Shown piece by piece: positions 1-64,000 of a stretch of DNA of 64,000 nt. Below the pieces are notes generated by a model. That model did not search any database. It had not been told where the DNA came from and saw nothing but the letters and a program-made list of their open reading frames with translations. This DNA comes from Cellulosimicrobium cellulans (lineage in GTDB: Bacteria; Actinomycetota; Actinomycetes; Actinomycetales; Cellulomonadaceae): contig NZ_JAMXST010000006.1 of assembly GCF_024124905.1 (NCBI RefSeq), forward strand, positions 1 to 64,000, in the 5' to 3' direction. The first letter of the stretch is position 1. Each line of letters opens with the position of its first letter. The translations under genes and the position numbers were made by a program.

Positions 1-1546
<1,546 letters not shown>

Positions 1547-1566
1547 TCACACGGCGGCGGGATGGC

Positions 1567-1586
1567 AATCGTTATCGATACCGTTT
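1567..1586 (-). promoter_or_regulatory. Candidate LacI-type operator upstream of the xylanase
   Basis: The sequence AATCGTTATCGATACCGTTT lies about 95 bp upstream of the xylanase start. It contains the perfect 8-bp palindrome TATCGATA with G/C continuing outward and a central CG, the usual layout of LacI-family operators. It is the only AT-rich patch in this gap. Which repressor binds is unknown; the sequence differs from the operators of the other LacI genes in the window. Confidence 0.4.
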
Positions 1587-1663
1587 TACATGCTGGGACG
1601 GAGCACCGGCTTCTGGCTCGCTGGAAGCGGCTCGCCCCCTGCGGAGCCTCGTAGCGCGGCCCG

Positions 1664-1722
1664 GTCGACCCGAGCGTCGCGACGTCGACCCTCAGAGGGC
1701 CGATCTCGGACGCTCGGGTCGA
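1664..1722. terminator. Convergent-gene palindrome of the GAGATCGACCC family
   Basis: GTCGACCCGAGCGTC (1664-1678) is answered by GACGCTCGGGTCGA (1709-1722), forming a stem of about 14 bp. The right half encodes the last residues of the ECF42 sigma gene, so the stem overlaps its stop codon. A closely related copy lies at 3701-3768. It probably acts as a terminator for the sigma operon. Confidence 0.5.
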
Positions 1723-3044
1723 TCTCGCATCGCCTCGGCGAGCCCGGCCAGGCGGCGCTCCAGGAGGCGGCGGTCGCCCTCGCGGTCGACGAGCGCGAGG
1801 GCGCGACGCAGGTCGACGGCGGCCTCCGCGGGTCGGCCGGCGCGCTCGAGCAGCTCCGCGCGGACCGCGGGCAGCAGGTGGTACCCCGCGAGCGCGGGCT
1901 CGGCGGCGACGGCGTCGATCGCCGCGAGGCCGGCCTCCGCGCCGTGCACCTCGGCGACGGCGACCGCGCGGTTGAGCGCGACGACCGGCGAACCGGTGAG
2001 GTCGAGCAGCACGTCGTACAGGCCCAGGATCTGCGGCCAGTCGGTCGCCTCGGCGTCGGGGGCCTCGTCGTGCAGCGCCGCGACGGCGGCCTGCACCTGG
2101 TACGCCCCGGGCCGCCCGACGGCGAGCGCCGCCTCGAGCCCGGCCACGCCCTCGGCGATCTCGTCGTGCCGCCAGCGCGCGCGGTCCTGCTCCGCGAGGG
2201 TGCGCGTCGAGCCGTCGGGGCCGACGCGCTCGTCCCGGCGGGCGTGCTGGAGCAGCAGGAGGGCGAGCAGCCCGCGGGCCTCCGGCTCGTCGTCGAGCAG
2301 CCGTGCGGCCAGGCGCGCGAGCCGGACGGCGACGTCGGCGAGAGCACGCCGTTCGGCCGATCCCTCGACCACGTCGGAGGGCTCCGCCCAGGCGTCGTAC
2401 CCCTCCGTGAAGAGCACGTACAGGACGGAGAGGACGCCGTCGACGCGCTCCGCCCGGAACTCGGCGGGCGGCACCCGGAAGGTCATCCCGGTCGCGTGGA
2501 TGCGGCGCTTGGCCCGGACGAGGCGCTGCGCCATCGTCGCCTCGGGGACGAGGAAGGCGCGCGCGACCTGGGCGGTCGTCATGCCGGTCAGCGACCGCAA
2601 GGTCAGGGCGACGCGAGCCTCGGCGGGCAGCGCCGGGTGGCAGCACGTGAACAGCAGCCGGAGGAGGTCGCCGTCGGGGTCGTCCAGGTCCCACGCGTCG
2701 TCGTCGAGGCCGAGGGCGACCTGCTCGACGACGGGGTCCGGGCCACCGTTCCGGGACCCGGCGTCGACACGCTCGCCCAGGCGGCCCGCGGCGGCAACGC
2801 GCTCCGCCTCGACCCGTCGCCGGCGCAGGACGTCGATCGCGTGCCGGCGGGCCGTCGTCGTGAGCCAGGCGCCGGGCCGCTCGGGGACGCCGTCGCGGTC
2901 CCAGGTGCGCAGCGCGGTCGCGAACGCCTCCTGCGCGGACTCCTCGGCGAGGTCGAGGTCGCCCGTGCTGCGCGCGACCGCGCCGAGGACGCGTCCCCAC
3001 TCGGTGCGGAACGCGTCCTCGACGGCGCGGCGCGGGTCCGTCAC
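1692..3044 (-). CDS. ECF42-type RNA polymerase sigma factor
   Basis: This is an extracytoplasmic-function sigma factor of 450 residues, much longer than ordinary ECFs. Region 2 (about residues 15-75) shows the typical helix AEESAQEAFATALRTW and the WLTTTARRHAIDVLRRR stretch. Region 4 (about 125-190) has LTLRSLTGMTTAQVARAFLV and the recognition helix with AQRLVRAKRRI. The remaining 250 residues are the alpha-helical, TPR-like extension with SPVVALNRAVAVAEVHG, which marks the ECF42 group. ECF42 genes have no anti-sigma factor and are genetically linked to YCII/DGPF proteins, as here (10-bp gap to the upstream gene). The start is GTG. Target genes are not visible. Confidence 0.9.
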   Translation of the reverse strand: MTDPRRAVEDAFRTEWGRVLGAVARSTGDLDLAEESAQEAFATALRTWDRDGVPERPGAWLTTTARRHAIDVLRRRRVEAERVAAAGRLGERVDAGSRNGGPDPVVEQVALGLDDDAWDLDDPDGDLLRLLFTCCHPALPAEARVALTLRSLTGMTTAQVARAFLVPEATMAQRLVRAKRRIHATGMTFRVPPAEFRAERVDGVLSVLYVLFTEGYDAWAEPSDVVEGSAERRALADVAVRLARLAARLLDDEPEARGLLALLLLQHARRDERVGPDGSTRTLAEQDRARWRHDEIAEGVAGLEAALAVGRPGAYQVQAAVAALHDEAPDAEATDWPQILGLYDVLLDLTGSPVVALNRAVAVAEVHGAEAGLAAIDAVAAEPALAGYHLLPAVRAELLERAGRPAEAAVDLRRALALVDREGDRRLLERRLAGLAEAMRDRPERPRSAL

Positions 3045-3054
3045 GACCGGCAGG

Positions 3055-3411
3055 TCAGGAGCCGTCGAGGTCCAGCGGCCACGCAGGGTGCAGCGCGATC
3101 GCCCCGCCGTACGCCATGGGGTGCTCGGACGCGATGGCGATCGCCGAGTCCAGGTCGGGCGCCTCGAGGACGTCGAACCCGGCGATCGTCTCCTTGGTCT
3201 CGGAGAACGGCCCGTCGGTGACGAGGACCTTGCCGCCGCGCACCCGGACGCCGACGGCGTCCTCCACGGGCCGCAGCCGGTCGCCCAGCACCGCGGCGCC
3301 GCTGCCGTAGTGGCGCCCGACCCACTCCTCGATCGGGGGTGCAGCCGCAGCCTCCTCGGGGCGCAGGTCGGGGTCGTGCGGCGTGCTGAGCACGAGCATG
3401 AGGTAACGCAT
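3055..3411 (-). CDS. YCII/DGPF-domain protein, ECF42 partner
   Basis: This small cytoplasmic protein of 118 residues begins MRYLMLVLSTP, the usual opening of the YCII-related (DGPF) family. It carries the signature VTDGPFSETKETIAGFDVLEA around residues 65-85. Members resemble a dimeric ferredoxin-like fold and are the constant neighbours of ECF42 sigma factors; their biochemical role is not established. I chose the ATG at 3411, whose A is shared with the TGA of the upstream gene (TGATG). A GTG one codon earlier is an equally possible start. Co-transcription with the sigma gene is very likely. Confidence 0.88.
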   Translation of the reverse strand: MRYLMLVLSTPHDPDLRPEEAAAAPPIEEWVGRHYGSGAAVLGDRLRPVEDAVGVRVRGGKVLVTDGPFSETKETIAGFDVLEAPDLDSAIAIASEHPMAYGGAIALHPAWPLDLDGS

Positions 3412-3581
3412 CACAGGTCCTCCGCCCTCGTCGTCGCGGGCCGGCGGAGCGCCGTCGGCCCGTAGAGCACCACGTCGGCGGCGTCGATCCCGTCGCCCAC
3501 GCCGCGCCGTCCGTCACGGTAGCGCGCGAGGTCCGGCGGCTGCTCCCGGTTCGCGGCGAGGATCGTCTCCAGAAAGGTCAT
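3411..3581 (-). CDS. Small protein of unknown function, first gene of the ECF42 operon
   Basis: This short reading frame of 56 codons starts at an ATG preceded by a strong GAGGAGG eight bases upstream. It overlaps the start of the YCII gene by one base, so translational coupling is likely. The product (MTFLETILAANREQPPDLAR...) has a helical N-terminus and a charged, arginine-rich C-terminus, with no signal peptide or membrane segment. I recognise no family. The strong ribosome site and tight coupling argue that it is real and co-expressed with the ECF42 module. Confidence 0.6.
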   Translation of the reverse strand: MTFLETILAANREQPPDLARYRDGRRGVGDGIDAADVVLYGPTALRRPATTRAEDL

Positions 3582-3700
3582 CGTGCCTCCTCGGTCGTGC
3601 GGCCCGTGCGGCCGCTCACCAGGACGACGAACGACCGTCGCCGAGATCGACACCTCACGCGGACGAGTTCTGGGGAGCGGACTGCGGCGGGCGCTGGGCG

Positions 3701-3768
3701 CGAGATCGACCCGAGCGTCCGAGATCGACCCTCGGGAGGTCGATCTGAAGGCGGACGGGTCGATCTCG
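3701..3768. terminator. GAGATCGACCC-type palindrome between uxaC and the ECF42 operon
   Basis: CGAGATCGACCC (3701-3712) pairs perfectly with GGGTCGATCTCG (3757-3768), with a further GGGAGGTCGATCT half-repeat inside. The left half is almost the same, over about 33 bp, as the palindrome at 1664-1722 read on the other strand. It lies 24 bp after the uxaC stop, so it probably terminates uxaC. Confidence 0.5.
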
Positions 3769-3792
3769 CGGGGGTGCGGTTCGGCGACGGGC

Positions 3793-5292
3793 TCACCCGC
3801 CCAGCGGGGGGTAGGAGGCCTTCGGGAGGTGGTAGGCGAGGTCGACGGCGGTGTCGATCGCCTCGTCGAGGTCGAGGCGGTGCTCGGCGACGAGGCGGGC
3901 GAGGTGGCCGGCGTCGATCCGGCGTGCGAGGTCGTGGCGGGCGGGGATGGAGCAGAACGCGCGCGTGTCGTCGACGAACCCGCTCGTGTTGTAGAAGCCC
4001 GCGGTGTCGGTCGCCGCCTCGCGGAAGCGGCGCATGCCGTCGGGGGTGTCGAGGAACCACCACGGGGCGCCGAGCCGCAGCGCCGGGTAGACCCCCGCGA
4101 GCGGGGCGAGCTCGCGCGAGAACGTGTCCTCGTCGACGGTGAACGCGATCATCCGGAAGCCCGGGTGGTGGCCGAACGCCTCGAGGACCGGACGCAGCGC
4201 GCGGACGTACTCGGTGCGCTCGGGGATGTCGTAGCCCCTGTCGGGACCGTACGCCTGCACGACGCCGGCGCAGTGGTCGCGCAGGACGCCGGGGTGGAGC
4301 TGCATCACGAGGCCGTCCTCGGCCGACATCGCAGCCATCTGGAAGAGCATGTGCGCCGAGAACGCCCGCGCCTCGGCCGCGGTGGCCTCGCCGCGCAGCG
4401 CGCGGTCGAGGACACGGGCGGCGTCGGCGTCGTCGAGGGGCGTGGTGTCCGCGGTGCGGTGGCCGTGGTCGGTCGCGCGGGCGCCGGCCGCGACGAACGC
4501 GGCGCGGCGCGCCCGGAGCGCGTCGAGGTAGGACCGGTAGTCGACGACGTCCGTCCCCGCGGCCGCGCCGAGCTCGGCCACCTGGGCGGCCCAGTCGGCG
4601 CGGTCGACGTGCAGGAGCGGGTCGGGGCGGAACGTCGGCACGACGCGCTCGCCCCAACCGTCCGCGGCGAGGCGCGCGTGGTCGGCGAGCGGGGACTGCG
4701 CGGGGTCGGTCGTCGCGAGGAGCTCGAGGCCGAACTGCTCGAAGAGCGCGCGCGGTCGGAACTCGGGTCGCGCGAGGCGGTCGACCAGGTGGTCGTAGAG
4801 CGCGTCGGCGGTCTGTGCCGACGGGCGCACCGGGGCGCCGAAGACCTCGACGAGCGCGTGCTCGGTCCAGTAGCGCGTCGGGGTGCCGCGGAACAGGTGC
4901 CAGCCCGCGCAGAACCGGCGCCAGATCTCGCGCGGGTCCGTCTCGGCGGGCGCGGTGCCGTCGGGAGCGCCGGGCACGGGCGCGACGCCGAGGTCCTGGA
5001 CGCCGCGCACGCCCGGCGCGCCGTGCGGCGACGTGCTCTGCGCGACGAGCATGCGCACGAGGTAGTGGTCGGGCGTGACGAACAGCGCGGCAGGGTCGCC
5101 GAACGGGGTGTCGTCGGCGAGCAGCGCGGCGTCGACGTGCCCGTGCATGGAGACGATCGGGAGGTCACGCGTCGCCGCGTAGACCTCGCGGGCGAGCGGT
5201 CGGAGCACGGGGTCGGCGGGGAGCGCGCGGTCGGGGTGCAGGGACCACGGCGCCGTCGCGGTGGTCGGGTCCAGGTGGGCCGTGCTCGTCAC
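3793..5292 (-). CDS. uxaC: Glucuronate isomerase
   Basis: UxaC converts D-glucuronate to D-fructuronate (and galacturonate to tagaturonate), the first step of the Ashwell hexuronate pathway. The 499-residue protein fits the family (about 470). It shows the metal-binding SMHGHVDAALLADD motif near residue 45, GWHLFRGTPTRYWTEH, QLHPGVLRDHCAG and the conserved PWWFLDTPDGMRRF. I chose the GTG at 5292 because GGAGG sits seven bases upstream; the ATGs further upstream lie in the operator. The gene is divergent from a LacI repressor. The next enzymes of the pathway, uxuB and uxuA, lie at 17194-19952 and carry the same operators. Confidence 0.93.
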   Translation of the reverse strand: MTSTAHLDPTTATAPWSLHPDRALPADPVLRPLAREVYAATRDLPIVSMHGHVDAALLADDTPFGDPAALFVTPDHYLVRMLVAQSTSPHGAPGVRGVQDLGVAPVPGAPDGTAPAETDPREIWRRFCAGWHLFRGTPTRYWTEHALVEVFGAPVRPSAQTADALYDHLVDRLARPEFRPRALFEQFGLELLATTDPAQSPLADHARLAADGWGERVVPTFRPDPLLHVDRADWAAQVAELGAAAGTDVVDYRSYLDALRARRAAFVAAGARATDHGHRTADTTPLDDADAARVLDRALRGEATAAEARAFSAHMLFQMAAMSAEDGLVMQLHPGVLRDHCAGVVQAYGPDRGYDIPERTEYVRALRPVLEAFGHHPGFRMIAFTVDEDTFSRELAPLAGVYPALRLGAPWWFLDTPDGMRRFREAATDTAGFYNTSGFVDDTRAFCSIPARHDLARRIDAGHLARLVAEHRLDLDEAIDTAVDLAYHLPKASYPPLGG

Positions 5293-5313
5293 GGGTTCCT
5301 CCAGAGGCATCGT

Positions 5314-5327
5314 TGCGAACGTTTGCA
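5314..5327. promoter_or_regulatory. LacI-type operator TGCGAACGTTTGCA of uxaC
   Basis: TGCGAACGTTTGCA is a near-perfect palindrome with the central CG of LacI-family sites, 22 bp upstream of the uxaC start. The identical 14-mer occurs at 17044-17057 upstream of uxuBA, which ties both transcription units to one regulator, most simply the divergent LacI protein encoded at 5429. Confidence 0.8.
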
Positions 5328-5370
5328 TCGTACGCCACGGGATCTCTCGGAGCGAAAGCCGCGGGGCCGC

Positions 5371-5384
5371 TACAATCGTTCGCA
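5371..5384 (+). promoter_or_regulatory. -10 element and second operator of the uxu repressor gene
   Basis: TACAATCGTTCGCA contains a good -10 hexamer (TACAAT) running into an operator half (CGTTCGCA). The same 14 bases recur at 17101-17114. In both places the distance to the first operator is exactly 57 bp. The position fits a transcription start about 45 nt before the GTG at 5429, so the repressor probably controls its own gene. Confidence 0.65.
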
Positions 5385-5428
5385 GCCCCGAGTCTCCCCG
5401 CGGGGCCCCGAGCGCCGAGGAGGCAGCC

Positions 5429-6448
5429 GTGGTCACCGTCCGTGACGTCGCCCGCGAGAGCGGGGTGTCGATCTCCACGGTCTCCCGCGCCCTCGCCGAG
5501 CCCGAGCGCGTCGCCCCGGAGACGCGCGACCGCGTCGTCGCCGTCGCCCACCGCCTCGGGTACCGGCCCAACCGCGCCGCGAGCGGGCTGCGTGCCGGTC
5601 GCACCGGGGCCCTCGGTCTCGTCGTGCCCGACCTGGAGAACCCGTACTTCGCGTCTGTGACCAAGGGCGTGCAGGCGCGGGCGCGCCAGACGGGCCACGC
5701 CGTGTTCGTCGTCGACGCGGGGGAGGACCCCGCGCTCGAGACCGAGCTCGTGACCGGGCTGCGGTCCCAGACGGACGGGCTCGTGCTGTGCTCTCCGCGC
5801 GCCGCCGAGGCCGACCTGGACGCCGCGCGGGGGGTCCCCGTCGTCCTCGTCAACCTCCGGCACGACGGCGTGCCCTCCGTCTCCTCGGACGACGCGCACG
5901 GCGTCGTCCTCGCCGTCGAGCACCTGCGGGCGCTCGGGCACCGCCGCGTCGCGTACGTCGGCGGGCCCGACCGGTCGTGGTCCGACGCGCGCCGCCGCGC
6001 CGGGCTCGACGCCGTCCGCGAGCGCTACCCCGACGTCGAGACCGTCACCGTGGGGTCGTTCCGCCCCCGTGTCGAGGGCGGTCGTGCGGCCGCCGACCTC
6101 GTCGTCGCGTCGGGGGCGACGGCGGTCCTCGCCTACAACGACCTCGTCGCCCTCGGCCTCGTCGCGCGACTCCGGGAGCGCGGCGTCGACGTGCCGCGTG
6201 ACCTCAGCGTCGTCGGGTTCGACGACACGTTCGTCGCGACCCTCGCGTCGCCCCCGCTCACCACGGTCCGCACCGACCTCGCGCGCCTCGGTGCCCGCGC
6301 CGTCGACCGCCTGGTCGCGGCGCTCGGCACGCGTCGCGGGGCCGTCGCCGACGCCGACGGGTCGCCGGAGCCCGCGACGGCGCCCGACGACGTCCTCCCC
6401 GTCGAGCTCATGGTGCGCGACTCCACGACCCTCGCCCCCGCGAGATAG
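5429..6448 (+). CDS. LacI-family repressor of hexuronate genes
   Basis: This 339-residue transcription factor has the LacI helix-turn-helix at the N-terminus (VTVRDVARESGVSISTVSRAL) and the hinge region ending YRPNRAASGLRAGRTG. The periplasmic-binding-protein-like effector domain follows, with LGLVVPDLENPYFAS, VLAYNDLVALGLV and SVVGFDDTFVATLASPPLTTV. The GTG start at 5429 follows GAGGAGG. Divergence from uxaC and the identical operator pair at uxuBA point to a UxuR/ExuR-like role, with a hexuronate or its derivative as the likely inducer. The TAG stop lies inside a palindromic terminator element. Confidence 0.88.
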   Translation: MVTVRDVARESGVSISTVSRALAEPERVAPETRDRVVAVAHRLGYRPNRAASGLRAGRTGALGLVVPDLENPYFASVTKGVQARARQTGHAVFVVDAGEDPALETELVTGLRSQTDGLVLCSPRAAEADLDAARGVPVVLVNLRHDGVPSVSSDDAHGVVLAVEHLRALGHRRVAYVGGPDRSWSDARRRAGLDAVRERYPDVETVTVGSFRPRVEGGRAAADLVVASGATAVLAYNDLVALGLVARLRERGVDVPRDLSVVGFDDTFVATLASPPLTTVRTDLARLGARAVDRLVAALGTRRGAVADADGSPEPATAPDDVLPVELMVRDSTTLAPAR

Positions 6449-6510
6449 AGCCTCCGGTCTCGGCGTAGAGCTCGCCGGGCTCTACCTCGCGACGGGAGCC
6501 GCTATCTCGC
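6440..6510. terminator. GAGATAGAGC palindrome carrying the lacI stop codon
   Basis: The outer arms GCGAGATAG (6440-6448) and CTATCTCGC (6502-6510) are perfectly complementary. They enclose a second hairpin, GTAGAGC (6465-6471) with GCTCTAC (6479-6485). The TAG of the LacI gene is part of the left arm. The element sits between two convergent genes and probably works as a bidirectional terminator. Related elements lie at 36548-36604 and 46618-46655. Confidence 0.6.
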
Positions 6511-6602
6511 GCGCCACCGGGGTTCCATGGCGCACGACCGAGACGGGGCCGCCTCGCGCGCCGAGTGGCGCGCGGGACGGCCCCGGGACCGGAGCGGGCC
6601 GG

Positions 6603-9600
6603 TCAGCCGCAGGACGGCTGGCCGTGCTCCGGGGTCGCGACGGTCTCCCGCTCGTCGGAGGTGTCGGACGGACGGGCGGTGACGGTCACGGATCCGGCCG
6701 TCGGGTCCTCCACGCCCCGGACGGCGAACGACTGGTAGGCGTTCTTGCCGGGAGCGACGTCCGTGAACGTCTTGGACCCGTACGGCGTGTCGAGGACGAC
6801 GTCCAGCGGGACGGTGTCCTCGTTGAGCGCGCGGACCGCGACGTACGGCGTGCCCGCGAGGCACCGGACCTCGGCGGTCGCGGTGATCGCGACCTCCTCC
6901 TGGCCGGGCTCCTCGACGCTGGAGAGGCGCTCGATCCAGATGTTGCGGAACCGGGGGTTGAGGCCGGGGTCGCCGTGGTCCTGGAGCTTGATGTACCCCG
7001 ACGTCGGTCCCTCCGCCCGGCCGTTGCCGGTCTTGCCGGTGACGGCGACGTCGTCGTGCACGACCTGCCCGTTCCACACGAGCGTGAGCCGCGCGTCCTC
7101 GGTCTTCGTGCCGTCGGGGCCGAAGCGGGCTCCGCGGAACGTGATGTCGTACGTCTGCCACGTGCCCATCGGCGTCGCCGCGTTCACGTCGGGAGCCCTC
7201 TGGAGGTAGATCGCCCCGGCGTGGTCGTTCCGCGGCGGGTCGATGCCGAAGGACTCGAGAACCTGCACCTCGTACCGCTCCTGGATGTAGACGCCGCTGT
7301 TGCCGCGCGCCTGGCCCGTGACGTCGGGCGCGTGCTCGGGCTGGTACCACTCGACGTGCATCCGGAAGTCGTCGAACTTCTCCTGGGTGCGGATGTCGCC
7401 GCCGAACGACTCGACGGAGCCGTCGGCGATCGGCCACGTTGCGGGACCGCCGCCGTTGACGGCCGCCCACTGGTCGAGGTCGTCGCCGTCGAACAGCGTG
7501 ATGCGCTCGGTCGGGGTGACGGTGAGGCTGTCGAGGTTGACGTGCCCGATGTCGTCGTCGTCGTGCCGGATCGTGATGGTGTTGGCGCCCGCGCGCAGCG
7601 GCACGGTCTCGACCTGGGTGGCCCAGGTGGACCACGCCACGGTGCTGTCGAACCAGACCTGCTTGAGCTTCTCGCCGTTGACGTAGAGGCTCAGGTTCCT
7701 CGGCAGCGGCGCGGGGTCGCTGTTCTGGCCGTTGGCGTAGCGGATCGCGAGGTCGTGCAGGCCGGCCTCCTCGGTGCGGACGGCGAACGTCGTCTGGGCG
7801 CCCGGCTCCCAGTTGCGGTCGACGAACCCGGAGCCCGAGTAGCCGGCGTGGTTGCTGTTCCACCCGGCGCCGCCGCTGATGTCCGCGGCCTCGGCCTCGT
7901 AGACCGGCGGGGCGACGGAGCCGTCGGGCAGGCGGGTGAGGGTGTACCAGGCCTCGGTGCTCCACAGCTCCTGGCCGGTCTCGGACGCGAAGGGGCGCGG
8001 GGAGTGGACGTTCACGACCCGCCCGGGCTTCAGCCCGTCGATCTGGAGCGTGACGGTCTTGCGGTCCTCCGACACGGTCGCGGAGGCGACGTCGAGGTCC
8101 TCCTCGTCGACCTTCGGGCCGCCGTACTGCGGGGTCGCGACGTAGCGCCACTGCGCGGCGGTGTACTTCGACGCGAGGTCCTGCGCCGTCTCCTCGGAGA
8201 GCGGCTGCGTGTACTCGATCTCGAACCCGCCCTCGACGGCGCGCATCGCGAGCATGTCGAACGCGTCGTTGCCGTCGTACGTGAGCTTCTGCAGCCCGTA
8301 CGAGAGCTTGCCCGCCTGGCCCCAGTTGCCCGACCAGCCGATGCCGCCGACGTAGATCGCGCCGTCGGGGCCGACGCTCGTCCGGCTGACGCCCGACTCG
8401 AGGCCCTGCGTCATGCGGAAGACGGCGCCCTGCTCCTGGCCCGCGACGTCCTCGAGGTAGGCGCGCTGCAGGCCGCCGTACGTCACGTCGCCGATCGCGA
8501 GCTGCCCGGCGAACACGCCCTCGGTGAGCACGACCGGGTTGCTCGGCGAGTTCGAGATCTCGCTGTGCGGCATCCACAGGACCGGCTCGGTGACGGGCTG
8601 GTCGTCGTAGGGGCCGTCGGGGTTGGTGAAGTGGTTGTAGAACGCGCCCTCCTCGACGCGCACCAGCTTGGACGTCGGGATGCGGACGCCCTGGTTGTCG
8701 GTGACGTACATCGCGCCGTCGGTACCCCAGCCCAGCCCGTTCGGGGTGCGCAGGCCGCCCGCGACGTACTCGACCTCGCCGGTCTCCTTGCTGATCTTCA
8801 TGACCGAGCCGCGGTTCTCCGCGAGCTGCGGGTCGAGCGAGTTGCCGCCCGGCACCATGGCGATGCCGGTGGTGACGTAGAAGTAGCCGTCCTCGTAGAG
8901 GAGACCGAACGCGAACTCGTGGTAGTTGCCGCCGAACGGCCAGGTCGCGAACGTGTCGTACTCGTCGGCGACCTCGTCGCCGTCGGTGTCGACGAGCGCC
9001 GTGAGGCCGTCCTTCTCGGACACGTAGATCGTGCCGTCGACGTACTTGAGGCCCATCGGCTCCGTCAGGCCCTCGGCGACCTTCGTGTAGGTCACGTCGT
9101 CCGCGCCGGTGTCGCCCTGGACGTGGTCGATCAGGTAGACCTCGCCGCGCTGCGTGAGCCGGTCGCCGCCCCACGTGGAGATGGCCAGACGGCCGTCGGG
9201 CAGCCAGTCCATGCCCGTCACCTGCGGCTGGAAGCCCTCGGGGCGCAGGTCGGTGAGCGTGTAGTCGGGGTGCACCTCGGTGAGCGGCAGGCCGTCGCCC
9301 GGTGCCTCGGTGATGCCCTCGCACTCCTTGCGGCCGGGCGACGTGACGCGCGTGACGTCGGCGTCGGTGCTCAGCACGGAGTTCGGGACGAGCACGTAGC
9401 CCGAGGCGCCCGGCGGCCGCCACTCGAGCTTGAGCCGCTGGTCGAACTCGCCGTCGAAGTGGTCGATGCGCAGCGCGCGGTAGCCCGCGTCGAGCTGGAT
9501 CGACCCCTCCTTGGACGTCGCGCCGTGACGGCCCGGGTGGTCGACGACGAGCTCGTCGTCGAGCAGCAGTCGCGCGCCGTCGTCGTTCGTGATCCGGAAG

Positions 9601-9992
9601 TCGTACGTGCCGGCCTCGGGGACGTTCAGGTACCCCGTCACCTCGGTGACGAACTTGTCCGTGAGGCCGAAGTCGGCCGCCGTGGTCCAGTCGATGGTCG
9701 GCATGATCTTGTCGACGTTGGGCGTCTGCCCGGGCTTGAGCGTGCAGTAGTCGTCGAGGATGACCTGGACGTCGAAGACGCGCAGGGTCACGCCGGGCTC
9801 CTGCGGGCGGATGTCCGCCTGCGTCGCGGCGGGTGCCACGGCGGGTGCGGCGGTCGGCACCGCGGCCTGGGCCGTGAGGACGCCGGACGGCACGGCCAGG
9901 GCGGCGAGCGCGGCCACGAGGGCACGCCGTCTTCTGCGGCGGGGCCGGGGCGTGCCGTGCGGGGGTGGTGCGTCGGTCGAGGGGTGTTCCAT
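6603..9992 (-). CDS. Secreted PA14 / sugar-dehydrogenase-like propeller / CBM6 / DUF1080 fusion protein
   Basis: This is a 1129-residue exported protein. After an Arg-rich signal peptide (about 1-45) come a PA14 sugar-binding domain (about 67-190), a six-bladed beta-propeller of the glucose/sorbosone dehydrogenase kind (about 257-572; TGMDWLPDGRLAISTWGG, LRTPNGLGWGTDGAMYVTDN), a linking beta-domain, a CBM6 (about 697-825; YEAEAADISGGAGWNSNHAG), a 3-keto-disaccharide hydrolase DUF1080 domain (about 829-1023; LFDGDDLDQW ... GNSGVYIQERYEVQVLES) and a C-terminal domain with RCLAGTPYVAVRALN. There is no CxxCH haem motif. Oxidation of a glycan followed by cleavage of the 3-keto product is a plausible joint function, but inferred. 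The start follows GAGAGGCAGG. The divergent-side promoter carries GGCAAC operators shared with the operon at 12218. Confidence 0.82.
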   Translation of the reverse strand: MEHPSTDAPPPHGTPRPRRRRRRALVAALAALAVPSGVLTAQAAVPTAAPAVAPAATQADIRPQEPGVTLRVFDVQVILDDYCTLKPGQTPNVDKIMPTIDWTTAADFGLTDKFVTEVTGYLNVPEAGTYDFRITNDDGARLLLDDELVVDHPGRHGATSKEGSIQLDAGYRALRIDHFDGEFDQRLKLEWRPPGASGYVLVPNSVLSTDADVTRVTSPGRKECEGITEAPGDGLPLTEVHPDYTLTDLRPEGFQPQVTGMDWLPDGRLAISTWGGDRLTQRGEVYLIDHVQGDTGADDVTYTKVAEGLTEPMGLKYVDGTIYVSEKDGLTALVDTDGDEVADEYDTFATWPFGGNYHEFAFGLLYEDGYFYVTTGIAMVPGGNSLDPQLAENRGSVMKISKETGEVEYVAGGLRTPNGLGWGTDGAMYVTDNQGVRIPTSKLVRVEEGAFYNHFTNPDGPYDDQPVTEPVLWMPHSEISNSPSNPVVLTEGVFAGQLAIGDVTYGGLQRAYLEDVAGQEQGAVFRMTQGLESGVSRTSVGPDGAIYVGGIGWSGNWGQAGKLSYGLQKLTYDGNDAFDMLAMRAVEGGFEIEYTQPLSEETAQDLASKYTAAQWRYVATPQYGGPKVDEEDLDVASATVSEDRKTVTLQIDGLKPGRVVNVHSPRPFASETGQELWSTEAWYTLTRLPDGSVAPPVYEAEAADISGGAGWNSNHAGYSGSGFVDRNWEPGAQTTFAVRTEEAGLHDLAIRYANGQNSDPAPLPRNLSLYVNGEKLKQVWFDSTVAWSTWATQVETVPLRAGANTITIRHDDDDIGHVNLDSLTVTPTERITLFDGDDLDQWAAVNGGGPATWPIADGSVESFGGDIRTQEKFDDFRMHVEWYQPEHAPDVTGQARGNSGVYIQERYEVQVLESFGIDPPRNDHAGAIYLQRAPDVNAATPMGTWQTYDITFRGARFGPDGTKTEDARLTLVWNGQVVHDDVAVTGKTGNGRAEGPTSGYIKLQDHGDPGLNPRFRNIWIERLSSVEEPGQEEVAITATAEVRCLAGTPYVAVRALNEDTVPLDVVLDTPYGSKTFTDVAPGKNAYQSFAVRGVEDPTAGSVTVTARPSDTSDERETVATPEHGQPSCG

Positions 9993-10062
9993 CAGCCTGC
10001 CTCTCCGTCGAGGACCGTGCGTCGGACTGCGCACAGGGCGCGCATCGGTGCGCTGTGCCGTC

Positions 10063-10112
10063 ACTATCCGGGCGCGCACGACGTCCGGGCAACGAGTTGC
10101 CACTTGTTGCCC
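10063..10112 (-). promoter_or_regulatory. Promoter with GGCAAC operator array for the PA14/DUF1080 gene
   Basis: Read on the minus strand, TTGCCC (10087-10092) and GATAGT (10063-10068) form -35 and -10 boxes 18 bp apart. Overlapping the -35 is GGCAACTCGTTGCC (10088-10101), an inverted repeat, preceded by another GGCAAC exactly 10 bp upstream. Nearly the same array covers the -35 of the operon promoter at 11972-12019, implying one regulator for both. Confidence 0.65.
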
Positions 10113-10146
10113 GGCCCGGCGGCGGCCGCACCGCGGGCGGGTACGG

Positions 10147-11151
10147 TCAGGCCGGGCGGCCGGTCGAGCCGCGCTCGACGAGCTTCGCCGGGAGCAGCGT
10201 GGGCCCGGCGGCCGGCGCGGGCGACGTGCGGAGCTGGGCCAGGAGCCGCTGGACCGCGAACGACCCGAAGTGGCGCAGCGGTGCGGCGACGGTCGTGAGC
10301 GGCGGGGTGCAGAAGTCCGAGCCGAAGATGTTGTCGAACCCGACGATGCTCAGGTCGCGCGGCACCTCGACCCCGAGCCGGCGCAGGCCGCGCATCGCGC
10401 CGATCGCGATGAGGTCGTTGTACGCGACGGCCGCCGTGGCGGGGTGCTTGACGAGCGACTTGGCCGCGGAGAGCCCGCCGGCGAGGGTCGGCGCGAACGG
10501 GCCGATCCGCCGCGCCTGCACGTCGGTCTCGCGTGTCGCCTCGCGGAACGCTCGCCAGCGCATCCCGTCGGCCCACGACGCCTCGGGCCCCGCGACGTAG
10601 GCGAGGCTCGTGTGCCCGAGCCCGGCCAGGTGCTCGACGGCGCTGCGCATGCCCTGGGCGTTGTCCGTCAGGACGCTCGGGACGTCGGTCATGTGCCGGT
10701 TCATGACGACGGTGGGCCGCTGCTTCGCGGCGACCCGGATCGAGGAGTCCGAGAGCCGGGAGGTCGCGAGGATCAGACCTTCCACGAGGGGCAGCGTCCG
10801 GTCGAGCGCGCGGCGCTCCGCCTCGTCGGACTCGTGGGCGTCGACCATGAGCAGCGTGTACCCGGCGTCGCGGGCCGTCTTCTCCGCGCCGCGGATGATC
10901 TCGAAGAAGAAGGGGTTGGTCACGTCGGCCACGACGATCGCGAGCAGCGAGGTCCGGCCGCTCGGCAGGCCGCGGGCCAGCGGGTTCGTCCGGTACCCGA
11001 GCTCGTTGGCGACCTGGCGGATCCGCTCCGCGGTCTGCGCGTTGACGCGGCCGGGACGCGAGAACGTCCGTGACACGGTCGAGGGGGCGACGCCGGCCGC
11101 CTGGGCGACGTCGTAGATCGTCGGGCTGGCACCATTGCCGGCTGAGGTCAT
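10147..11151 (-). CDS. LacI-family transcriptional regulator
   Basis: This 334-residue repressor has an N-terminal helix-turn-helix (PTIYDVAQAAGVAPSTVSRTFSRPGRV) and a LacI effector-binding core (LAIVVADVTNPFFFEIIRGAE, AAVAYNDLIAIGAMRGL, SIVGFDNIFGSDFCTPPLTTV). The ATG at 11151 opens the conserved N-terminus; longer in-frame starts would add a non-conserved tail. It lies between the secreted DUF1080 protein and the isomerase/ABC operon, and both have matching operator arrays. It therefore probably senses a sugar derivative handled by those products. The perfect palindrome ACAACCGGTTGT 37 bp upstream may be its own operator. Confidence 0.88.
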   Translation of the reverse strand: MTSAGNGASPTIYDVAQAAGVAPSTVSRTFSRPGRVNAQTAERIRQVANELGYRTNPLARGLPSGRTSLLAIVVADVTNPFFFEIIRGAEKTARDAGYTLLMVDAHESDEAERRALDRTLPLVEGLILATSRLSDSSIRVAAKQRPTVVMNRHMTDVPSVLTDNAQGMRSAVEHLAGLGHTSLAYVAGPEASWADGMRWRAFREATRETDVQARRIGPFAPTLAGGLSAAKSLVKHPATAAVAYNDLIAIGAMRGLRRLGVEVPRDLSIVGFDNIFGSDFCTPPLTTVAAPLRHFGSFAVQRLLAQLRTSPAPAAGPTLLPAKLVERGSTGRPA

Positions 11152-11187
11152 GCGGTCGGACTGTAACGGGCGTGACAGCGCCGGACA

Positions 11188-11199
11188 ACAACCGGTTGT
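11188..11199. promoter_or_regulatory. Palindromic operator ACAACCGGTTGT
   Basis: This perfect 12-bp palindrome with central CCGG, extended by GACA on the left and C on the right, lies 37 bp upstream of the LacI start at 11151. The position and symmetry suit autoregulation. A related AACCGGTT core is found at 46566-46579 upstream of the GH30 gene. Confidence 0.5.
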
Positions 11200-11293
11200 C
11201 ACCCTCGTGTCGCGGCCGTGCCCCGTGACCAGCCGATACGCACGCCGTGGCCGCCTCGTGCCGCCCCTCGCGCCGCCCGACCGCAGGTCTCGT

Positions 11294-11319
11294 GGCAACC
11301 CACGGCAACCGACGGCAAC
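11294..11319 (+). repeat. Three GGCAAC direct repeats at 10-bp spacing
   Basis: GGCAAC occurs at 11294, 11304 and 11314, so the three copies fall on the same face of the helix. A TTGACG box follows at once. The same hexamer with the same 10-bp period forms part of the arrays at 10088-10112, 11864-11879 and 11972-11995. This looks like a regulator-binding array. Confidence 0.6.
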
Positions 11320-11461
11320 TCCTTGACGGGCCCCGAACGGCATCCTCCAATGGCTCCGTGATCTCGCGTGCGAACGCGTCCCTGCGCCCGACGGCGGCAC
11401 GTCGGCGGCCTGGACCTCGACCCTCCGGTGCCGTCCCGGTCGTGCCCGCCGGACGGCGTCG

Positions 11462-11749
11462 ATGAGCCGCACCGATCAGGCGCCGTCGGTCGACCTCGCC
11501 GTCGACCGCGCCCGTGACGGCGAGGCCGCCGTCCAGGTCGAGGCGGCCGAGAGCGAGCTGCGCCGCCTCGGCCTGGAGGACCTGCGGGTCCACCACCACG
11601 GCGACCTCGCCCGGGTCGAGGCTCCCCACACGGAGCTGCCGGTCGTGGCGGCCGAGCCCTTGCGCGGGGAGGTCCTGCGGGCCGTCCGGTCGGCGGGCTT
11701 CCGGCTCGTCGCGCTCGACCTCGGCACTCCGGCGGACCCCGGCACCTGA
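11462..11749 (+). pseudogene. Remnant of LarE: C-terminal part only
   Basis: The 95-residue frame matches the C-terminal region of the sulfur-insertion enzyme LarE (ATP-dependent sacrificial sulfur transferase, TIGR00268 family). Recognisable stretches are the helix VEAAESELRRLGLEDLRVHHHGDLARVE, the ELPVVAAEPLRGEVLRAVRSAGFRLVALDL segment and the Gly-rich tail. The PP-loop ATP-binding half and catalytic cysteines, which make up about two thirds of LarE, are missing, and nothing upstream restores them. It is either a decayed gene or a small stand-alone domain. No larB or larC is nearby. Confidence 0.55.
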
Positions 11750-11863
11750 CGCGCCGGCGCGCCCTCCGCGCGCCCTGCCCGGACCGCGCCGACGCGGCCG
11801 GGCAGCCGTCGACGGCCCCGTCACGGAACCGTCGCCGGGCGTCGCCCGGCGACGCCGACCGGT

Positions 11864-11879
11864 GGCAACCGACGGCAAC
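11864..11879 (+). repeat. Two GGCAAC direct repeats at 10-bp spacing
   Basis: GGCAAC at 11864 and 11874, same orientation and period as the triple array at 11294. It lies about 110 bp upstream of the promoter-proximal operator of the isomerase operon and may be an auxiliary site. Confidence 0.5.
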
Positions 11880-11971
11880 CACGCCCTCCCGCGCGCCTCG
11901 TGCCCGCGCACGACCCGGCACCCGCGGTCCGGTGCGCCTGGTGCCGCGGTCGCTCGTCCAGCGCTGTCAGG

Positions 11972-12019
11972 TGCAACAAATGGCAACTCGTTGTCCGTGC
12001 CATGGCCCGCACCTACTGT
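11972..12019 (+). promoter_or_regulatory. Promoter and operator of the isomerase/ABC operon
   Basis: TTGTCC (11991-11996) and TACTGT (12014-12019) are separated by 17 bp. The inverted repeat GGCAACTCGTTGTC (11982-11995) overlaps the -35, and TGCAAC lies 10 bp before it. Apart from three changes this equals the array in the minus-strand promoter at 10063-10112, so both genes should respond to the same factor. Confidence 0.65.
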
Positions 12020-12217
12020 CCATGCCAGGCGCACGGAGAACGAGCTCCGTGCGCAGGACCTCGACCACCGTCCCGTACGACCCCGCGTCCTCGCCTCACC
12101 GGCCCCGCGCCGCCCTCCGCACGAGCCCCTCCCCGGGCCGGAGGCTGCGCCCCGGTGGCCGCACGGTGCCGGCCGCGTCGTCGCCCGGGAGCCACGAGCA
12201 GAAGGGAGGGCGGCACG

Positions 12218-13045
12218 ATGTGGACGCTCTCGGGCTTCGCCGACGAGATATCGCCCGACGTCAAGACGCAGTGCGTCGTCGCCTCCGAGCTCGGGCTGGG
12301 GTTCGTCGAGCTCCGCAGCGCGTGGGGGACGAACGTGCTCGACCTCGACGGCGACCAGCGGGAGCGCGTCGCAAGCCTCCTGCGCACGCACGACCTCCGC
12401 GTCTCCAGCATCGGGTCTCCCGTCGGCAAGATCTTCGTCGACGAGGACTTCGAGCCCCACCTCGACCGGATGCGGCACGCCGCCCGCGTCGCACAGGAGC
12501 TCGAGGCCCCGTACGTGCGCGTGTTCTCGTTCTTCGTCCGCCCCGGGACCGACCCGGCGTCGTGGCGCGACGTCGTCCTGCGCCGGATGGCGGCGCTCGC
12601 CGAGGTGGCGCGCGCGGCCGGCGTCGTGCTGGTCCACGAGAACGAGAAGGACATCTACGGGGACGTGCCCGAGCGCTGCCTGGACGTCGTGGAGTCGGTG
12701 GGCTCGCCGCACCTGGCGCTCGCGTGGGACTCGGCGAACTTCGTCCAGGTGGGCGTGCGGCCCTTCACCGACGGCTACGCGCTGCTGCGCCCGTACCTGG
12801 AGTACGTCCAGGTGAAGGACGCGCTCGCGGCGACGGGCGCCGTCGTGCCCGCCGGGCGCGGTGACGGTGAGGTCCCGGAGACCGTGCGGGCCCTGCGCGA
12901 CGACGGCTTCGACGGGTTCTTCTCGCTCGAGCCGCACCTGAGCGACGCCCACAGCCTCGGCGGGTTCTCCGGGCCGGAGCTGTTCACCGAGGCCTGGGAG
13001 GCGTTCACCACGATCCTCGACGCCGAGGCGGTGCCCTTCCGATGA
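12218..13045 (+). CDS. Sugar phosphate isomerase/epimerase family protein (AP-endonuclease-2-type barrel)
   Basis: This 275-residue TIM-barrel protein is of the xylose-isomerase-like/AP endonuclease 2 family. It starts WTLSGFADEISPDVKTQ and shows the metal-site segments VLVHENEKDIYG (Glu), LALAWDSANFVQ (Asp), VQVKDA (Lys/Asp) and FFSLEPHL (Glu). Such proteins isomerise or epimerise sugars; some act on 3-keto-glycosides as lyases or isomerases. The start at 12218 has AAGGGAGGG upstream. It is the first gene of an operon overlapping the permease by four bases (ATGA). The link to Gfo/Idh dehydrogenase and the DUF1080 protein suggests oxidised-sugar metabolism, which is an inference. Confidence 0.85.
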   Translation: MWTLSGFADEISPDVKTQCVVASELGLGFVELRSAWGTNVLDLDGDQRERVASLLRTHDLRVSSIGSPVGKIFVDEDFEPHLDRMRHAARVAQELEAPYVRVFSFFVRPGTDPASWRDVVLRRMAALAEVARAAGVVLVHENEKDIYGDVPERCLDVVESVGSPHLALAWDSANFVQVGVRPFTDGYALLRPYLEYVQVKDALAATGAVVPAGRGDGEVPETVRALRDDGFDGFFSLEPHLSDAHSLGGFSGPELFTEAWEAFTTILDAEAVPFR

Positions 13046-14001
13046 CCGACGCTCCCCGCCCGGGCACCCCACCCACGACCAGGACCACGACCATGGAGGA
13101 CCGCACGATGACGACTGCCCAGGAAGTGCGACCGGCCAGCCAGGAGGCACGCCCGCCCGTCGGGGCGGCCCGGCGCCCCGGCCCGCGCACGCGCGGCACG
13201 ACGTCGGCCGGCAGCCGGGTGGCGGCGGTCGCCTCGGCGGCCTGGCGCCCCGCGCTGGTGCTGCTCGCGCTGTTCGCCGTGTGGTGGTTCGTCGCGTGGC
13301 GCGAGCTCGTGCCGGCGTACCTGGTCCCGTCGCCGGGAGCCGTCTGGGACACGATGGTCGAGGACTGGGCCATGCTCGCCGAGCACACCTGGGTGACCAC
13401 GATGGAGACGGTCGTCGGGTTCGTGCTCGCCTCCGTGATCGGCGTCGCGACGGCGGTCCTGCTCGTCTACTCGCCGACGGCCGAGAAGTCGCTGTACCCG
13501 CTCATCCTCTTCGCCCAGGTGATCCCCAAGATCGCGATCGCTCCGATCCTCGTGGTCTGGTTCGGGTTCGGCGCCGCCCCCAAGATCATCCTCGCGGTGC
13601 TCATCGCGTTCTTCCCGGTCGTGGTCTCGGCCGTCGCCGGGCTGCGGTCGATCGACCCGGAGCTGCTGGAGATGTCGGCGACCATGGGCGCGTCGCGCTG
13701 GAAGACCTTCCGCAAGATCCGCTTCCCGGGGTCGCTGCCCCAGCTCATGTCCGGGCTCAAGGTCGCCGTCACGCTCGCGGTGGTGGGGGCGGTCGTCGGC
13801 GAGTTCGTCGGCGCCGACCGCGGCCTCGGGTACGTGCTGCTCCTCGCGAGCGGCAACCTCGACGCGCCGCTCCTGTTCGCCGACCTCATCCTCATGTCGC
13901 TCATCGGCGTCGTGCTGTTCCTCCTCGTCGAGCTGCTGGAGCGGCTCCTCATCCCGTGGCACGCGTCGCGGCGCGGGAACCTCGTCCTCGCGTCCTCCTG
14001 A
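13042..14001 (+). CDS. ABC transporter permease, NitT/TauT (SsuC/ThiX) type
   Basis: This 319-residue inner-membrane protein has a long disordered N-terminus of about 65 residues, then about six hydrophobic helices. The EAA-type loop that docks the ATPase is visible near residues 210-235 (EMSATMGASRWKTFRKIRFPGSLP). The family moves nitrate, taurine, sulfonates, bicarbonate or thiamine precursors. Start and upstream stop overlap as ATGA. The ATPase and binding protein follow in the same operon. The presence of such a transporter beside sugar-modifying enzymes is unusual. Confidence 0.9.
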   Translation: MTDAPRPGTPPTTRTTTMEDRTMTTAQEVRPASQEARPPVGAARRPGPRTRGTTSAGSRVAAVASAAWRPALVLLALFAVWWFVAWRELVPAYLVPSPGAVWDTMVEDWAMLAEHTWVTTMETVVGFVLASVIGVATAVLLVYSPTAEKSLYPLILFAQVIPKIAIAPILVVWFGFGAAPKIILAVLIAFFPVVVSAVAGLRSIDPELLEMSATMGASRWKTFRKIRFPGSLPQLMSGLKVAVTLAVVGAVVGEFVGADRGLGYVLLLASGNLDAPLLFADLILMSLIGVVLFLLVELLERLLIPWHASRRGNLVLASS

Positions 14002-14026
14002 CACGCCCCTGACCCACCCCAGAGTT

Positions 14027-14050
14027 CGCCGCCTCGACGACGAGGCGGCG
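14027..14050 (+). other. Intra-operon hairpin between permease and binding-protein genes
   Basis: CGCCGCCTCG (14027-14036) and CGAGGCGGCG (14041-14050) form a perfect 10-bp stem with a 4-nt ACGA loop. No T-run follows, so it need not terminate. A 3'-stabilising or attenuating hairpin just before the binding-protein gene would help to set the usual excess of binding protein over permease. Confidence 0.5.
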
Positions 14051-14070
14051 CGAGCAGAAGGAGTCTTCCC

Positions 14071-15093
14071 ATGCGTGGTGCACGTCTGACAGTCTCGCTG
14101 GCCGCGGCCGGCGTCGTGGTGGCGGGGACGGCGGCCTGCGGGCAGTCGGCCGACCCGTCCGGGCCCGCGGAGGGCGAGGGCGGCCTCACCGAGGTCACCG
14201 TCACCCTCAACTGGGTGCCCTACGGCGAGCACGCACCGTTCTACTACGGCGTCGAGCAGGGCATCTTCGAGGAGGAGGGCATCGACCTCACGATCCAGCC
14301 GGGCAACGGGTCGGGGAACACGGTCCAGCAGGTCGCGCAGCGCAACACCGACTTCGGCTGGGCCGACACGCCACCGCTCGCGAACGCCATCAGCTCGGGC
14401 ATGCCGGTGCGCAGCGTGGGCGTGTTCCTCCAGACCGGGCCCAGCTCGGTGGAGTTCTTCGCCGAGCAGGGCATCACCGAGCCCGCCGACCTGGTGGGCA
14501 AGACGGTCGGCGGCACGCCGGGCGACGCGATGTACGGGACGTTCCCGGCCTGGCTGGAGCTCAACGGCGTCGACCCGGCCGACGTGACCGTGGTCAACGT
14601 CGACGCCGCGGGCAAGATCGCCGCGCTCATCGAGGGCAAGGTCGACGCGATCCAGGGGTTCCACCACGACCAGGCGCCGACGATCGAGAACCAGACCGGC
14701 GAGGAGGTCGACGCGCTGCCCTTCGCGGACTTCGGCATGAACCTGCTCGGTACCGGCCTGGTGGCCAACGAGAAGCTCATCGCGGACGACCCGGAGCTCG
14801 TCGAGGCGATGGTGCGCGCGACGTCGCGGGCGTTCCTCGCGGCGTCCGAGGACCCGGACGCGGCGGTCGCGGCCATGGCCGCGGGCGCCGAGCAGGCGCC
14901 CGACGAGGCGGTGCTGGCGGCCCAGCTCGCCGCGACGATCGACCTGCTGAACCTCGAGGACGCCCCCGCCCCCGGCGTGAACACCGAGGAGCAGTGGACG
15001 GACACCCTGACGTTCCTGTCCGAGAACACGGACTTCGACGGCGGCACGACCCCGACCGACTTCTGGGACGGCGCGTTCGGGGCGGACCTGTGA
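14071..15093 (+). CDS. NMT1/ThiY-like ABC substrate-binding lipoprotein
   Basis: This 340-residue lipoprotein has a signal peptide ending TAAC, with the lipidated Cys at position 23. The mature part begins VTVTLNWVPYGEHAPFYYGVEQGIFEEEGIDL, the hallmark of the NMT1/THI5-like (SsuA/ThiY) binding-protein family. Further family segments are DFGWADTPPLANAISSGMPV and VGKTVGGTPGDAMY. A good AAGGAG lies 8 bases before the ATG. Relatives bind pyrimidine precursors, sulfonates, nitrate or aromatic acids. The neighbours here suggest a sugar-related or glycosidic ligand, but nothing in the sequence fixes it. Confidence 0.9.
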   Translation: MRGARLTVSLAAAGVVVAGTAACGQSADPSGPAEGEGGLTEVTVTLNWVPYGEHAPFYYGVEQGIFEEEGIDLTIQPGNGSGNTVQQVAQRNTDFGWADTPPLANAISSGMPVRSVGVFLQTGPSSVEFFAEQGITEPADLVGKTVGGTPGDAMYGTFPAWLELNGVDPADVTVVNVDAAGKIAALIEGKVDAIQGFHHDQAPTIENQTGEEVDALPFADFGMNLLGTGLVANEKLIADDPELVEAMVRATSRAFLAASEDPDAAVAAMAAGAEQAPDEAVLAAQLAATIDLLNLEDAPAPGVNTEEQWTDTLTFLSENTDFDGGTTPTDFWDGAFGADL

Positions 15094-15905
15094 CCGCGAC
15101 CGAGCTCACCGCCCCCGTCGACGCGGTCGGCGCCGACCCCATCATCGAGGTCCGCGACCTCACGATGCGCTTCACGTCGAAGCGGTCCGAGACCGTGGCG
15201 CTCGACGACGTCTCCCTGAGCGTCCAGCCGGGCGAGTTCGTCACGATCGTCGGGCCGTCCGGCTGCGGCAAGTCGACGCTGCTGAAGATCGTCGCAGGCC
15301 TCACGGCCTACACCGAGGGCGAGGTGCGCCTGTACGGGCAGCCCGTCACGCGCCCGCAGCGCGAGATCGGGTTCGCGTTCCAGCGCTCGGCGCTGCTCGA
15401 GTGGCGCGGGGTGCGCAAGAACATCCTGCTCCAGGCGGAGATGCGGGGAATGGACAAGCGCCGGGCGCAGGAGCGTGCGGACGCGCTCATCGCCCTGACC
15501 GGGCTCACGGGCTTCGAGAAGGCGCTGCCGCACGAGCTGTCCGGCGGCATGCAGCAGCGCGTCGCGCTGTGCCGGGCCCTGCTGCACGAGCCGCGCGTCC
15601 TGCTCATGGACGAGCCGTTCGGCGCGCTCGACGCGCTCACGCGCGAGCAGATGAACATCGAGATGAACCGCATCTGGCGCGAGACCGGCACGACCATCGT
15701 GCTCGTCACGCACTCGGTGCCCGAGGCGGTGTTCCTCGGGAGCCGGATCGTCGTCATGAGCCCGCGCCCCGGACGGATCGTCGAGACCCTCGAGCCCGGC
15801 CTGCCCGACGAGCGCGACTACGGCACGACGCTCGTCGACCCCCGGTTCACGGGTGCCGCCGAGCGGCTGCGCGACCTGCTCGGCGCCAGCCACGTCGCCG
15901 AGTGA
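15090..15905 (+). CDS. ABC transporter ATP-binding protein, NitT/TauT type
   Basis: This 271-residue ATPase is the third part of the transporter. Walker A (GPSGCGKST) lies at about residues 55-63, Q-loop AFQRSAL follows, the ABC signature LSGGMQQRV is at about 150-158, and Walker B LLMDEPFGALD at about 171-181, with the switch His in VTHSVPEAVF. The GTG start overlaps the stop of the binding-protein gene (GTGA) and was preferred over upstream in-frame codons because the family N-terminus begins at IIEVRDLTMRF. Confidence 0.92.
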   Translation: MTATELTAPVDAVGADPIIEVRDLTMRFTSKRSETVALDDVSLSVQPGEFVTIVGPSGCGKSTLLKIVAGLTAYTEGEVRLYGQPVTRPQREIGFAFQRSALLEWRGVRKNILLQAEMRGMDKRRAQERADALIALTGLTGFEKALPHELSGGMQQRVALCRALLHEPRVLLMDEPFGALDALTREQMNIEMNRIWRETGTTIVLVTHSVPEAVFLGSRIVVMSPRPGRIVETLEPGLPDERDYGTTLVDPRFTGAAERLRDLLGASHVAE

Positions 15906-17008
15906 GCGCGTCCGTGCGGTCGGCTCCGGAGGACGCCGGACCCGTCGTCGGCGTCGGGATCGTCGGGATGGGCAGCATCGGCGTGCTGCACGCGCGGGCG
16001 CTGCGTGATCTGGCGCCGCGGGCGCGGCTCGTCGCGTACTCCGGGGGCGCGGTGCTCGACGACGACGTGACGCCGGCCGGACCGGCGGCGCACGTGGCGC
16101 CGGACGAGGTGGTCCGCCACGAGGGCGTCGACGTCGTGGCGATCTGCACGCCGAGCGGGAGCCACGCGCGCCTCGCGCTCGCGGCGCTCGCGGCAGGCAG
16201 GCACGTCGTCGTGGAGAAGCCGCTCGCGGTGACCGTCGAGGACGCCCTCCGCGTCGAGCGGGAGGCGCGCGAGCGGGGCCTGGTCGTCTCGATGGTCTCG
16301 CAGCGCCGCTTCGAGCCCCCGCACCAGGCGCTCCGGCGCGCGCTCGACGACGGCGCCCTCGGGGAGCTGCGCCTCGTCGCGACGCACGTGCCCTGGTACC
16401 GCGACGACGACTACTACGCCGCGGCGCGGTGGCGGTCGTCCACGGCGGAGGGCGGCGGGTCGCTCATGAACCAGGGCGTGCACAACGTCGACCTCCTGCG
16501 CTGGCTGTGCGGGCCGGTCGAGTCGGTCACCGCGCAGGCCGGGACGCTCGCGCGCGGGGGAGTGCTCGGCGAGGCCCCGGGGGACCTCGCCGAGGACACG
16601 ACCGTGGCGACGCTGCGCCTCGCGTCGGGCGCGCTCGGCGTCGTCACGACGACGACGGCCACGCCCCCGGGCTTCCCCGCGACCCTCGCTCTCCACGGGT
16701 CGCGCGGCTCGGTGGAGCTCGCGCAGGACGAGGTCCTCCGGTGGGACGTGCCGGGCGTCCCGGCGCCCACGTCGGGATCCTCGGCGGGCGGCGCGGCCGA
16801 CCCGCTCGCGATCGGGCACGCCGGCCACCGCGTGCAGTGGGAGCGGGTGCTCGCGGCCCTGGACGGCACGGCACCGCCACCGGTCGACGCCGCCGACGCC
16901 GTGGAGACCGTCCGGCTCCTGTGCGCGATCCGCGAGGCTGCCGCGACCGGGCGGGTCGTCCGCCCGGCCGACCTCGCGGGGCCCAGAGTGCCGACGCCGG
17001 TGCGGTGA
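15902..17008 (+). CDS. Gfo/Idh/MocA-family oxidoreductase
   Basis: This 368-residue NAD(P)-dependent sugar dehydrogenase has a Rossmann domain at the N-terminus (VGIVGMGSIGVLHARAL, GxGxxG type). The conserved VVVEKPLAV loop, whose EKP lysine is catalytic in this family, follows near residue 105, and the GFO_IDH_MocA C-terminal sheet domain contains SLMNQGVHNVDLLRWLCGP. It starts with GTG overlapping the ATPase stop (GTGA) and ends the five-gene operon. Together with the isomerase-family protein it could oxidise and process an imported sugar or glycoside. The exact substrate cannot be read from the sequence. Confidence 0.9.
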   Translation: MSASVRSAPEDAGPVVGVGIVGMGSIGVLHARALRDLAPRARLVAYSGGAVLDDDVTPAGPAAHVAPDEVVRHEGVDVVAICTPSGSHARLALAALAAGRHVVVEKPLAVTVEDALRVEREARERGLVVSMVSQRRFEPPHQALRRALDDGALGELRLVATHVPWYRDDDYYAAARWRSSTAEGGGSLMNQGVHNVDLLRWLCGPVESVTAQAGTLARGGVLGEAPGDLAEDTTVATLRLASGALGVVTTTTATPPGFPATLALHGSRGSVELAQDEVLRWDVPGVPAPTSGSSAGGAADPLAIGHAGHRVQWERVLAALDGTAPPPVDAADAVETVRLLCAIREAAATGRVVRPADLAGPRVPTPVR

Positions 17009-17043
17009 CGCCGTCGGCACGCGCGCCGTCCTGCGAACCCCGC

Positions 17044-17057
17044 TGCGAACGTTTGCA
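17044..17057. promoter_or_regulatory. LacI-type operator TGCGAACGTTTGCA of uxuBA
   Basis: Identical, base for base, to the uxaC operator at 5314-5327. It lies 150 bp upstream of uxuB and 57 bp before the second site at 17101. Confidence 0.8.
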
Positions 17058-17100
17058 GACATCTGCGTACGGAGACCTCAGTACCCAGATCCGCCGTGAC

Positions 17101-17114
17101 TACAATCGTTCGCA
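17101..17114 (+). promoter_or_regulatory. -10 element and second operator of uxuBA
   Basis: TACAATCGTTCGCA repeats the 14-mer found at 5371-5384, again 57 bp after the full palindrome. TACAAT is a good -10 hexamer, with the CGTTCGCA half-operator placed at the expected transcription start. Two sites 57 bp apart could be bridged by a LacI-type tetramer or two dimers. Confidence 0.65.
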
Positions 17115-17193
17115 TTCCCTGCTCCCCGGGGCTCGTCCCCGGTCCGACCATCCGGTGACACCGTCGCCGACCCGAGACCCCGCTGGAGGCCGC

Positions 17194-18834
17194 GTGACAG
17201 CCCCGACCGACGTCCCGAGCCGACCCGGCCCGACGTCGTCCGCTGCGACGCCGGCGGACGCCGCGCGATCGGCGCGACCGCGTCTGCGCCGCGCCGCCCG
17301 TCCCGCGTTCCCGCCGGCGCCTGTCCTCCCGACGCAGGTCGGGATCGTCCATCTTGGGATCGGCGCCTTCCACCGTGCGCACCAGGCGGTCGTCACCGAG
17401 GATGCCGTGCGCGCCACGGGCGAGACCTGCTGGGGCATCCTCGGCGTGACGCAGCGCTCCGCGTCGGTCCGCGACCAGCTCCGACCGCAGGACGGGGTCT
17501 ACACCGTGCTGACCGTCGGGCCCGACGGCGCGTCCCCGCGCGTGGTGGGGTCGGTGACCGACGTCGCGTGGCCGGCCGAGGAGACGCCGCGCGTCCTCGC
17601 GGCGCTCGCCGCACCGACGACGCACGTCGTGACGCTCACGGTCACCGAGAAGGGGTACGCGCGCCGGGCCGACGGTCACCTCGACGTCGACGCGGTCGCG
17701 GGCGACCTCGAGGTGCTGCGCCGCGAGGAGGCGGCGACGAGCTCTCCGGGCGGGGGCGCGCCGGGCGCGGGCGTCCCGGGCGACGCCGCGGGGGAGGACG
17801 CCCACGGCGTCGCGGCGGCCAGCGCCGTCGGGCTCCTCGTGCGCGGGCTCGCGGCGCGGCGTCGGGCCGGGGGAGCGCCCCTGACCGTGCTGAGCTGCGA
17901 CAACCTCGCCGACAACGGGCACGTGCTCGCCCGGCTCGTGGGCGAGGCGGTCGACGCCGCACTCCCGGGCGCCGAGGGAGATGCGCTGCGCGCCTGGCTC
18001 GCCGCGTCGGTGACCTTCCCGTGCAGCATGGTCGACCGCATCGTGCCGGCCACGACGCCCGCGCAGCGCGACGAGGTCGAGACGCTGCTCGGCGCGCGCG
18101 ACGAGGGCCTGGTCGTGGCGGAGCAGTTCCTCCAGTGGGTGATCGAGGACCGCTTCGCCGGGCCGCGCCCCGCGTGGGAGCGAGGCGGGGCGACGCTCAC
18201 GCGCGACGTCGCGCCCTACGAGCGCGCGAAGCTGCGCCTGCTCAACGGGGCGCACTCCTACCTCGCGTACGCGGGCTCGCTCGCCGGGCACACGACGATC
18301 GCCGAGGCCGTCGCCGACCCGGCGCTCGCCGCGGGCGCCCGGGCGCTCCAGGCCGACGCGCTCGCGACGCTCGACGCGCCGGACGGCGTCGACCTCGCCG
18401 CGTACGCGCAGACGCTGCTCGACCGGTTCGCCAACCCCGCGACGGGGCACACGACGCGACAGGTCGCGGCGGACGGCACGCAGAAGATCCCGTTCCGCTG
18501 GGGCGCGACGCTCGCCGACCTCCTCGCGGCGCGCCCGGACGCCCCGGTGCCGCAGGGCGTCGTGGCGGCGCTCGCCGCGTGGGCCGGGTACGTCGTCGCG
18601 GAGGTGCGCGCGGGCCGCACGGTGGACGACCCGCGCGGCGACGAGCTGGGCGCGGTGGTCGCGGGCGCGCCCGACGACGCGGCGGCCGTCCGCGCGCTCG
18701 TCCGCCTCCCCGGCCTGCTGCCCGCGGTCCCGGACGCGCGCCTGGACGAGATCGCCGACGGGGCCGTCGCCGCGGCCGTCGGCGCGAGCACGACCGGCAC
18801 GACCGGCACGACGAACGAGGAGGCTGCGCCGTGA
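17194..18834 (+). CDS. uxuB: Fructuronate reductase (mannitol dehydrogenase family)
   Basis: UxuB reduces D-fructuronate to D-mannonate with NADH. The 546-residue protein is a long-chain mannitol dehydrogenase: Rossmann segment VGIVHLGIGAFHRAHQAV near residue 50, TVTEKGYARRADGHLDVD, LSCDNLADNG, CSMVDRIVP and the active-site block YERAKLRLLNGAHSYLAYAG with the catalytic Lys. It is longer than usual (about 490) because of an N-terminal extension and a Gly/Ala-rich insert near residues 185-210. GTG at 17194 follows TGGAGG. The last codons overlap uxuA (GTGA). The shared operators place it in the uxaC regulon. Confidence 0.92.
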   Translation: MTAPTDVPSRPGPTSSAATPADAARSARPRLRRAARPAFPPAPVLPTQVGIVHLGIGAFHRAHQAVVTEDAVRATGETCWGILGVTQRSASVRDQLRPQDGVYTVLTVGPDGASPRVVGSVTDVAWPAEETPRVLAALAAPTTHVVTLTVTEKGYARRADGHLDVDAVAGDLEVLRREEAATSSPGGGAPGAGVPGDAAGEDAHGVAAASAVGLLVRGLAARRRAGGAPLTVLSCDNLADNGHVLARLVGEAVDAALPGAEGDALRAWLAASVTFPCSMVDRIVPATTPAQRDEVETLLGARDEGLVVAEQFLQWVIEDRFAGPRPAWERGGATLTRDVAPYERAKLRLLNGAHSYLAYAGSLAGHTTIAEAVADPALAAGARALQADALATLDAPDGVDLAAYAQTLLDRFANPATGHTTRQVAADGTQKIPFRWGATLADLLAARPDAPVPQGVVAALAAWAGYVVAEVRAGRTVDDPRGDELGAVVAGAPDDAAAVRALVRLPGLLPAVPDARLDEIADGAVAAAVGASTTGTTGTTNEEAAP

Positions 18835-19952
18835 AGATGGGGTTCCGCTGGTACGGGGAGGGGAACGACACGGTCACGCTCGACCACGTGCGCCAGGTCC
18901 CCGGCGTGGAGACGATCGTGTGGAGCCTGCACGGCAAGCAGGCCGGCGAGGTGTGGGAGCAGGCGGAGATCGACGCCGAGGTCGCGACGATCACCGGGCT
19001 GAGCGACGAGGCCCGCGCGCGCGGGATCACCCGGACCTTCGACGCCGAGGTGGTCGAGTCCGTCAACGTGCACGAGTCGATCAAGCTCGGCAGGACCGTC
19101 CTCGGGCGCAGCCGCGACGAGGCGATCGAGAACTACGTGACGACGATCCGCCGGCTGGGCCGGGCCGGGGTGAAGGTCGTCTGCTACAACTTCATGCCCG
19201 TCTTCGACTGGCTGCGCACCGACCTGTGGCGCCCGCTGCCCGACGGCTCGACCGCGCTGTTCTTCGAGCGGGCCGTCGTGGACGCGCTCTCGCCGCAGAG
19301 CCTCATCGCCGACATGGAGGCGAACACGCACGGCCTCACGCTGCCCGGCTGGGAGCCCGAGCGGCTCGCGAGCTTCGCCGAGCTCGACGCCGCCTACGAG
19401 GGCGTGACGCGCGAGGACATGTACGCCCACTACCGGTACTTCCTCGACGCCGTGATCCCCGCGTGCGAGGAGGCCGACGTCAAGCTCGGCGTGCACCCCG
19501 ACGACCCGCCCTACGACGTGTTCGGCTGGCCTCGCGTCGTGTCGACGAAGGACGACCTCGCGCGCGTGCTGTCCCTCCACGACAGCCCGTACCACGGCCT
19601 GACGCTGTGCCTCGGCAGCTTCTCGGCGAACCCCGACCAGGACGCGGTCGACGCCGTGCGCACGTTCATGGACCGCATCCACTTCACGCACGTGCGCAAC
19701 ATCAAGCACCTGGGGAACGGCGACTTCACCGAGGTCGCGCACCGCGCGTGCGAGGGCAGCGTCGACACGACGGGCATCATGCGCGCGTACGCCGAGGCGG
19801 GCTACCAGGGCTACGTGCGCCCCGACCACGGCCGGCACCTGTGGGACGAGAACACGACGAACAAGCCCCGCCCCGGCTACGGCCTGTACGACCGCGCGCT
19901 CGGCGTCCAGTACCTGCTCGGCGCCTGGGACGCGTTCCGGTACGACGCCTGA
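18831..19952 (+). CDS. uxuA: Mannonate dehydratase
   Basis: UxuA dehydrates D-mannonate to 2-keto-3-deoxygluconate. The 373-residue barrel starts KMGFRWYGEGNDTVTLDHVRQVPG and contains the conserved VVCYNFMPVFDWLRTDL, KLGVHPDDPP (metal ligands), TLCLGSF and the C-terminal VRPDHGRHLW motif. The GTG at 18831 has GAGGAGG upstream and overlaps the uxuB stop; an ATG two codons further in is an alternative. The kinase and aldolase that would finish the pathway (kdgK, kdgA) are not in the window. Confidence 0.94.
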   Translation: MKMGFRWYGEGNDTVTLDHVRQVPGVETIVWSLHGKQAGEVWEQAEIDAEVATITGLSDEARARGITRTFDAEVVESVNVHESIKLGRTVLGRSRDEAIENYVTTIRRLGRAGVKVVCYNFMPVFDWLRTDLWRPLPDGSTALFFERAVVDALSPQSLIADMEANTHGLTLPGWEPERLASFAELDAAYEGVTREDMYAHYRYFLDAVIPACEEADVKLGVHPDDPPYDVFGWPRVVSTKDDLARVLSLHDSPYHGLTLCLGSFSANPDQDAVDAVRTFMDRIHFTHVRNIKHLGNGDFTEVAHRACEGSVDTTGIMRAYAEAGYQGYVRPDHGRHLWDENTTNKPRPGYGLYDRALGVQYLLGAWDAFRYDA

Positions 19953-19983
19953 CGGCTCGGCACGAGCTGCGGGACGCTCTGCG

Positions 19984-20898
19984 TCACGCCATCGTGATGA
20001 TGGTCTTGCCGGTCGGCCGCTCGGCGGGGTTGAGCGCGTCGGGCGCCTCGGCGAGCGGGCGGACCGTGCCGATGGTGGTGCGGAGCCGTCCGGTGCGCAC
20101 GCGCGCGACGATCTCGGTGAGCTGGGCCCGGTCCGGCTCGACGACGAAGAAGATCGACCGGCCGTCCTCGGGCTGCCGGGCCGGGGGCTCGGCGATCGTC
20201 ACGAGGGTGCCGCCGGCCTGGACGAGGTCGGTGGACCGGGCGGCGACGTCTCCGCCGATGACGTCGAACACCAGGTTGACGCGTCCGACGGCGGCGAGGT
20301 CGTCGGCACCGAGATCGACGAACTCGTGGGCGCCGTGGTCGAGCGCCGCCGCGCGGTCGGCCGTGCGGCCGGTGCCGATGACGTAGGCCCCGGCCTCGCG
20401 CGCGAGCTGGGACGCGACGGAGCCGACGCCGCCGGCGGCCCCGTGCACCAGGACGGTCTGCCCCGCCTGGAGGCGGCCGTGCTCGAACAGGCCCTGCCAG
20501 GCCGTCAGGCCGGAGACGGGCAGGCTCGCCGCGGTCACGAAGTCGACGTCGGCCGGCAGCGGCGCGAGGTTCCGGGCCTCGACGGCGACGTACTCGGCGA
20601 GTGTGCCGTTCCTGGTCCAGTCGGCGAGCCCGAGCACGCGCTGCCCGACGTCGAGGCCGGTGGTGCCGTAACCGAGGCCGGTGACGACCCCGGCGAGCTC
20701 GTGTCCGGGGATGCTCGGCGTACGGTCACGCCCGGCACGGTCCGTCCACGTCGCCGGCCAGGTGAGCTCCCCGGGCGTGAAGCCGGAGGCGTGGACGCGG
20801 ACGACGACGTCGTTCTCCGACGCGTGCGGCTCGGGTTGCTCGGTCAGCGCCATCCCTGCGGTTCCGGCGTCGGGGTCGGTCACGATGATCGCCTGCAT
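19984..20898 (-). CDS. NADP-dependent quinone oxidoreductase-like MDR protein
   Basis: This 304-residue medium-chain dehydrogenase/reductase is of the zinc-independent quinone oxidoreductase branch. The GroES-like half contains SIPGHELAGVVTGLGYG, and the nucleotide-binding half VLVHGAAGGVGSVASQLARE around residue 145, the AxxGVG pattern for NADPH. Catalytic zinc cysteines are absent. Such enzymes reduce quinones or enals in detoxification. It starts at an ATG preceded by AGGAG and lies 60 bp downstream of an ECF41-like sigma gene; ECF41 genes are usually next to an oxidoreductase-type gene, which fits. Confidence 0.85.
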   Translation of the reverse strand: MQAIIVTDPDAGTAGMALTEQPEPHASENDVVVRVHASGFTPGELTWPATWTDRAGRDRTPSIPGHELAGVVTGLGYGTTGLDVGQRVLGLADWTRNGTLAEYVAVEARNLAPLPADVDFVTAASLPVSGLTAWQGLFEHGRLQAGQTVLVHGAAGGVGSVASQLAREAGAYVIGTGRTADRAAALDHGAHEFVDLGADDLAAVGRVNLVFDVIGGDVAARSTDLVQAGGTLVTIAEPPARQPEDGRSIFFVVEPDRAQLTEIVARVRTGRLRTTIGTVRPLAEAPDALNPAERPTGKTIITMA

Positions 20899-20958
20899 AG
20901 GTGTGCTCCTGTTCGGGTGGAGGTGTGCACCAGATAGACGACGCTGCCCGGTCCCGTG

Positions 20959-21858
20959 TCAGGTGGGGCGCCAGGTCCGCAGCTTGTGGGGGTTCCACTG
21001 GACGAGGACCGCACGCACCGCGCCGCCGTCGGTGACCAGCTCCAGGACGCCGCTGGTGTCCCCGTCCCGGTCGAAGGTGAGGACGACCCCGGACGGGGTC
21101 TCGCGCAGCCGGAGCGTGGTCGGCGCCTGACGGGCCAGGACCCCGACGACGAACCGCGCGACCTTCTCGGCTCCGCGCACGGGGTTGAGGGCCGCGCGCG
21201 CGACGCCACCGCCGTCGGAGAGCAGGGTCACGTCCGGGTGCAGCAGCCTGAGCAGCTCGGCGACGTCGCCGGTGACGGCGGCGCGCTGGAACGCGGCGGT
21301 GAGCGAGGGGTCGGGGACGCCGCTCACGTCGCCGCCCGCTGCGATACGAGCGCGCGCCGACGACGCGAGCTGGCGGACGGCACCCGGCGAGCGGTCGAGC
21401 ACGTCCGCGACCTCGGCGACGGGGACGTCGAACACGTCGCGGAGGACGAACGCGACGCGCTCCGCCGGCGTCATCGACTCCATCACCGTCAGCAGGGCCA
21501 TGCTCACGGACTCCGACCGCACGGCGAGCTCGGCGGGGTCGCCGTCCTGGAGGGTCGGGGTGGCGTAGCGCCCGTCGGCCACCGGCTCGGGCAGCCACGG
21601 GCCGACGTACCTGTCGTGGCGCCGCGGCGCGCTCTTCAGGACGTCCAGGCACACGCGGCTCGTCGTCCTCGCGAACCACCCCACGCGGTTCGTCACCGCC
21701 TCGCGACCCGCGTCGTCGAGGCGGTACCAGCGGACGAACGCCTCCTGCACGGCGTCCTCGGCGTCGGCGACCGTGCCGAGCATCCGGAATGCCAGGCCGA
21801 CCAGGCGGTTCCGGTCCACGTCCCTCGGTCCTGAGGTCTGCGACATGACAGCCATCAT
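20959..21858 (-). CDS. ECF41-type sigma factor (SigJ-like) with SnoaL-like C-terminus
   Basis: This ECF sigma factor has about 299 residues. Region 2 includes LVGLAFRMLGTVADAEDAVQEAFVRWY and region 4 LTPAERVAF(VL)RDVFDVP with GAVRQLASSARARI. A C-terminal NTF2/SnoaL-like domain of about 110 residues follows, ending HKLRTW. This layout defines the ECF41 group, where the C-terminal domain replaces an anti-sigma factor. Three ATGs lie close together (21858, 21855, 21846) and none has a strong ribosome site; the true start is uncertain by four codons. The adjacent oxidoreductase is probably a target. Confidence 0.85.
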   Translation of the reverse strand: MMAVMSQTSGPRDVDRNRLVGLAFRMLGTVADAEDAVQEAFVRWYRLDDAGREAVTNRVGWFARTTSRVCLDVLKSAPRRHDRYVGPWLPEPVADGRYATPTLQDGDPAELAVRSESVSMALLTVMESMTPAERVAFVLRDVFDVPVAEVADVLDRSPGAVRQLASSARARIAAGGDVSGVPDPSLTAAFQRAAVTGDVAELLRLLHPDVTLLSDGGGVARAALNPVRGAEKVARFVVGVLARQAPTTLRLRETPSGVVLTFDRDGDTSGVLELVTDGGAVRAVLVQWNPHKLRTWRPT

Positions 21859-21935
21859 CCGCCGGACCGGCGCCTCGAGGCGCACGCGAGGGACACCCGG
21901 AGGGCGGACCCCGCGGGGGTTCACGGTCCGTGCGG

Positions 21936-22355
21936 CTAGGCGTCCCCGGCGGCGGACCGCGCCTCGCCCCAGCCGTACCAGCGCTCGACCTCGATCCACG
22001 CGCTGACGCGCGGGCTGTGCCGGTTCGCGTACTCGTGCCCCGTGTAGTGGCGAGAGATCCGGTCGATGTCGGCCAGGCCCTCGTCGGGGCTCAGCTCCGT
22101 GACACGTCCGACGAGCGTCACGTGCGTGTACCAGTTCTCGTCGAGCACGGTGAGCGAGACGCGCGGGTCCTTCCGCAGGTGCCGGAGGCGCACGCGCGAC
22201 TCGTCGAGGTTGACGAGCACGCGGCCGTCGTCCTCCCAGACGTACCACGTCGCCGCGGTGACGGGTGCGCCGTCGGACCGCACGGTCGCCATGACGGCGG
22301 CGTTCGGGCGGCGCAGCAGCTCGACGAGACGGGACGGCAGCGGGGGTCGGGACAC
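21936..22355 (-). CDS. PPOX-class (F420/FMN-binding split barrel) protein
   Basis: This 139-residue pyridoxamine-5'-phosphate-oxidase-like split-barrel protein shows NAAVMATVRSDGAPVTAATWYVWEDDGRVLVNLDESRVRLRHLRKDPRVSLTV in its first half, the standard flavin or F420 binding half. Related actinobacterial proteins are F420-dependent reductases or haem/biliverdin reductases; the cofactor cannot be decided here. The GTG start follows GGAGGAG. It is monocistronic in appearance, 77 bp upstream of the sigma gene. Confidence 0.82.
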   Translation of the reverse strand: MSRPPLPSRLVELLRRPNAAVMATVRSDGAPVTAATWYVWEDDGRVLVNLDESRVRLRHLRKDPRVSLTVLDENWYTHVTLVGRVTELSPDEGLADIDRISRHYTGHEYANRHSPRVSAWIEVERWYGWGEARSAAGDA

Positions 22356-22444
22356 GACGGCTCCTCCAGGTCGGGACGGCGGGACGTCCCGACGCTACGG
22401 CACGCGAGGTCTTGTCAGCGCGTCCGGGGCGCGCCGCGCCCGGT

Positions 22445-23503
22445 TCACGAGACGCTCGGGGACTCGTCCCGGGCGAACGCGCCGACGTCGGGGTCGTAGC
22501 TCACGGTCCGCGACTGGTCGAGCTCGACGAGCACCAGGGCGTCGAGCCAGCGGCCCGGGGCACCGCCGCTACCGCCACGGCCCGGCGCCGGGAGATCGGC
22601 GGCGTCCGGTTCGTCCTGCACGTCGTGCACGACGACGACCGGTGCGCCGGGCAGGGGCACGCGGTCCGGCGGCGCGACGAGCAGGACCTCGACGCTCCGC
22701 TCCGCTCCCGGTGGTCCGTAGGCGACGGTCGCGTCGAACCGCGGCCGTCCGTCGTCGGTCCACGAACCCAGGTACCGCCGGTCGACGAGCGAGCCCGGCG
22801 TGCGGACCCCGTCACGCCGCAGCGCGCGCAGTCGCTCCTGGACGGCTCGGGCCTCGAGCTGCGCCGCGGCCGTCGCGAGGACGGCGACCACGCCCCACGC
22901 CAGTGCCCCGACGGCCACGCACGCGAGCGCGAGGAGCGGCTCGAACTCGAGGTCCCGTGCGAGGGGGTGCGCGACGTCGGCGAGGTCCAGCCCGACGACG
23001 GTACCCACCCCGAGGGCGACGCCGAGGAGCGCGGTGGCCCACGTCAGGCGCGACGCGACGCGGGCGGACCCGCTTGCGCCGAGGGCGACGGTGTGGACGC
23101 CGAGCAGGAGGACGCACGCGGGGAGCGCGACGACGGCGAGCGCGACCACGAGCCACCACGGAGCCGGGCGGCCTCCCGGCAGGGCGCCCGCGCCGAGCAG
23201 GCGGCCGGCGAGCAGTGTGAGGGCGGCCCCGGCGACGACCGCCACCAGCGCACCCGAGCCGAGGACCAGCCAGGTCAGGTAGCGCGACTGCGCGCGGGGC
23301 GAGAGGGGGGTCTCGACGACGGCGCGGCCGCGCCGGTCGCGGACGGCGAACGCCGGGATCCCGGGGCTGAGGAACCCCGGGTTGCCGGGCAGGCCCGTCA
23401 GCCCGGCCGCCGGCTCCGAGGCCGAGCCCCAGCTCGGGGCGTCCACCGGCGGGGCGGAGGCCGGTCCGTCGCGGCCGTCGAGGTCGTCGCGCGATGCGGT
23501 CAT
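22445..23503 (-). CDS. Four-helix membrane protein of unknown function
   Basis: This protein has 352 residues. A Pro/Gly-rich cytoplasmic-type N-terminus (about 60) is followed by four hydrophobic helices at about residues 75-100, 110-130, 145-170 and 180-205. A helical region (ARAVQERLRALRRDG) and a beta-rich soluble domain (VRTPGSLVDRRYLGSWTDDGRPRFDATVAYG) complete it. The soluble part resembles the DUF3592-like domains found in actinobacterial membrane proteins, but the match is weak. The ATG has GAGAGGAGGG upstream. No functional link to its neighbours is evident. Confidence 0.75.
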   Translation of the reverse strand: MTASRDDLDGRDGPASAPPVDAPSWGSASEPAAGLTGLPGNPGFLSPGIPAFAVRDRRGRAVVETPLSPRAQSRYLTWLVLGSGALVAVVAGAALTLLAGRLLGAGALPGGRPAPWWLVVALAVVALPACVLLLGVHTVALGASGSARVASRLTWATALLGVALGVGTVVGLDLADVAHPLARDLEFEPLLALACVAVGALAWGVVAVLATAAAQLEARAVQERLRALRRDGVRTPGSLVDRRYLGSWTDDGRPRFDATVAYGPPGAERSVEVLLVAPPDRVPLPGAPVVVVHDVQDEPDAADLPAPGRGGSGGAPGRWLDALVLVELDQSRTVSYDPDVGAFARDESPSVS

Positions 23504-23637
23504 GGCAGCCCTCCTCTCTGGTCAAGAAAATCTCAAGTGCAGGGTAGGGGATGGTGGGCGAGATGTCACCGCCCCGGTGCGCGGCGGGGTCCGTCCGGGT
23601 CTCCCGACGAGGTCGTTCGGGCGCGGCGGCGCGTGAC

Positions 23638-24675
23638 ATGATCGACCTCATGCTCACTCCCGCCACCGGCGCGGCCGGGTCGCGCATCGCCGGCCTCGGT
23701 CACTTCCAGCCCGAGAAGACGCTGACGAACGACGACATCGCGCAGCTCGTCGAGACCAACGACGAGTGGATCCGCTCGCGCACGGGGATCGTCACGCGGC
23801 ACGTCGCCGACGACGACACGACCGTCGCCGACATGGCCACCGCGGCCGCGCGCCACGCGCTCGCCGACGCGGGCGTCGACCCCGCCGAGGTCGACCTCGT
23901 CATCGTCGCCACCGCCACCGCGACCGACCGCTCGCCCAACACCGCCGGCCGCGTCGCCTATCACCTGCGCACCGGCGTCATGCCCGGGCAGTCGACGCCC
24001 GAGGAGGCGTCCGAGCTCGACCTGCGCGGCGTCGTCGGGCCCGCGGTGCTCGACGTCAACGTCGCGTGCTCCGGGTTCGCCCACTCCGTCGGCCTCGCGG
24101 ACCAGGCGATCCGCGCGGGCTCCGCCCGCACCGCCGTCGTCATCGGTGCGGAGAAGCTCACCGCGTTCACCGACTGGACCGACCGCAGCACGTGCATCCT
24201 CACCGCCGACGGCGCGGGCGCCGCCGTACTGCGCGCGACGGACGAGCCCGGCGTCGGTCCCGTGACCTGGGGCTCCGAGCCCGACCTCACCCCCGCCGTG
24301 CTCATCGAGGCGCCGCAGGAGAAGTTCGCCCAGGACGGCCGCGCCGTCTTCAAGTGGGCCATCACGCGCGCCGCCGACCGCGCGCGCTCCGTCGTGGAGC
24401 GCTCCGGCGTCTCGCTCGACGACATCGAGGTGCTCGTCGCGCACCAGGCGAACCTGCGCATCATCGAGCCCCTCGCGAAGTCGCTCGGGCTGGAGTCCAA
24501 GATCGTCGTCACCGACATCGTCGAGTCCGGCAACACGTCCGCCGCGTCCATCCCGCTCGGGCTCTCCAAGTGGTGGCACGCCGGCAAGATCCCCGCCGGC
24601 GTCCCGGCGCTCCTCTTCGGCTTCGGCGGCGGGTTCGCCTGGGCGGGCCAGGTCGTGGAGACCCCGACCCGCTGA
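23638..24675 (+). CDS. 3-oxoacyl-ACP synthase III (KAS III) family protein
   Basis: This 345-residue thiolase-fold enzyme condenses an acyl-CoA with malonyl-ACP. The catalytic triad is complete: Cys144 in NVACSGFAHS, His269 in AHQANLRI and Asn299 in SGNTSAAS. The opening SRIAGLGHFQPEKTLTNDD and RTGIVTRHVA are typical of FabH. It differs from housekeeping FabH by an insert of about 17 residues before the active-site strand (TPEEASELDLRGVVG) and by standing alone, not in a fabD-fabH-acpP-fabF cluster. It may serve a special acyl starter. The ATG at 23638 or 23650 could be the start; neither has a strong ribosome site. Confidence 0.85.
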   Translation: MIDLMLTPATGAAGSRIAGLGHFQPEKTLTNDDIAQLVETNDEWIRSRTGIVTRHVADDDTTVADMATAAARHALADAGVDPAEVDLVIVATATATDRSPNTAGRVAYHLRTGVMPGQSTPEEASELDLRGVVGPAVLDVNVACSGFAHSVGLADQAIRAGSARTAVVIGAEKLTAFTDWTDRSTCILTADGAGAAVLRATDEPGVGPVTWGSEPDLTPAVLIEAPQEKFAQDGRAVFKWAITRAADRARSVVERSGVSLDDIEVLVAHQANLRIIEPLAKSLGLESKIVVTDIVESGNTSAASIPLGLSKWWHAGKIPAGVPALLFGFGGGFAWAGQVVETPTR

Positions 24676-24754
24676 CACCGGCTCGCGCCGCGCCCTGGTC
24701 CCGGGCTCCGGGTCGCCTCTGGTCGGGTCGCTGGGTCGCCTCCGGTCGAGTTCC

Positions 24755-24837
24755 GCGAGGGGCGGGGCGGGTCTACCATCCGCCGCTCGTCCCTCGCGGC
24801 TCCCGCCAGACCCGCCACGACCCGCCCCACCCCTCGC
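24755..24837 (+). repeat. 45-nt-core hairpin element, copy A
   Basis: Arms GCGAGGGGCGGGGCGGGTC (24755-24773) and GACCCGCCCCACCCCTCGC (24819-24837) pair over 19 bp with one G-T wobble. They enclose a 45-nt core (24774-24818, beginning TACCATCCGCCGCTCGT) that itself holds a small hairpin GCCGC-9 nt-GCGGC. It starts 79 bp after the KAS III stop, in the same orientation as that gene. Copies B (25263) and C (53581) share the core but not the arms. Confidence 0.85.
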
Positions 24838-24967
24838 TCCACCCGACCTCCCCGTCCGTCTCACCAGGGTGAACGCGGACGTGCGTGCCGCGACGGAGCG
24901 CGGTGGTGCGGGGTCAGCGCGACGCGCCGGGGTGGTCGGCGCACGCCTCCCGCAATGGGGTGAGGCT

Positions 24968-25009
24968 GGCTCGCGGCTCGCGGCTCGCGGCTCGCGGCTC
25001 GCGGCTCAC
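24968..25009. repeat. Six tandem copies of GGCTCGC
   Basis: The 7-bp unit GGCTCGC is repeated six times, the last copy reading GGCTCAC. It is a simple-sequence tract prone to slippage and lies in non-coding DNA, so no phase-variable gene is indicated. Confidence 0.85.
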
Positions 25010-25039
25010 CGCAGCAAGGTCCGGCCCAGCACCGACGAC

Positions 25040-25095
25040 GAGATGCGAGTTGTTGCCCTCTCTTCCGTCCGTGGAGGGGCAACAACTCGCATCTC
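25040..25095. terminator. Long perfect hairpin in the gene-free region
   Basis: GAGATGCGAGTTGTTGCC (25040-25057) pairs perfectly with GGCAACAACTCGCATCTC (25078-25095), an 18-bp stem with a 20-nt loop. It is symmetrical enough to act from both strands, but it lies 365 bp from the nearest upstream stop codon, so its role as a terminator is not certain. Confidence 0.5.
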
Positions 25096-25262
25096 ATGAG
25101 CCGTCGGCCGTCGGCTGTGACGGTCGGTGGGTGGGCGCGTCGCCCTCGACTCGGCCCCTGCACCGGGTCGTGGGGGTGATCGTCGTGACCCGTCCGGAGC
25201 ACTGCGGGCCTGGGCCCGACCGATCGCCTGAGGCGAGACCTTCTGCGAGGGCCGACGCCGGA

Positions 25263-25345
25263 GCGGAGGGTGGGGCGGGTCGTGGCGGGTCTGGCGGGAG
25301 CCGCGAGGAACGAGCGGCGGATGGTAGACCCGCCCCACCCTCCGC
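25263..25345 (-). repeat. 45-nt-core hairpin element, copy B
   Basis: Arms GCGGAGGGTGGGGCGGGTC (25263-25281) and GACCCGCCCCACCCTCCGC (25327-25345) pair perfectly over 19 bp. The enclosed core (25282-25326) is the reverse complement of the copy A core with one substitution. It lies 135 bp beyond the stop of the minus-strand gene at 25481, in that gene's orientation. Confidence 0.85.
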
Positions 25346-25480
25346 GGAGGTGTCGGGCCGGAGGTGACCGGTCGACGGACATCCGTGGAGGTGCCGGGCC
25401 GGGGCGACCGGAGGGGCGTACCCGGCTGTCGGCCGCCCAGGTCCGACGCCGGGCGGCCGACACGGGGCCGTGGCTTCCCC

Positions 25481-28099
25481 TTACGGGTAGCTGACGACCT
25501 TCGCCGGGACGGTCTCGACGCCGCTGGCGCGGGGGCCGACGCCGTTGATGACGTGCTCGTACGTGCCCACCCCGCCGAGCGAGACGGTCAGCAGCGAGTG
25601 CATCCGCACGCCCGGGGTGACCGGGACCTCGAACCCGTTGTCGGAGACGATCGACGCGTCGGACGTGAACACGCAGTAGGAGCCCAGGCCCCAGGCCTCG
25701 TGGTGCTGCACGTGGTCCGCGACCTTGTACGCCGCCCACCCGCGGATGCCGTCGTGGTTCCACGCGGCCTGGTTCGGCGGGTCGTAGGGGAGCTCGTTCT
25801 GGTAGAAGATCGTGCGCCCCCGCTCGCCGTTCCACAGGGTGTTGTACTGCTGGTAGTGCTCGACGAAGAGCCCGTAGCCGTCGACGTCGTCGCCGTTGAC
25901 CACGAGGCCGTGGTCGGCGGTGTTGACGTCCCAGCCGATGCCCTCGCCGTGGTCGCCGCGCCACGACCAGATGTGGTCGACGATCGTGTCGTCCGCGTTG
26001 ATGACGATCGCGCTCTCCACCTTGCCCGCGTGGGCGCCGCCGACGCGCACGAACACGTCGTGGATCGAGATCGGGTCGTCCGCGTGGTCCGCGGTCGATC
26101 CCTCGGTGCCGACGGTGAGCATCGACGGGGACTCGGTCGCCCCGGCGTCGAACAGGAGGCTCGCGACGCGGACGCCGTCGACGTCGCCGACCTGGAGCGC
26201 GGTCTGCCCGGCGGTGGGCACGATCGTGGCGTAGCCGAGACCGAGCACGATCGTGTCGGCGCGGTTCACCTCGATCGTCTCGTCGAGCTCGTAGACGCCG
26301 GGCGTGAGCAGGAGGTGCAGGCCCTGGTCGAGCGCGGCGTTGATGTGCTCGGCGGTGTCGCCCGGGTGCGCGACGTAGAAGTCGTCGAGCGGGATCGACG
26401 TTCCGGGCGTGGAGCCGTTCTTCCACGTCGCGCCGCGCGTGCCCTCGCGCAGCGACGGGACGAAGACGGCGTAGTCGTCGCCGTCGAGGTAGAGGTACGG
26501 CTTCTCGCGGATCGTGCCCGTGGTGTCGAGCGTGGTGACGGCGGGCTCGGGGAACGTCGTCGGCGGGGCGTTCTCGGTGCCGGAGAACACCATGTTCCAC
26601 AGCGTGCCGTCCCAGCCGCCCGTGAGCGTCGAGTCGCGCGTGTACCACTGCTGCTGGGTGTAGCCCCGCACCTGGCCGTCGACGATCGAGTCGGCAGTGA
26701 AGCCGCCGGACGCCCACCCGTAGCGCGACGAGTGCAGCATGAGGTTGCCCTTGACGTGGATGCGACGCATGGGCGCCGCCTGCGAGACGGCCCAGCGCAT
26801 GTCGCCGCCGGTCGGGGTGACGGCGAGGTTCTCGATGGAGCGCCAGAAGTTCTGCGTCGCGTTCCCCTCGAACCACTCCGCGTCGGCCCAGACGCCGCCG
26901 GTGATGTTCACGTCGTCGGGGTTCTTGCCGAGGCCGTTGACCGCGGTGTTGAACCCGACGTTGACGTGCACCGGGTAGGTGCCGGGCTCGAAGAGGAACT
27001 GGTCGCGGCGCAGACCGAACTGGCTCTCCTCCTGCGCGGCGTACGCCGCGTCGACGGCGGCCTGGATCTGGTCGACCGGGGTACCGGGGCCGAACACGTG
27101 CACGTTCGGCCCGAGGTCCCCGCCGCCCTCGATCGGCTCGCCCGTGCCGGGGTTCGGTGTCCCGTCAGCCGTGGTCAGCACGCGCAGCTCCCAGATCGAG
27201 TAGCCCCACCCGGTCCCGCGCTCGGTGCCGACGAGCCGGACGTAGCGGCCCGAGCCGGTGACGTCGAGAACCTGCGTGCCGCCGGTCCCGTCGGTCACGG
27301 TGCGCAGCGTGCGCCACAGGGTGCCGTCGTCGGAGGTCTCGACGCGGAAGCCCTTGCCGTAGGCGCCCTCCCAGTCGATCTCGATCCCGCAGACGGGCTT
27401 GATCGCGCCCAGGTCGACCTGGAGCCACTGCGCGTCGGAGAAGTCGCTGCTCCAGCGCGTGTCGGCCTTGCCGTCCACGGCGAGGCCCGCGGCGTACGCG
27501 CCCTCGGTGGACGACGCCGTCGCCGCCTTCCCGAGCGCGGCGTTCGTCGTGCAGTCGTCGCCAGGCCCGCCCGGGTCGACCGTCCCGCCGTCGGTCCCGG
27601 GCGTGCCGAACACCTGGAGCTCCCACAGCGAGTAGCCGTAGCCGGTGCCGCGCTCGGTGCCGAGCAGGCGCACGTAGCGCCCTGTCCCGGACACGGGCAG
27701 CGTCTGCTGCCCCCCGGCACCGTCGGTGACGGTGCGCAGCGTGCGCCAGGTCGTGCCGTCGTCGGACGCCTCGATGCGGAAGCCCTTGCCGTAGGCGCCC
27801 TCCCAGCTCAGGGCGACGGACGAGAGCGTCGAGACCTGGCCGAGGTCCACCTGGAGCCACTGGCCCTCGGCGAACTCGCTGCCCCAGCGGGTGCTCAGGT
27901 CGCCGTCGACGGCCCGTGCGGCGGCGTAGTCGCCCTGCACGCTCGATGCTGTCGCGGGCTTGCCCTGGGAGAGGTTGACGGGTTCCGCCGCGGCCGCGAC
28001 GGGCGCGGCGGCCGCCACGAGCGGGGCCGCGACGCACGCCGCGGTCAGGCCCGCGGCGAGGGAGGCCAGGTGGTGCCTGGCCGGGGTTCGGAGGTGCAT
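25481..28099 (-). CDS. Secreted right-handed beta-helix protein with two discoidin (CBM32-like) domains
   Basis: This is an exported protein of 872 residues. A signal peptide (about 1-38) is followed by two F5/8-type C domains (about 40-175 and 195-330), each with the pattern GKxATASS...AVDG...TRW...WLQVDLG...YGYSxWELxVF. A repeat-rich domain follows (about 370-870) with the short beta-strand rhythm of a parallel beta-helix (FLFEPGTYPVHVNVGFNTAVNGLG, VESAIVINADDTIVDHIWSWRGDHGEGIGWDVN). Related actinobacterial proteins are often named by their discoidin domain only; a glycan hydrolase or lyase resembling the pectate-lyase-3/GH55 fold is likely. The start has AGGCAGGACC upstream. It is third in a cluster of discoidin proteins. 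Confidence 0.8.
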   Translation of the reverse strand: MHLRTPARHHLASLAAGLTAACVAAPLVAAAAPVAAAAEPVNLSQGKPATASSVQGDYAAARAVDGDLSTRWGSEFAEGQWLQVDLGQVSTLSSVALSWEGAYGKGFRIEASDDGTTWRTLRTVTDGAGGQQTLPVSGTGRYVRLLGTERGTGYGYSLWELQVFGTPGTDGGTVDPGGPGDDCTTNAALGKAATASSTEGAYAAGLAVDGKADTRWSSDFSDAQWLQVDLGAIKPVCGIEIDWEGAYGKGFRVETSDDGTLWRTLRTVTDGTGGTQVLDVTGSGRYVRLVGTERGTGWGYSIWELRVLTTADGTPNPGTGEPIEGGGDLGPNVHVFGPGTPVDQIQAAVDAAYAAQEESQFGLRRDQFLFEPGTYPVHVNVGFNTAVNGLGKNPDDVNITGGVWADAEWFEGNATQNFWRSIENLAVTPTGGDMRWAVSQAAPMRRIHVKGNLMLHSSRYGWASGGFTADSIVDGQVRGYTQQQWYTRDSTLTGGWDGTLWNMVFSGTENAPPTTFPEPAVTTLDTTGTIREKPYLYLDGDDYAVFVPSLREGTRGATWKNGSTPGTSIPLDDFYVAHPGDTAEHINAALDQGLHLLLTPGVYELDETIEVNRADTIVLGLGYATIVPTAGQTALQVGDVDGVRVASLLFDAGATESPSMLTVGTEGSTADHADDPISIHDVFVRVGGAHAGKVESAIVINADDTIVDHIWSWRGDHGEGIGWDVNTADHGLVVNGDDVDGYGLFVEHYQQYNTLWNGERGRTIFYQNELPYDPPNQAAWNHDGIRGWAAYKVADHVQHHEAWGLGSYCVFTSDASIVSDNGFEVPVTPGVRMHSLLTVSLGGVGTYEHVINGVGPRASGVETVPAKVVSYP

Positions 28100-28148
28100 G
28101 GTCCTGCCTTCTTCGGTCGGTGGGCCGTGCCGGGGCACGGCCGTGCCC

Positions 28149-28186
28149 CGGGTGCGGCGCCGTCGTGGTCGACGACGCCGCACCCG
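28149..28186 (-). terminator. Hairpin after the DUF1996 gene
   Basis: GGGTGCGGCG (28150-28159) and CGCCGCACCC (28176-28185) form a strong GC stem, extended inside by CGTCGT/ACGACG. It lies between the stop at 28202 and the next gene start at 28099 and probably reduces read-through between the two secreted-protein genes. Confidence 0.55.
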
Positions 28187-28201
28187 TCGGGCGGTGGAGT
28201 G

Positions 28202-29611
28202 TCAGCCGACGAGCTGGTAGTTCTCGTCGAGCACGGTGCCGCGGTGCGGCTTGTAGAGGTCGTACCCGCGGGGGTTGCACTGGAGCCCGCCGTTGATGCA
28301 GTGCTCCACGAGGCGCTCCAGCACCTCGGGCTCCCAGCCGTTGATGAAGTCGTAGTGCCACGACTGGTCGGAGCCGCTGACGAGCCGCACGTCGGACATG
28401 TCACCGCTGACGGGCCACGCGATCTTGAACTCGATCATCGGGACCGCGATCGGGTGCGTCATGGGGCACTGCCCGTCCACGGGGTACGCCATGTGCGCGC
28501 CGTGGCCCATGTGCGCCGAGGCGTCGGGGGACAGGTGCATGCCGTCCCAGCAGCTCGGCGCCTGGTAGCGGATGTTGAGCTCGGTGCCCTCGGGGCAGTA
28601 CGCCGGGATGTCCCAGCTCTTCGAGATGTCGCCGCACTCCCAGCCCTCGACGGCGCCCGGCGCGGTCCGGAACTCGTCGTACGTCGCCATCATGTCGCCC
28701 GCGACGAACCGCAGGCCGGGCGGGAAGGGCTTGACCTTCGTGTAGTCGTCGATCCCCGACTTGTAGTAGATCGTCATGGGGATGTCGGGCTCGATCGGGA
28801 CGCCGTTCTTCTCGATCGCCGGGAACCAGTAGGACGAGTGGTCCTGCGGGACGGTGCAGGTCGACTCGGTGTCCTCGAACAGGTCCTCGGGCACCGTGAA
28901 CGCGTCGGTCACGCGGTTGCCGACGAACGTGTGCAGGTGCGACTTCCCCGGCTGACCCGGGAAGACGATCGGGTCGTCGGGCAGGAAGTGCGAGAACGAG
29001 CAGTTCGCCTGGAACTCGTGGTGCGTGACCTCGTCGTCCCACTCCGGCGGCTCCTCGGGGTCCGGCGCGTCGCCGTCGCCGAACACCTGGAGCTCGTACA
29101 GCGAGTAGCCGTACTGGGTGCCGCGCTCGGTGCCGACGACCTGGACGTAGCGTCCCGTCACGTCGACGTCGAACGACTGCACGCCGCCCGTCCCGTCGAC
29201 GACGGTCGCGACGGTCGTCCAGGACTGCCCGTCCTGCGACACCTGGACCGTGAAGTCCTTGCCGTACGCGGCCTCCCAGTCGAGGACGACGCGGTCGAGG
29301 TCGTGCGGCTCGCCGAGGTCGACGCGGAGCCACTGGTCGTCGCTCGGCTGGCTCGCCCAACGGGTGGACCGGTCGCCGTCGACCGCGAACCGGGGCCCCA
29401 GGCCGCCGGACTCGGAGCTCGACGCCGCCGTCAGCGCGCCCTGGGAGAGCAGGGTGTCCGGGGCGGCCGCGGCGCTCGTCGTGACGACCACCGAGGTCGA
29501 CGCGACGAGGACGCCGGTCATCGTCGCGGCGATCCGGCGTCGGCGCGTCCCGGGGCGGCGGATGCCGTGCCGGGGAGGCGATAGCGTGGTGGTGCGTGTC
29601 GTGCCGTGCAT
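28202..29611 (-). CDS. Secreted DUF1996 protein with discoidin domain
   Basis: This 469-residue exported protein has an Arg-rich signal peptide (about 1-50), one F5/8-type C domain (about 52-180; LSQGALTAASSSE ... YGYSLYELQVF) and a DUF1996 domain (about 195-465). DUF1996 hallmarks are FQANCSFSHFLPDDPIVFPGQPGKSHLHTFVGN, PSCWDGMHL, HMAYP and YDLYKPH. DUF1996 proteins occur mainly in fungi and actinobacteria, are secreted and have no established reaction; the conserved His/Asp/Cys residues suggest a metal or disulfide-stabilised enzyme. The ATG at 29611 follows AAGGAGGAAG. It sits between two other discoidin proteins under one LacI region. Confidence 0.85.
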   Translation of the reverse strand: MHGTTRTTTLSPPRHGIRRPGTRRRRIAATMTGVLVASTSVVVTTSAAAAPDTLLSQGALTAASSSESGGLGPRFAVDGDRSTRWASQPSDDQWLRVDLGEPHDLDRVVLDWEAAYGKDFTVQVSQDGQSWTTVATVVDGTGGVQSFDVDVTGRYVQVVGTERGTQYGYSLYELQVFGDGDAPDPEEPPEWDDEVTHHEFQANCSFSHFLPDDPIVFPGQPGKSHLHTFVGNRVTDAFTVPEDLFEDTESTCTVPQDHSSYWFPAIEKNGVPIEPDIPMTIYYKSGIDDYTKVKPFPPGLRFVAGDMMATYDEFRTAPGAVEGWECGDISKSWDIPAYCPEGTELNIRYQAPSCWDGMHLSPDASAHMGHGAHMAYPVDGQCPMTHPIAVPMIEFKIAWPVSGDMSDVRLVSGSDQSWHYDFINGWEPEVLERLVEHCINGGLQCNPRGYDLYKPHRGTVLDENYQLVG

Positions 29612-29715
29612 GCTTCCTCCTTCGAGGTCGTCGCGCGCTGCGGAGCCTCTCGGGCAGGAGCGCGCGACGCTGCGCGGATGATGGGCACGCCCGGCGTCTG
29701 TCACCGGGCGCCGTG

Positions 29716-29749
29716 CCGGGTGGGGGCGGTTGCCGCCGCCCCCACCCGG
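29716..29749 (-). terminator. Strong hairpin after the GH2-like gene
   Basis: CCGGGTGGGGGCGG (29716-29729) faces CCGCCCCCACCCGG (29736-29749), a perfect 14-bp stem, just after the stop codon at 29763. There is no obvious T-run, as is common in this GC range. Confidence 0.65.
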
Positions 29750-29762
29750 ACGTCTGTGGGTG

Positions 29763-32036
29763 TCAGCGCTGGTAGACGCCGAGCTCGAACAGGGAGTAGC
29801 CCCACGCGGTGCCGCGCGCGTCGAGCTGGAGCCGCACGTAGCGGCCGGTACCCGCGACGTCGAGGCTGTCGACCCCGCCGTCGCCGTCGGTCACCGTGCG
29901 GACCGTCGTCCAGGACTGCCCGTCGTTCGAGGTCTGGATCCGGTAGGCCTTGCCGAACGCCGTCTCCCAGACGAGCTGGACGTGCTGGAACGCCTGGACC
30001 GAGCCGAGGTCGACCGTCAGCCACTCGTCGTCGTTCCAGCTGCTCGCCCAGCGCGTGCTCTGGTCGCCGTCGGTCGCCTGGCCGGGGGACCAGTTGCCGT
30101 TCCAGGGGTCGAAGCTCGACGCCGTCGTGGTCTTGCCCTCCGCGATGTTCGTCCCGGCGACGGGCGGCGCCACGACGCGGAACGAGCGCGTCTCGACCCC
30201 GACGTTCCCCTTCCCGTCCTCGGCCCACACGTAGAGCTTCCACACGCCGAGCCGCGAGGGCGCGGTGACCGAGAACGTCCCCGGGCCCGTGCTCGTGAGC
30301 TCGGTCCAGGCGAGGCCGCCGGCGCCGTCGATGTACTTGCTGTTGAAGAACGCGACGTAGTTGATCGGGTCGCCGTCGGGGTCGGTCGCGGCGAGGTCGA
30401 CGTCCAGCGTGGCGCCGGCGGTCACGGACGTCGAGCCCGGGATCGCCATGCCGGTGATGCGCGGCGCCGTGTTCATGCCCGTGAGGTCGACGCCCCACGT
30501 CTTGGCGATCGCGTGGTAGCCGAGGCGCTTGTTGTTGCCGGGCGTGACGTTGAACCACACCCCGCCGAAGTCGCCCTCGACGCCGTAGTGGAAGAACGTC
30601 GCGCCGAGCGCCTTGCCCTCGTGCTCCATGAGGCACTTCCAGGACAGCGGCAGCGCGCGGCTCTTCTCGATGTCGGTGGGCTCGTCCGGGACGCCGTTCA
30701 CGTCGTCGGGGACCTCCCACTCGCCGGCCGCGCCGCCCTCGGTGAGGACGTACGGCTTCCCGTAGTCCCCGGCCTCCCACGCCGCGGCGATGCTGCACAC
30801 GTCGCCGTACGCGTTGATGGAGAGCAGGTCCAGGTCGGGCGCGTGGTCGCGGATGTACGGCCACGCGCCGGTCCACGCGTCGGTGTTCGACGTCGGGTGG
30901 TTCGGGTCGATCGCGTGGATCGCGACGCTCACCTCGTTGACGAACGACGCGTAGGCGTTGCGGATCTCCTCGAGGTCCGTGCCGGAGTAGCAGTTCTGCA
31001 GGCCGAGGATCGCCTCGTTGCCGATGTTCCACATGAGCACGGCCGGGTGGTCCTTGTACTCCTGGACCCAGCGCAGGATGTCGGCCTTGGTGTCGTTCTT
31101 GTACGTCGTGTCGGTGCGGTAGTCGATGCAGCCGCCCGAGCCCGGGCCGCCGCCGGGCATGAGCCAGAAGCCCGCGATGACGCGGACGTCGTGCGCGGCC
31201 GCGGCGTCGAAGATGGCGCGCGAGTCGGCGCCCGTGCCCCAGGTGCGGGTCGTGTTGCCGTTGATGTCGGCGAGGCCCTGCATGCGCGGCCCGGTCTCCT
31301 CGGCGCTCGTGCCGCCCCACGTGAACCCGCGCACCGTGTACGGCTGCCCGTCCACCTGGAGGTCCCAGTCGCCGTTCCCGCCGACGACCTCGACGACGCT
31401 CGGCCCCGAGTCCTTGACCGGCACCGTCGGGTGGCCGGGGTGCACGTAGTCGGGGAACGGGTCGGTCGGGTCACCGGGGTCGGTCGGGTCGACCGGCCCC
31501 GAGCCGCCCGCCTCGCCGAACACGCGGAACTCGTAGAGCGAGTGGCCGTAGCCGCCCGGGCGGGCGGTCGACAGGACGCGCACGTACCGCCCCTCGCCGT
31601 CGACGTCGAGCACGTCGGTGCCGCCGTCGCCCTGGGTCGTGGAGTAGAGCGTGCGCCAGGCGGAGGCGTCGTCGGAGACCTGGACCTGGTAGGCCGACGA
31701 GTAGGCGCCCTCCCAGACGAGCTCCACACGGTCGACGCTCGCGTCCTGCTCCAGGTCGACCTGGAGCCACTGGGGGTCGCTCCAGGCGCTGGACCAGCGC
31801 GTGCCGAGGTCGCCGTCGACGGCGTTGCCCGCGGCGTACCCGGCCCAGTCGTCCTGGACGGACGACGCGGTGGCGGGCTTGCCCTGGGACAGGAGCACCG
31901 GCTCGGCGCTCGCGGTCGTCGCCGGCACGACCAGCGCCGCACCCGCGAGGGCGCCGGAGGCCAGCGTCGCGAGCGCGGCGCGAGCCGCTCGGCGTCTGCG
32001 GGGCCGCCCGGGGGCGGTGGGGGATGTGGTGCGCAT
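29763..32036 (-). CDS. Secreted GH2-like TIM-barrel glycosidase flanked by discoidin domains
   Basis: This exported protein of 757 residues has a signal peptide (about 1-44), a discoidin domain (about 46-175) and a Pro/Asp/Thr linker. A TIM barrel (about 210-510) like the catalytic barrel of GH2 or GH72-type enzymes comes next, then an Ig-like domain (about 515-605; ATDPDGDPINYVAFFNSK) and a second discoidin domain (about 615-757). Candidate catalytic residues are Glu341 in MWNIGNEAILG and Glu433 in YVLTEGGAAG. The substrate is unknown; a beta-glucan or similar polymer is plausible. The start has GGAGAGG upstream. It is the promoter-proximal gene of the discoidin cluster and divergent from a LacI gene. 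Confidence 0.8.
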   Translation of the reverse strand: MRTTSPTAPGRPRRRRAARAALATLASGALAGAALVVPATTASAEPVLLSQGKPATASSVQDDWAGYAAGNAVDGDLGTRWSSAWSDPQWLQVDLEQDASVDRVELVWEGAYSSAYQVQVSDDASAWRTLYSTTQGDGGTDVLDVDGEGRYVRVLSTARPGGYGHSLYEFRVFGEAGGSGPVDPTDPGDPTDPFPDYVHPGHPTVPVKDSGPSVVEVVGGNGDWDLQVDGQPYTVRGFTWGGTSAEETGPRMQGLADINGNTTRTWGTGADSRAIFDAAAAHDVRVIAGFWLMPGGGPGSGGCIDYRTDTTYKNDTKADILRWVQEYKDHPAVLMWNIGNEAILGLQNCYSGTDLEEIRNAYASFVNEVSVAIHAIDPNHPTSNTDAWTGAWPYIRDHAPDLDLLSINAYGDVCSIAAAWEAGDYGKPYVLTEGGAAGEWEVPDDVNGVPDEPTDIEKSRALPLSWKCLMEHEGKALGATFFHYGVEGDFGGVWFNVTPGNNKRLGYHAIAKTWGVDLTGMNTAPRITGMAIPGSTSVTAGATLDVDLAATDPDGDPINYVAFFNSKYIDGAGGLAWTELTSTGPGTFSVTAPSRLGVWKLYVWAEDGKGNVGVETRSFRVVAPPVAGTNIAEGKTTTASSFDPWNGNWSPGQATDGDQSTRWASSWNDDEWLTVDLGSVQAFQHVQLVWETAFGKAYRIQTSNDGQSWTTVRTVTDGDGGVDSLDVAGTGRYVRLQLDARGTAWGYSLFELGVYQR

Positions 32037-32144
32037 CGTGTTCGTCTACCTCTCCGTCCGCCCCAGGTCGGCGTCGACCCGGGGCACAGTTCGTCGTCGA
32101 GCCGTGCCCCCAGCCGCGGCGCCGCGGCTGAGGTGTGAAGCAGG

Positions 32145-32159
32145 GAGAGCGCTCTTACC
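32145..32159. promoter_or_regulatory. Operator GAGAGCGCTCTTACC
   Basis: It contains the perfect 10-bp palindrome AGAGCGCTCT with the central GC/CG of LacI sites. It lies 109 bp upstream of the GH2-like gene. The same 15-mer with one change occurs at 32326-32340. Confidence 0.7.
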
Positions 32160-32325
32160 CGAGGCCCGAGTTTTCACCCGCTCGCGAGGGCTGTCAAGCG
32201 CAGGACCCTCTCGAGACGACGGGAATAACGGTATAAATGCCACGAAAACGGGCGCTAACTCTGACAAACTGGTCAGTAAGAAATGTCCCGCCAGCACGGG
32301 GCGCGGGCAGGACCGACCGCGGCAG

Positions 32326-32340
32326 GAAAGCGCTCTTACC
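32326..32340. promoter_or_regulatory. Operator GAAAGCGCTCTTACC
   Basis: This second site matches 14 of 15 bases of the first and lies 181 bp away, 19 bp before the LacI start codon. That position suggests negative autoregulation. Confidence 0.7.
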
Positions 32341-32358
32341 CCTGCTATCGTCGGGAGC

Positions 32359-33405
32359 GTGAGCGAGGACGTGCAGCACCGGGCGCCGACGCTCGACGAC
32401 GTCGCCCGGGTGGCCGGCGTGTCGCGCGCGACGGTCTCGCGCGTCGTCAACGGCAAGCGCAAGGTCGCGCCCGCCGTCCAGGAGGTCGTCCTGGAGGCCG
32501 TGGCGACCACGGGCTACGTGCCCAACCGGGCCGCGCGCTCGCTCGTCACGCGCCGCACGGGGACGGTCGCCGTCGTGGTCTCCGGCGCCGAGCCGGCCCC
32601 CGACGACGGGCTGCACCTCCCGCGCCTGCTCGCCGACCCGTTCTTCGGCCGCGTCGTGGGGTCGTTCGTGCGGTCCCTGCGTCCCCACGACGTCCACCCC
32701 GTGCTCATGCTCGCCGACGGCGACGAGGCGAGGCGGCAGGTCGTGTCGTACCTCCGGTTCGGCAACGCCGACGGCGCGCTCCTGGTCTCCACCCACGCCG
32801 ACGACCCGCTCCCCGAGCAGCTCCTGGCCACGGGCAGACCCACGGTGCTCTTCGCCCGGCCGCCGCGGCCCCTCCCGGTGAGCTACGTCGACGTCGCGAA
32901 CGCCGACGGCGCACGGCTCGCCGCGCACCACCTGCTGGACCGCGGCTGCCGGACGGTCGGCGTCGTCTCGGGGCCCCTCGACGTGCTCGCTGCCCGCGAC
33001 CGCCTCGACGGTTTCCGCGACGCGATGGCGCGGCGGGGGCACGCGTACGTGCCGAGCGTCGAGGGCAACTTCACGGTCGAGAGCGGCGAGGCCGCGATGC
33101 TCGAGCTGCTGCGCGCCGCACCGGGGCTCGACGGCGTCTTCGTCTCGAACGACGTCATGGCGCAGGGCGCGGTCCACGCGCTGCGCGAGCAGGGCCGTCG
33201 GGTGCCGGACGACGTCGCCGTCGTGGGGTTCGACGACAGCCCCGCCGGCACGCTCACGCGCCCGGCCCTGACCACGGTGCGGCAGCCCGTGGAGGAGATG
33301 GCGGCCGAGATGGCGCGCCTCCTGCTGGAGCAGGTCGAGACCGGCGAGCCGCGGGTCACGTCGCGGATCTTCGACCCCGTACTCGTCGTGCGGGACTCGG
33401 CCTAG
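32359..33405 (+). CDS. LacI-family repressor of the discoidin-protein cluster
   Basis: This 348-residue repressor has a helix-turn-helix near residue 10 (PTLDDVARVAGVSRATVSRVVNGKRKV), a hinge with YVPNRAARSLVTRRTG and an effector domain (FFGRVVGSFVRSLRPHDVHPVLML, DGVFVSNDVMAQGAVHAL, AVVGFDDSPAGTLTRPALTTVRQP). The GTG at 32359 is chosen from the conserved N-terminus and the weak GGGAG upstream. Two almost identical AGAGCGCTCT operators in the divergent region make it the probable regulator of the three secreted proteins at 25481-32036. Confidence 0.88.
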   Translation: MSEDVQHRAPTLDDVARVAGVSRATVSRVVNGKRKVAPAVQEVVLEAVATTGYVPNRAARSLVTRRTGTVAVVVSGAEPAPDDGLHLPRLLADPFFGRVVGSFVRSLRPHDVHPVLMLADGDEARRQVVSYLRFGNADGALLVSTHADDPLPEQLLATGRPTVLFARPPRPLPVSYVDVANADGARLAAHHLLDRGCRTVGVVSGPLDVLAARDRLDGFRDAMARRGHAYVPSVEGNFTVESGEAAMLELLRAAPGLDGVFVSNDVMAQGAVHALREQGRRVPDDVAVVGFDDSPAGTLTRPALTTVRQPVEEMAAEMARLLLEQVETGEPRVTSRIFDPVLVVRDSA

Positions 33406-33518
33406 ACCGGCGCATGTCACGATGCCAGGGCGCTCGTGCTCGCCGAACCACCCTCTCGTCCCGACGCGCAGCGACGCTCGGCCGACGCCGTGCGCCGGTC
33501 AATCGAACGTGACGCCTG

Positions 33519-34436
33519 TCAGCTCCTCCGAGACGGACCAGAGGGCGCGGCTCCCGCGGGGTCGCGTAGCGGGGCCCAGAGCTTCTGCTCCCCGGGCGGT
33601 CCGCCGGCGTTGCCCGGCCACTGCGGTCCGTAGAAGGCACCACTCTTCGCGTCGGGGGACGTCGCGGCCATGAGAGCGGGCAGGGCTGCCGTCTGCGTCG
33701 TCCCGACGAGCAGTCCGTGCGAGGACAGCCACTCGATCATGCGTCGGCCACGTGTCGCGGAGTCACGGGCGAGCTCGGGCCGTGCTGCGAGCAGGCTCGT
33801 CGGGGCGACACCGGGATGGGAGACGTTGCTCGTGATGCCCCAGTCCTGTGCCGTGCTGCGCCGGTCGAGCTCGAGCGCGAACAGCCCGACGGAGATCTTC
33901 GACTGCCGGTAGGCGCCCATCCCGTCGTAGCCCTGCTGCCACTGGAGGTCGTCCCAGCGGATCCTGCCGCTGCGTGCGGCGACGCTCGCCTGCGACGTCA
34001 CCCGGGCCTGCCCGGTCCGCAGGAGCGGGAGGAGGTGGCCGGTGAGGGCGAAGTGGCCGAGGTGGTTGGTCCCGAACTGCAGCTCGAACTCGTCGGTGGT
34101 GACCTGCCGTGTGGGCGGTGTCATGACGCCGGCGTTGTTGACGAGCAGGTGGATCGGCTGCCCCTCGTCGAGCAGCGTCTGCGAGAACGAGGACACGGAG
34201 GTGAGGGAGGACAGGTCCATCTCACGCAGCGTCAGGCGAGCTGTGGGGTGTCCGGCTCGGATCCGCGCCGCCGCGGCCGCGCCCTTGTGCGGGTTGCGGA
34301 CCGGCATGACGACGTCGGCCCCGGCGGCGGCGAGCCGGGTCGCGATCTGGAGACCGACGCCGTCGCTCGCGCCGGTGACGACGGCGCGCCGACCCGTGAG
34401 GTCGGGGACGGTGATCTCGTGGCTCGTGCGGGGCAT
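33519..34436 (-). CDS. Short-chain dehydrogenase/reductase
   Basis: This 305-residue SDR has the cofactor motif [19 protein letters not shown] near residue 20, NNAGVM near residue 95 and the catalytic Tyr-x-x-x-Lys in [17 protein letters not shown]. The sequence resembles the retinol-dehydrogenase-like and protochlorophyllide-reductase-like SDRs ([19 protein letters not shown]), which act on small carbonyl compounds. The catalytic Ser is in [13 protein letters not shown]. The ATG at 34436 follows GAGGAGT. It is divergent from an MmyB-type regulator, the standard arrangement in which that regulator controls the SDR. Confidence 0.88.
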
Positions 34437-34567
34437 GAAGACTCCTCGTTGCTGGACGCGGTCGGGCGCGCGGCGGACGGCCCAGGCCAGGTTCACCCAG
34501 GCGCAGCACGCTATCCACGGCCTGATGATCCGTGGCTCGGCAGCCCCAGGCACGTGACGATGGACCC

Positions 34568-35404
34568 ATGATCGACAGAGCGGGGCTCGCCGACTTCCTG
34601 CGCACTCGCCGCGCCGTGCTGCAGCCCGAGGACGTGGGTCTGCCGCGCGGGTCGCGGCGCCGCACCGAAGGGCTGCGGCGAGAGGAGGTCGCGAGCCTGT
34701 GCCACATGTCCACGGACTACTACTCCCGGCTCGAGCGAGAGCGTGGCCCGCAGCCCTCGGAGCAGATGGTCGCTTCGATCGCGCAGGGCCTGCACCTGTC
34801 GCGCGCGGAACGCGACCACCTGTTCCGGCTCGCCGGGCATCGTCCGCCCGAGCCCGGGGCAGCCGGCGATCACGTGGACCCCGGGCTGCTGCGGATCATC
34901 GAGCGCCTGGAAGACACACCGGCAGAGATCGTCACCGAGCTCGGCGAGACGCTGTGGCAGACGCCTCCCGGCGTCGCGCTCGTCGGCGACCTTCGCCAGT
35001 ACACGGGCCCCTCGCGAAGCATCGGGTACCGCTGGTTCACCGACGCGTCGGTGCGTGACCTCTACTTCCCGGAAGACCACGCCTTCTACTCCCGGATGTA
35101 CGCGTCGGGGCTGCGTGGGGTGCTCGCCCTGCGGGGGCCGCAGTCGCGCGCTGCCCACCTGGCCCGGCTTCTCCTCGACCGCAGCGAGGAGTTCCGCACG
35201 GTGTGGGACCGGCACGAGGTGGGCGTGCGTCCACGCCAGGTCAAGCGGTACCTCCACCCACTCGTCGGACCGCTCGAGCTCAGCTGCCAGACCCTGCTCG
35301 ATCCCGAGCAGTCGCACTCGCTGCTCGTCTACACCGCAGCACCTGGGAGCCGGTCCGCGGAACGCCTGCAGCTCCTCACAGTCCTCGGAGCAGCCCGAGC
35401 CTAA
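34568..35404 (+). CDS. MmyB-family helix-turn-helix transcriptional regulator
   Basis: This 278-residue regulator has an XRE-type helix-turn-helix in the first 80 residues ([61 protein letters not shown]) and the MmyB-like ligand-binding domain after about residue 100 ([36 protein letters not shown]). Family members bind fatty-acid-like ligands and usually regulate a divergently transcribed SDR, as here. The ATG at 34568 is the conserved family start; no strong ribosome site is seen, so the transcript may be nearly leaderless. Confidence 0.88.
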
Positions 35405-35483
35405 GACGTCGTGCGACACGACCGGCCCGCCTGCTGGACGAGTCTGGGCCCGGCCACCAGGGCGCGGGAGGCAGAATGGACCC

Positions 35484-36533
<1,050 letters not shown>

Positions 36534-36547
36534 AACCGAACCGCCGG

Positions 36548-36604
36548 TCGCGAGGTAGAGCTCGCGGGGCTCTACCTCGGGTCCGGAGGTTCTACCTCGC
36601 GACC
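36548..36604. terminator. Bidirectional GAGGTAGAGC palindrome between convergent genes
   Basis: GGTCGCGAGGTAGA and TCTACCTCGCGACC (36591-36604) are perfect 14-bp outer arms. GAGGTAGAGC (36552-36561) and GCTCTACCTC (36569-36578) form an alternative inner hairpin. The stop codon of the convergent ECF42 gene (CTA on the plus strand at 36572) is inside it, and the aldo-keto reductase stop (GAGATAG) immediately precedes it. Confidence 0.65.
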
Positions 36605-37954
36605 ATGGGCGGGGTGCGGGTCGGCAGACGACGACGCCGCGGCGGCGCGCTCCAGGAGGAGCTGGCGCTCGTGGCGGGTCGGGGCGAGGGCAGCGGCGCG
36701 TTCGAGGACGTCCGCGGCCTCGGCGTGCCGTCCCAGCCGGGTGAGCAGGTCGCCGCGCACGGCGCCGTAGAGGTGGTGGCGGGCGAGGCGCGGGTCGTCC
36801 GCGACGGCGTCGAGCACGACGAGCGCGGCGTCGGGACCGTCCGCGTAGCCGACGGCGACGGCGCGGTTGAGCTCGACGACGGGGGAGGGCGCGACGGACG
36901 CGAGCGCGTCGTAGAGGGCGACGATCGCCTCCCAGTCGGTGTCCGCCCAGGCCGTGGCCCGTGCGTGGCACGCGGCGATCGCGGCCTGGAGGGAGTAGGG
37001 ACCGAGCGGCTTCCCGGCGCGGGTGCCCAGCGCGAGCGCGCGGTCGAGCGCGGCGAGGCCGTGGCGGACGAGGAGGCGGTCCCAGCGTGCACGGTCCTGG
37101 TCCTGGAGCAGCACGGGCTCGCCGTCGGGCCCGGTGCGCGCGGCGAAGCGTGACGCCTGGAGCTCCATGAGCGCGACGAGCCCGTGCACCTCCGGCTCGC
37201 CCGGGAGCAGCCCGGCGAGCACCCGCCCGAGCCGCATCGCGTCGTCGGCGAGCTCGCGCCGTACCCACGCGTCGCCCGACGTGGCGGCGTACCCCTCGGT
37301 GAAGACGAGGTACACGACCTCGAGCACGGCGGGCACGCGGGCGGCGAGCTCGTCGGCCTGCGGGACGTCGAACGGGACGTTCGCCTCGGCGAGCGTCCGC
37401 TTCGCGCGCGAGACGCGCTGCCCGACCGTCGCGGAGGGGACGAGGAACGCGCGCGCGATCTCGTCCGTCGTCAGTCCTCCCACGAGGCGCAGGGTGAGCG
37501 CGACGCGGGAGTCGCGCGGGAGCACGGGGTGACAGGCGACGAGCACGAGCGCGAGCAGGTCGTCGCCCACGGGGTCCTCGACGATCGCGTCGGGGGCCGG
37601 GACCGACCCCACGAGGACCGCGCCGCCGTCGCCCGGGTGCGCGACCGCCGTCGTCCCTCCGCCGGACCGCGCACCGGGCGCGGCGAGGTCCGCCGCGAGC
37701 CGCGCGTACTTCTCGTCGCGCGTGCGCTCGCGGCGGACCAGGTCGACGGCGCGGCGGCGCGCCACGGTCGTCAGCCACGCGCCGGGGTTGTCCGGGACGC
37801 CCTGCTCGGGCCACTGCTCGAGCGCGGCGACGAACGCCTCCTGGGCGACCTCCTCGGCGAGGCCGACGTCGCGCAGGGTCCGCGCGAGGCCCGCGACGAG
37901 CCGCGGCGACTCGATGCGCCACACGGCCTCGACGGTGCGGGAGACGTCGGTCAT
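36572..37954 (-). CDS. ECF42-type RNA polymerase sigma factor (second copy)
   Basis: This 460-residue sigma factor has the same layout as the one at 1692: region 2 with EEVAQEAFVAALEQWPEQGVPDNPGAWLTTVARRRAVDLVRRE, region 4 with LTLRLVGGLTTDEIARAFLVPSATVGQRVSRAKR, and the long helical C-terminal extension (SPVVELNRAVAVGYADGPDAAL). It differs by a Gly/Ala-rich insert near residues 90-120. The ATG at 37954 has only a weak ribosome site. A YCII protein precedes it by 38 bp and is probably co-transcribed. Its last codons and TAG stop belong to a shared terminator palindrome. Confidence 0.9.
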   Translation of the reverse strand: MTDVSRTVEAVWRIESPRLVAGLARTLRDVGLAEEVAQEAFVAALEQWPEQGVPDNPGAWLTTVARRRAVDLVRRERTRDEKYARLAADLAAPGARSGGGTTAVAHPGDGGAVLVGSVPAPDAIVEDPVGDDLLALVLVACHPVLPRDSRVALTLRLVGGLTTDEIARAFLVPSATVGQRVSRAKRTLAEANVPFDVPQADELAARVPAVLEVVYLVFTEGYAATSGDAWVRRELADDAMRLGRVLAGLLPGEPEVHGLVALMELQASRFAARTGPDGEPVLLQDQDRARWDRLLVRHGLAALDRALALGTRAGKPLGPYSLQAAIAACHARATAWADTDWEAIVALYDALASVAPSPVVELNRAVAVGYADGPDAALVVLDAVADDPRLARHHLYGAVRGDLLTRLGRHAEAADVLERAAALAPTRHERQLLLERAAAASSSADPHPAHGREVEPPDPR

Positions 37955-37992
37955 CGTCGTACCCCTGTCATACCCCTGCCCGGAGCAGGGGC

Positions 37993-38430
37993 TCAGGAGC
38001 CCTGCTGCGCGCGGATCTGCTCGGCGAGGCGCTCGTCCTTCGCGCGCTGCTCGGGCGTGTACTCGGCGCCGAAGTCCTCGACCTCGAAGATCGGCCGGAT
38101 CTCGAGGACCTCCTCCAGGCCCATGTTCGGGTCGCTGGGGCACTTGCGGGCCCACTCGACGGCCTCCTCGAGCGAGGAGACCTGCCAGATCCAGTACCCG
38201 GCGACGATCTCCTTGGACTCGGTGAACGGCCCGTCGACGACGGACGTCTCGCCGCCGCGGAACACGACGCGCGCGGCCTTGGCCGTGGGCTGCAGGCCCT
38301 GGCCGTCGAGCATGATGCCCGCCTTGACGAGCTCCTCGTTGTACGCGCCCATCTGGGCGAGCATCTCCTGGGTGGGGGCGATCTTGTCCTCGTCGGCCCC
38401 GTTGCCCGTGATCATGACCATGACGCGCAT
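37993..38430 (-). CDS. YCII/DGPF-domain protein, ECF42 partner (second copy)
   Basis: This 145-residue protein begins MRVMVMITGNGADED and contains VVDGPFTESKEIVAGYWIWQVSSLEEAVEWARKCP, the YCII/DGPF signature. A charged tail (FGAEYTPEQRAKDERLAEQI) is longer than in the copy at 3055. It precedes an ECF42 gene, as is general for this family. The ATG at 38430 follows GAGGAGGAACG, a strong ribosome site. The role in sigma-factor signalling is presumed from context only. Confidence 0.88.
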   Translation of the reverse strand: MRVMVMITGNGADEDKIAPTQEMLAQMGAYNEELVKAGIMLDGQGLQPTAKAARVVFRGGETSVVDGPFTESKEIVAGYWIWQVSSLEEAVEWARKCPSDPNMGLEEVLEIRPIFEVEDFGAEYTPEQRAKDERLAEQIRAQQGS

Positions 38431-38548
38431 GACGTTCCTCCTCGGTGAGTGCCTCCTCGACCCTAGTGTCGTGAAGGCGAGTTCACCCTGACGTCGGACG
38501 GCGCCCCCGGGTTTTCGACACGCGTCGCCGACGAGTTTCGCCGAGGCG

Positions 38549-39346
38549 TCAGCGGAAGCGCTGGACGGCGAGCGGTGCGGCCTCCGCGAGCCCCCGCACG
38601 GCCGGGTGGTCGGCGCCCGGCGCGGTCCCGGCGAAGACGTCGCGCAGCGCGCCGGAGGCGACGAACGTCCCGTCGGCGAGCACGTGCACGGTGGGGCACA
38701 TCCGCTCGACGAGCTCGAGGTCGTGCGAGACGAGCAGCACCGCGGTGCCGAGCTCGGCCGTCGCGGCGCCGAGGCGACGCACGACGTCGCCGCGCATGGC
38801 CGGGTCGACGGCGGTGAGCGGCTCGTCGAGCAGGAGGGCGCGCGGGCGCGTGGCGAGCGCGACGGCGAGCGCGACGCGCTGCTTCTCGCCGCCGGAGAGC
38901 GAGTGGATCGTGCGCGGGGCGTACCGCGGCTCGAGCGCGACGTCGCCGAGCAGGTCCTCGACGGAGCGGCCGCTCGGGCGCCCGGCCCTGCGGGCGTCCT
39001 TGAGGGCCGCGGACAGCGTGCGGTCGACGGTCCAGCGCGGGTCGATCCCGATCCCGGCGAGGCCGTCCTGCGAGACGCGCCGCACGTCGGCGGTGAACTG
39101 CTTCTTGTCCCGGCGCGAGAGCTTGGTGACGGTGCGGCCGGCGTACGTGACGTGGCCCGCGGTCGGGCGCACGAGCCCGACGAGCGCCCGCACGACCGTG
39201 GACTTGCCGGCGCCCGACTCGCCGACGATCCCGACCGGCGGGGTGCCCGGGACGACGTCGAGGTCGATGCCGTGCACGACGTCGGGCCCTCCGTAGCCGG
39301 CCGCGAGGCCGGTGGCGCGCAGGATCGGGGTGGTCGTCGTGCTCAT
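38549..39346 (-). CDS. Orphan ABC transporter ATP-binding protein (DppF/NikE-like)
   Basis: This 265-residue ATPase has Walker A GESGAGKST at residues 42-50, the signature SLSGGEKQRVALAVAL, Walker B ALLLDEPLTAVD and the switch His in LLVSHDLELVERM. The closest family style is the second ATPase of peptide/nickel transporters. No permease or binding-protein gene lies next to it on either side, so its partners must be elsewhere or it has another role. The ATG at 39346 follows AGAAGGTGA. The divergent neighbour is a phytochrome, with 261 bp between. Confidence 0.85.
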   Translation of the reverse strand: MSTTTTPILRATGLAAGYGGPDVVHGIDLDVVPGTPPVGIVGESGAGKSTVVRALVGLVRPTAGHVTYAGRTVTKLSRRDKKQFTADVRRVSQDGLAGIGIDPRWTVDRTLSAALKDARRAGRPSGRSVEDLLGDVALEPRYAPRTIHSLSGGEKQRVALAVALATRPRALLLDEPLTAVDPAMRGDVVRRLGAATAELGTAVLLVSHDLELVERMCPTVHVLADGTFVASGALRDVFAGTAPGADHPAVRGLAEAAPLAVQRFR

Positions 39347-39607
39347 GGGTCACCTTCTGGTCGTCGGGGCCGGGCGGGCGGTCCGGGGCCCCGCTCGTCC
39401 GACGAACGACGCTACCGCGGAGTTCCGTGGCGTCGCTCACGGTGCCCGTCGCCGCCCCGGCGGCCCCGCGACGCGGGGCAGGGTTCGGGCTCGGAGCCCG
39501 GGGCGCGGTAGCCTGGGGCACTCGACCAGGATCCTCGAGCCCAGGTGGTCCGTCGACCCGCACCGCGGCACCCCTGCCGGTGTGCGGCGACCCGGACGGA
39601 GGACCAC

Positions 39608-41890
39608 GTGACCAGGACGGTCGACGAGCCGGAGCTGCTGGCGCCCGGCGAGGCGGTGGACCTCGACAACTGCGCACGCGAGCCCATCCACGTGCCCGGC
39701 ATGATCCAGCCCCGCGGCGTGCTGCTCGTCGTGCGCGAGCACGACGGCGTGCTGCTCCAGGCGTCGGCGAACGTCGCGCGGCACCTGGGCGTCCCGGCCG
39801 AGGAGCTGGTCGGCCGACCGCTCGCCGACGCGCTGGGCGCGGAACCGGCACGCCGCGTGCTCGACCACGCCGCCAACGTCGGCGACCTCGCGACGCGCAA
39901 CCCCGTGACGCTGGACCTCGACCGCTGGGACGGGGCGCCCGTCGCCGTGGACGCCGTGCTCCACCGGCCCCCGCTGCCCGTGGACGCGGCCGAGACCGAG
40001 CCGGTGCTCGTCGTCGAGCTCGAGACGGCCGCGGGCGCGCGCCCCCTCACGTTCCCGAACACCTACCTCGCCGTGCGGCACGCGCTGCGCGACCTGGAGC
40101 GTGCCGCGACCCTCGACGAGCTGTACGACGACGCCGCCCGGCACGTGCGCGAGCTCACCGGGTTCGACCGCGTGATGATCTACCGCTTCGACGCCGCGTA
40201 CAACGGCGAGGTGGTGGCCGAGGCGCGCCGCGAGGACCTCAACGCGTTCCTCGGGCTGCACTACCCGGCGTCGGACATCCCGCCGCAGGCCCGGGCGCTG
40301 TACGAGAAGAACTGGATCCGGCTCATCGCGGACGTGGACTACGCGCCCCAGCCGATCGTGCCGGCGCTCCTGCCGACCACGGGCGCGCCGCTCGACCTCA
40401 CGTACTCCACGCTGCGCAGCGTCTCGCCGATCCACCTCGAGTACCTGCGCAACATGGGCGTGCGCGCGTCGATGTCGATCTCGCTCCTGCGGGAGGGCCG
40501 GCTGTGGGGGCTCATCGCGTGCCACCACTACGCCGGACCGCACGAGCCGCCGTACGAGGTGCGCACGGCCGCCGAGTTCCTCGGGTCGGCGCTCTCGGTC
40601 CGGCTCGTCGCGCAGGCCGAGGACGAGCGCGAGGCCGAGGTGCGGCGCGCGGAGGGCGTCCTCGCCCACCTCGCCGCCGACAGCCGCGACGAGAGCGTCC
40701 CGATCGGCACCGCGCTGACCCGCTCGGGCTGGCTGCGGCGCCTCGTCCGGGCCGACGGTGCGGTCGTCGTCGCGGAGGGCGGCCTCATCAAGGTGGGCAG
40801 CACGCCCGACGAGGACGGGTGCCGCGCGCTCGTCGCCTGGGTGCTCGGCCACGGCGAGGACCTCGTCGCGACCGAGGCGCTGGGCCGCGACGCGCCGGAG
40901 GTCGCGGCGCTCGCGCCCGACGTCGCGGGAGTGATGGGCATCGTGCTCCCCGAGGGGCAGGTCGTCGTGTGGGTACGCGACGAGGTGCTGCGGCACGTCG
41001 ACTGGGGCGGCGACCCGTACAACAAGGCGATCGCGCAACGCGAGGGCGCGACGGTCCGGCTGAGCCCGCGCAAGTCCTTCGAGCGCTGGCGCGAGGTCGT
41101 GCGCGGCCACAGCGCGCCGTGGACGGCGGACCAGACCGACGTCGCGACGTCGCTGCGGGGCCACCTGGTGGAGGCGCTGTACCTGCGCGGACGCAAGGCC
41201 GTGCGCGCGACGGAGGAGCTGCAGCGCAGCCTCCTGCCGGCGCTGCTCCCGGACGTCCCGGGCTGGACGCTCCAGTCGCGCTACGAGTCCGCCGGCACCG
41301 GCCTGGTCGGCGGCGACTGGTACGACGCCCTCGTGCTCCCGTCGGGCCGCCTCGCGCTCGTCGTCGGCGACGTCACGGGCCACGGTCTCCAGGCCGCCGC
41401 GACGATGGGCCAGCTCGGCACGACGCTGCGCGCCGCGCTCGTGAGCTCGGGCTCGGCGGTCGAGGCCGTGGCACGGCTGGGCGAGGTCGCCCGCTGGACC
41501 CTGCCGGGCGAGGTCGCGACGCTCGCGGTCGCCCTCCTGGACCCGGCGAGCGGCGTCGTCGAGCACGTGTCCGTGGGGCACCCGCCCCTGCTCGTCGTCG
41601 GGCCGGACGGCACGACGACGTGGGCCGAGCGCGCGAGCGTCCCCCCGCTGGGGATCGTCGACCGCGTCCCGACCGCGCACGTGCTCCAGGTCCCGCGCGG
41701 GGGAGCGCTCGTGCTCTACAGCGACGGGCTGGTCGAGCGTCGCGGCGAGTCGATCCGGGACGGCCTCGACCGGCTCGCGGCGGTCTTCGCGGCGGGCCCG
41801 GACGCGGACGTGGACGGCATCGTCACGGCGGCGCGCGACCCGCGCTCCGCGGACGACGCGACGCTGCTCCTCGTGCGCCGCGACGCCTGA
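39608..41890 (+). CDS. Bacteriophytochrome fused to a PP2C-type (SpoIIE) phosphatase
   Basis: This is a 760-residue red/far-red photoreceptor. The PAS domain carries Cys22 in LDNCAREPIHVPG, the biliverdin-attachment position of bacterial phytochromes. The GAF domain (about 150-325) has the PASDIP motif at 220-225, SPIHLEYLRNMGVRASMSIS and ACHHY. The PHY domain (about 340-525) has the tongue motif SPRKSFERW. Instead of a histidine kinase, the output (about 540-760) is a PP2C/SpoIIE phosphatase (GGDWYDALVL, VVGDVTGHGLQAAATM, SVGHPPLLVV, YSDGLVERR). GTG at 39608 fits the PAS start. It converges on anti-sigma kinase and STAS genes, its likely targets: the phosphatase would dephosphorylate the STAS antagonist in response to light. 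Confidence 0.92.
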   Translation: MTRTVDEPELLAPGEAVDLDNCAREPIHVPGMIQPRGVLLVVREHDGVLLQASANVARHLGVPAEELVGRPLADALGAEPARRVLDHAANVGDLATRNPVTLDLDRWDGAPVAVDAVLHRPPLPVDAAETEPVLVVELETAAGARPLTFPNTYLAVRHALRDLERAATLDELYDDAARHVRELTGFDRVMIYRFDAAYNGEVVAEARREDLNAFLGLHYPASDIPPQARALYEKNWIRLIADVDYAPQPIVPALLPTTGAPLDLTYSTLRSVSPIHLEYLRNMGVRASMSISLLREGRLWGLIACHHYAGPHEPPYEVRTAAEFLGSALSVRLVAQAEDEREAEVRRAEGVLAHLAADSRDESVPIGTALTRSGWLRRLVRADGAVVVAEGGLIKVGSTPDEDGCRALVAWVLGHGEDLVATEALGRDAPEVAALAPDVAGVMGIVLPEGQVVVWVRDEVLRHVDWGGDPYNKAIAQREGATVRLSPRKSFERWREVVRGHSAPWTADQTDVATSLRGHLVEALYLRGRKAVRATEELQRSLLPALLPDVPGWTLQSRYESAGTGLVGGDWYDALVLPSGRLALVVGDVTGHGLQAAATMGQLGTTLRAALVSSGSAVEAVARLGEVARWTLPGEVATLAVALLDPASGVVEHVSVGHPPLLVVGPDGTTTWAERASVPPLGIVDRVPTAHVLQVPRGGALVLYSDGLVERRGESIRDGLDRLAAVFAAGPDADVDGIVTAARDPRSADDATLLLVRRDA

Positions 41891-41926
41891 GCGCGTCGCG
41901 GCGGGTCGACGGGCAGCCGACAGCGG

Positions 41927-42400
41927 TCAGCCGACGGGGAGGAGCGCGCTGCGCACCGAGGCGCCGCCGCGGAAGACCGGGACGTCGAACCGCGCCCACA
42001 CGTGCTTCTCGCCGGTACCGGCCCGGAACCAGCCGACGGCCGTCGACGCCCGCTGCGCGAGCACGAGGCCGAACCCGCCCGCGCCCGGTGAGCGCCGCCC
42101 GGCCACGACCGGCGCCGCCGGAGAGTGGTCCACGACGTCCACGACGAGCTCGCGCCCGTCGCTGAGCAGACGGACGCGCGTGGGCGGCAGGCCGTGCCGC
42201 AGGGCGTTGGTGGCGAGCTCGCTCGCCACGAGGACGACGCGCTCCGGCGTCGCCTCGAGCGCGCGGTCCGGCGGGAGCGGCCCGCCGGTGAGCAGGCGGT
42301 GCAGGCCCTCGCGCAGCGTCGCGAGGTCACCCAGTCCCCGCAGCGGCCAGGACCCGATCTCGACGAAGCCGACCGGGACGGCGGCGTGCTCGACGCTCAC
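41927..42400 (-). CDS. RsbW-like anti-sigma factor / serine-kinase ATPase
   Basis: This 157-residue protein is of the HATPase_c_2 group. The N-box is VASELATNALRHG near residue 65 and the G2 box AGGFGLVLAQ near residue 115, with VDVVDHS between. In partner-switching systems such proteins bind a sigma factor and phosphorylate a STAS antagonist. The first 25 residues (VPVGFVEIGSWPLRGLGDLATLREGL) match the helical start of the family. The GTG start overlaps the STAS stop (GTGA), showing co-translation. No sigma-B-type gene is in the window. Confidence 0.85.
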   Translation of the reverse strand: MSVEHAAVPVGFVEIGSWPLRGLGDLATLREGLHRLLTGGPLPPDRALEATPERVVLVASELATNALRHGLPPTRVRLLSDGRELVVDVVDHSPAAPVVAGRRSPGAGGFGLVLAQRASTAVGWFRAGTGEKHVWARFDVPVFRGGASVRSALLPVG

Positions 42401-42729
42401 GCGCCGTCCTCGCCGGTGCTGTCGTCCGCGATCTCGAAGAGGTCGACCACTCCGCTGAGCTCGAGCAGGTCCCGGACGCGGCGCGGGACGCGCTCCAGCA
42501 CGGGCGACCCCGAACCGGCGGTGGCGGCGTGGTAGAGCAGGCGCAGGCCGCCCGAGTCCATGAAGGTCACGTCACCGAGGTCGACGTGGATGCGATCGTC
42601 CGCCGACTGCGCGAGCCGCAGCAGCTCGTCCTCGCGGCGGGCCTGGACCGCGGCGTCGATCTCGCCTCGCATGGTCCAGCGCGTGCCGCCGCTCGTCGTC
42701 ATGACGTCGCCGCTCGTCGTCGGGGTCAC
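42397..42729 (-). CDS. STAS-domain anti-anti-sigma factor
   Basis: This 110-residue STAS protein shows RWTMRGEIDAAVQARREDELLRLA and IHVDLGDVTFMDSGGLRLLYHA, where the Ser of DSGG is the expected phosphorylation site. I chose the GTG at 42729 because GAGGAGGAG lies nine bases upstream; an in-frame ATG twelve codons later would cut into the first beta-strand region. It overlaps the anti-sigma kinase by four bases. With the phytochrome-phosphatase it would complete a light-controlled partner switch. Confidence 0.87.
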   Translation of the reverse strand: MTPTTSGDVMTTSGGTRWTMRGEIDAAVQARREDELLRLAQSADDRIHVDLGDVTFMDSGGLRLLYHAATAGSGSPVLERVPRRVRDLLELSGVVDLFEIADDSTGEDGA

Positions 42730-42883
42730 CGTGATGTGCTCCTCCTCGTCCCGGCACGGTGCCGGGCACCCGGGACACGGTACGCGGACCTGCCGACGCT
42801 CGCTCTGCGATCCGGCGCGTGGCGCCGACCTTTCCGGATCCGGTCCGTGCGTCGGCGCACGTCCCGGCCCGCGGGACGGCGAC

Positions 42884-42920
42884 GGGCCCGGTCGACGTCG
42901 CGGGGACGTCGACCGGGCCC
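42884..42920. terminator. Perfect hairpin after the GH30 gene
   Basis: GGGCCCGGTCGACGTC (42884-42899) and GACGTCGACCGGGCCC (42905-42920) form a 16-bp perfect stem with a 5-nt loop. It lies 20 bp beyond the GH30 stop codon and upstream of the STAS gene, and is a strong candidate terminator for the GH30 transcript. Confidence 0.7.
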
Positions 42921-42939
42921 GCACGGTGGGCCGGACCTC

Positions 42940-45900
42940 TCAGCAGGTGCGCGCGTCGAACGCGACCTCGAGCGGTGCATACCCGTCGACCGTCACGACG
43001 GCCGTCCCGGCGGGGACGGACGCGGCGCGCGACGCGAACGACTGGTACGCGTTCGTGCCCGGGGCGACTCCCGCGAACGTCCGCGTGCCGTACGGCGTCG
43101 CGAGCGTCACGTCGAGCGGCGCGTCGCCGTCGTTCGTGGCGCGGACCGCGACGTAGACCTTCCCGGCCAGGCACCGCGTCTCGGCGACGGCGGTGACCGG
43201 GGCGCTGCCCGCGTCGGCGGTCCAGCGCAGGGCGTACGCCTGCTCCGTGCCGTTCTCGGCGGTGACGCGCACGGTCGTCGTGCCGGGGACGGCGTCGGCG
43301 GCCTCGACCGCGACCGTCGCCCAGGGGTCGTGCGCGACCGCCGTGACGGCCGGCACCCCGCCCGCGACGGGCACGTCGTACGCCGTCACCGCGGGGTCGA
43401 ACCCGGCGAGGGGCTCGCCGTCCACGGTGATGCCCGACGCCGTGGCGTCGGTCCCCGTGCCGGGCACCTTGGCGAGGACCTCGATCTCGGAGACGACCAG
43501 GTGCGTGTTCGCCCGCGCCGTGAGGACGACGCGCACGGACGACGTCCGCACGTCCGCGGGGATCTCGACCGCGGGCGCGGGGCCGTCGGGCGAGGCGTCC
43601 ACGGTGACGGGCGCGCCGACGTCGGTCCACGTGCCGCCCACGAGGGCCTGGAGCCGGACGGACTGCGCCCAGCTCGCGCTGGACCCGTCCTTCCAGAACC
43701 GCGTCACGACGCCCGTGACGTCCCGGTCGGCGGGGAGCGTGACCGTGAGCGTGTCGGACGTCCGCTTGGTGCCCGACACCCAGTTCGACCACGCCTTGTC
43801 GGTGAGGTTGCCGTTCACGACGCCGCCGACGGCGTAGCCCGGCTCGGTGAACGTCGCGCTCGCGGTCGTGCCCGCGGCGAGCGCGCCGTTGGCGGACGCC
43901 GCCTCGGTCACCTGGACGCGGACCGTGGCCGGGAGCGTGGCGCCCGCCCCGGCGTCGGCCGTGCCGGAGAGCTCGACGACCCCGACGGCGTCGTACGCGT
44001 CCGCGGGGGCGTCGTCCCAGACCACGGGGCGCGGCACCTCGGCCCCGCCCGCCGCCACCGCGGTGACGGTCGCCGGGAGCGTCGGCGTGCCGCCCGCGTA
44101 CGCCTTGGCGCGCGCGGGGAGCGTGGAGGTGAGCTCGTCGACGACGACGGTCGCCGTCGCGGCGACCTCGCCGCCGGTCGGCGTGGCCACGGTGCCCGTC
44201 ACCTCGACGGTGCCGGGCTCGGCCCACGCGTCGTCGTCCGGCACGTCCCACGTCACGGGGAGCGCGCCGCGCGCCCCGTCGCGGTAGACGGGCGTGACGG
44301 TCGCGGGGAGCTCGGGCGCGGTGCCCGGCGTCGTGAACGCCTCGACCGGCTCGGTGCCCAGGACCGTCTCGTCGACGACCCGCCAGCGCTGGTTCACGCC
44401 GGAGTTCGCGAGGTACGTGCCCACGGGGGAACCGTCAGCCGTGGCCTGGCCGCCGACCTCGAGGAGGGTCTTCGAGGACGCGTTGACGAGCGTGAAGGTG
44501 CCGTCGCCGGTCGTCGAGAGGATCCACTGCGCGGCGAGCGGGGTGTCCGCGACGTCGGCGGGCGCGTCCTGGAGGACGGCGGACGTGTCGGCCGTGACGG
44601 CGAGCTGGCGGCCCGTGGCCGCGTTCGTCACGGCGTAGCGCGTGCGGTGCGTGCCGGAGCCCTCGGAGGCGCCGAGCGCCGTGAGCTCCCACGCCTGCTC
44701 CGCGACCGGCGCGTCGGTGCGGATCACGACGCCCGTGCCCGACGCCGACGGCGCGAGCGAGCGGTCCGCCTGCACGCCGTCGAGACGGTAGGCGTGACCG
44801 TCCTGGACGAGCGCGGCGTCGTCCGCGACGCCGGAGACGCCGTCGACGACGAACGTCGTCACGGACTCGGCCGGCACGACGAGCGTCGCGCTCGGACCGT
44901 CCGCACCCGTCTCGACGGCCACCGGCTCGCCCTCGACGAGGTAGCCGGCCGTGCTCGTGACCACGGGGGTGACGGTCGCATCGGACCCGACCGCACCGAA
45001 CTTCGACAGGTCGAGCGTCACGGCGCGCTCGGCCTTCGTGGCGTTCACGTGCACGACCGTCGCGGACGTGCCGTCGGCCGACACCGCGGCCGTGCTGCTC
45101 GCGTCGTCCGAGCGGATCAGCGAGTCGCCCGGCTCGATGTAGTGCGTGAAGTTCTGGGTCGCCCAGTACTTCGTGTTCGTGTAGATCGGGCACGTCTCGA
45201 GCGTGTCCTCGGTCGTGCAGTCGAACGGGATCTGGATCTCGCCCCAGTTCATGCCGTTCGCGCTCTCGCCGCCCGGCGCCATGTTGGCGTAGTCCTCGAC
45301 CGGCTGCCAGAACACCCACGCGCTCGGCTCGAGCTCGCGCAGGTCGTCGACGATGTGCTGCGCGCTGCCGAGGCCGGACTCCATGGTCTCGAAGTCCTGG
45401 CCCGTCGAGCTCCAGTTCCCGCCGACCTCGCTCATCCACAGCGGCTTGTCCTCGCCCTTGGCGATGTCACGGACCGTCGTGCGCTGGCCCGTGCCGTAGG
45501 TGTGGACGTTGAGCTGCGACACCTGGTCGCGGACCGCCTGCGGGTACGCGTTCCAGTTGGTCGCGAACGTGCCGGGGTTCGTCTCGTCCATCGCCGAGAT
45601 GACGGCGTCGGTCGAGGAGCCCTCGAGCGCCGCGGCGAGCGCCGGGACGACCTTCGCCTGGAGCGCGGGGCTCATGTGGGCGCCCTCCTGGCGGCCCCCG
45701 GTCGGGTTGCCGTCGCTGCCGAGCTGGGTGCCCCAGTAGTTCGTGTTGGGCTCGTTGAACGGGTCGATCGTGTCGACCTCGATGCCGTGCGCGTCCTCGA
45801 GGCGCTCGGTCACGCCGACCAGGTACGCCGCGAAGTCGTCGATGCTCTCCGTCTTGAGCTGGTCCGCGGTCGAGCTGAACCCGCCCGAGACGTACCCGCT

Positions 45901-46539
45901 CACGGTCATGAACCACGGCGGGGAGTTGCTGAACGTCTCCCAGTGCGTGACGTCGTCCTTGATGCGGTCGACCCACCAGCGCTGCGTCGCGTCGGCGTCC
46001 TCGTCCCAGTGGTCCGGGTTCTCGGGGTCCCACCAGTCCACGTCGGTGCGCGTCGTGCCCTCCGGCGCCTTCCACCAGCCGTCGACGGCGCCGCCCGCGC
46101 GCAGGTAGTCCGGTACGTCGGGAGCGTTCCCGCCGCCGACGTTGTAGCGCGCGATGTTGAGGTTGAGGCCCTCGTCGCCGAACACCATGTCCGCGAGCTT
46201 CTCGCGGATCTCGTCCGGGTAGCCGCCCGTGGCGTTGGCGAACCACACGAGGCTCGTGCCCCAGCCCTCGAACGGCGCGCCCGCGTACGACGGGTCGGGC
46301 GTGACGGTGACGCCCGCGACGTCGGCCGCGGCCGACGTCGTACCCGTCGCGGCGACCGCGCCCAGGGGCGAGGCCTGCGCGGGCAGGGCCGCGAGCGCGC
46401 AGCCCGCGACGAGCGCCCCGGCGCCGAGGCCCGCGACGACGCGGGCCCCCGTCCGGCGGGCAGCCGGGCCGCCCGGGCCCGTGCGGCGAGGACCGGGTGG
46501 TCCGCCCCGCGTGGTCGTGTCGGTCTCGGTCGGGCTCAT
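42940..46539 (-). CDS. Secreted multidomain GH30 glycosidase (endo-beta-1,6-galactanase-like)
   Basis: This exported protein has 1199 residues. After an unusually long Pro/Arg-rich signal region (about 1-57), a GH30 barrel plus beta-sandwich (about 80-560) has acid/base Glu263 in DPFNEPNTNYWG and nucleophile Glu371 in PLWMSEVGGNW. Next are a ricin-like trefoil (about 580-720), two bacterial Ig-like domains (about 735-885), a discoidin-like domain (about 890-1030), a cadherin-like beta-sandwich (about 1035-1110) and a C-terminal domain (RCLAGKVYVAVRATN) also present in the protein at 6603. The barrel resembles actinobacterial and fungal endo-beta-1,6-galactanases, which fits the GH42/ABC neighbours. 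The start has AGGAGGTGG upstream. Confidence 0.88.
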   Translation of the reverse strand: MSPTETDTTTRGGPPGPRRTGPGGPAARRTGARVVAGLGAGALVAGCALAALPAQASPLGAVAATGTTSAAADVAGVTVTPDPSYAGAPFEGWGTSLVWFANATGGYPDEIREKLADMVFGDEGLNLNIARYNVGGGNAPDVPDYLRAGGAVDGWWKAPEGTTRTDVDWWDPENPDHWDEDADATQRWWVDRIKDDVTHWETFSNSPPWFMTVSGYVSGGFSSTADQLKTESIDDFAAYLVGVTERLEDAHGIEVDTIDPFNEPNTNYWGTQLGSDGNPTGGRQEGAHMSPALQAKVVPALAAALEGSSTDAVISAMDETNPGTFATNWNAYPQAVRDQVSQLNVHTYGTGQRTTVRDIAKGEDKPLWMSEVGGNWSSTGQDFETMESGLGSAQHIVDDLRELEPSAWVFWQPVEDYANMAPGGESANGMNWGEIQIPFDCTTEDTLETCPIYTNTKYWATQNFTHYIEPGDSLIRSDDASSTAAVSADGTSATVVHVNATKAERAVTLDLSKFGAVGSDATVTPVVTSTAGYLVEGEPVAVETGADGPSATLVVPAESVTTFVVDGVSGVADDAALVQDGHAYRLDGVQADRSLAPSASGTGVVIRTDAPVAEQAWELTALGASEGSGTHRTRYAVTNAATGRQLAVTADTSAVLQDAPADVADTPLAAQWILSTTGDGTFTLVNASSKTLLEVGGQATADGSPVGTYLANSGVNQRWRVVDETVLGTEPVEAFTTPGTAPELPATVTPVYRDGARGALPVTWDVPDDDAWAEPGTVEVTGTVATPTGGEVAATATVVVDELTSTLPARAKAYAGGTPTLPATVTAVAAGGAEVPRPVVWDDAPADAYDAVGVVELSGTADAGAGATLPATVRVQVTEAASANGALAAGTTASATFTEPGYAVGGVVNGNLTDKAWSNWVSGTKRTSDTLTVTLPADRDVTGVVTRFWKDGSSASWAQSVRLQALVGGTWTDVGAPVTVDASPDGPAPAVEIPADVRTSSVRVVLTARANTHLVVSEIEVLAKVPGTGTDATASGITVDGEPLAGFDPAVTAYDVPVAGGVPAVTAVAHDPWATVAVEAADAVPGTTTVRVTAENGTEQAYALRWTADAGSAPVTAVAETRCLAGKVYVAVRATNDGDAPLDVTLATPYGTRTFAGVAPGTNAYQSFASRAASVPAGTAVVTVDGYAPLEVAFDARTC

Positions 46540-46565
46540 CCCTGAGCCACCTCCTTCGCGTCGCT

Positions 46566-46579
46566 GCGAACCGGTTGCT
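46566..46579. promoter_or_regulatory. Candidate operator upstream of the GH30 gene
   Basis: GCGAACCGGTTGCT contains the perfect palindrome AACCGGTT 26 bp upstream of the start codon. The core equals that of the 11188-11199 site but the flanks differ. It does not match the TGTTTACGCAAACA operators of the neighbouring LacI gene. Confidence 0.35.
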
Positions 46580-46617
46580 GCACCGGGTGCGGGTCGTTCC
46601 CGCGGGGTCTGTTCGGC

Positions 46618-46655
46618 CGAGGTAGAGGCGTGGTCATGACCACGCCTCTACCTCG
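46618..46655. terminator. 38-bp perfect palindrome after the beta-galactosidase gene
   Basis: CGAGGTAGAGGCGTGGTCA (46618-46636) is followed at once by its reverse complement TGACCACGCCTCTACCTCG (46637-46655). It lies 13 bp beyond the GH42 stop codon, whose own context is CGAGGTAG, a further copy of the motif. A half copy (CGAGGTAGAGCCGTGGTCA) is found at 53534-53552. Confidence 0.65.
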
Positions 46656-46668
46656 CGCTACCGGGGCC

Positions 46669-48813
46669 CTACCTCGGCGGGGTCGGCTCGGCCGGGCGGC
46701 GGACGACGGCGACGCCGCGCGGCTCGAGCAGGATCGCTCCGGTCTCCGGGGAGCCAGTGCCCGACGGCGCGAGGCGGCGGCCTGCGAGGACGTCGCCCGC
46801 GACGTCGGGCACCTCGACCGGGCGCGCCGTGCGGTTGACGAGGAACCAGAAGTCGTCGGAGCCGTCCGTCCGCACCGCGAGCTCGACGTCGCCGCGGACG
46901 GTGGCGGGCAGCTCGCTGCGCACGCCCGCGTCGTCGAGCAGGCGCGCGAGCACGGGGACGAGGCCGAGGCGCCCGAACCGCGTGGAGACGTACGCGGCGG
47001 AGCCCGCGCCGTCCCCGGACCGGACCGTCCGCCGCGTCACCGCGGCGCGGCCCGCCTGCTCACCGGTCTTGTACCAGCCCAGCACCTCGACGTCGGGGTC
47101 GACGACGTCCACCGGCTCGGTCCACAGGGTGCCCTCGAGCTGCTCGCCCGCGAGCTCGACCGTCGCGCTCTCGCCGTCCAGCAGCGGGGCGAACTCCTCG
47201 ACGCGCACGCCGAGCAGGTCGCGCAGCGCGCCGGGGTAGCCGCCGAGCCACGCGTGGTCGTCCTGGTCGACGACGCCCGAGAAGTACGTGGTGACGAGGT
47301 GGCCCCCGCCCTCGACGAACGCCGTGAGGCGGTCCCGGAGGTCGACGGGGACCACGTGCAGCACGGGCGCCACGACGACGTCGTACGTCGCGAGGTCCGT
47401 CGCCGTGGGCACCACGTCCGCCCGCACGCCGAGCGCGAGGAACGCCGAGTACCAGTCGAGCGCCTCCTGCCGGTAGCGCAGCCGGTCCGTGGGGTGGGAG
47501 TCGAGCTCGCTCGCCCACCACGAGTCCCAGTCGAAGACGATCGCGGCCCGCGCGGGCTTCTGCTCGCTGCCCGCGACGGGGGCGAGGTCGCGCAGGGTCG
47601 CACCGAGCGCGACGACGTCGCGGAACAGGCGTGAGCGCTCGCCGGCGTGCGGGAGCATGCCCGAGTGGTACTTCTCGGCGCCCGCCGCGGACTGGCGCCA
47701 CTGGAAGTAGCAGACCGCGTCGGCGCCGTGCGCGACGTGGGTGAGCGAGTCCCGCGCGAGCTCGCCCGGCTTCTTCGCGACGTTGACGGGCTGCCAGTTC
47801 ACTGCGCTCGTCGAGTGCTCCATGAGGAACCACGGGCGGTGCCGGGCGATGCCGCCCGTGAGGTTCGCGGAGAACGAGAGCTCGTCGAGGGCCTGCGGCC
47901 CGGGGAGCACGTAGTGGTCGTTGGAGACGAAGTCCAGCTCGTCCGCCCAGGCGGCGTAGTCCATGCCCTTCGTCTCGCCCATGACCATGAAGTTCGTCGT
48001 CACGGGGACGTCGGGCGTGACGCGGCGCAGGATCGCGGCCTCCGCGCGCAGGTACTCCCGCAGCGCGTCCGACGAGAACCGCTTGAAGTCGAGCTGCTGC
48101 GTCGGGTTCGGGTGCGACGCGGCCAGGCGGGGCGGCAGGATCTGCTCCCACGCGCTGTAGCGCTGGGACCAGAACGCCGTGCCCCACGCGTCGTTGAGCG
48201 CGTCGAGGGTCGTGTAGCGCTCGCGCAGCCACGTGCGGAACGCGGCGGCGGCGTCGTCGGAGAAGTCGTCGACGTTGTGGCAGCCCAGCTCGTTGGAGAC
48301 GTGCCACGCGACGAGCGCCGGGTGGTCCCCGTACCGCTCGGCCATGCGCTCCACGAGGCGCAGCGCGTGCTCGCGGAAGACCGGCGACGTCGGGCGCCAC
48401 TGCTGCCGGGCGCCCGGCCACAGGGTCTCGCCCGTGCGGGTCTGGGGCAGGATCTCCGGGTGCTTCGTCGTGAGCCACGGCGGCGGCGAGGCCGTCGCCG
48501 TCGCGAGGTCGACCGTGATGCCGTTCGCGTGGAGCAGGTCCATGACCTCGTCGAGCCACGCGAAGTCCCACGTGTGCTCCGTCGGCTGGATCCGCGCCCA
48601 CGAGAAGATCGCGAGCGAGACCACCGTGACGCCCGCCTCGCGCATGAGGCGCACGTCCTCCGCCCAGACCTCGCGCGGCCACTGGTCCGGGTTGTAGTCC
48701 GCGCCGTAGGACAGGCCCGACGGCGCGTACGCGTCGGACGCTCCGACGGCCGCGCCCGGGGGCGTGTGCGGCCCGGGACGGCGCAGCCAGCGGAACGGGG
48801 TGGGGGTGGACAT
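46669..48813 (-). CDS. GH42 beta-galactosidase
   Basis: This 714-residue intracellular enzyme has no signal peptide. It hydrolyses terminal beta-galactosides. The barrel opens SYGADYNPDQWPREVWAEDVRLMREAGVTVVSLAIFSWARIQPTE, the standard GH42 start. The acid/base is Glu175 in HVSNELGCHN and the nucleophile Glu332 in FLMEHSTSAVNW. The trimerisation domain and C-terminal beta-domain complete the usual length of about 690. The ATG at 48813 follows GAGGAG. It is next to a sugar ABC transporter and the GH30 galactanase, so galacto-oligosaccharides released outside are probably imported and split here. Confidence 0.93.
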   Translation of the reverse strand: MSTPTPFRWLRRPGPHTPPGAAVGASDAYAPSGLSYGADYNPDQWPREVWAEDVRLMREAGVTVVSLAIFSWARIQPTEHTWDFAWLDEVMDLLHANGITVDLATATASPPPWLTTKHPEILPQTRTGETLWPGARQQWRPTSPVFREHALRLVERMAERYGDHPALVAWHVSNELGCHNVDDFSDDAAAAFRTWLRERYTTLDALNDAWGTAFWSQRYSAWEQILPPRLAASHPNPTQQLDFKRFSSDALREYLRAEAAILRRVTPDVPVTTNFMVMGETKGMDYAAWADELDFVSNDHYVLPGPQALDELSFSANLTGGIARHRPWFLMEHSTSAVNWQPVNVAKKPGELARDSLTHVAHGADAVCYFQWRQSAAGAEKYHSGMLPHAGERSRLFRDVVALGATLRDLAPVAGSEQKPARAAIVFDWDSWWASELDSHPTDRLRYRQEALDWYSAFLALGVRADVVPTATDLATYDVVVAPVLHVVPVDLRDRLTAFVEGGGHLVTTYFSGVVDQDDHAWLGGYPGALRDLLGVRVEEFAPLLDGESATVELAGEQLEGTLWTEPVDVVDPDVEVLGWYKTGEQAGRAAVTRRTVRSGDGAGSAAYVSTRFGRLGLVPVLARLLDDAGVRSELPATVRGDVELAVRTDGSDDFWFLVNRTARPVEVPDVAGDVLAGRRLAPSGTGSPETGAILLEPRGVAVVRRPAEPTPPR

Positions 48814-48869
48814 GCAGGCTCCTCAGGTGCTCGCAGAGCGGTCGGTGGCGGGTGGGGCCACCGGCGGGT

Positions 48870-48906
48870 GGCCGCGTGGTCGTACCGGGGGCACGACCAC
48901 GCGGCC
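48870..48906. terminator. Hairpin between binding-protein and GH42 genes
   Basis: GGCCGCGTGGTCGT (48870-48883) pairs perfectly with ACGACCACGCGGCC (48893-48906). It lies 52 bp after the binding-protein stop codon and 57 bp before the GH42 start, and may separate expression of the transporter genes from the enzyme genes. Confidence 0.6.
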
Positions 48907-48957
48907 GTTCGGGGCAGGGCCGCCGGGCGCCCCGGCAGGCGCCCGGCGGGGATCAGG

Positions 48958-50298
48958 TCACTCGTTGACGGTGAAGCCCTGCTCGGTGCCGTACTTCGCC
49001 GACGCGTCCTGCCAGGCCTTCAGGCCGTCGGCGAGGGTCGTGCCCGAGACGTACGCCTGGCCCACGGTGTCGTTGAAGATCGAGTTCGCGTAGACCTGGA
49101 ACGGCAGGTACGACCAGCCCTCGACGACGTCGGCAGCGGACTGCGCGAGGACCTCGTTGATCTTCTGGCCGCCGAAGTACTCGGACTCGTAGCCCTGGAA
49201 CTCGTCCGACTCCAGCTCGGCCGTCGTGGCCGGGAACGCGCCGCCGTCGACGCGCGCCTGCACGCCGTCGCCCGCGTTCGCGTACTCGAGGAAGCCGTAG
49301 GCGAGCGCCTGCTGCGAGCTCGCCGCGGTCACGGACAGCGCGGAGCCGCCGTTCTCGGAGCTGGCCGACGCGCCCTCCTCCCACTGCGGGAGCGGGGCCA
49401 CGCGCCACTTGCCGGCGCCGTCGGGCACGCCGGACTCGAGGTTCGCGGGCATCCACGCGCCGATCGCGAGCGTCGCGATCGTGCCGTTGCCGAGGCCCTG
49501 GTACCACTCGTCGCTCCACGAGCTGACCGGCGCGAGCAGGTCCTCGTCGATGAGCGTCTGCCACGTCTCGGCGAACTGCGTGCTGCCCTCGTCCGCGAGG
49601 TCGATGGTCACGTCCGTGCCGTCGACCTGGAACGGCTGGCCGCCGGCCTGCCAGATGAGCGACGTCGTGAAGCCCGCGTCACCCGTGTCGTTGGTGATGT
49701 ACACGTTCGGGTCGGCCGCGTGCAGGGCGCGCGCCGCCTCGACGAAGCCGTCCCACGTCGTCGGCACCTCGATGCCGTGCTGCGTGAAGACCTCCTCGTT
49801 GTAGAAGAGGGCCATGGGGCCGGAGTCCATGGGGAGGCCGAAGATGCCCTCGCCCTGCTGGACGGCGCTCCACGGCCCCGGCGTGAACGTGCCGTCGAGC
49901 TCGTCGGCGCCCAGCGCGGAGAGGTCGGCCAGCGCGTCGGAGAGCGCGAACTGGGGGAGCGCGTAGTACTCGACCTGCGCGACGTCGGGCACGCCCTTGC
50001 CGGCCGCGATCGCGTTCTGGAGCGCGGTGTACTGGTCGTTGCCGGTGCCCGCGTTGACGAGCTCGACGTCGACGTTCGGGTACTTCGCCTCGAAGTCGGT
50101 GACGACCTGCTCGAGCGTGGGCTCCCAGGCCCACACCGTGAGGCTGCCGCCCTCCTCGAGAGCCGCGGCGACGTCGTCGGCCGAGGCCGCGTCCCCGCCG
50201 GAGTCGTTGCCGCCGCCGGAGCTGCAGGCGGCCAGGGCGAGCGCGACGACGCCGGTGGCGGCGACGGCACGCAGGGTGCGGGTGGTGCGGACGGACAT
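48958..50298 (-). CDS. Sugar ABC transporter substrate-binding lipoprotein
   Basis: This 446-residue family-1 extracellular solute-binding protein has a lipobox LAAC with the lipidated Cys at position 25. The mature start is a Gly/Ser linker, then VWAWEPTLEQVVTDFEAKYPNVDVEL and PDVAQVEYYALPQFA, the usual carbohydrate-binding-protein pattern. The start at 50298 (MSVRTTRT) has GAGAGGAAC upstream. It is third in an operon behind two permeases and is preferred for beta-galacto-oligosaccharides from context. The ATPase is missing, which is usual for actinobacterial sugar importers that share MsiK. Confidence 0.92.
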   Translation of the reverse strand: MSVRTTRTLRAVAATGVVALALAACSSGGGNDSGGDAASADDVAAALEEGGSLTVWAWEPTLEQVVTDFEAKYPNVDVELVNAGTGNDQYTALQNAIAAGKGVPDVAQVEYYALPQFALSDALADLSALGADELDGTFTPGPWSAVQQGEGIFGLPMDSGPMALFYNEEVFTQHGIEVPTTWDGFVEAARALHAADPNVYITNDTGDAGFTTSLIWQAGGQPFQVDGTDVTIDLADEGSTQFAETWQTLIDEDLLAPVSSWSDEWYQGLGNGTIATLAIGAWMPANLESGVPDGAGKWRVAPLPQWEEGASASSENGGSALSVTAASSQQALAYGFLEYANAGDGVQARVDGGAFPATTAELESDEFQGYESEYFGGQKINEVLAQSAADVVEGWSYLPFQVYANSIFNDTVGQAYVSGTTLADGLKAWQDASAKYGTEQGFTVNE

Positions 50299-50380
50299 GG
50301 GGGTTCCTCTCACTTCGTCGTCAGACGGATCGGGTGGTGCACACGCGCTGCGGGCGGCAGGGCATGGGGTCGGGGTCCGG

Positions 50381-51337
50381 TCACTCCTTGACGGACCCGG
50401 CGGCGAGGCCGGACTGCCAGTAGCGCTGGAGGAGCAGGAAGGCGGCGACGAGCGGGAGGATCGTCAGCAGCGAGCCGGTGATCACGAGGTCGAAGATCGC
50501 CTCGCCGCCGGCGGTCGCGGCCTGCGCGTTCCACGCGTTGAGGCCGAGCGTCAGGGGGTACCAGTCAGGGTCCTTGAGCATGATCAGCGGCAGGAAGTAG
50601 TTGTTCCAGGTCGCGACCATGGTGAAGAGCAGGACCGTGACGATCCCGGGCGCGAGCAGCGGCAGCGAGACCTGGAAGAACGTGCGGCCCTCGCTCGACC
50701 CGTCCATGCGCGCGGCCTCGAGCAGCTCCGTCGGGATCGACTCGGCCGCGAAGACCCACATGAGGTAGAGGCCGAACGGCGAGATGAGCGACGGGATGAT
50801 GACGGCCCACGGCGTGTTCGTGAGGCCCATCTGGCTGAACATGAGGAACGTCGGCACGGCGAGCGCGGTGCCCGGCACGGCGACCGCGCCGATGACGGTC
50901 GCGAACACGCCGCGCTTGCCCGGGAAGTCGAATTTCGCGAGCGCGTACCCGCCGAGCACGGCGAGGAACGTCGCGCCGCCGGCGCCGAGCACCACGTACA
51001 GGAGCGTGTTCGCGAACCAGCGGCCGAAGATGCCGTCGTCGTAGGTGAGCGTGCGCGCGACGTTGTCGAACAGCGCGAAGTCGCCGCTGAACCAGAGCCC
51101 GAACGAGGAGAACAGGCTCGACTGCGTCTTGGACGCGTTGACGACGAGCCAGAACAGCGGCACGAGCGCGTAGAGCAGGACGATCCCGGTGAGGACGGTC
51201 ATGAGAACGCTGCGGCGCGGGCGGGCGACGCGGTGCGGGGCGCGCGAGCGCAGGCGCACGGGCTTGCGCGTCGTGGTGCGCGGCGTCGTGCGGGCCGCGG
51301 CGGGGACCGCCGGGGTCGAGGGGGTCGTGGCGGTCAT
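50381..51337 (-). CDS. Sugar ABC transporter permease (MalG type)
   Basis: This 318-residue inner-membrane permease has a basic N-terminus of about 45 residues and six hydrophobic helices. The EAA loop is ELLEAARMDGSSEGRTFFQVSLPLLAPG, with the Gly at the expected place. The ATG at 51337 has AGGAGGCC upstream and lies two bases beyond the stop of the first permease, so the two are translated together. It forms the transporter with the genes at 51340 and 48958. Confidence 0.92.
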   Translation of the reverse strand: MTATTPSTPAVPAAARTTPRTTTRKPVRLRSRAPHRVARPRRSVLMTVLTGIVLLYALVPLFWLVVNASKTQSSLFSSFGLWFSGDFALFDNVARTLTYDDGIFGRWFANTLLYVVLGAGGATFLAVLGGYALAKFDFPGKRGVFATVIGAVAVPGTALAVPTFLMFSQMGLTNTPWAVIIPSLISPFGLYLMWVFAAESIPTELLEAARMDGSSEGRTFFQVSLPLLAPGIVTVLLFTMVATWNNYFLPLIMLKDPDWYPLTLGLNAWNAQAATAGGEAIFDLVITGSLLTILPLVAAFLLLQRYWQSGLAAGSVKE

Positions 51338-51339
51338 CG

Positions 51340-52278
51340 TCAGGCCTCCTTGCGCATGCCGCGCAGCTGGACGACGTAGGCCACGATCATCGTGAGGACG
51401 CCCATGATGATGGCGACGGTCGCCGAGTAGTTGTACTGCTGGCCGGAGAACGACAGCGAGTACGCGTACAGGTTCGGGGTGAAGTACGTCGTGATGGCGT
51501 TCGGCGCGAGGCTCTGGAGGATGCTCGGCTCGTTGAAGAGCTGGAACGAGCCGATGATCGAGAAGATGGTCGCGATCACGAGCGAGCCACGGATCGCGGG
51601 GATCTTGATGGCCCGCACGACCTGCCACTGGGACGCGCCGTCGAGCTCGGCCGCCTCGTAGAGCGAGGTGGGCACGACGCGCAGCGCCGAGTAGAAGATC
51701 AGCATGTTGTAGCCCACGAACTCCCAGGTCACGATGTTGCCGATCGACAGCAGCACCCAGTCCGGGGACAGCGGGTTGGGGATCGCCGTGCCGAGCGCGT
51801 CGTTGATGTTGGCGACGAGGCCGAACCGCGTCCCGTACATGAACCCCCACATGAGCGTCGCGACGACGGCCGGGACGGCGTAGGGGAGGAAGATCGAGAT
51901 CCGGAAGAAGTTGCGCCCGTACAGGCGCCCCGAGTCGATCGCGAGCGCGACGAGCAGGGCGATGCCGAGCATGATCGGGACCTGGACCACGAGGAACAGG
52001 CCGACGCGCGACACGCCCGACCAGAACTGCGGGTCGGAGAAGGCGCGCGCGTAGTTGTCGAACCCGACGAACTGGGTGCCGCCGACCATCTGGGTGCGGA
52101 ACAGGCTGAGGTAGATCGAGTAGGCGATCGGTGCCAGGAACACCAGCGCGAAGACCGCCATGAACGGGCCCACGAAGCCCCAGCCGGTCCACGAGCGCCG
52201 TCGGCGCCGGGCCGGGAGGGACGAAGGTGCGCCGACCGGTGGCCGGTGCCCCGCCACGGGTGGGGACGTCGTCGTCAT
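51340..52278 (-). CDS. Sugar ABC transporter permease (MalF type)
   Basis: This 312-residue permease begins with a Pro-rich cytoplasmic tail and WGFVGPFMAVFALVFLAPIAYSIYLSLF, then five further helices. Its EAA loop is SLYEAAELDGASQWQVVRAIKIPAIRG. It is the first gene of the operon; the ATG at 52278 follows GAGGACC. Two LacI operators lie 47-95 bp upstream in the divergent region, so the importer is expected to be repressed without its sugar. Confidence 0.92.
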   Translation of the reverse strand: MTTTSPPVAGHRPPVGAPSSLPARRRRRSWTGWGFVGPFMAVFALVFLAPIAYSIYLSLFRTQMVGGTQFVGFDNYARAFSDPQFWSGVSRVGLFLVVQVPIMLGIALLVALAIDSGRLYGRNFFRISIFLPYAVPAVVATLMWGFMYGTRFGLVANINDALGTAIPNPLSPDWVLLSIGNIVTWEFVGYNMLIFYSALRVVPTSLYEAAELDGASQWQVVRAIKIPAIRGSLVIATIFSIIGSFQLFNEPSILQSLAPNAITTYFTPNLYAYSLSFSGQQYNYSATVAIIMGVLTMIVAYVVQLRGMRKEA

Positions 52279-52324
52279 GCTGGGGTCCTCGTCATCGGGG
52301 GACGGCGACGTCGGTCGTCGCCGG

Positions 52325-52373
52325 TGTTTGCGTAAACATGAGCATGGCACGAGGTTCGGTGTTTACGCAAACA
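52325..52373. promoter_or_regulatory. Twin LacI operators of the galactoside importer
   Basis: TGTTTGCGTAAACA (52325-52338) and TGTTTACGCAAACA (52360-52373) are nearly perfect palindromes with central CG, 35 bp centre to centre. Both lie between the divergent permease and LacI genes, and the repressor is expected to bind them and control both sides. Confidence 0.85.
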
Positions 52374-52452
52374 TCGCCTACGCTGGTCGGTGACCGGCCA
52401 CGATGCCGGTCCGGCACGGGTACTGTGCCGACACCACGAGGACGAGGACGAG

Positions 52453-53520
52453 ATGACCGACGGGCTCGACGACGAGACCCCCGCCCTGACGCGCACCGGG
52501 GGAGCTGCCGTACGCACGGCGCGGCGCGTCTCGATGGCCGACGTCGCGCGCGTCGCCGGGGTCTCCGCGCAGACCGTCTCCCGCGTCTCCAACGGGCACC
52601 CGGGCGTCGTCGAGACGACCCGCTCGCGCGTGCTCGAGGCCATGACCGAGCTCGGCTACCGGCCCAACAGCGCCGCCCGCGCGCTCAAGAGCGGGTCGTT
52701 CCGCACCATCGGCGTCATCCTCTTCTCGCTCGCGACCACCGGCAACGTCCGCACGCTCGAGGCCATCGCGACGTCCGCCGCCGCCGAGGGCTACGCCATC
52801 ACCGTCATCCCCGTCGCCGCGCCCACGCAGGACGGCGTCCACGGGGCGTTCACGCGCCTCGGTGAGCTCGCCGTCGACGCGATCATCCTGCTCATGGAGG
52901 TCCACCTCCTCGACGTCGCACGGGTCAGCCTGCCGCCCGGCGTCCAGGTCGTCGTCGCGGACTCCGACGCCGGCGAGAGCTACGCCGTCGTGGACACCGA
53001 CCAGGCCGACGGCACGCGCCAGGCCGTGCGACACCTGCTCGACCTCGGGCACCGCACCGTGCACCACCTCGCGGGTCCTGCGCTCTCGTTCGCGGCCGAG
53101 CGCCGGACCTCCGCCTGGCGCGCCACGCTCGAGGAGGCGGGCCGCGAGGTGCCGGCGATCGAGCGGGGCGACTGGTCGCCGTCGTCCGGCTACGAGGCCG
53201 GGCTGCGCCTCGCGCAGCGCGACGACGTCACCGCGGTCTTCGTCGCGAACGACCAGATGGCCCTCGGGCTCGTGCGCGCCCTGCACGACACGGGCCGGCG
53301 CGTGCCCGAGGACGTGAGCGTCGTCGGGTTCGACGACCTGCCCGAGTCGAGCGAGTTCCTGCCCCCGCTCACCACCGTCCACCAGGACTTCGCCGAGGTC
53401 GGCCGTCGGCTCGTCGAGCAGGTGCTCCGGCAGGTCCGCGAGGGAGTCCACGAGGCCGGCACCCGCCTCGTCCCGACCCGCCTCGTCGAGCGCGCCAGCA
53501 CCGCCCCGCCCCCGGAGTAG
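52453..53520 (+). CDS. LacI-family repressor of the galactoside import operon
   Basis: This 355-residue repressor has a 35-residue tail before the helix-turn-helix (RVSMADVARVAGVSAQTVSRVSNGHPGV) and hinge (YRPNSAARALKSG). The effector domain is of the GalR/LacI kind (TIGVILFSLATTGNVRTLEAIA, AVFVANDQMALGLVRAL, SVVGFDDLPESSEFLPPLTTVHQD). The ATG at 52453 has a GAGG about nine bases upstream. It is divergent from the ABC importer with two strong operators between. A galactose-containing disaccharide or oligosaccharide is the probable inducer. Confidence 0.9.
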   Translation: MTDGLDDETPALTRTGGAAVRTARRVSMADVARVAGVSAQTVSRVSNGHPGVVETTRSRVLEAMTELGYRPNSAARALKSGSFRTIGVILFSLATTGNVRTLEAIATSAAAEGYAITVIPVAAPTQDGVHGAFTRLGELAVDAIILLMEVHLLDVARVSLPPGVQVVVADSDAGESYAVVDTDQADGTRQAVRHLLDLGHRTVHHLAGPALSFAAERRTSAWRATLEEAGREVPAIERGDWSPSSGYEAGLRLAQRDDVTAVFVANDQMALGLVRALHDTGRRVPEDVSVVGFDDLPESSEFLPPLTTVHQDFAEVGRRLVEQVLRQVREGVHEAGTRLVPTRLVERASTAPPPE

Positions 53521-53961
53521 TCCCCTGGTCTGCCGAGGTAGAGCCGTGGTCACCGTGCTCGACGGCGTGTGGTCGAGTTGGGTGGGCGGGGTGGGTGGTG
53601 GTGCCGCGTCTACCATCCGCCGCTCGTTCCTCGCGGCTCCCGCCAGGCCCGCCACGACGCGGCACCACCACCCACCCCGCCCGCCGTCGTCTCGCCCTGG
53701 TGTCTGCTCACGCGGGCGGCTACCCTGCGGTGCCCGTTCGCCTGCGCCGCGGCGGACGACCCGATCGCGTTGCGCTGCCCGGACGTCGTCATTTTCCCTG
53801 CTCATCCGATGCGTGTTGGTTTCAATGACGTCGGCGCTGAACGGGCGCTGCTCGCCGGGAACGGAAAACAGACACCAAGGCGGGCCAACCGGTGTGCATC
53901 GAGCCCACCTGTTCACGAGTGGGCACGGGTGGGAACGGCGCCGACGCCTTAGCATCGCCGC
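53521..53961. other. 441-bp region between lacI and the KAP-like NTPase gene
   Basis: Its first part holds a half copy of the GAGGTAGAGC palindrome (53534-53552) and copy C of the 45-nt-core element (53581-53685). From about 53760 the base composition falls (CATTTTCCCTGCTCATCCGATG and onward), as in the following gene, so the junction of an acquired segment may lie near 53690-53760. No reading frame is convincing. Confidence 0.5.
53581..53685 (+). repeat. 45-nt-core hairpin element, copy C
   Basis: The 30-bp arms 53581-53610 and 53656-53685 are complementary at 29 positions with one G-T wobble. Next to the core they read GTGCCGCGTC and GACGCGGCAC, quite unlike copies A and B. The core 53611-53655 differs from copy B at a single base. 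It begins 60 bp after the LacI stop, in the same orientation as that gene. Confidence 0.85.
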
Positions 53962-56900
53962 ATGCCAAAGCGCGAACGCAGCTCGAACGGCGCCCGTCCG
54001 CTCCCGTTTGAGTTCAACCTGCTGACGCCGGCGTACGAGCCGGCGCACCACGAGATCTACCTGAGCCTGCTCGACGCTGCGCTCGCGGAGCCGGACGTCC
54101 GGAATGTTGCACTCTCCGGGGCATACGGCACTGGGAAGAGCAGCGTCCTCGTCGGGCTAACCGAGGCCTACTCCCAGGAGGAACAAGGTGTCCTCGCCAG
54201 GCTCACAAGGATCACAACGGCCAAGAGGCACAAGTCGCTGAACATCTCGCTGTCGAGCATGGGTCTTGACACCACAGCGGATCTGACGAACCAGATCCAG
54301 AAAGAGATCGTCAAGCAGATCCTCTACACCGTCGCGCCTGCGAAGGCGCCACGCTCCCGCTTCGACCGGACCTCTCGCGGACGGAAGCGAGACGGCCTGC
54401 TCCTGGCGGCGCTCGTCGGCGCTGCGGTAGCCGCGGCTGCCACGCTCGGGCGGAGTATTGGCTCGAGCGTCGTGCACGGGTTCTCGAACCCTACGCTCGC
54501 GTTCGTAGTCACGTTCCTGCTCTCCGGCGCCATCGCCTACCTAGTGCGGCGGATGATGGGTGGCCGCGTGTCGGTAGACCAGGTGGCGGCAGGACCAGCG
54601 AGCATCTCGCTCTCGCGGGCCCCGACCGCAAGCTACTTCGATCAGTACCTCGACGAGATCGTCTACTTCTTCGAGGTCACTCAGTACGACCTCGTCATCT
54701 TCGAGGACATCGACCGGTTCGACGACACAGGGATCTTCGAGGCGCTGCGCTCGCTGAACACGCTGCTGAATTCCGCGCCGCAACTCCGCCGCAAGCCGGT
54801 ACGGTTCGTGTACGCGATGCGCGACTCACTGTTCCAAAAGCTCGAGGATGACCTGAAGGAACCGACGGCCCATCCGGACGAGGCCGCCAAGTCGCACAGC
54901 GGATATACGGCGACAAAACCGCATGACGTTGCAGCTCAGGACGTCCAGCGGGCCAACCGGACGAAGTTCTTCGACGTCGTGATCCCAGTCGTCCCGTTCA
55001 TCACTCGGGAGAACGCCCGGGACATCATGACAAGGGCCTTTCGCGCCGATGGATTCGGCGTCAGCGATCGCCTACTGAACATCGTCGCCCGGCACATCGC
55101 GGACATGCGGCTCGTGACCAACATCCGCAACGAGTTCAAGGTCTTCCACCATCATCTCATCGCCGGCCCTCACCCGGTCCCCGAACTGGACGCGGACAAG
55201 CTGCTTGCGGTGGTCGTCTATAAGAACGTGCATCTGCAGGACTTCGAGAAGATCCGATTCGGCACGAGCAACCTGGACGTTCTCTATGAGCTCGGCCGAG
55301 ACCTCGTCACCCACAACGTCAAGGAGCGGACGCAGCGCATCCAGGACCTGCGCGCCGCACTTGCCAACCAGGACGCTGCGACGTACCGCAGCGAGATGCT
55401 CGGCCGCCGGCTTCACATTGTGATGGGCGACCTCAGCGCGCAGATCACATCACCGCCGTACAACCAGGCCGTGCCGCAGGATCTCCTCACGTCGACAGAA
55501 TTCTGGCGCGACGTATCCGCAGGAGTCAGCAAAGCATCTGTTGCGACGCGCCACGGGTCGTGGCCAATAACACCCCAGCTCGCGGGGGTGTTGCTGAACG
55601 AGCCGCTGACAGCAGAGCGCTGGGACACGCAGGCGCGTCCACAGATGGAGCGTGAACTCGCGAACCTCGAGCGGACCGTAGCCACGCTTTCCCGCGCGAC
55701 CTGGAAAGTGCTCTTCGGGTCCCCGAGAACGCCAACCGCGTCCGGGGAGACGTTCACGGACGCAACGCGGCGCATCCTCGGGTCCGAACTCGCCGCCGAC
55801 CTCGTGCAGCACGGCTACCTGGACGAGTACTTCAGCCTGAACATCGCCCCGTTCTACGCTGAGCAGGTCTCCCTCAACGCAATGAACTTCATCCAGCGGA
55901 ACATCGACAGGGGCGTTTCAGACCTGCTGTACGAGCTGACCGACGCTGACGTCAGCGCAGTCTTGAGCGACCGCCCGAACGCGCTCGAGGACGTGGGCGC
56001 CTACAACGTCACCCTGCTCGACCACCTGCTCACAAAGGCGCCGCACCATGCACGCACCGTCATCACGAATGTCGCGAAGATGGGCGCGGAGGAGATCGGG
56101 ATGCTGTCCGCATACGTCGAGTACGGAAGCATGCCCGGAGAGTTTGTCGAGCAACTCACGCCGTTGTGGTCTTCGATTCTCGCCTACCTGACCGAGGACG
56201 TCCGCGTTGATGTCCCGCGTCTTCGGGGCATGGTCGACGCGGCGCTCAGAGCCTGGAGCGACGAGGTCACCTATGAGCTCGGCTCAAGCGTGCGCTCGTT
56301 CATTGAAGCCGACTACCGTCAGCTGACTTCCCTCTGTGGTGCCAGTTCAAACCGCAGGGCGGCCGAGCTCGCGGTGAGCGCGGGCGTCATCTTCGCTGAC
56401 CTCGACCCCGTCGGGGAAGAGGCGCTTGCGCCCATAAAAAAGGCGCGGGCTTACCCAGTGACCGCCTCCAACCTTGCTCGTGCCACAGGGCTCTCATCGT
56501 TCAGTCTCGATCGCCTCGCCGCAAATGACGACGTCGTGCACGCGACCGTCCTGGACCGCCTCAGTGAATATCTGCATGCGACAGGGAGCGAGCCGACCGT
56601 CGAGGACCCCGCCACGTTTGCCGACGTCCTGGGTGACGTCGCGAACCTCGACGAGGCACTCATCGGTGCCGTCGTGGCGCGGGCGAACCCGGAGTGCGTG
56701 CTTGACGATCTGACTGCCTCGCCACCGAGCACTTGGTCGGCGCTGGCATCACACGGACGCTTCGTGCCGAACGTCGCAAACCTGAACGCGTACATCTTGA
56801 GCCGGTCGGTCGACGCCCCGCTGGTAAGTCTGATGGAGACGAAGGGCCCGATCGTTGACTGGGATGAGTCTGAGACCTCAAGGGCCGTCGTGGTCGCTAT

Positions 56901-57597
56901 TGTGGGAGCCTCCGAAGCGATCCCCGACCCGGCACAGCGAGTCGACCTAGTGTCGGAAGCCCCGGTCGCACGGCGCCTCGCCGGAAGTGAGATCCCGGAC
57001 GAGCGGACAAGCATTGTGAGGATGCTCCTCGAGCACGACCTCGTTGACGACGCGCCAGCAACCTTCGCGCCCACCGCGCTCTCTGACCCCGACGCCTTCG
57101 CCTCCGCTGTCGCGGCCTCCGAGGAGTTCCGCACCTTCATGTCACCGGCTGTGCTGACGGTCGACCGCGTCGACGCGCTCATGCGTCACGACGAGGTCGA
57201 CGACACGATCAAGCGCGCAGTCGTCGCCGACCTGCGCTCGTACCTCGCCGGTGCGCCCGCCAGTGCATGTGTCGCGCTAGCGGAGTACAGCCTGAGCCAT
57301 GACTTGGTGCTGGACGAGGCGGAGCTCGCGACTCTGCAAGGCAGCATCCCCCCGTCCCTGATGGTCCGGCTCCTTGCCGGGTCCGACCTCGCCGGGGGCG
57401 AGCTTGTCCCTCATCTGCGTGCTCTGGGCGGGGTGTACGCAGACCTGGTCGAGCACGACGGTGGCAAAGTACAGCTGCCGGAGAACGAAGTTCACGCGCA
57501 GATTGCCAACCGGCTGAAGGCCGCCGCAATCGTCTCGCGGGTCCGGAGAGACGGGAAGGGGAACCTGAACGTGTGGCGACACGTCGAAACGAGCTAG
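53962..57597 (+). CDS. KAP/YobI-like P-loop NTPase with membrane insertion, candidate defence protein
   Basis: This protein has 1211 residues. Walker A GAYGTGKSS is at residues 53-61 (Lys59) and Walker B YDLVIFEDIDRFDD at about 242-255. Between them lie two hydrophobic helices (about 144-163 and 177-197), the feature that defines KAP-type NTPases (Kidins220, PifA) and the related YobI-like ATPases. A sensor-like RFVYAMRDSLF and an arginine-containing VVPFITRENARDIM follow, then about 750 residues of helical repeats without a known domain. PifA excludes phage T7, so a membrane-linked defence role is plausible but not shown. Codon use is less GC-biased than in neighbouring genes (ATA, ACA and TGT occur), it stands alone, and its start lacks a clear ribosome site. 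These are signs of acquisition. Confidence 0.75.
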   Translation: MPKRERSSNGARPLPFEFNLLTPAYEPAHHEIYLSLLDAALAEPDVRNVALSGAYGTGKSSVLVGLTEAYSQEEQGVLARLTRITTAKRHKSLNISLSSMGLDTTADLTNQIQKEIVKQILYTVAPAKAPRSRFDRTSRGRKRDGLLLAALVGAAVAAAATLGRSIGSSVVHGFSNPTLAFVVTFLLSGAIAYLVRRMMGGRVSVDQVAAGPASISLSRAPTASYFDQYLDEIVYFFEVTQYDLVIFEDIDRFDDTGIFEALRSLNTLLNSAPQLRRKPVRFVYAMRDSLFQKLEDDLKEPTAHPDEAAKSHSGYTATKPHDVAAQDVQRANRTKFFDVVIPVVPFITRENARDIMTRAFRADGFGVSDRLLNIVARHIADMRLVTNIRNEFKVFHHHLIAGPHPVPELDADKLLAVVVYKNVHLQDFEKIRFGTSNLDVLYELGRDLVTHNVKERTQRIQDLRAALANQDAATYRSEMLGRRLHIVMGDLSAQITSPPYNQAVPQDLLTSTEFWRDVSAGVSKASVATRHGSWPITPQLAGVLLNEPLTAERWDTQARPQMERELANLERTVATLSRATWKVLFGSPRTPTASGETFTDATRRILGSELAADLVQHGYLDEYFSLNIAPFYAEQVSLNAMNFIQRNIDRGVSDLLYELTDADVSAVLSDRPNALEDVGAYNVTLLDHLLTKAPHHARTVITNVAKMGAEEIGMLSAYVEYGSMPGEFVEQLTPLWSSILAYLTEDVRVDVPRLRGMVDAALRAWSDEVTYELGSSVRSFIEADYRQLTSLCGASSNRRAAELAVSAGVIFADLDPVGEEALAPIKKARAYPVTASNLARATGLSSFSLDRLAANDDVVHATVLDRLSEYLHATGSEPTVEDPATFADVLGDVANLDEALIGAVVARANPECVLDDLTASPPSTWSALASHGRFVPNVANLNAYILSRSVDAPLVSLMETKGPIVDWDESETSRAVVVAIVGASEAIPDPAQRVDLVSEAPVARRLAGSEIPDERTSIVRMLLEHDLVDDAPATFAPTALSDPDAFASAVAASEEFRTFMSPAVLTVDRVDALMRHDEVDDTIKRAVVADLRSYLAGAPASACVALAEYSLSHDLVLDEAELATLQGSIPPSLMVRLLAGSDLAGGELVPHLRALGGVYADLVEHDGGKVQLPENEVHAQIANRLKAAAIVSRVRRDGKGNLNVWRHVETS

Positions 57598-58225
57598 CGA
57601 GAGCCGCGCGCAGAGCCAAAGGACTGCTCACTGGGGCGCAGCGCCCGCGATCTAGCTATGCGTTCTGTGGTCGGACCGCCGTTTACGAACCAGACCAACA
57701 CGGTTGGTGTACCTGGCCTCCGTGTAGATCCCCGCCGCGCAGACAAGCTCGGGCCGCGGCCAGTCGCTGGGTGGGAGTCGCCCGTCCGCCGCCCGCTCAC
57801 TGCCGGGCGAGCGCAGGTCGAGGTCGGCGCCGACTGTGCTACGGGCGTCGGGCGCGACGGCGAAGTGCGCCGACTTGCTGCGGGGCTCAAGCCCAGTTCG
57901 TCGGAGCCGCGGTTGCTGTCGGCGCCACCTCGTGTTCGCTCCGGTACGCCCGACGAGTCGTCCACGGATCTCCTTACGCTCAGACCTACTCGCGCGCGGG
58001 TGGGCGCAGCGAAGGCGGATTGGGGTGACTCTGGTCGCCTGGGCTTGGCTGGGTGCGGGAGCATCACGTCGCGATAGCCGCAGCAGGCCCGATGCGCGGC
58101 GATGATCGCCGGTCCGGCGCCCTCCACGACCGCCGTCGCCCGTTCCAGTAGCGGCGCCATCGACTCTGGCGCGATCGGAGCCGTCGAGTCCTCTCCTCGA
58201 CCACGGTTCTCCCTCGGCGGAGGGT
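57598..58225. other. 628-bp region without a supported gene
   Basis: Short open frames exist on both strands, but none has a ribosome site with a family-like product. GC content is still slightly below that of the flanking xyl genes, so this may be decayed DNA from the same acquired segment as the NTPase. I see no tRNA, att-like direct repeat or strong terminator. Confidence 0.4.
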
Positions 58226-59467
58226 TCAGTCCTCGGCGACCCAGGCGCTCGGGTCCTCGACGACGCCGCGCAGGACCTCGCGCGCGCCGCCGGTGAGGGC
58301 GGCGTGGTCGCCGACCGGGGCGGGGACCAGGACGACGTCCGTCCACGGGGCGGCGAGGACGCGCGTGCGCAGCTCGGCGTCGGCCGCGCTGCGCAGGTAG
58401 GGCAGGAGCGCGGGGTAGATGCCGCCGAGCAGGACGGTGTCGATGTCGACGAGGTTCACGTAGTCGGCGAGCGCGCTGCCGAGCGCGGTCCCGGCCCGCT
58501 CGACGGCGGCGAGCGCGCCGGGCTCCGCGGCGTCGAGCGCGGCCACGAGCGCCTCGGTGGGCGCGTCGACGGGCAGCCCCGCCCCGCGCAGGAGCGCGTC
58601 CTTGCCCGCGTACTGCTCGAGGCAGCCGGTCGCGCCGCAGCGGCAGCGCGGGCCGCGCGGGTCGACGACGACGTGCCCGACCTCGCCGGTCCAGCCGTGG
58701 CGTCCGTGGAACAGCCGGCGGTCGACGACGATCGCGGACCCGATGCCGACGTCTCCGGACACGTAGAGGTAGGTCGACGGCGCCGCCTCGGGCGCGGGGT
58801 CGGACGCGTCGTCGGCCACGACGCCGTGGCTCGCCTGGGCGAGCGCGGCGAGCTTGGCCTCGTTGCCGATCTCGACGGGGACGTCGGGGCCGAGCCCGAG
58901 GAGCGGGCCGGGGTCGAGGTGGGACCAGCCGAGGTTGGGGGCGACCTCGAGCCGCCCCGCGCGCGTGTCGACGAGGCCGGGCAGGGCGAGGCGGGCGCCC
59001 GCGACGGTCATGCCGTCGGCGCGGACGCTCGCGAGGAGGTCCTGCGCGATGCGGCCGAGCCGCGCGAGCACGTCGGTGGGGTCGCTGTCGTGGAGGTCGT
59101 CGGGGTCGACGTGCTCGGCGACGACGGCGCCCGTGAGGTCGAGCACGCGGCCGCCGAGGTAGTCGACGTTGACCTCCAGGCCGAGCCCGACGATCGAGCG
59201 CGGCGCGGGGGCGAGGGGGACCGCGGGCCGGCCGGCGCGCTGCGGGGTCGCGGGCGGGAGCTCGGCGACGATGGCCGCGGCGACGAGGCGGTCCACCAGC
59301 GTCGAGACGGTCGCGCGCGTGAGACCGCTCGACGCCGCGATGTCGGCGCGCGAGCACGGCTCGGCGGACTCGAAGACCGCGCGGGCGACGAGAGCGAGGT
59401 TGTGCTCGCGCAGCGTGGCCTGCCGGGCTGCTGGGGGACCCGTGCGGGTCGCGACGCTGCGGTTCAC
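58226..59467 (-). CDS. xylR: ROK-family xylose repressor
   Basis: This 413-residue ROK regulator has a winged helix-turn-helix at about residues 15-70 (ATLREHNLALVARAVFESAEPCSRADIAASSGLTRATVSTLVDRL). The ROK sugar-kinase-like core contains GLGLEVNVDYLGGRVLDL, GNEAKLAALA, SGDVGIGSAIVVDRRLFHGRHGWTGEVGHVVVDP and the zinc motif CRCGATGCLEQY. It is divergent from xylA, as for XylR in many Gram-positive bacteria. The GTG at 59467 matches the family; an ATG at 59503 would add 12 residues and overlap the xylA operator. Repression of xylAB relieved by xylose is expected. Confidence 0.88.
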   Translation of the reverse strand: MNRSVATRTGPPAARQATLREHNLALVARAVFESAEPCSRADIAASSGLTRATVSTLVDRLVAAAIVAELPPATPQRAGRPAVPLAPAPRSIVGLGLEVNVDYLGGRVLDLTGAVVAEHVDPDDLHDSDPTDVLARLGRIAQDLLASVRADGMTVAGARLALPGLVDTRAGRLEVAPNLGWSHLDPGPLLGLGPDVPVEIGNEAKLAALAQASHGVVADDASDPAPEAAPSTYLYVSGDVGIGSAIVVDRRLFHGRHGWTGEVGHVVVDPRGPRCRCGATGCLEQYAGKDALLRGAGLPVDAPTEALVAALDAAEPGALAAVERAGTALGSALADYVNLVDIDTVLLGGIYPALLPYLRSAADAELRTRVLAAPWTDVVLVPAPVGDHAALTGGAREVLRGVVEDPSAWVAED

Positions 59468-59471
59468 GGTC

Positions 59472-59505
59472 TTGACCTTACCGACCCGGGCGGATAAGTT
59501 CATCC
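59472..59505 (+). promoter_or_regulatory. xylA promoter with imperfect palindromic operator
   Basis: TTGACC (59472-59477) and TAAGTT (59495-59500) lie 17 bp apart. GGATAAGTTCATCC (59492-59505), with outer arms GGAT/ATCC, overlaps the -10 box and is the best XylR-site candidate. Transcription would begin near 59507, leaving about 60 nt of leader before the xylA GTG. Confidence 0.55.
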
Positions 59506-59569
59506 GTACGACATAAATAGGCCGTCGGCGCGAGGACAGCGCCGCGGCCCTCTCGACGAGGAGACCACC

Positions 59570-60760
59570 GTGGCCGACGAGACCACCCGGCACGACGCAG
59601 ACATCAACTTCTCCTTCGGTCTGTGGACCGTGGGCTGGACCGCGCAGGACCAGTTCGGCAGCGCCAGCCGTCCCGCGCTCGACCCGGCCGAGTCGGTGCG
59701 CCGCCTGGCCGACCTCGGCGCGTGGGGCTTCACGTTCCACGACGACGACGTCGTGCCCTTCGGCGCCGACGACGCCGAGCGCACCAAGCGCCTCGACTCC
59801 GTGCGCCAGGCGGCGCAGGAGACGGGCCTGGTCATCGAGATGGTGACGACGAACCTGTTCAGCCACCCCGTGTTCAAGGACGGCGGTCTCACGTCGAACG
59901 ACCGCGGCGTGCGTCGCTACGCGCTGCGCAAGGTGCTGCGCAACGTCGACCTCACCGCCGAGCTGGGCGCCAAGACGTTCGTGATGTGGGGCGGCCGCGA
60001 GGGCACCGAGTACGACGGCGCCAAGGACCTGCACTCCGCGCACGAGCGCTACGCCGAGGGCCTCGACCTCACCGCGGCGTACATCAAGGAGAAGGGCTAC
60101 GACCTCAAGATCGCGCTCGAGCCCAAGCCGAACGAGCCCCGCGGCGACATCTTCCTGCCGACGATCGGTCACGCGCTCGGCCTCATCGCCAAGCTCGACA
60201 ACGGCGACATCGTGGGCCTCAACCCGGAGACGGGCCACGAGCAGATGGCCGGCCTCAACTACACGCACGGCCTCGCCCAGGCGCTGTGGGCGGGCAAGCT
60301 CTTCCACATCGACCTCAACGGCCAGCGCTCGATCAAGTTCGACCAGGACCTCGTGTTCGGCCACGGCGACCTGCTCTCGGCCTTCTTCACGGTCGACCTG
60401 CTCGAGAACGGCTTCCCGAACGGCGGCCCCACGTACACGGGCCCGCGCCACTTCGACTACAAGCCGTCGCGCACCGAGAACGAGGTCGGCGTGTGGGACT
60501 CCGCGCGCGCCAACATGGAGACCTACCGCCTGCTCGCGCGCAAGGCCGCGGCCTACCGTGCCGACTCCCGCGTCCAGGAGGCGTTCGCGCACTCCGGCGT
60601 GTTCGAGCTGGGCCAGCCGACCCTCGCCGAGGGCGAGTCCGTGGCCGACCTGCTCGCGGACCGCAGCGCGTACGAGGAGTTCGACGTCGACGCCGCGGCG
60701 AACCGCGACTTCGGCTTCGTGCGCCTCAACCAGCTCGCGCTCGAGCACCTGATCGGCTGA
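59570..60760 (+). CDS. xylA: Xylose isomerase
   Basis: This 396-residue class I (actinobacterial type) enzyme interconverts D-xylose and D-xylulose. Hallmarks are [18 protein letters not shown] at the N-terminus, [10 protein letters not shown] (active-site His/Asp), [17 protein letters not shown], the metal ligand Glu in [24 protein letters not shown] and [18 protein letters not shown]. The GTG start has GACGAGGAG upstream. It precedes xylB by one base and is divergent from xylR, forming a complete xylose locus. Confidence 0.97.
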
Positions 60761-60761
60761 G

Positions 60762-62357
60762 GTGACGACCGACGCCAGGACGTCCGACGCCGGCGGCGAG
60801 CGCACGCTCGTCGCCGGCGTCGACACGTCCACGCAGTCCTGCAAGGTCGTCGTGCGCGACGCCGCGACGGGCGCCCTCGTGCGCACCGGCTCGGCCAAGC
60901 ACCCCGACGGCACCGAGGTGCACCCCGACGCGTGGTGGGCCGCGTTCCGCGAGGCCGCGTCCGCGGCGGGCGGGCTCGACGACGTCGCGGCGCTCGCCGT
61001 CGGCGGCCAGCAGCACGGGCTCGTCGCGCTCGACGCGGAGGGGAACGTCGTCCGCGATGCGCTCCTGTGGAACGACACGCGCTCGGCCCCGGCCGCGCGC
61101 GACCTGATCCGCGAGCTCGGCGAGGCCCGCCTCGCCGAGGGCGTCCCCGACGCCCACGACCGGGTCGAGTCCGCGACCGAGGCGGGCGCCCAGGCGTGGG
61201 CCGACGCGATCGGGTCGGTGCCGGTCGCGTCGCTCACGGTGACGAAGCTGCGCTGGCTGCGCGACGCGGAGCCGGAGAACGCGGCGCGCGTCGCCGCCGT
61301 CGCGCTGCCGCACGACTGGCTCACGTGGCGCATCGCGGGGTACGGCCCGGTGGGCGACGAGTCCGCGCCGCTCGGCCCGGACCTCGACGCGCTCGCCACC
61401 GACGCGTCCGACGCGTCCGGGACGGGGTACTACGACGCGACCCGCGACGACGGGGACGACGGCCGGGGCGCGTACCGCCTCGACCTGCTGGAGCTCGCGT
61501 TCGGCCGGACCGACGTCGTGCTCCCGCGCGTGGTCGCTCCGTCCGCCGTGGCGGGCGTCGCGCACGCGTCGGTCGCAGGGAGCGCGGTCGAGGGCGGCAC
61601 GCTGCTCGGCCCCGGCGCGGGCGACAACGCCGGTGCCGCGCTCGGCCTCGGCATGGTCGCGGGCGACGTCGCGGTGTCGATCGGGACGTCGGGCGTCGTG
61701 TCCGCCGTGACCGACGACCGCACGGCGGACGGCTCCGGCCTCGTCAACGGGTTCTCCGACGCGACGGGCCGGTACCTGCTGCTCGCGGTGACGCTCAACG
61801 CGAGCCGGGTGCTCGACGCGGCGCGCGCCGTCCTCGGCGTCGACCACGCGGGGCTGTCGCGGCTCGCGCTCCAGGCGCCTCCCGGCGCGGACGGGCTCGT
61901 GCTCGTGCCGTACCTGGAGGGCGAGCGCATGCCCAACCGCCCCGACGCGTCGGGCACGCTGCACGGGATCCGGCTCGGCACGTCGACGCCGGAGCACCTC
62001 GCGCGCGCGTACGTCGAGGGCATGCTGTGCGGCCTCGCGGACGGGCTCGACGCGCTGCGGGCGCTCGGCGTCCGGGTCGAGCGCGTGCAGCTCATCGGCG
62101 GCGGCGCGCAGTCCGAGGCGGTCCGGCGCATCGCGCCGCAGGTCCTGGGCCTGCCCGTCACGGTCCCCGAGCCGGGCGAGTACGTGGCCGACGGCGCCGC
62201 GCGCCAGGCCGCGTGGGTCCTCGCCGCGCACGAGGCGGGCGGCTCCAGGGAGGACGTCGCGCCGCCCTCCTGGGCCGCGTCGTCGGCCACGGTGGTCGAG
62301 GCCGACCCGGTCCCGGCGATCCGCGACCAGTACGCGGCGGTCCGCGACCTCGTCTGA
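60762..62357 (+). CDS. xylB: Xylulokinase
   Basis: This 531-residue FGGY-family sugar kinase phosphorylates D-xylulose. The N-terminal phosphate-binding motif is [15 protein letters not shown], followed by [14 protein letters not shown] (family signature), LLWNDTRS and KLRWLRD. The C-terminal half has [27 protein letters not shown] and the adenosine-site [16 protein letters not shown]. Inserts near residues 190-230 make it longer than E. coli XylB (484). The GTG at 60762 follows the xylA stop by one base, so the pair is an operon. A strong hairpin follows. Confidence 0.95.
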
Positions 62358-62377
62358 CACGACCTCGTGACAGCAGG

Positions 62378-62412
62378 GAAGGGCCCGGCCCCCGTGAGGG
62401 GGTCGGGCCCTT
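62378..62412 (+). terminator. Rho-independent-type terminator after xylB
   Basis: GAAGGGCCCGGCCCCC (62378-62393) faces GGGGTCGGGCCCTTC (62398-62412), a GC-rich stem of about 15 bp with a GTGA loop. It starts 20 bp after the xylB stop and lies between convergent genes, so it may serve both. Confidence 0.75.
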
Positions 62413-62441
62413 CGTGCGCCCACGACGCGGGGCGGGAGCGG

Positions 62442-62774
62442 TCAGAGCACGCGGACGACGGGGCCCGTCACTCCGGCCTTGCGGCCCACCGCGGCGGCGC
62501 CGGTCACGCCCCAGACCGGGCCCTCGATCGTCACCGACGCGACGCTCGTCGTGGAGACCGAGCGGTTGAGGTTCATCCCGTAGGCGGAGCCGTAGACCTC
62601 GAGCAGGACCCAGTCGCACGTGCCCGCGCTGACGGTGAAGACGTTCCCGGTCCGGGTCACGTCGAACGAGCACACGCCGCCGTCGTAGGGGGTCGCGCTC
62701 GCCGAGGGCGCGATCGCGACGGCGGCCGCAGCGAGGGCGGAGACGGCCAGGGTGCGCAGTCGGATGGTTCGCAT
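62442..62774 (-). CDS. Small secreted protein of unknown function
   Basis: This exported protein of 110 residues has a signal peptide (MRTIRLRTLAVSALAAAAVAIAPSASA, cleavage near 27) and a mature part of about 83 residues. Two cysteines (GGVCSFDV and GTCDWVLLEVYG) could form a disulfide. The rest is beta-prone, with Val/Thr/Ser alternation (STTSVASVTIEGPVWGVTG). I recognise no family. The ATG follows AAAGGAG, a strong ribosome site. It is probably monocistronic. Confidence 0.7.
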   Translation of the reverse strand: MRTIRLRTLAVSALAAAAVAIAPSASATPYDGGVCSFDVTRTGNVFTVSAGTCDWVLLEVYGSAYGMNLNRSVSTTSVASVTIEGPVWGVTGAAAVGRKAGVTGPVVRVL

Positions 62775-62894
62775 GGAGCTCCTTTGCTCAGGTGTGGGGG
62801 CCGGGATCGGCTCGGCCACAGTTCACCGTGGCGCGGCCCTGCCAGCAACTCGTGGACTACGTAACTTTGACCTCCAGCAGGTACGTGCTTTCCC

Positions 62895-63431
62895 TTACGC
62901 GCCGCCGGCGAAGCCCGTCTGCCGCCACGCCTCGTAGACGGCGATCGACGCCGCGTTGGTGAGGTTGAGCGAGCGGCGCCCGGGCAGCATGGGGATCTTG
63001 AGCTGGTCCGTGATCCGCTCGTGGGCGAGCACGTCGGCGGGCAGACCCGTCGGCTCGGGGCCGAACAGCAGGACGTCGTCCGGCCGGTAGGTGACGTCCG
63101 TGAACGACGTCGTCGCGCGCGTCGTGAACGCGAAGACCCGGCCGGGGAGGGTCGCGAGCGCGGCGTCCAGGTCCGCGTGCACCTCGACGGCCGCGAGGTC
63201 GTGGTAGTCGAGGCCCGCGCGGCGCAGCCTGGGCTCGTCGAGGTCGAACCCGAGCGGCTCGACGAGGTGCAGACGCGCCCCGGTCACCGCCGCGAGGCGG
63301 ATCGCGTTGCCCGTGTTGCCGGGGATGCGCGGCTCGTGGAACACCACGTGGGGCAGGGTCGACGGCGATCGGGCGGCCGGGTCGGCGACGTGCGGCCGCC
63401 AGTCGGTGCGGGGGTCGGGGGTCTCGTTCAC
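62895..63431 (-). CDS. trmL: tRNA (cytidine/uridine-34 2'-O)-methyltransferase, TrmL type
   Basis: This 178-residue SPOUT methyltransferase modifies the wobble base of leucine tRNAs. Its motifs are HVVFHEPRIPGNTGNAIRLAAVTGARLHLVEPLGF (motif 1 with the catalytic Arg and Asn), LLFGPEPTGLP (motif 2) and IPMLPGRRSLNLTNAASIAVYEAWRQ (motif 3, cofactor knot). It has a 25-residue N-terminal extension. GTG at 63431 is the first codon; it lies 25 bp after the stop of the ECF42 gene upstream, with which it may be co-transcribed. Confidence 0.93.
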   Translation of the reverse strand: MNETPDPRTDWRPHVADPAARSPSTLPHVVFHEPRIPGNTGNAIRLAAVTGARLHLVEPLGFDLDEPRLRRAGLDYHDLAAVEVHADLDAALATLPGRVFAFTTRATTSFTDVTYRPDDVLLFGPEPTGLPADVLAHERITDQLKIPMLPGRRSLNLTNAASIAVYEAWRQTGFAGGA

Positions 63432-63456
63432 GCACCGATTCTCGCAGCGTCGCGCG

Positions 63457-64000
63457 TCACGCCCCGAGCGCGGCGGCCTTGCGGCGCAGCAGGTCCTGCT
63501 CGCGCGCGTTCGGGCACAGCCGCACCGCGAGCTCGTACTCCGCGCGCGCCTCCTCGACGCGGCCGAGGCGGCCGAGCAGCTCGGCGCGCACGCTCGGCAG
63601 GAGGTGGAACCCGGGCAGACGGTCGGTCGCGACGAGCTCGTCGACGATCCGCAGCGCCGGCGCCGGGCCGTGCGCCATCGCGACGGCCACGGCCCGGTTG
63701 AGCTCCACGACGGGCGACGGCGCGAGCCGTCCCAGCGCCTCGTAGAGGAGGACGACGCGGTCCCAGTCCGTCTCCTCGACCGACGCGGCGACCGCGTGGC
63801 ACTCGGCGATCGCGGCCTGGAGGCCGTAGGCGCCGCGCCCGTGACCGGGCGACCCGACCGCGTCGGCGCGGGCCAGCGCCGCGCGACCGCGCCGGATCGC
63901 GGACCGGTCCCAGCGCCGTCGGTCCTGGTCCGCGAGCAGCACGGGGTCGCCGTCGGGCGTGGTGCGGGCGGGGAACCGCGCGGCGGTGAGCTCGAGGAGC
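63457..64000 (-). CDS. ECF42-type sigma factor, C-terminal part (5' end beyond window)
   Basis: Only the last 181 codons are in the window. They contain the ECF42 helical extension: LLELTAARFPARTTPDGDPVLLADQDRRRWDRS, GAYGLQAAIAECHA, TDWDRVVLLYEALGRLAPSPVVELNRAVAVAMAHGPAPAL and a C-terminal TPR-like stretch ending DLLRRKAAALGA. It lines up closely with the ends of the sigma factors at 1692 and 36572. Sigma regions 2 and 4 and any YCII neighbour lie outside, to the right. Confidence 0.85.
   Translation of the reverse strand, partial: LLELTAARFPARTTPDGDPVLLADQDRRRWDRSAIRRGRAALARADAVGSPGHGRGAYGLQAAIAECHAVAASVEETDWDRVVLLYEALGRLAPSPVVELNRAVAVAMAHGPAPALRIVDELVATDRLPGFHLLPSVRAELLGRLGRVEEARAEYELAVRLCPNAREQDLLRRKAAALGA

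Follow-up and report, generated by a model that had tools for sequence, protein, structure and literature searches.

The window, a 64,000-nucleotide stretch of Cellulosimicrobium cellulans DNA, carries near its right end an intact open reading frame that encodes 1211 amino acids, starts with ATG and has no internal stop. The features that we place at this locus are listed below, with the basis for each in brackets.

53523..53751, no strand assigned: copy of element C, a high-copy repeat of the genus (genus genome matches)
53531..58214, no strand assigned: insert relative to the empty site of the same-species genome G007 (L027), which has 27 bp instead (site alignment)
53532..53551, plus strand: left-end 20-bp repeat unit, in opposite orientation to the right-end unit
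53752..58205, no strand assigned: insert of ≈4.5 kb relative to a relative that has the repeat and lacks the gene (L046, G005; site alignment)
53950..53955, plus strand: TAGCAT, a −10-like box beginning 12 nt before the ATG (TANNNT enrichment)
53962..57597, plus strand: Tmn-like/YobI-ATPase gene, 1211 amino acids (ORF, Pfam, PADLOC, profile homology)
54058..55275, plus strand: YobI-ATPase domain PF20693, residues 33–438 (Pfam)
54118..54144, plus strand: Walker A motif GAYGTGKSS, residues 53–61 (motif, conserved in the alignment)
54385..54447, plus strand: predicted transmembrane helix 1, residues 142–162 (hydropathy, structure model)
54490..54558, plus strand: predicted transmembrane helix 2, residues 177–199 (hydropathy, structure model)
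54691..54714, plus strand: Walker B motif LVIFEDID, residues 244–251 (motif, conserved in the alignment)
55837..57594, plus strand: C-terminal α-solenoid, residues 626–1211, the presumed sensor (model with a mean pLDDT of 91.8; homology to the Tmn-side C terminus)
57598..58205, no strand assigned: tail of the insert with no called gene (gene caller)
58199..58218, minus strand: 20-bp repeat unit at the right end

The nearest relative of the encoded protein is 69% identical and comes from another genus of the same family. Over 1189 codons, the two genes differ by 264, 181 and 464 changes at codon positions 1, 2 and 3, with dN of 0.21, dS of 0.72 and dN/dS of ≈0.29. Judged by these substitutions, the frame is under purifying selection, which argues against a chance ORF. 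A preliminary description of this DNA had remarked on a codon pattern of lower GC than in both neighbours, and the difference is borne out by a GC content of 64.3% as against 69.9–78.3% in five neighbouring genes, and of 81% as against 97–99% at the third codon position. Upstream of the start codon, TANNNT occurs at the spacing of the −10-like box in 7 of the 27 family sequences, the window included, as against 19 of 361 other genes (p = 0.0009 by Fisher's test, a value that ignores relatedness), with loci L105–L112 serving as promoter background here and otherwise only in the 34-locus tally given below. This enrichment at a fixed spacing makes a leaderless transcript from a putative promoter plausible.

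In the same-species genome G007, which has no match to the gene, the flanks of the corresponding site align to the window with 99.6% identity along 3532 alignment columns and 99.8% along 4286. In the more distant relative G005, the site contains the repeat element and no copy of the gene. The comparison with G007 alone leaves the direction of the change undecided; since none of the other 15 genomes of the genus has a match, the pattern favors gain of the gene at this site rather than its loss in G007. The repeat and the gene-free stretch flanking the gene had been taken as marks of a defense island. A copy of element C does lie ≈190 bp upstream of the gene, but the element is a genus-wide repeat with 15 to 114 matches per genome, partial ones included, across the 17 genomes of the genus, and so it says nothing about defense. 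The element is ≈200 bp long and contains a 30-nt near-perfect inverted repeat (53581–53610 and 53656–53685). The gene-free stretch likewise exists according to the gene caller (57598–58225), yet mechanically listed ORFs overlap it. The pieces of the insert's tail that recur elsewhere among the 17 genus genomes are short, ≈70 bp at most, and the plasmid collection yielded no match to the tail. A third copy of the 20-bp unit in the window means that the two bracketing units need not be the mechanism of insertion. LacI and ROK genes both flank the site in 11 of 16 relatives, at gaps of 55 bp to 1.6 kb. Among four of these gaps read by eye (L049, L052, L055 and L057), two hold arabinofuranosidase ORFs and two hold ORFs for MerR-like regulators, which points to a permissive, variable site. 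At the far left of the window, positions 1–136 and 277–412 form a 136-nt direct repeat with 97% identity.

The protein matches the Pfam family YobI-ATPase (PF20693) at an E value of 2e-101 and 340.6 bits, against a curated cut-off of 27, over positions 1–362 of the 363 in the profile. Of the label KAP/YobI-like in the preliminary description, only the second half is retained, as KAP is absent from the eight Pfam families found at E up to 1, a search in which HMMER filters may hide weak matches. The PADLOC model for Tmn is matched at E 3.6e-53, with the best stretch joining residues 18–295 of the protein to positions 26–327 of 1273. The same PF20693 domain is present, at E 4.5e-104, in WP_032232022.1, a protein of an E. 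coli plasmid annotated as “anti-phage transmembrane ATPase,” to which the window protein is 31% identical over residues 33–454. The known relative to name is thus Tmn, also called TmnA, rather than PifA, which had been proposed earlier. PF20693 matches also occur in three control genomes including that of Bacillus subtilis, and two of the three exceed the cut-off. The YobI protein of B. subtilis, presumably the name-giver of PF20693, shares this family with the window protein; to our knowledge it has no tested function, and none of the papers listed in literature searches dealt with YobI.

The resemblance to Tmn extends beyond the NTPase domain. A profile built from 26 family sequences matches the single Tmn sequence WP_032232022.1 over residues 15–706 (E 8.2e-49), and it matches a profile of six Tmn-side plasmid proteins end to end, over 8–1222 (E 5.8e-94); of those six rows, only WP_032232022.1 bears the anti-phage annotation, and it may not be the protein that was tested. 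The lengths are similar as well (1211 and 1273 amino acids), and both proteins are mobile. In PMC11846954, Tmn is assigned to the KAP-family NTPases and its two transmembrane domains are called unusual; it was tested in E. coli and inhibits T2, P1, phiVi and phiX. The window protein matches that description in having two hydrophobic helices that separate Walker A from Walker B. The differences are that the ≈31% identity pertains to the NTPase part only, that the far C terminus is recognized only with profiles on both sides, and that the window protein belongs to a separate clade, mainly actinobacterial in our sampling. In a tree of 37 NTPase domains, 31 rows including the window protein are split from the six Tmn-side rows with support of 100/100, in a midpoint-rooted topology for which the tool warns of long branches. 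The window protein falls outside the clade of annotated enterobacterial Tmn, and by this placement it is Tmn-like, a member of a sister clade and not Tmn proper.

The layout of the NTPase core and its membrane hairpin agrees with the preliminary description, which had two transmembrane helices within about 180 residues between Walker A and Walker B. The linker measures 182 residues in the window protein and 164–192 across the 26 aligned sequences, of which the window protein is one; in every one of them, the linker has two and only two hydrophobic peaks. Across the whole window protein, 19-residue windows above 1.6 on the Kyte–Doolittle scale start only at residues 144–148 and 177–179. Residues G53, G58, K59, S60, D249 and D251 are invariant in all 26 sequences, and a P-loop core is present in the structure model, the outcome for which a structural check had earlier been proposed. 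The alignment omits L009 (a fragment), L035 (a split frame), L089 (uncalled by a GC-based gene caller) and loci L105–L112; L029 duplicates the contig stretch of L002 and went uncounted. With either model, Foldseek searches of the PDB found nothing at E ≤ 0.001. The best PDB sequence match of the family profile (E 0.006) covers the P-loop alone, which counts as a difference from RdrA of RADAR, BrxC of BREX, STAND and ORC/Cdc6 ATPases; having a fold in common with them would show no function.

The C-terminal part had been described as helical repeats that match no nameable family. On profile evidence it is an ARM/HEAT-like solenoid homologous to the C terminus of the Tmn-side proteins: residues 626–1211 by themselves match the six-row Tmn-side profile at E 2e-23, so the earlier statement does not hold. 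Against the single Tmn sequence, the same residues gave no significant match (prob 0.4, E 0.14). Mean pairwise identity in the 26-sequence alignment is highest in the core (51–56%), lower in the C-terminal half (23–32%) and lowest in the hairpin (19%). A conserved core joined to a divergent C-terminal half fits a conserved motor with a variable sensor.

At a threshold of E 0.001, with this genome counted in every tally and a few matches being fragments or weak, a match was found in 1 of 17 genomes of the genus (two of which are less than 90% complete). Wider samples gave 18 of 221 genomes for the family, 18 of 396 for the order, 9 of 394 for the class and 3 of 396 for the phylum. The gene is therefore far from universal, which answers the earlier question of whether homologues sit in conserved housekeeping loci of most relatives. 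Relatives occur on 633 plasmid records, 480 of them predicted to be conjugative and 7 with coverage of at least 80%, as well as in 11 loci on predicted viral contigs; the annotated phages that we searched gave no match to the window protein. Plasmid copies from Lelliottia and Enterobacter group with an actinobacterial chromosomal copy (L092, L096 and L032; support 98/92), and this grouping suggests transfer between phyla.

A survey of homologue neighborhoods, proposed in the preliminary description, revealed known or candidate defense genes near at least 8 of 16 loci by PADLOC, a lower bound as 29 of the 99 neighboring proteins were scanned singly with PADLOC and some with Pfam. Strong matches comprise restriction-modification genes near L030, L032, L035 and L036, the candidate systems PDC-S53 near L034 and PDC-S65 near L005, GajA near L003 and Old near L006. 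The 99 neighbors matched 237 PADLOC families, versus three families with one member each for 44 control genes of the window, sets that differ in size and of which the controls include some wrong frames from the gene caller, such as an antisense frame of the ROK gene at 58304–59497. By the same three single-member families among the 44 control genes, no defense system lies beside the gene in this window. In a second set of 10 proteins from 6 of 11 loci, we found a type III system at L082 and only weaker helicase matches at L086. Restriction-modification genes are present at 5 of 34 usable loci. At three of the 34 (L030, L032 and L082), hsdR or a type III res gene precedes the Tmn-like gene on its own strand, with spacings of 9, −4 and 19 bp; at L036, a 73-amino-acid ORF lies between the upstream hsdR or type III res gene and the Tmn-like gene on the same strand, and at L035 the Tmn-like gene is convergent with a type I system. 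The Tmn-like gene and the restriction gene upstream of it may possibly form a restriction back-up unit.

The gene behaves like defense cargo, being patchy in its distribution, absent from the same site in a strain of the same species, present on plasmids and viral contigs and found near defense genes. Together with the P-loop core, the patchy presence and the defense neighborhoods of homologues favor the earlier suggestion that this solitary membrane NTPase is a candidate anti-phage gene. We predict, with a probability of roughly 0.75, that it is a horizontally gained, single-component anti-phage NTPase of the Tmn type. By homology, it is most likely a phage-defense gene of an established type and not a novelty: such systems are already known, and what the locus adds is a sister clade found mainly in actinobacteria and a clean presence/absence difference at the strain level.

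Other explanations account for parts of the same evidence. The target of the defense could be plasmids or other mobile DNA instead of phages, or the gene could serve contests among mobile elements, as might be expected from its plasmid-borne relatives, from those in predicted viral contigs and from the toxin-antitoxin genes close by in 4 of 11 plasmid stretches examined. Anti-phage genes are often plasmid-borne anyway. Tmn itself acts on phages, according to PMC11846954, and we regard this explanation as improbable. A recently landed passenger, unexpressed or decaying, would agree with the GC content below that of the neighbors and with relatives that are split or carry a stop (L035; G1270 and G027). 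The intact frame, its dN/dS relative to the closest relative and the −10-like box kept at the same place in that relative all speak against such a passenger, leaving this reading more improbable still.

Two further readings have very little probability in our estimation. PifA, a P-loop NTPase with two transmembrane helices between its Walker motifs, invites the reading that the window protein is a KAP NTPase of that type that blocks phages as F-plasmid PifA blocks T7. The window protein shares this layout, but the KAP family is missing from its Pfam matches, YobI-ATPase is found at E 2e-101 in its place, and Tmn-side proteins account for the whole length. The KAP label is also used for Tmn itself in PMC11846954. 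The gene might instead have a chromosomal housekeeping or envelope role and nothing to do with defense, given that aconitase adjoins the homologues at L083 and L084, dnaB adjoins L028 and topA lies ≈2.4 kb from L087. Against this, 16 of the 17 genus genomes, including the one of the same species, have no match, the order has a match in 18 of 396 genomes, and the tree scatters members of one family; the pattern of presence and absence largely refutes a housekeeping role.

For a Tmn-type defense NTPase, we can outline a membrane mechanism of sensing, assembly and membrane failure, to which we give slightly less than even odds. The NTPase would rest on the inner face of the membrane, and its variable solenoid would sense infection by being bound by a phage product or by responding to a phage-caused change. 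Nucleotide exchange might then let the ATPase cores assemble, by analogy with ORC-like and STAND ATPases, upon which the transmembrane hairpins would switch and open or distort the membrane. The membrane would fail, and the infected cell would stop before phage release and spread. The title of a 2026 preprint reportedly mentions plasmolysis. The mechanism of Tmn was called unexplored in 2025 (PMC11846954). With the present locus, a Tmn-like protein is placed among actinobacteria, outside the clade of annotated enterobacterial Tmn and with signs of inter-phylum transfer, and a thick-walled monoderm would be a useful second system for comparing how the membrane step works.

A more far-reaching and, in our view, unlikely proposal is that the actinobacterial clade comprises separate membrane-anchored immune receptors whose solenoid reads other phage signals than that of enterobacterial Tmn, and which repeatedly come to stand at the end of restriction operons, as a back-up that is triggered once restriction has failed. 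Beside the window gene itself, a restriction partner of that kind is absent.

Several individual loci show further features. L083 and L084 come from different families, are close in the tree and both lie beside aconitase, and this site may be a shared integration hotspot. The dnaB gene beside the closest relative of the window gene (L028:3915–7499) has an intein that includes a LAGLIDADG domain. In a Klebsiella plasmid of type IncFII (L101:649–3221), genes annotated as AAA family ATPase and UvrD helicase are found near the Tmn-like gene, with vapBC pairs on either side; synergy between Tmn and Gabija has reportedly been observed, and a Gabija-like pair formed by the AAA ATPase and UvrD would fit it.
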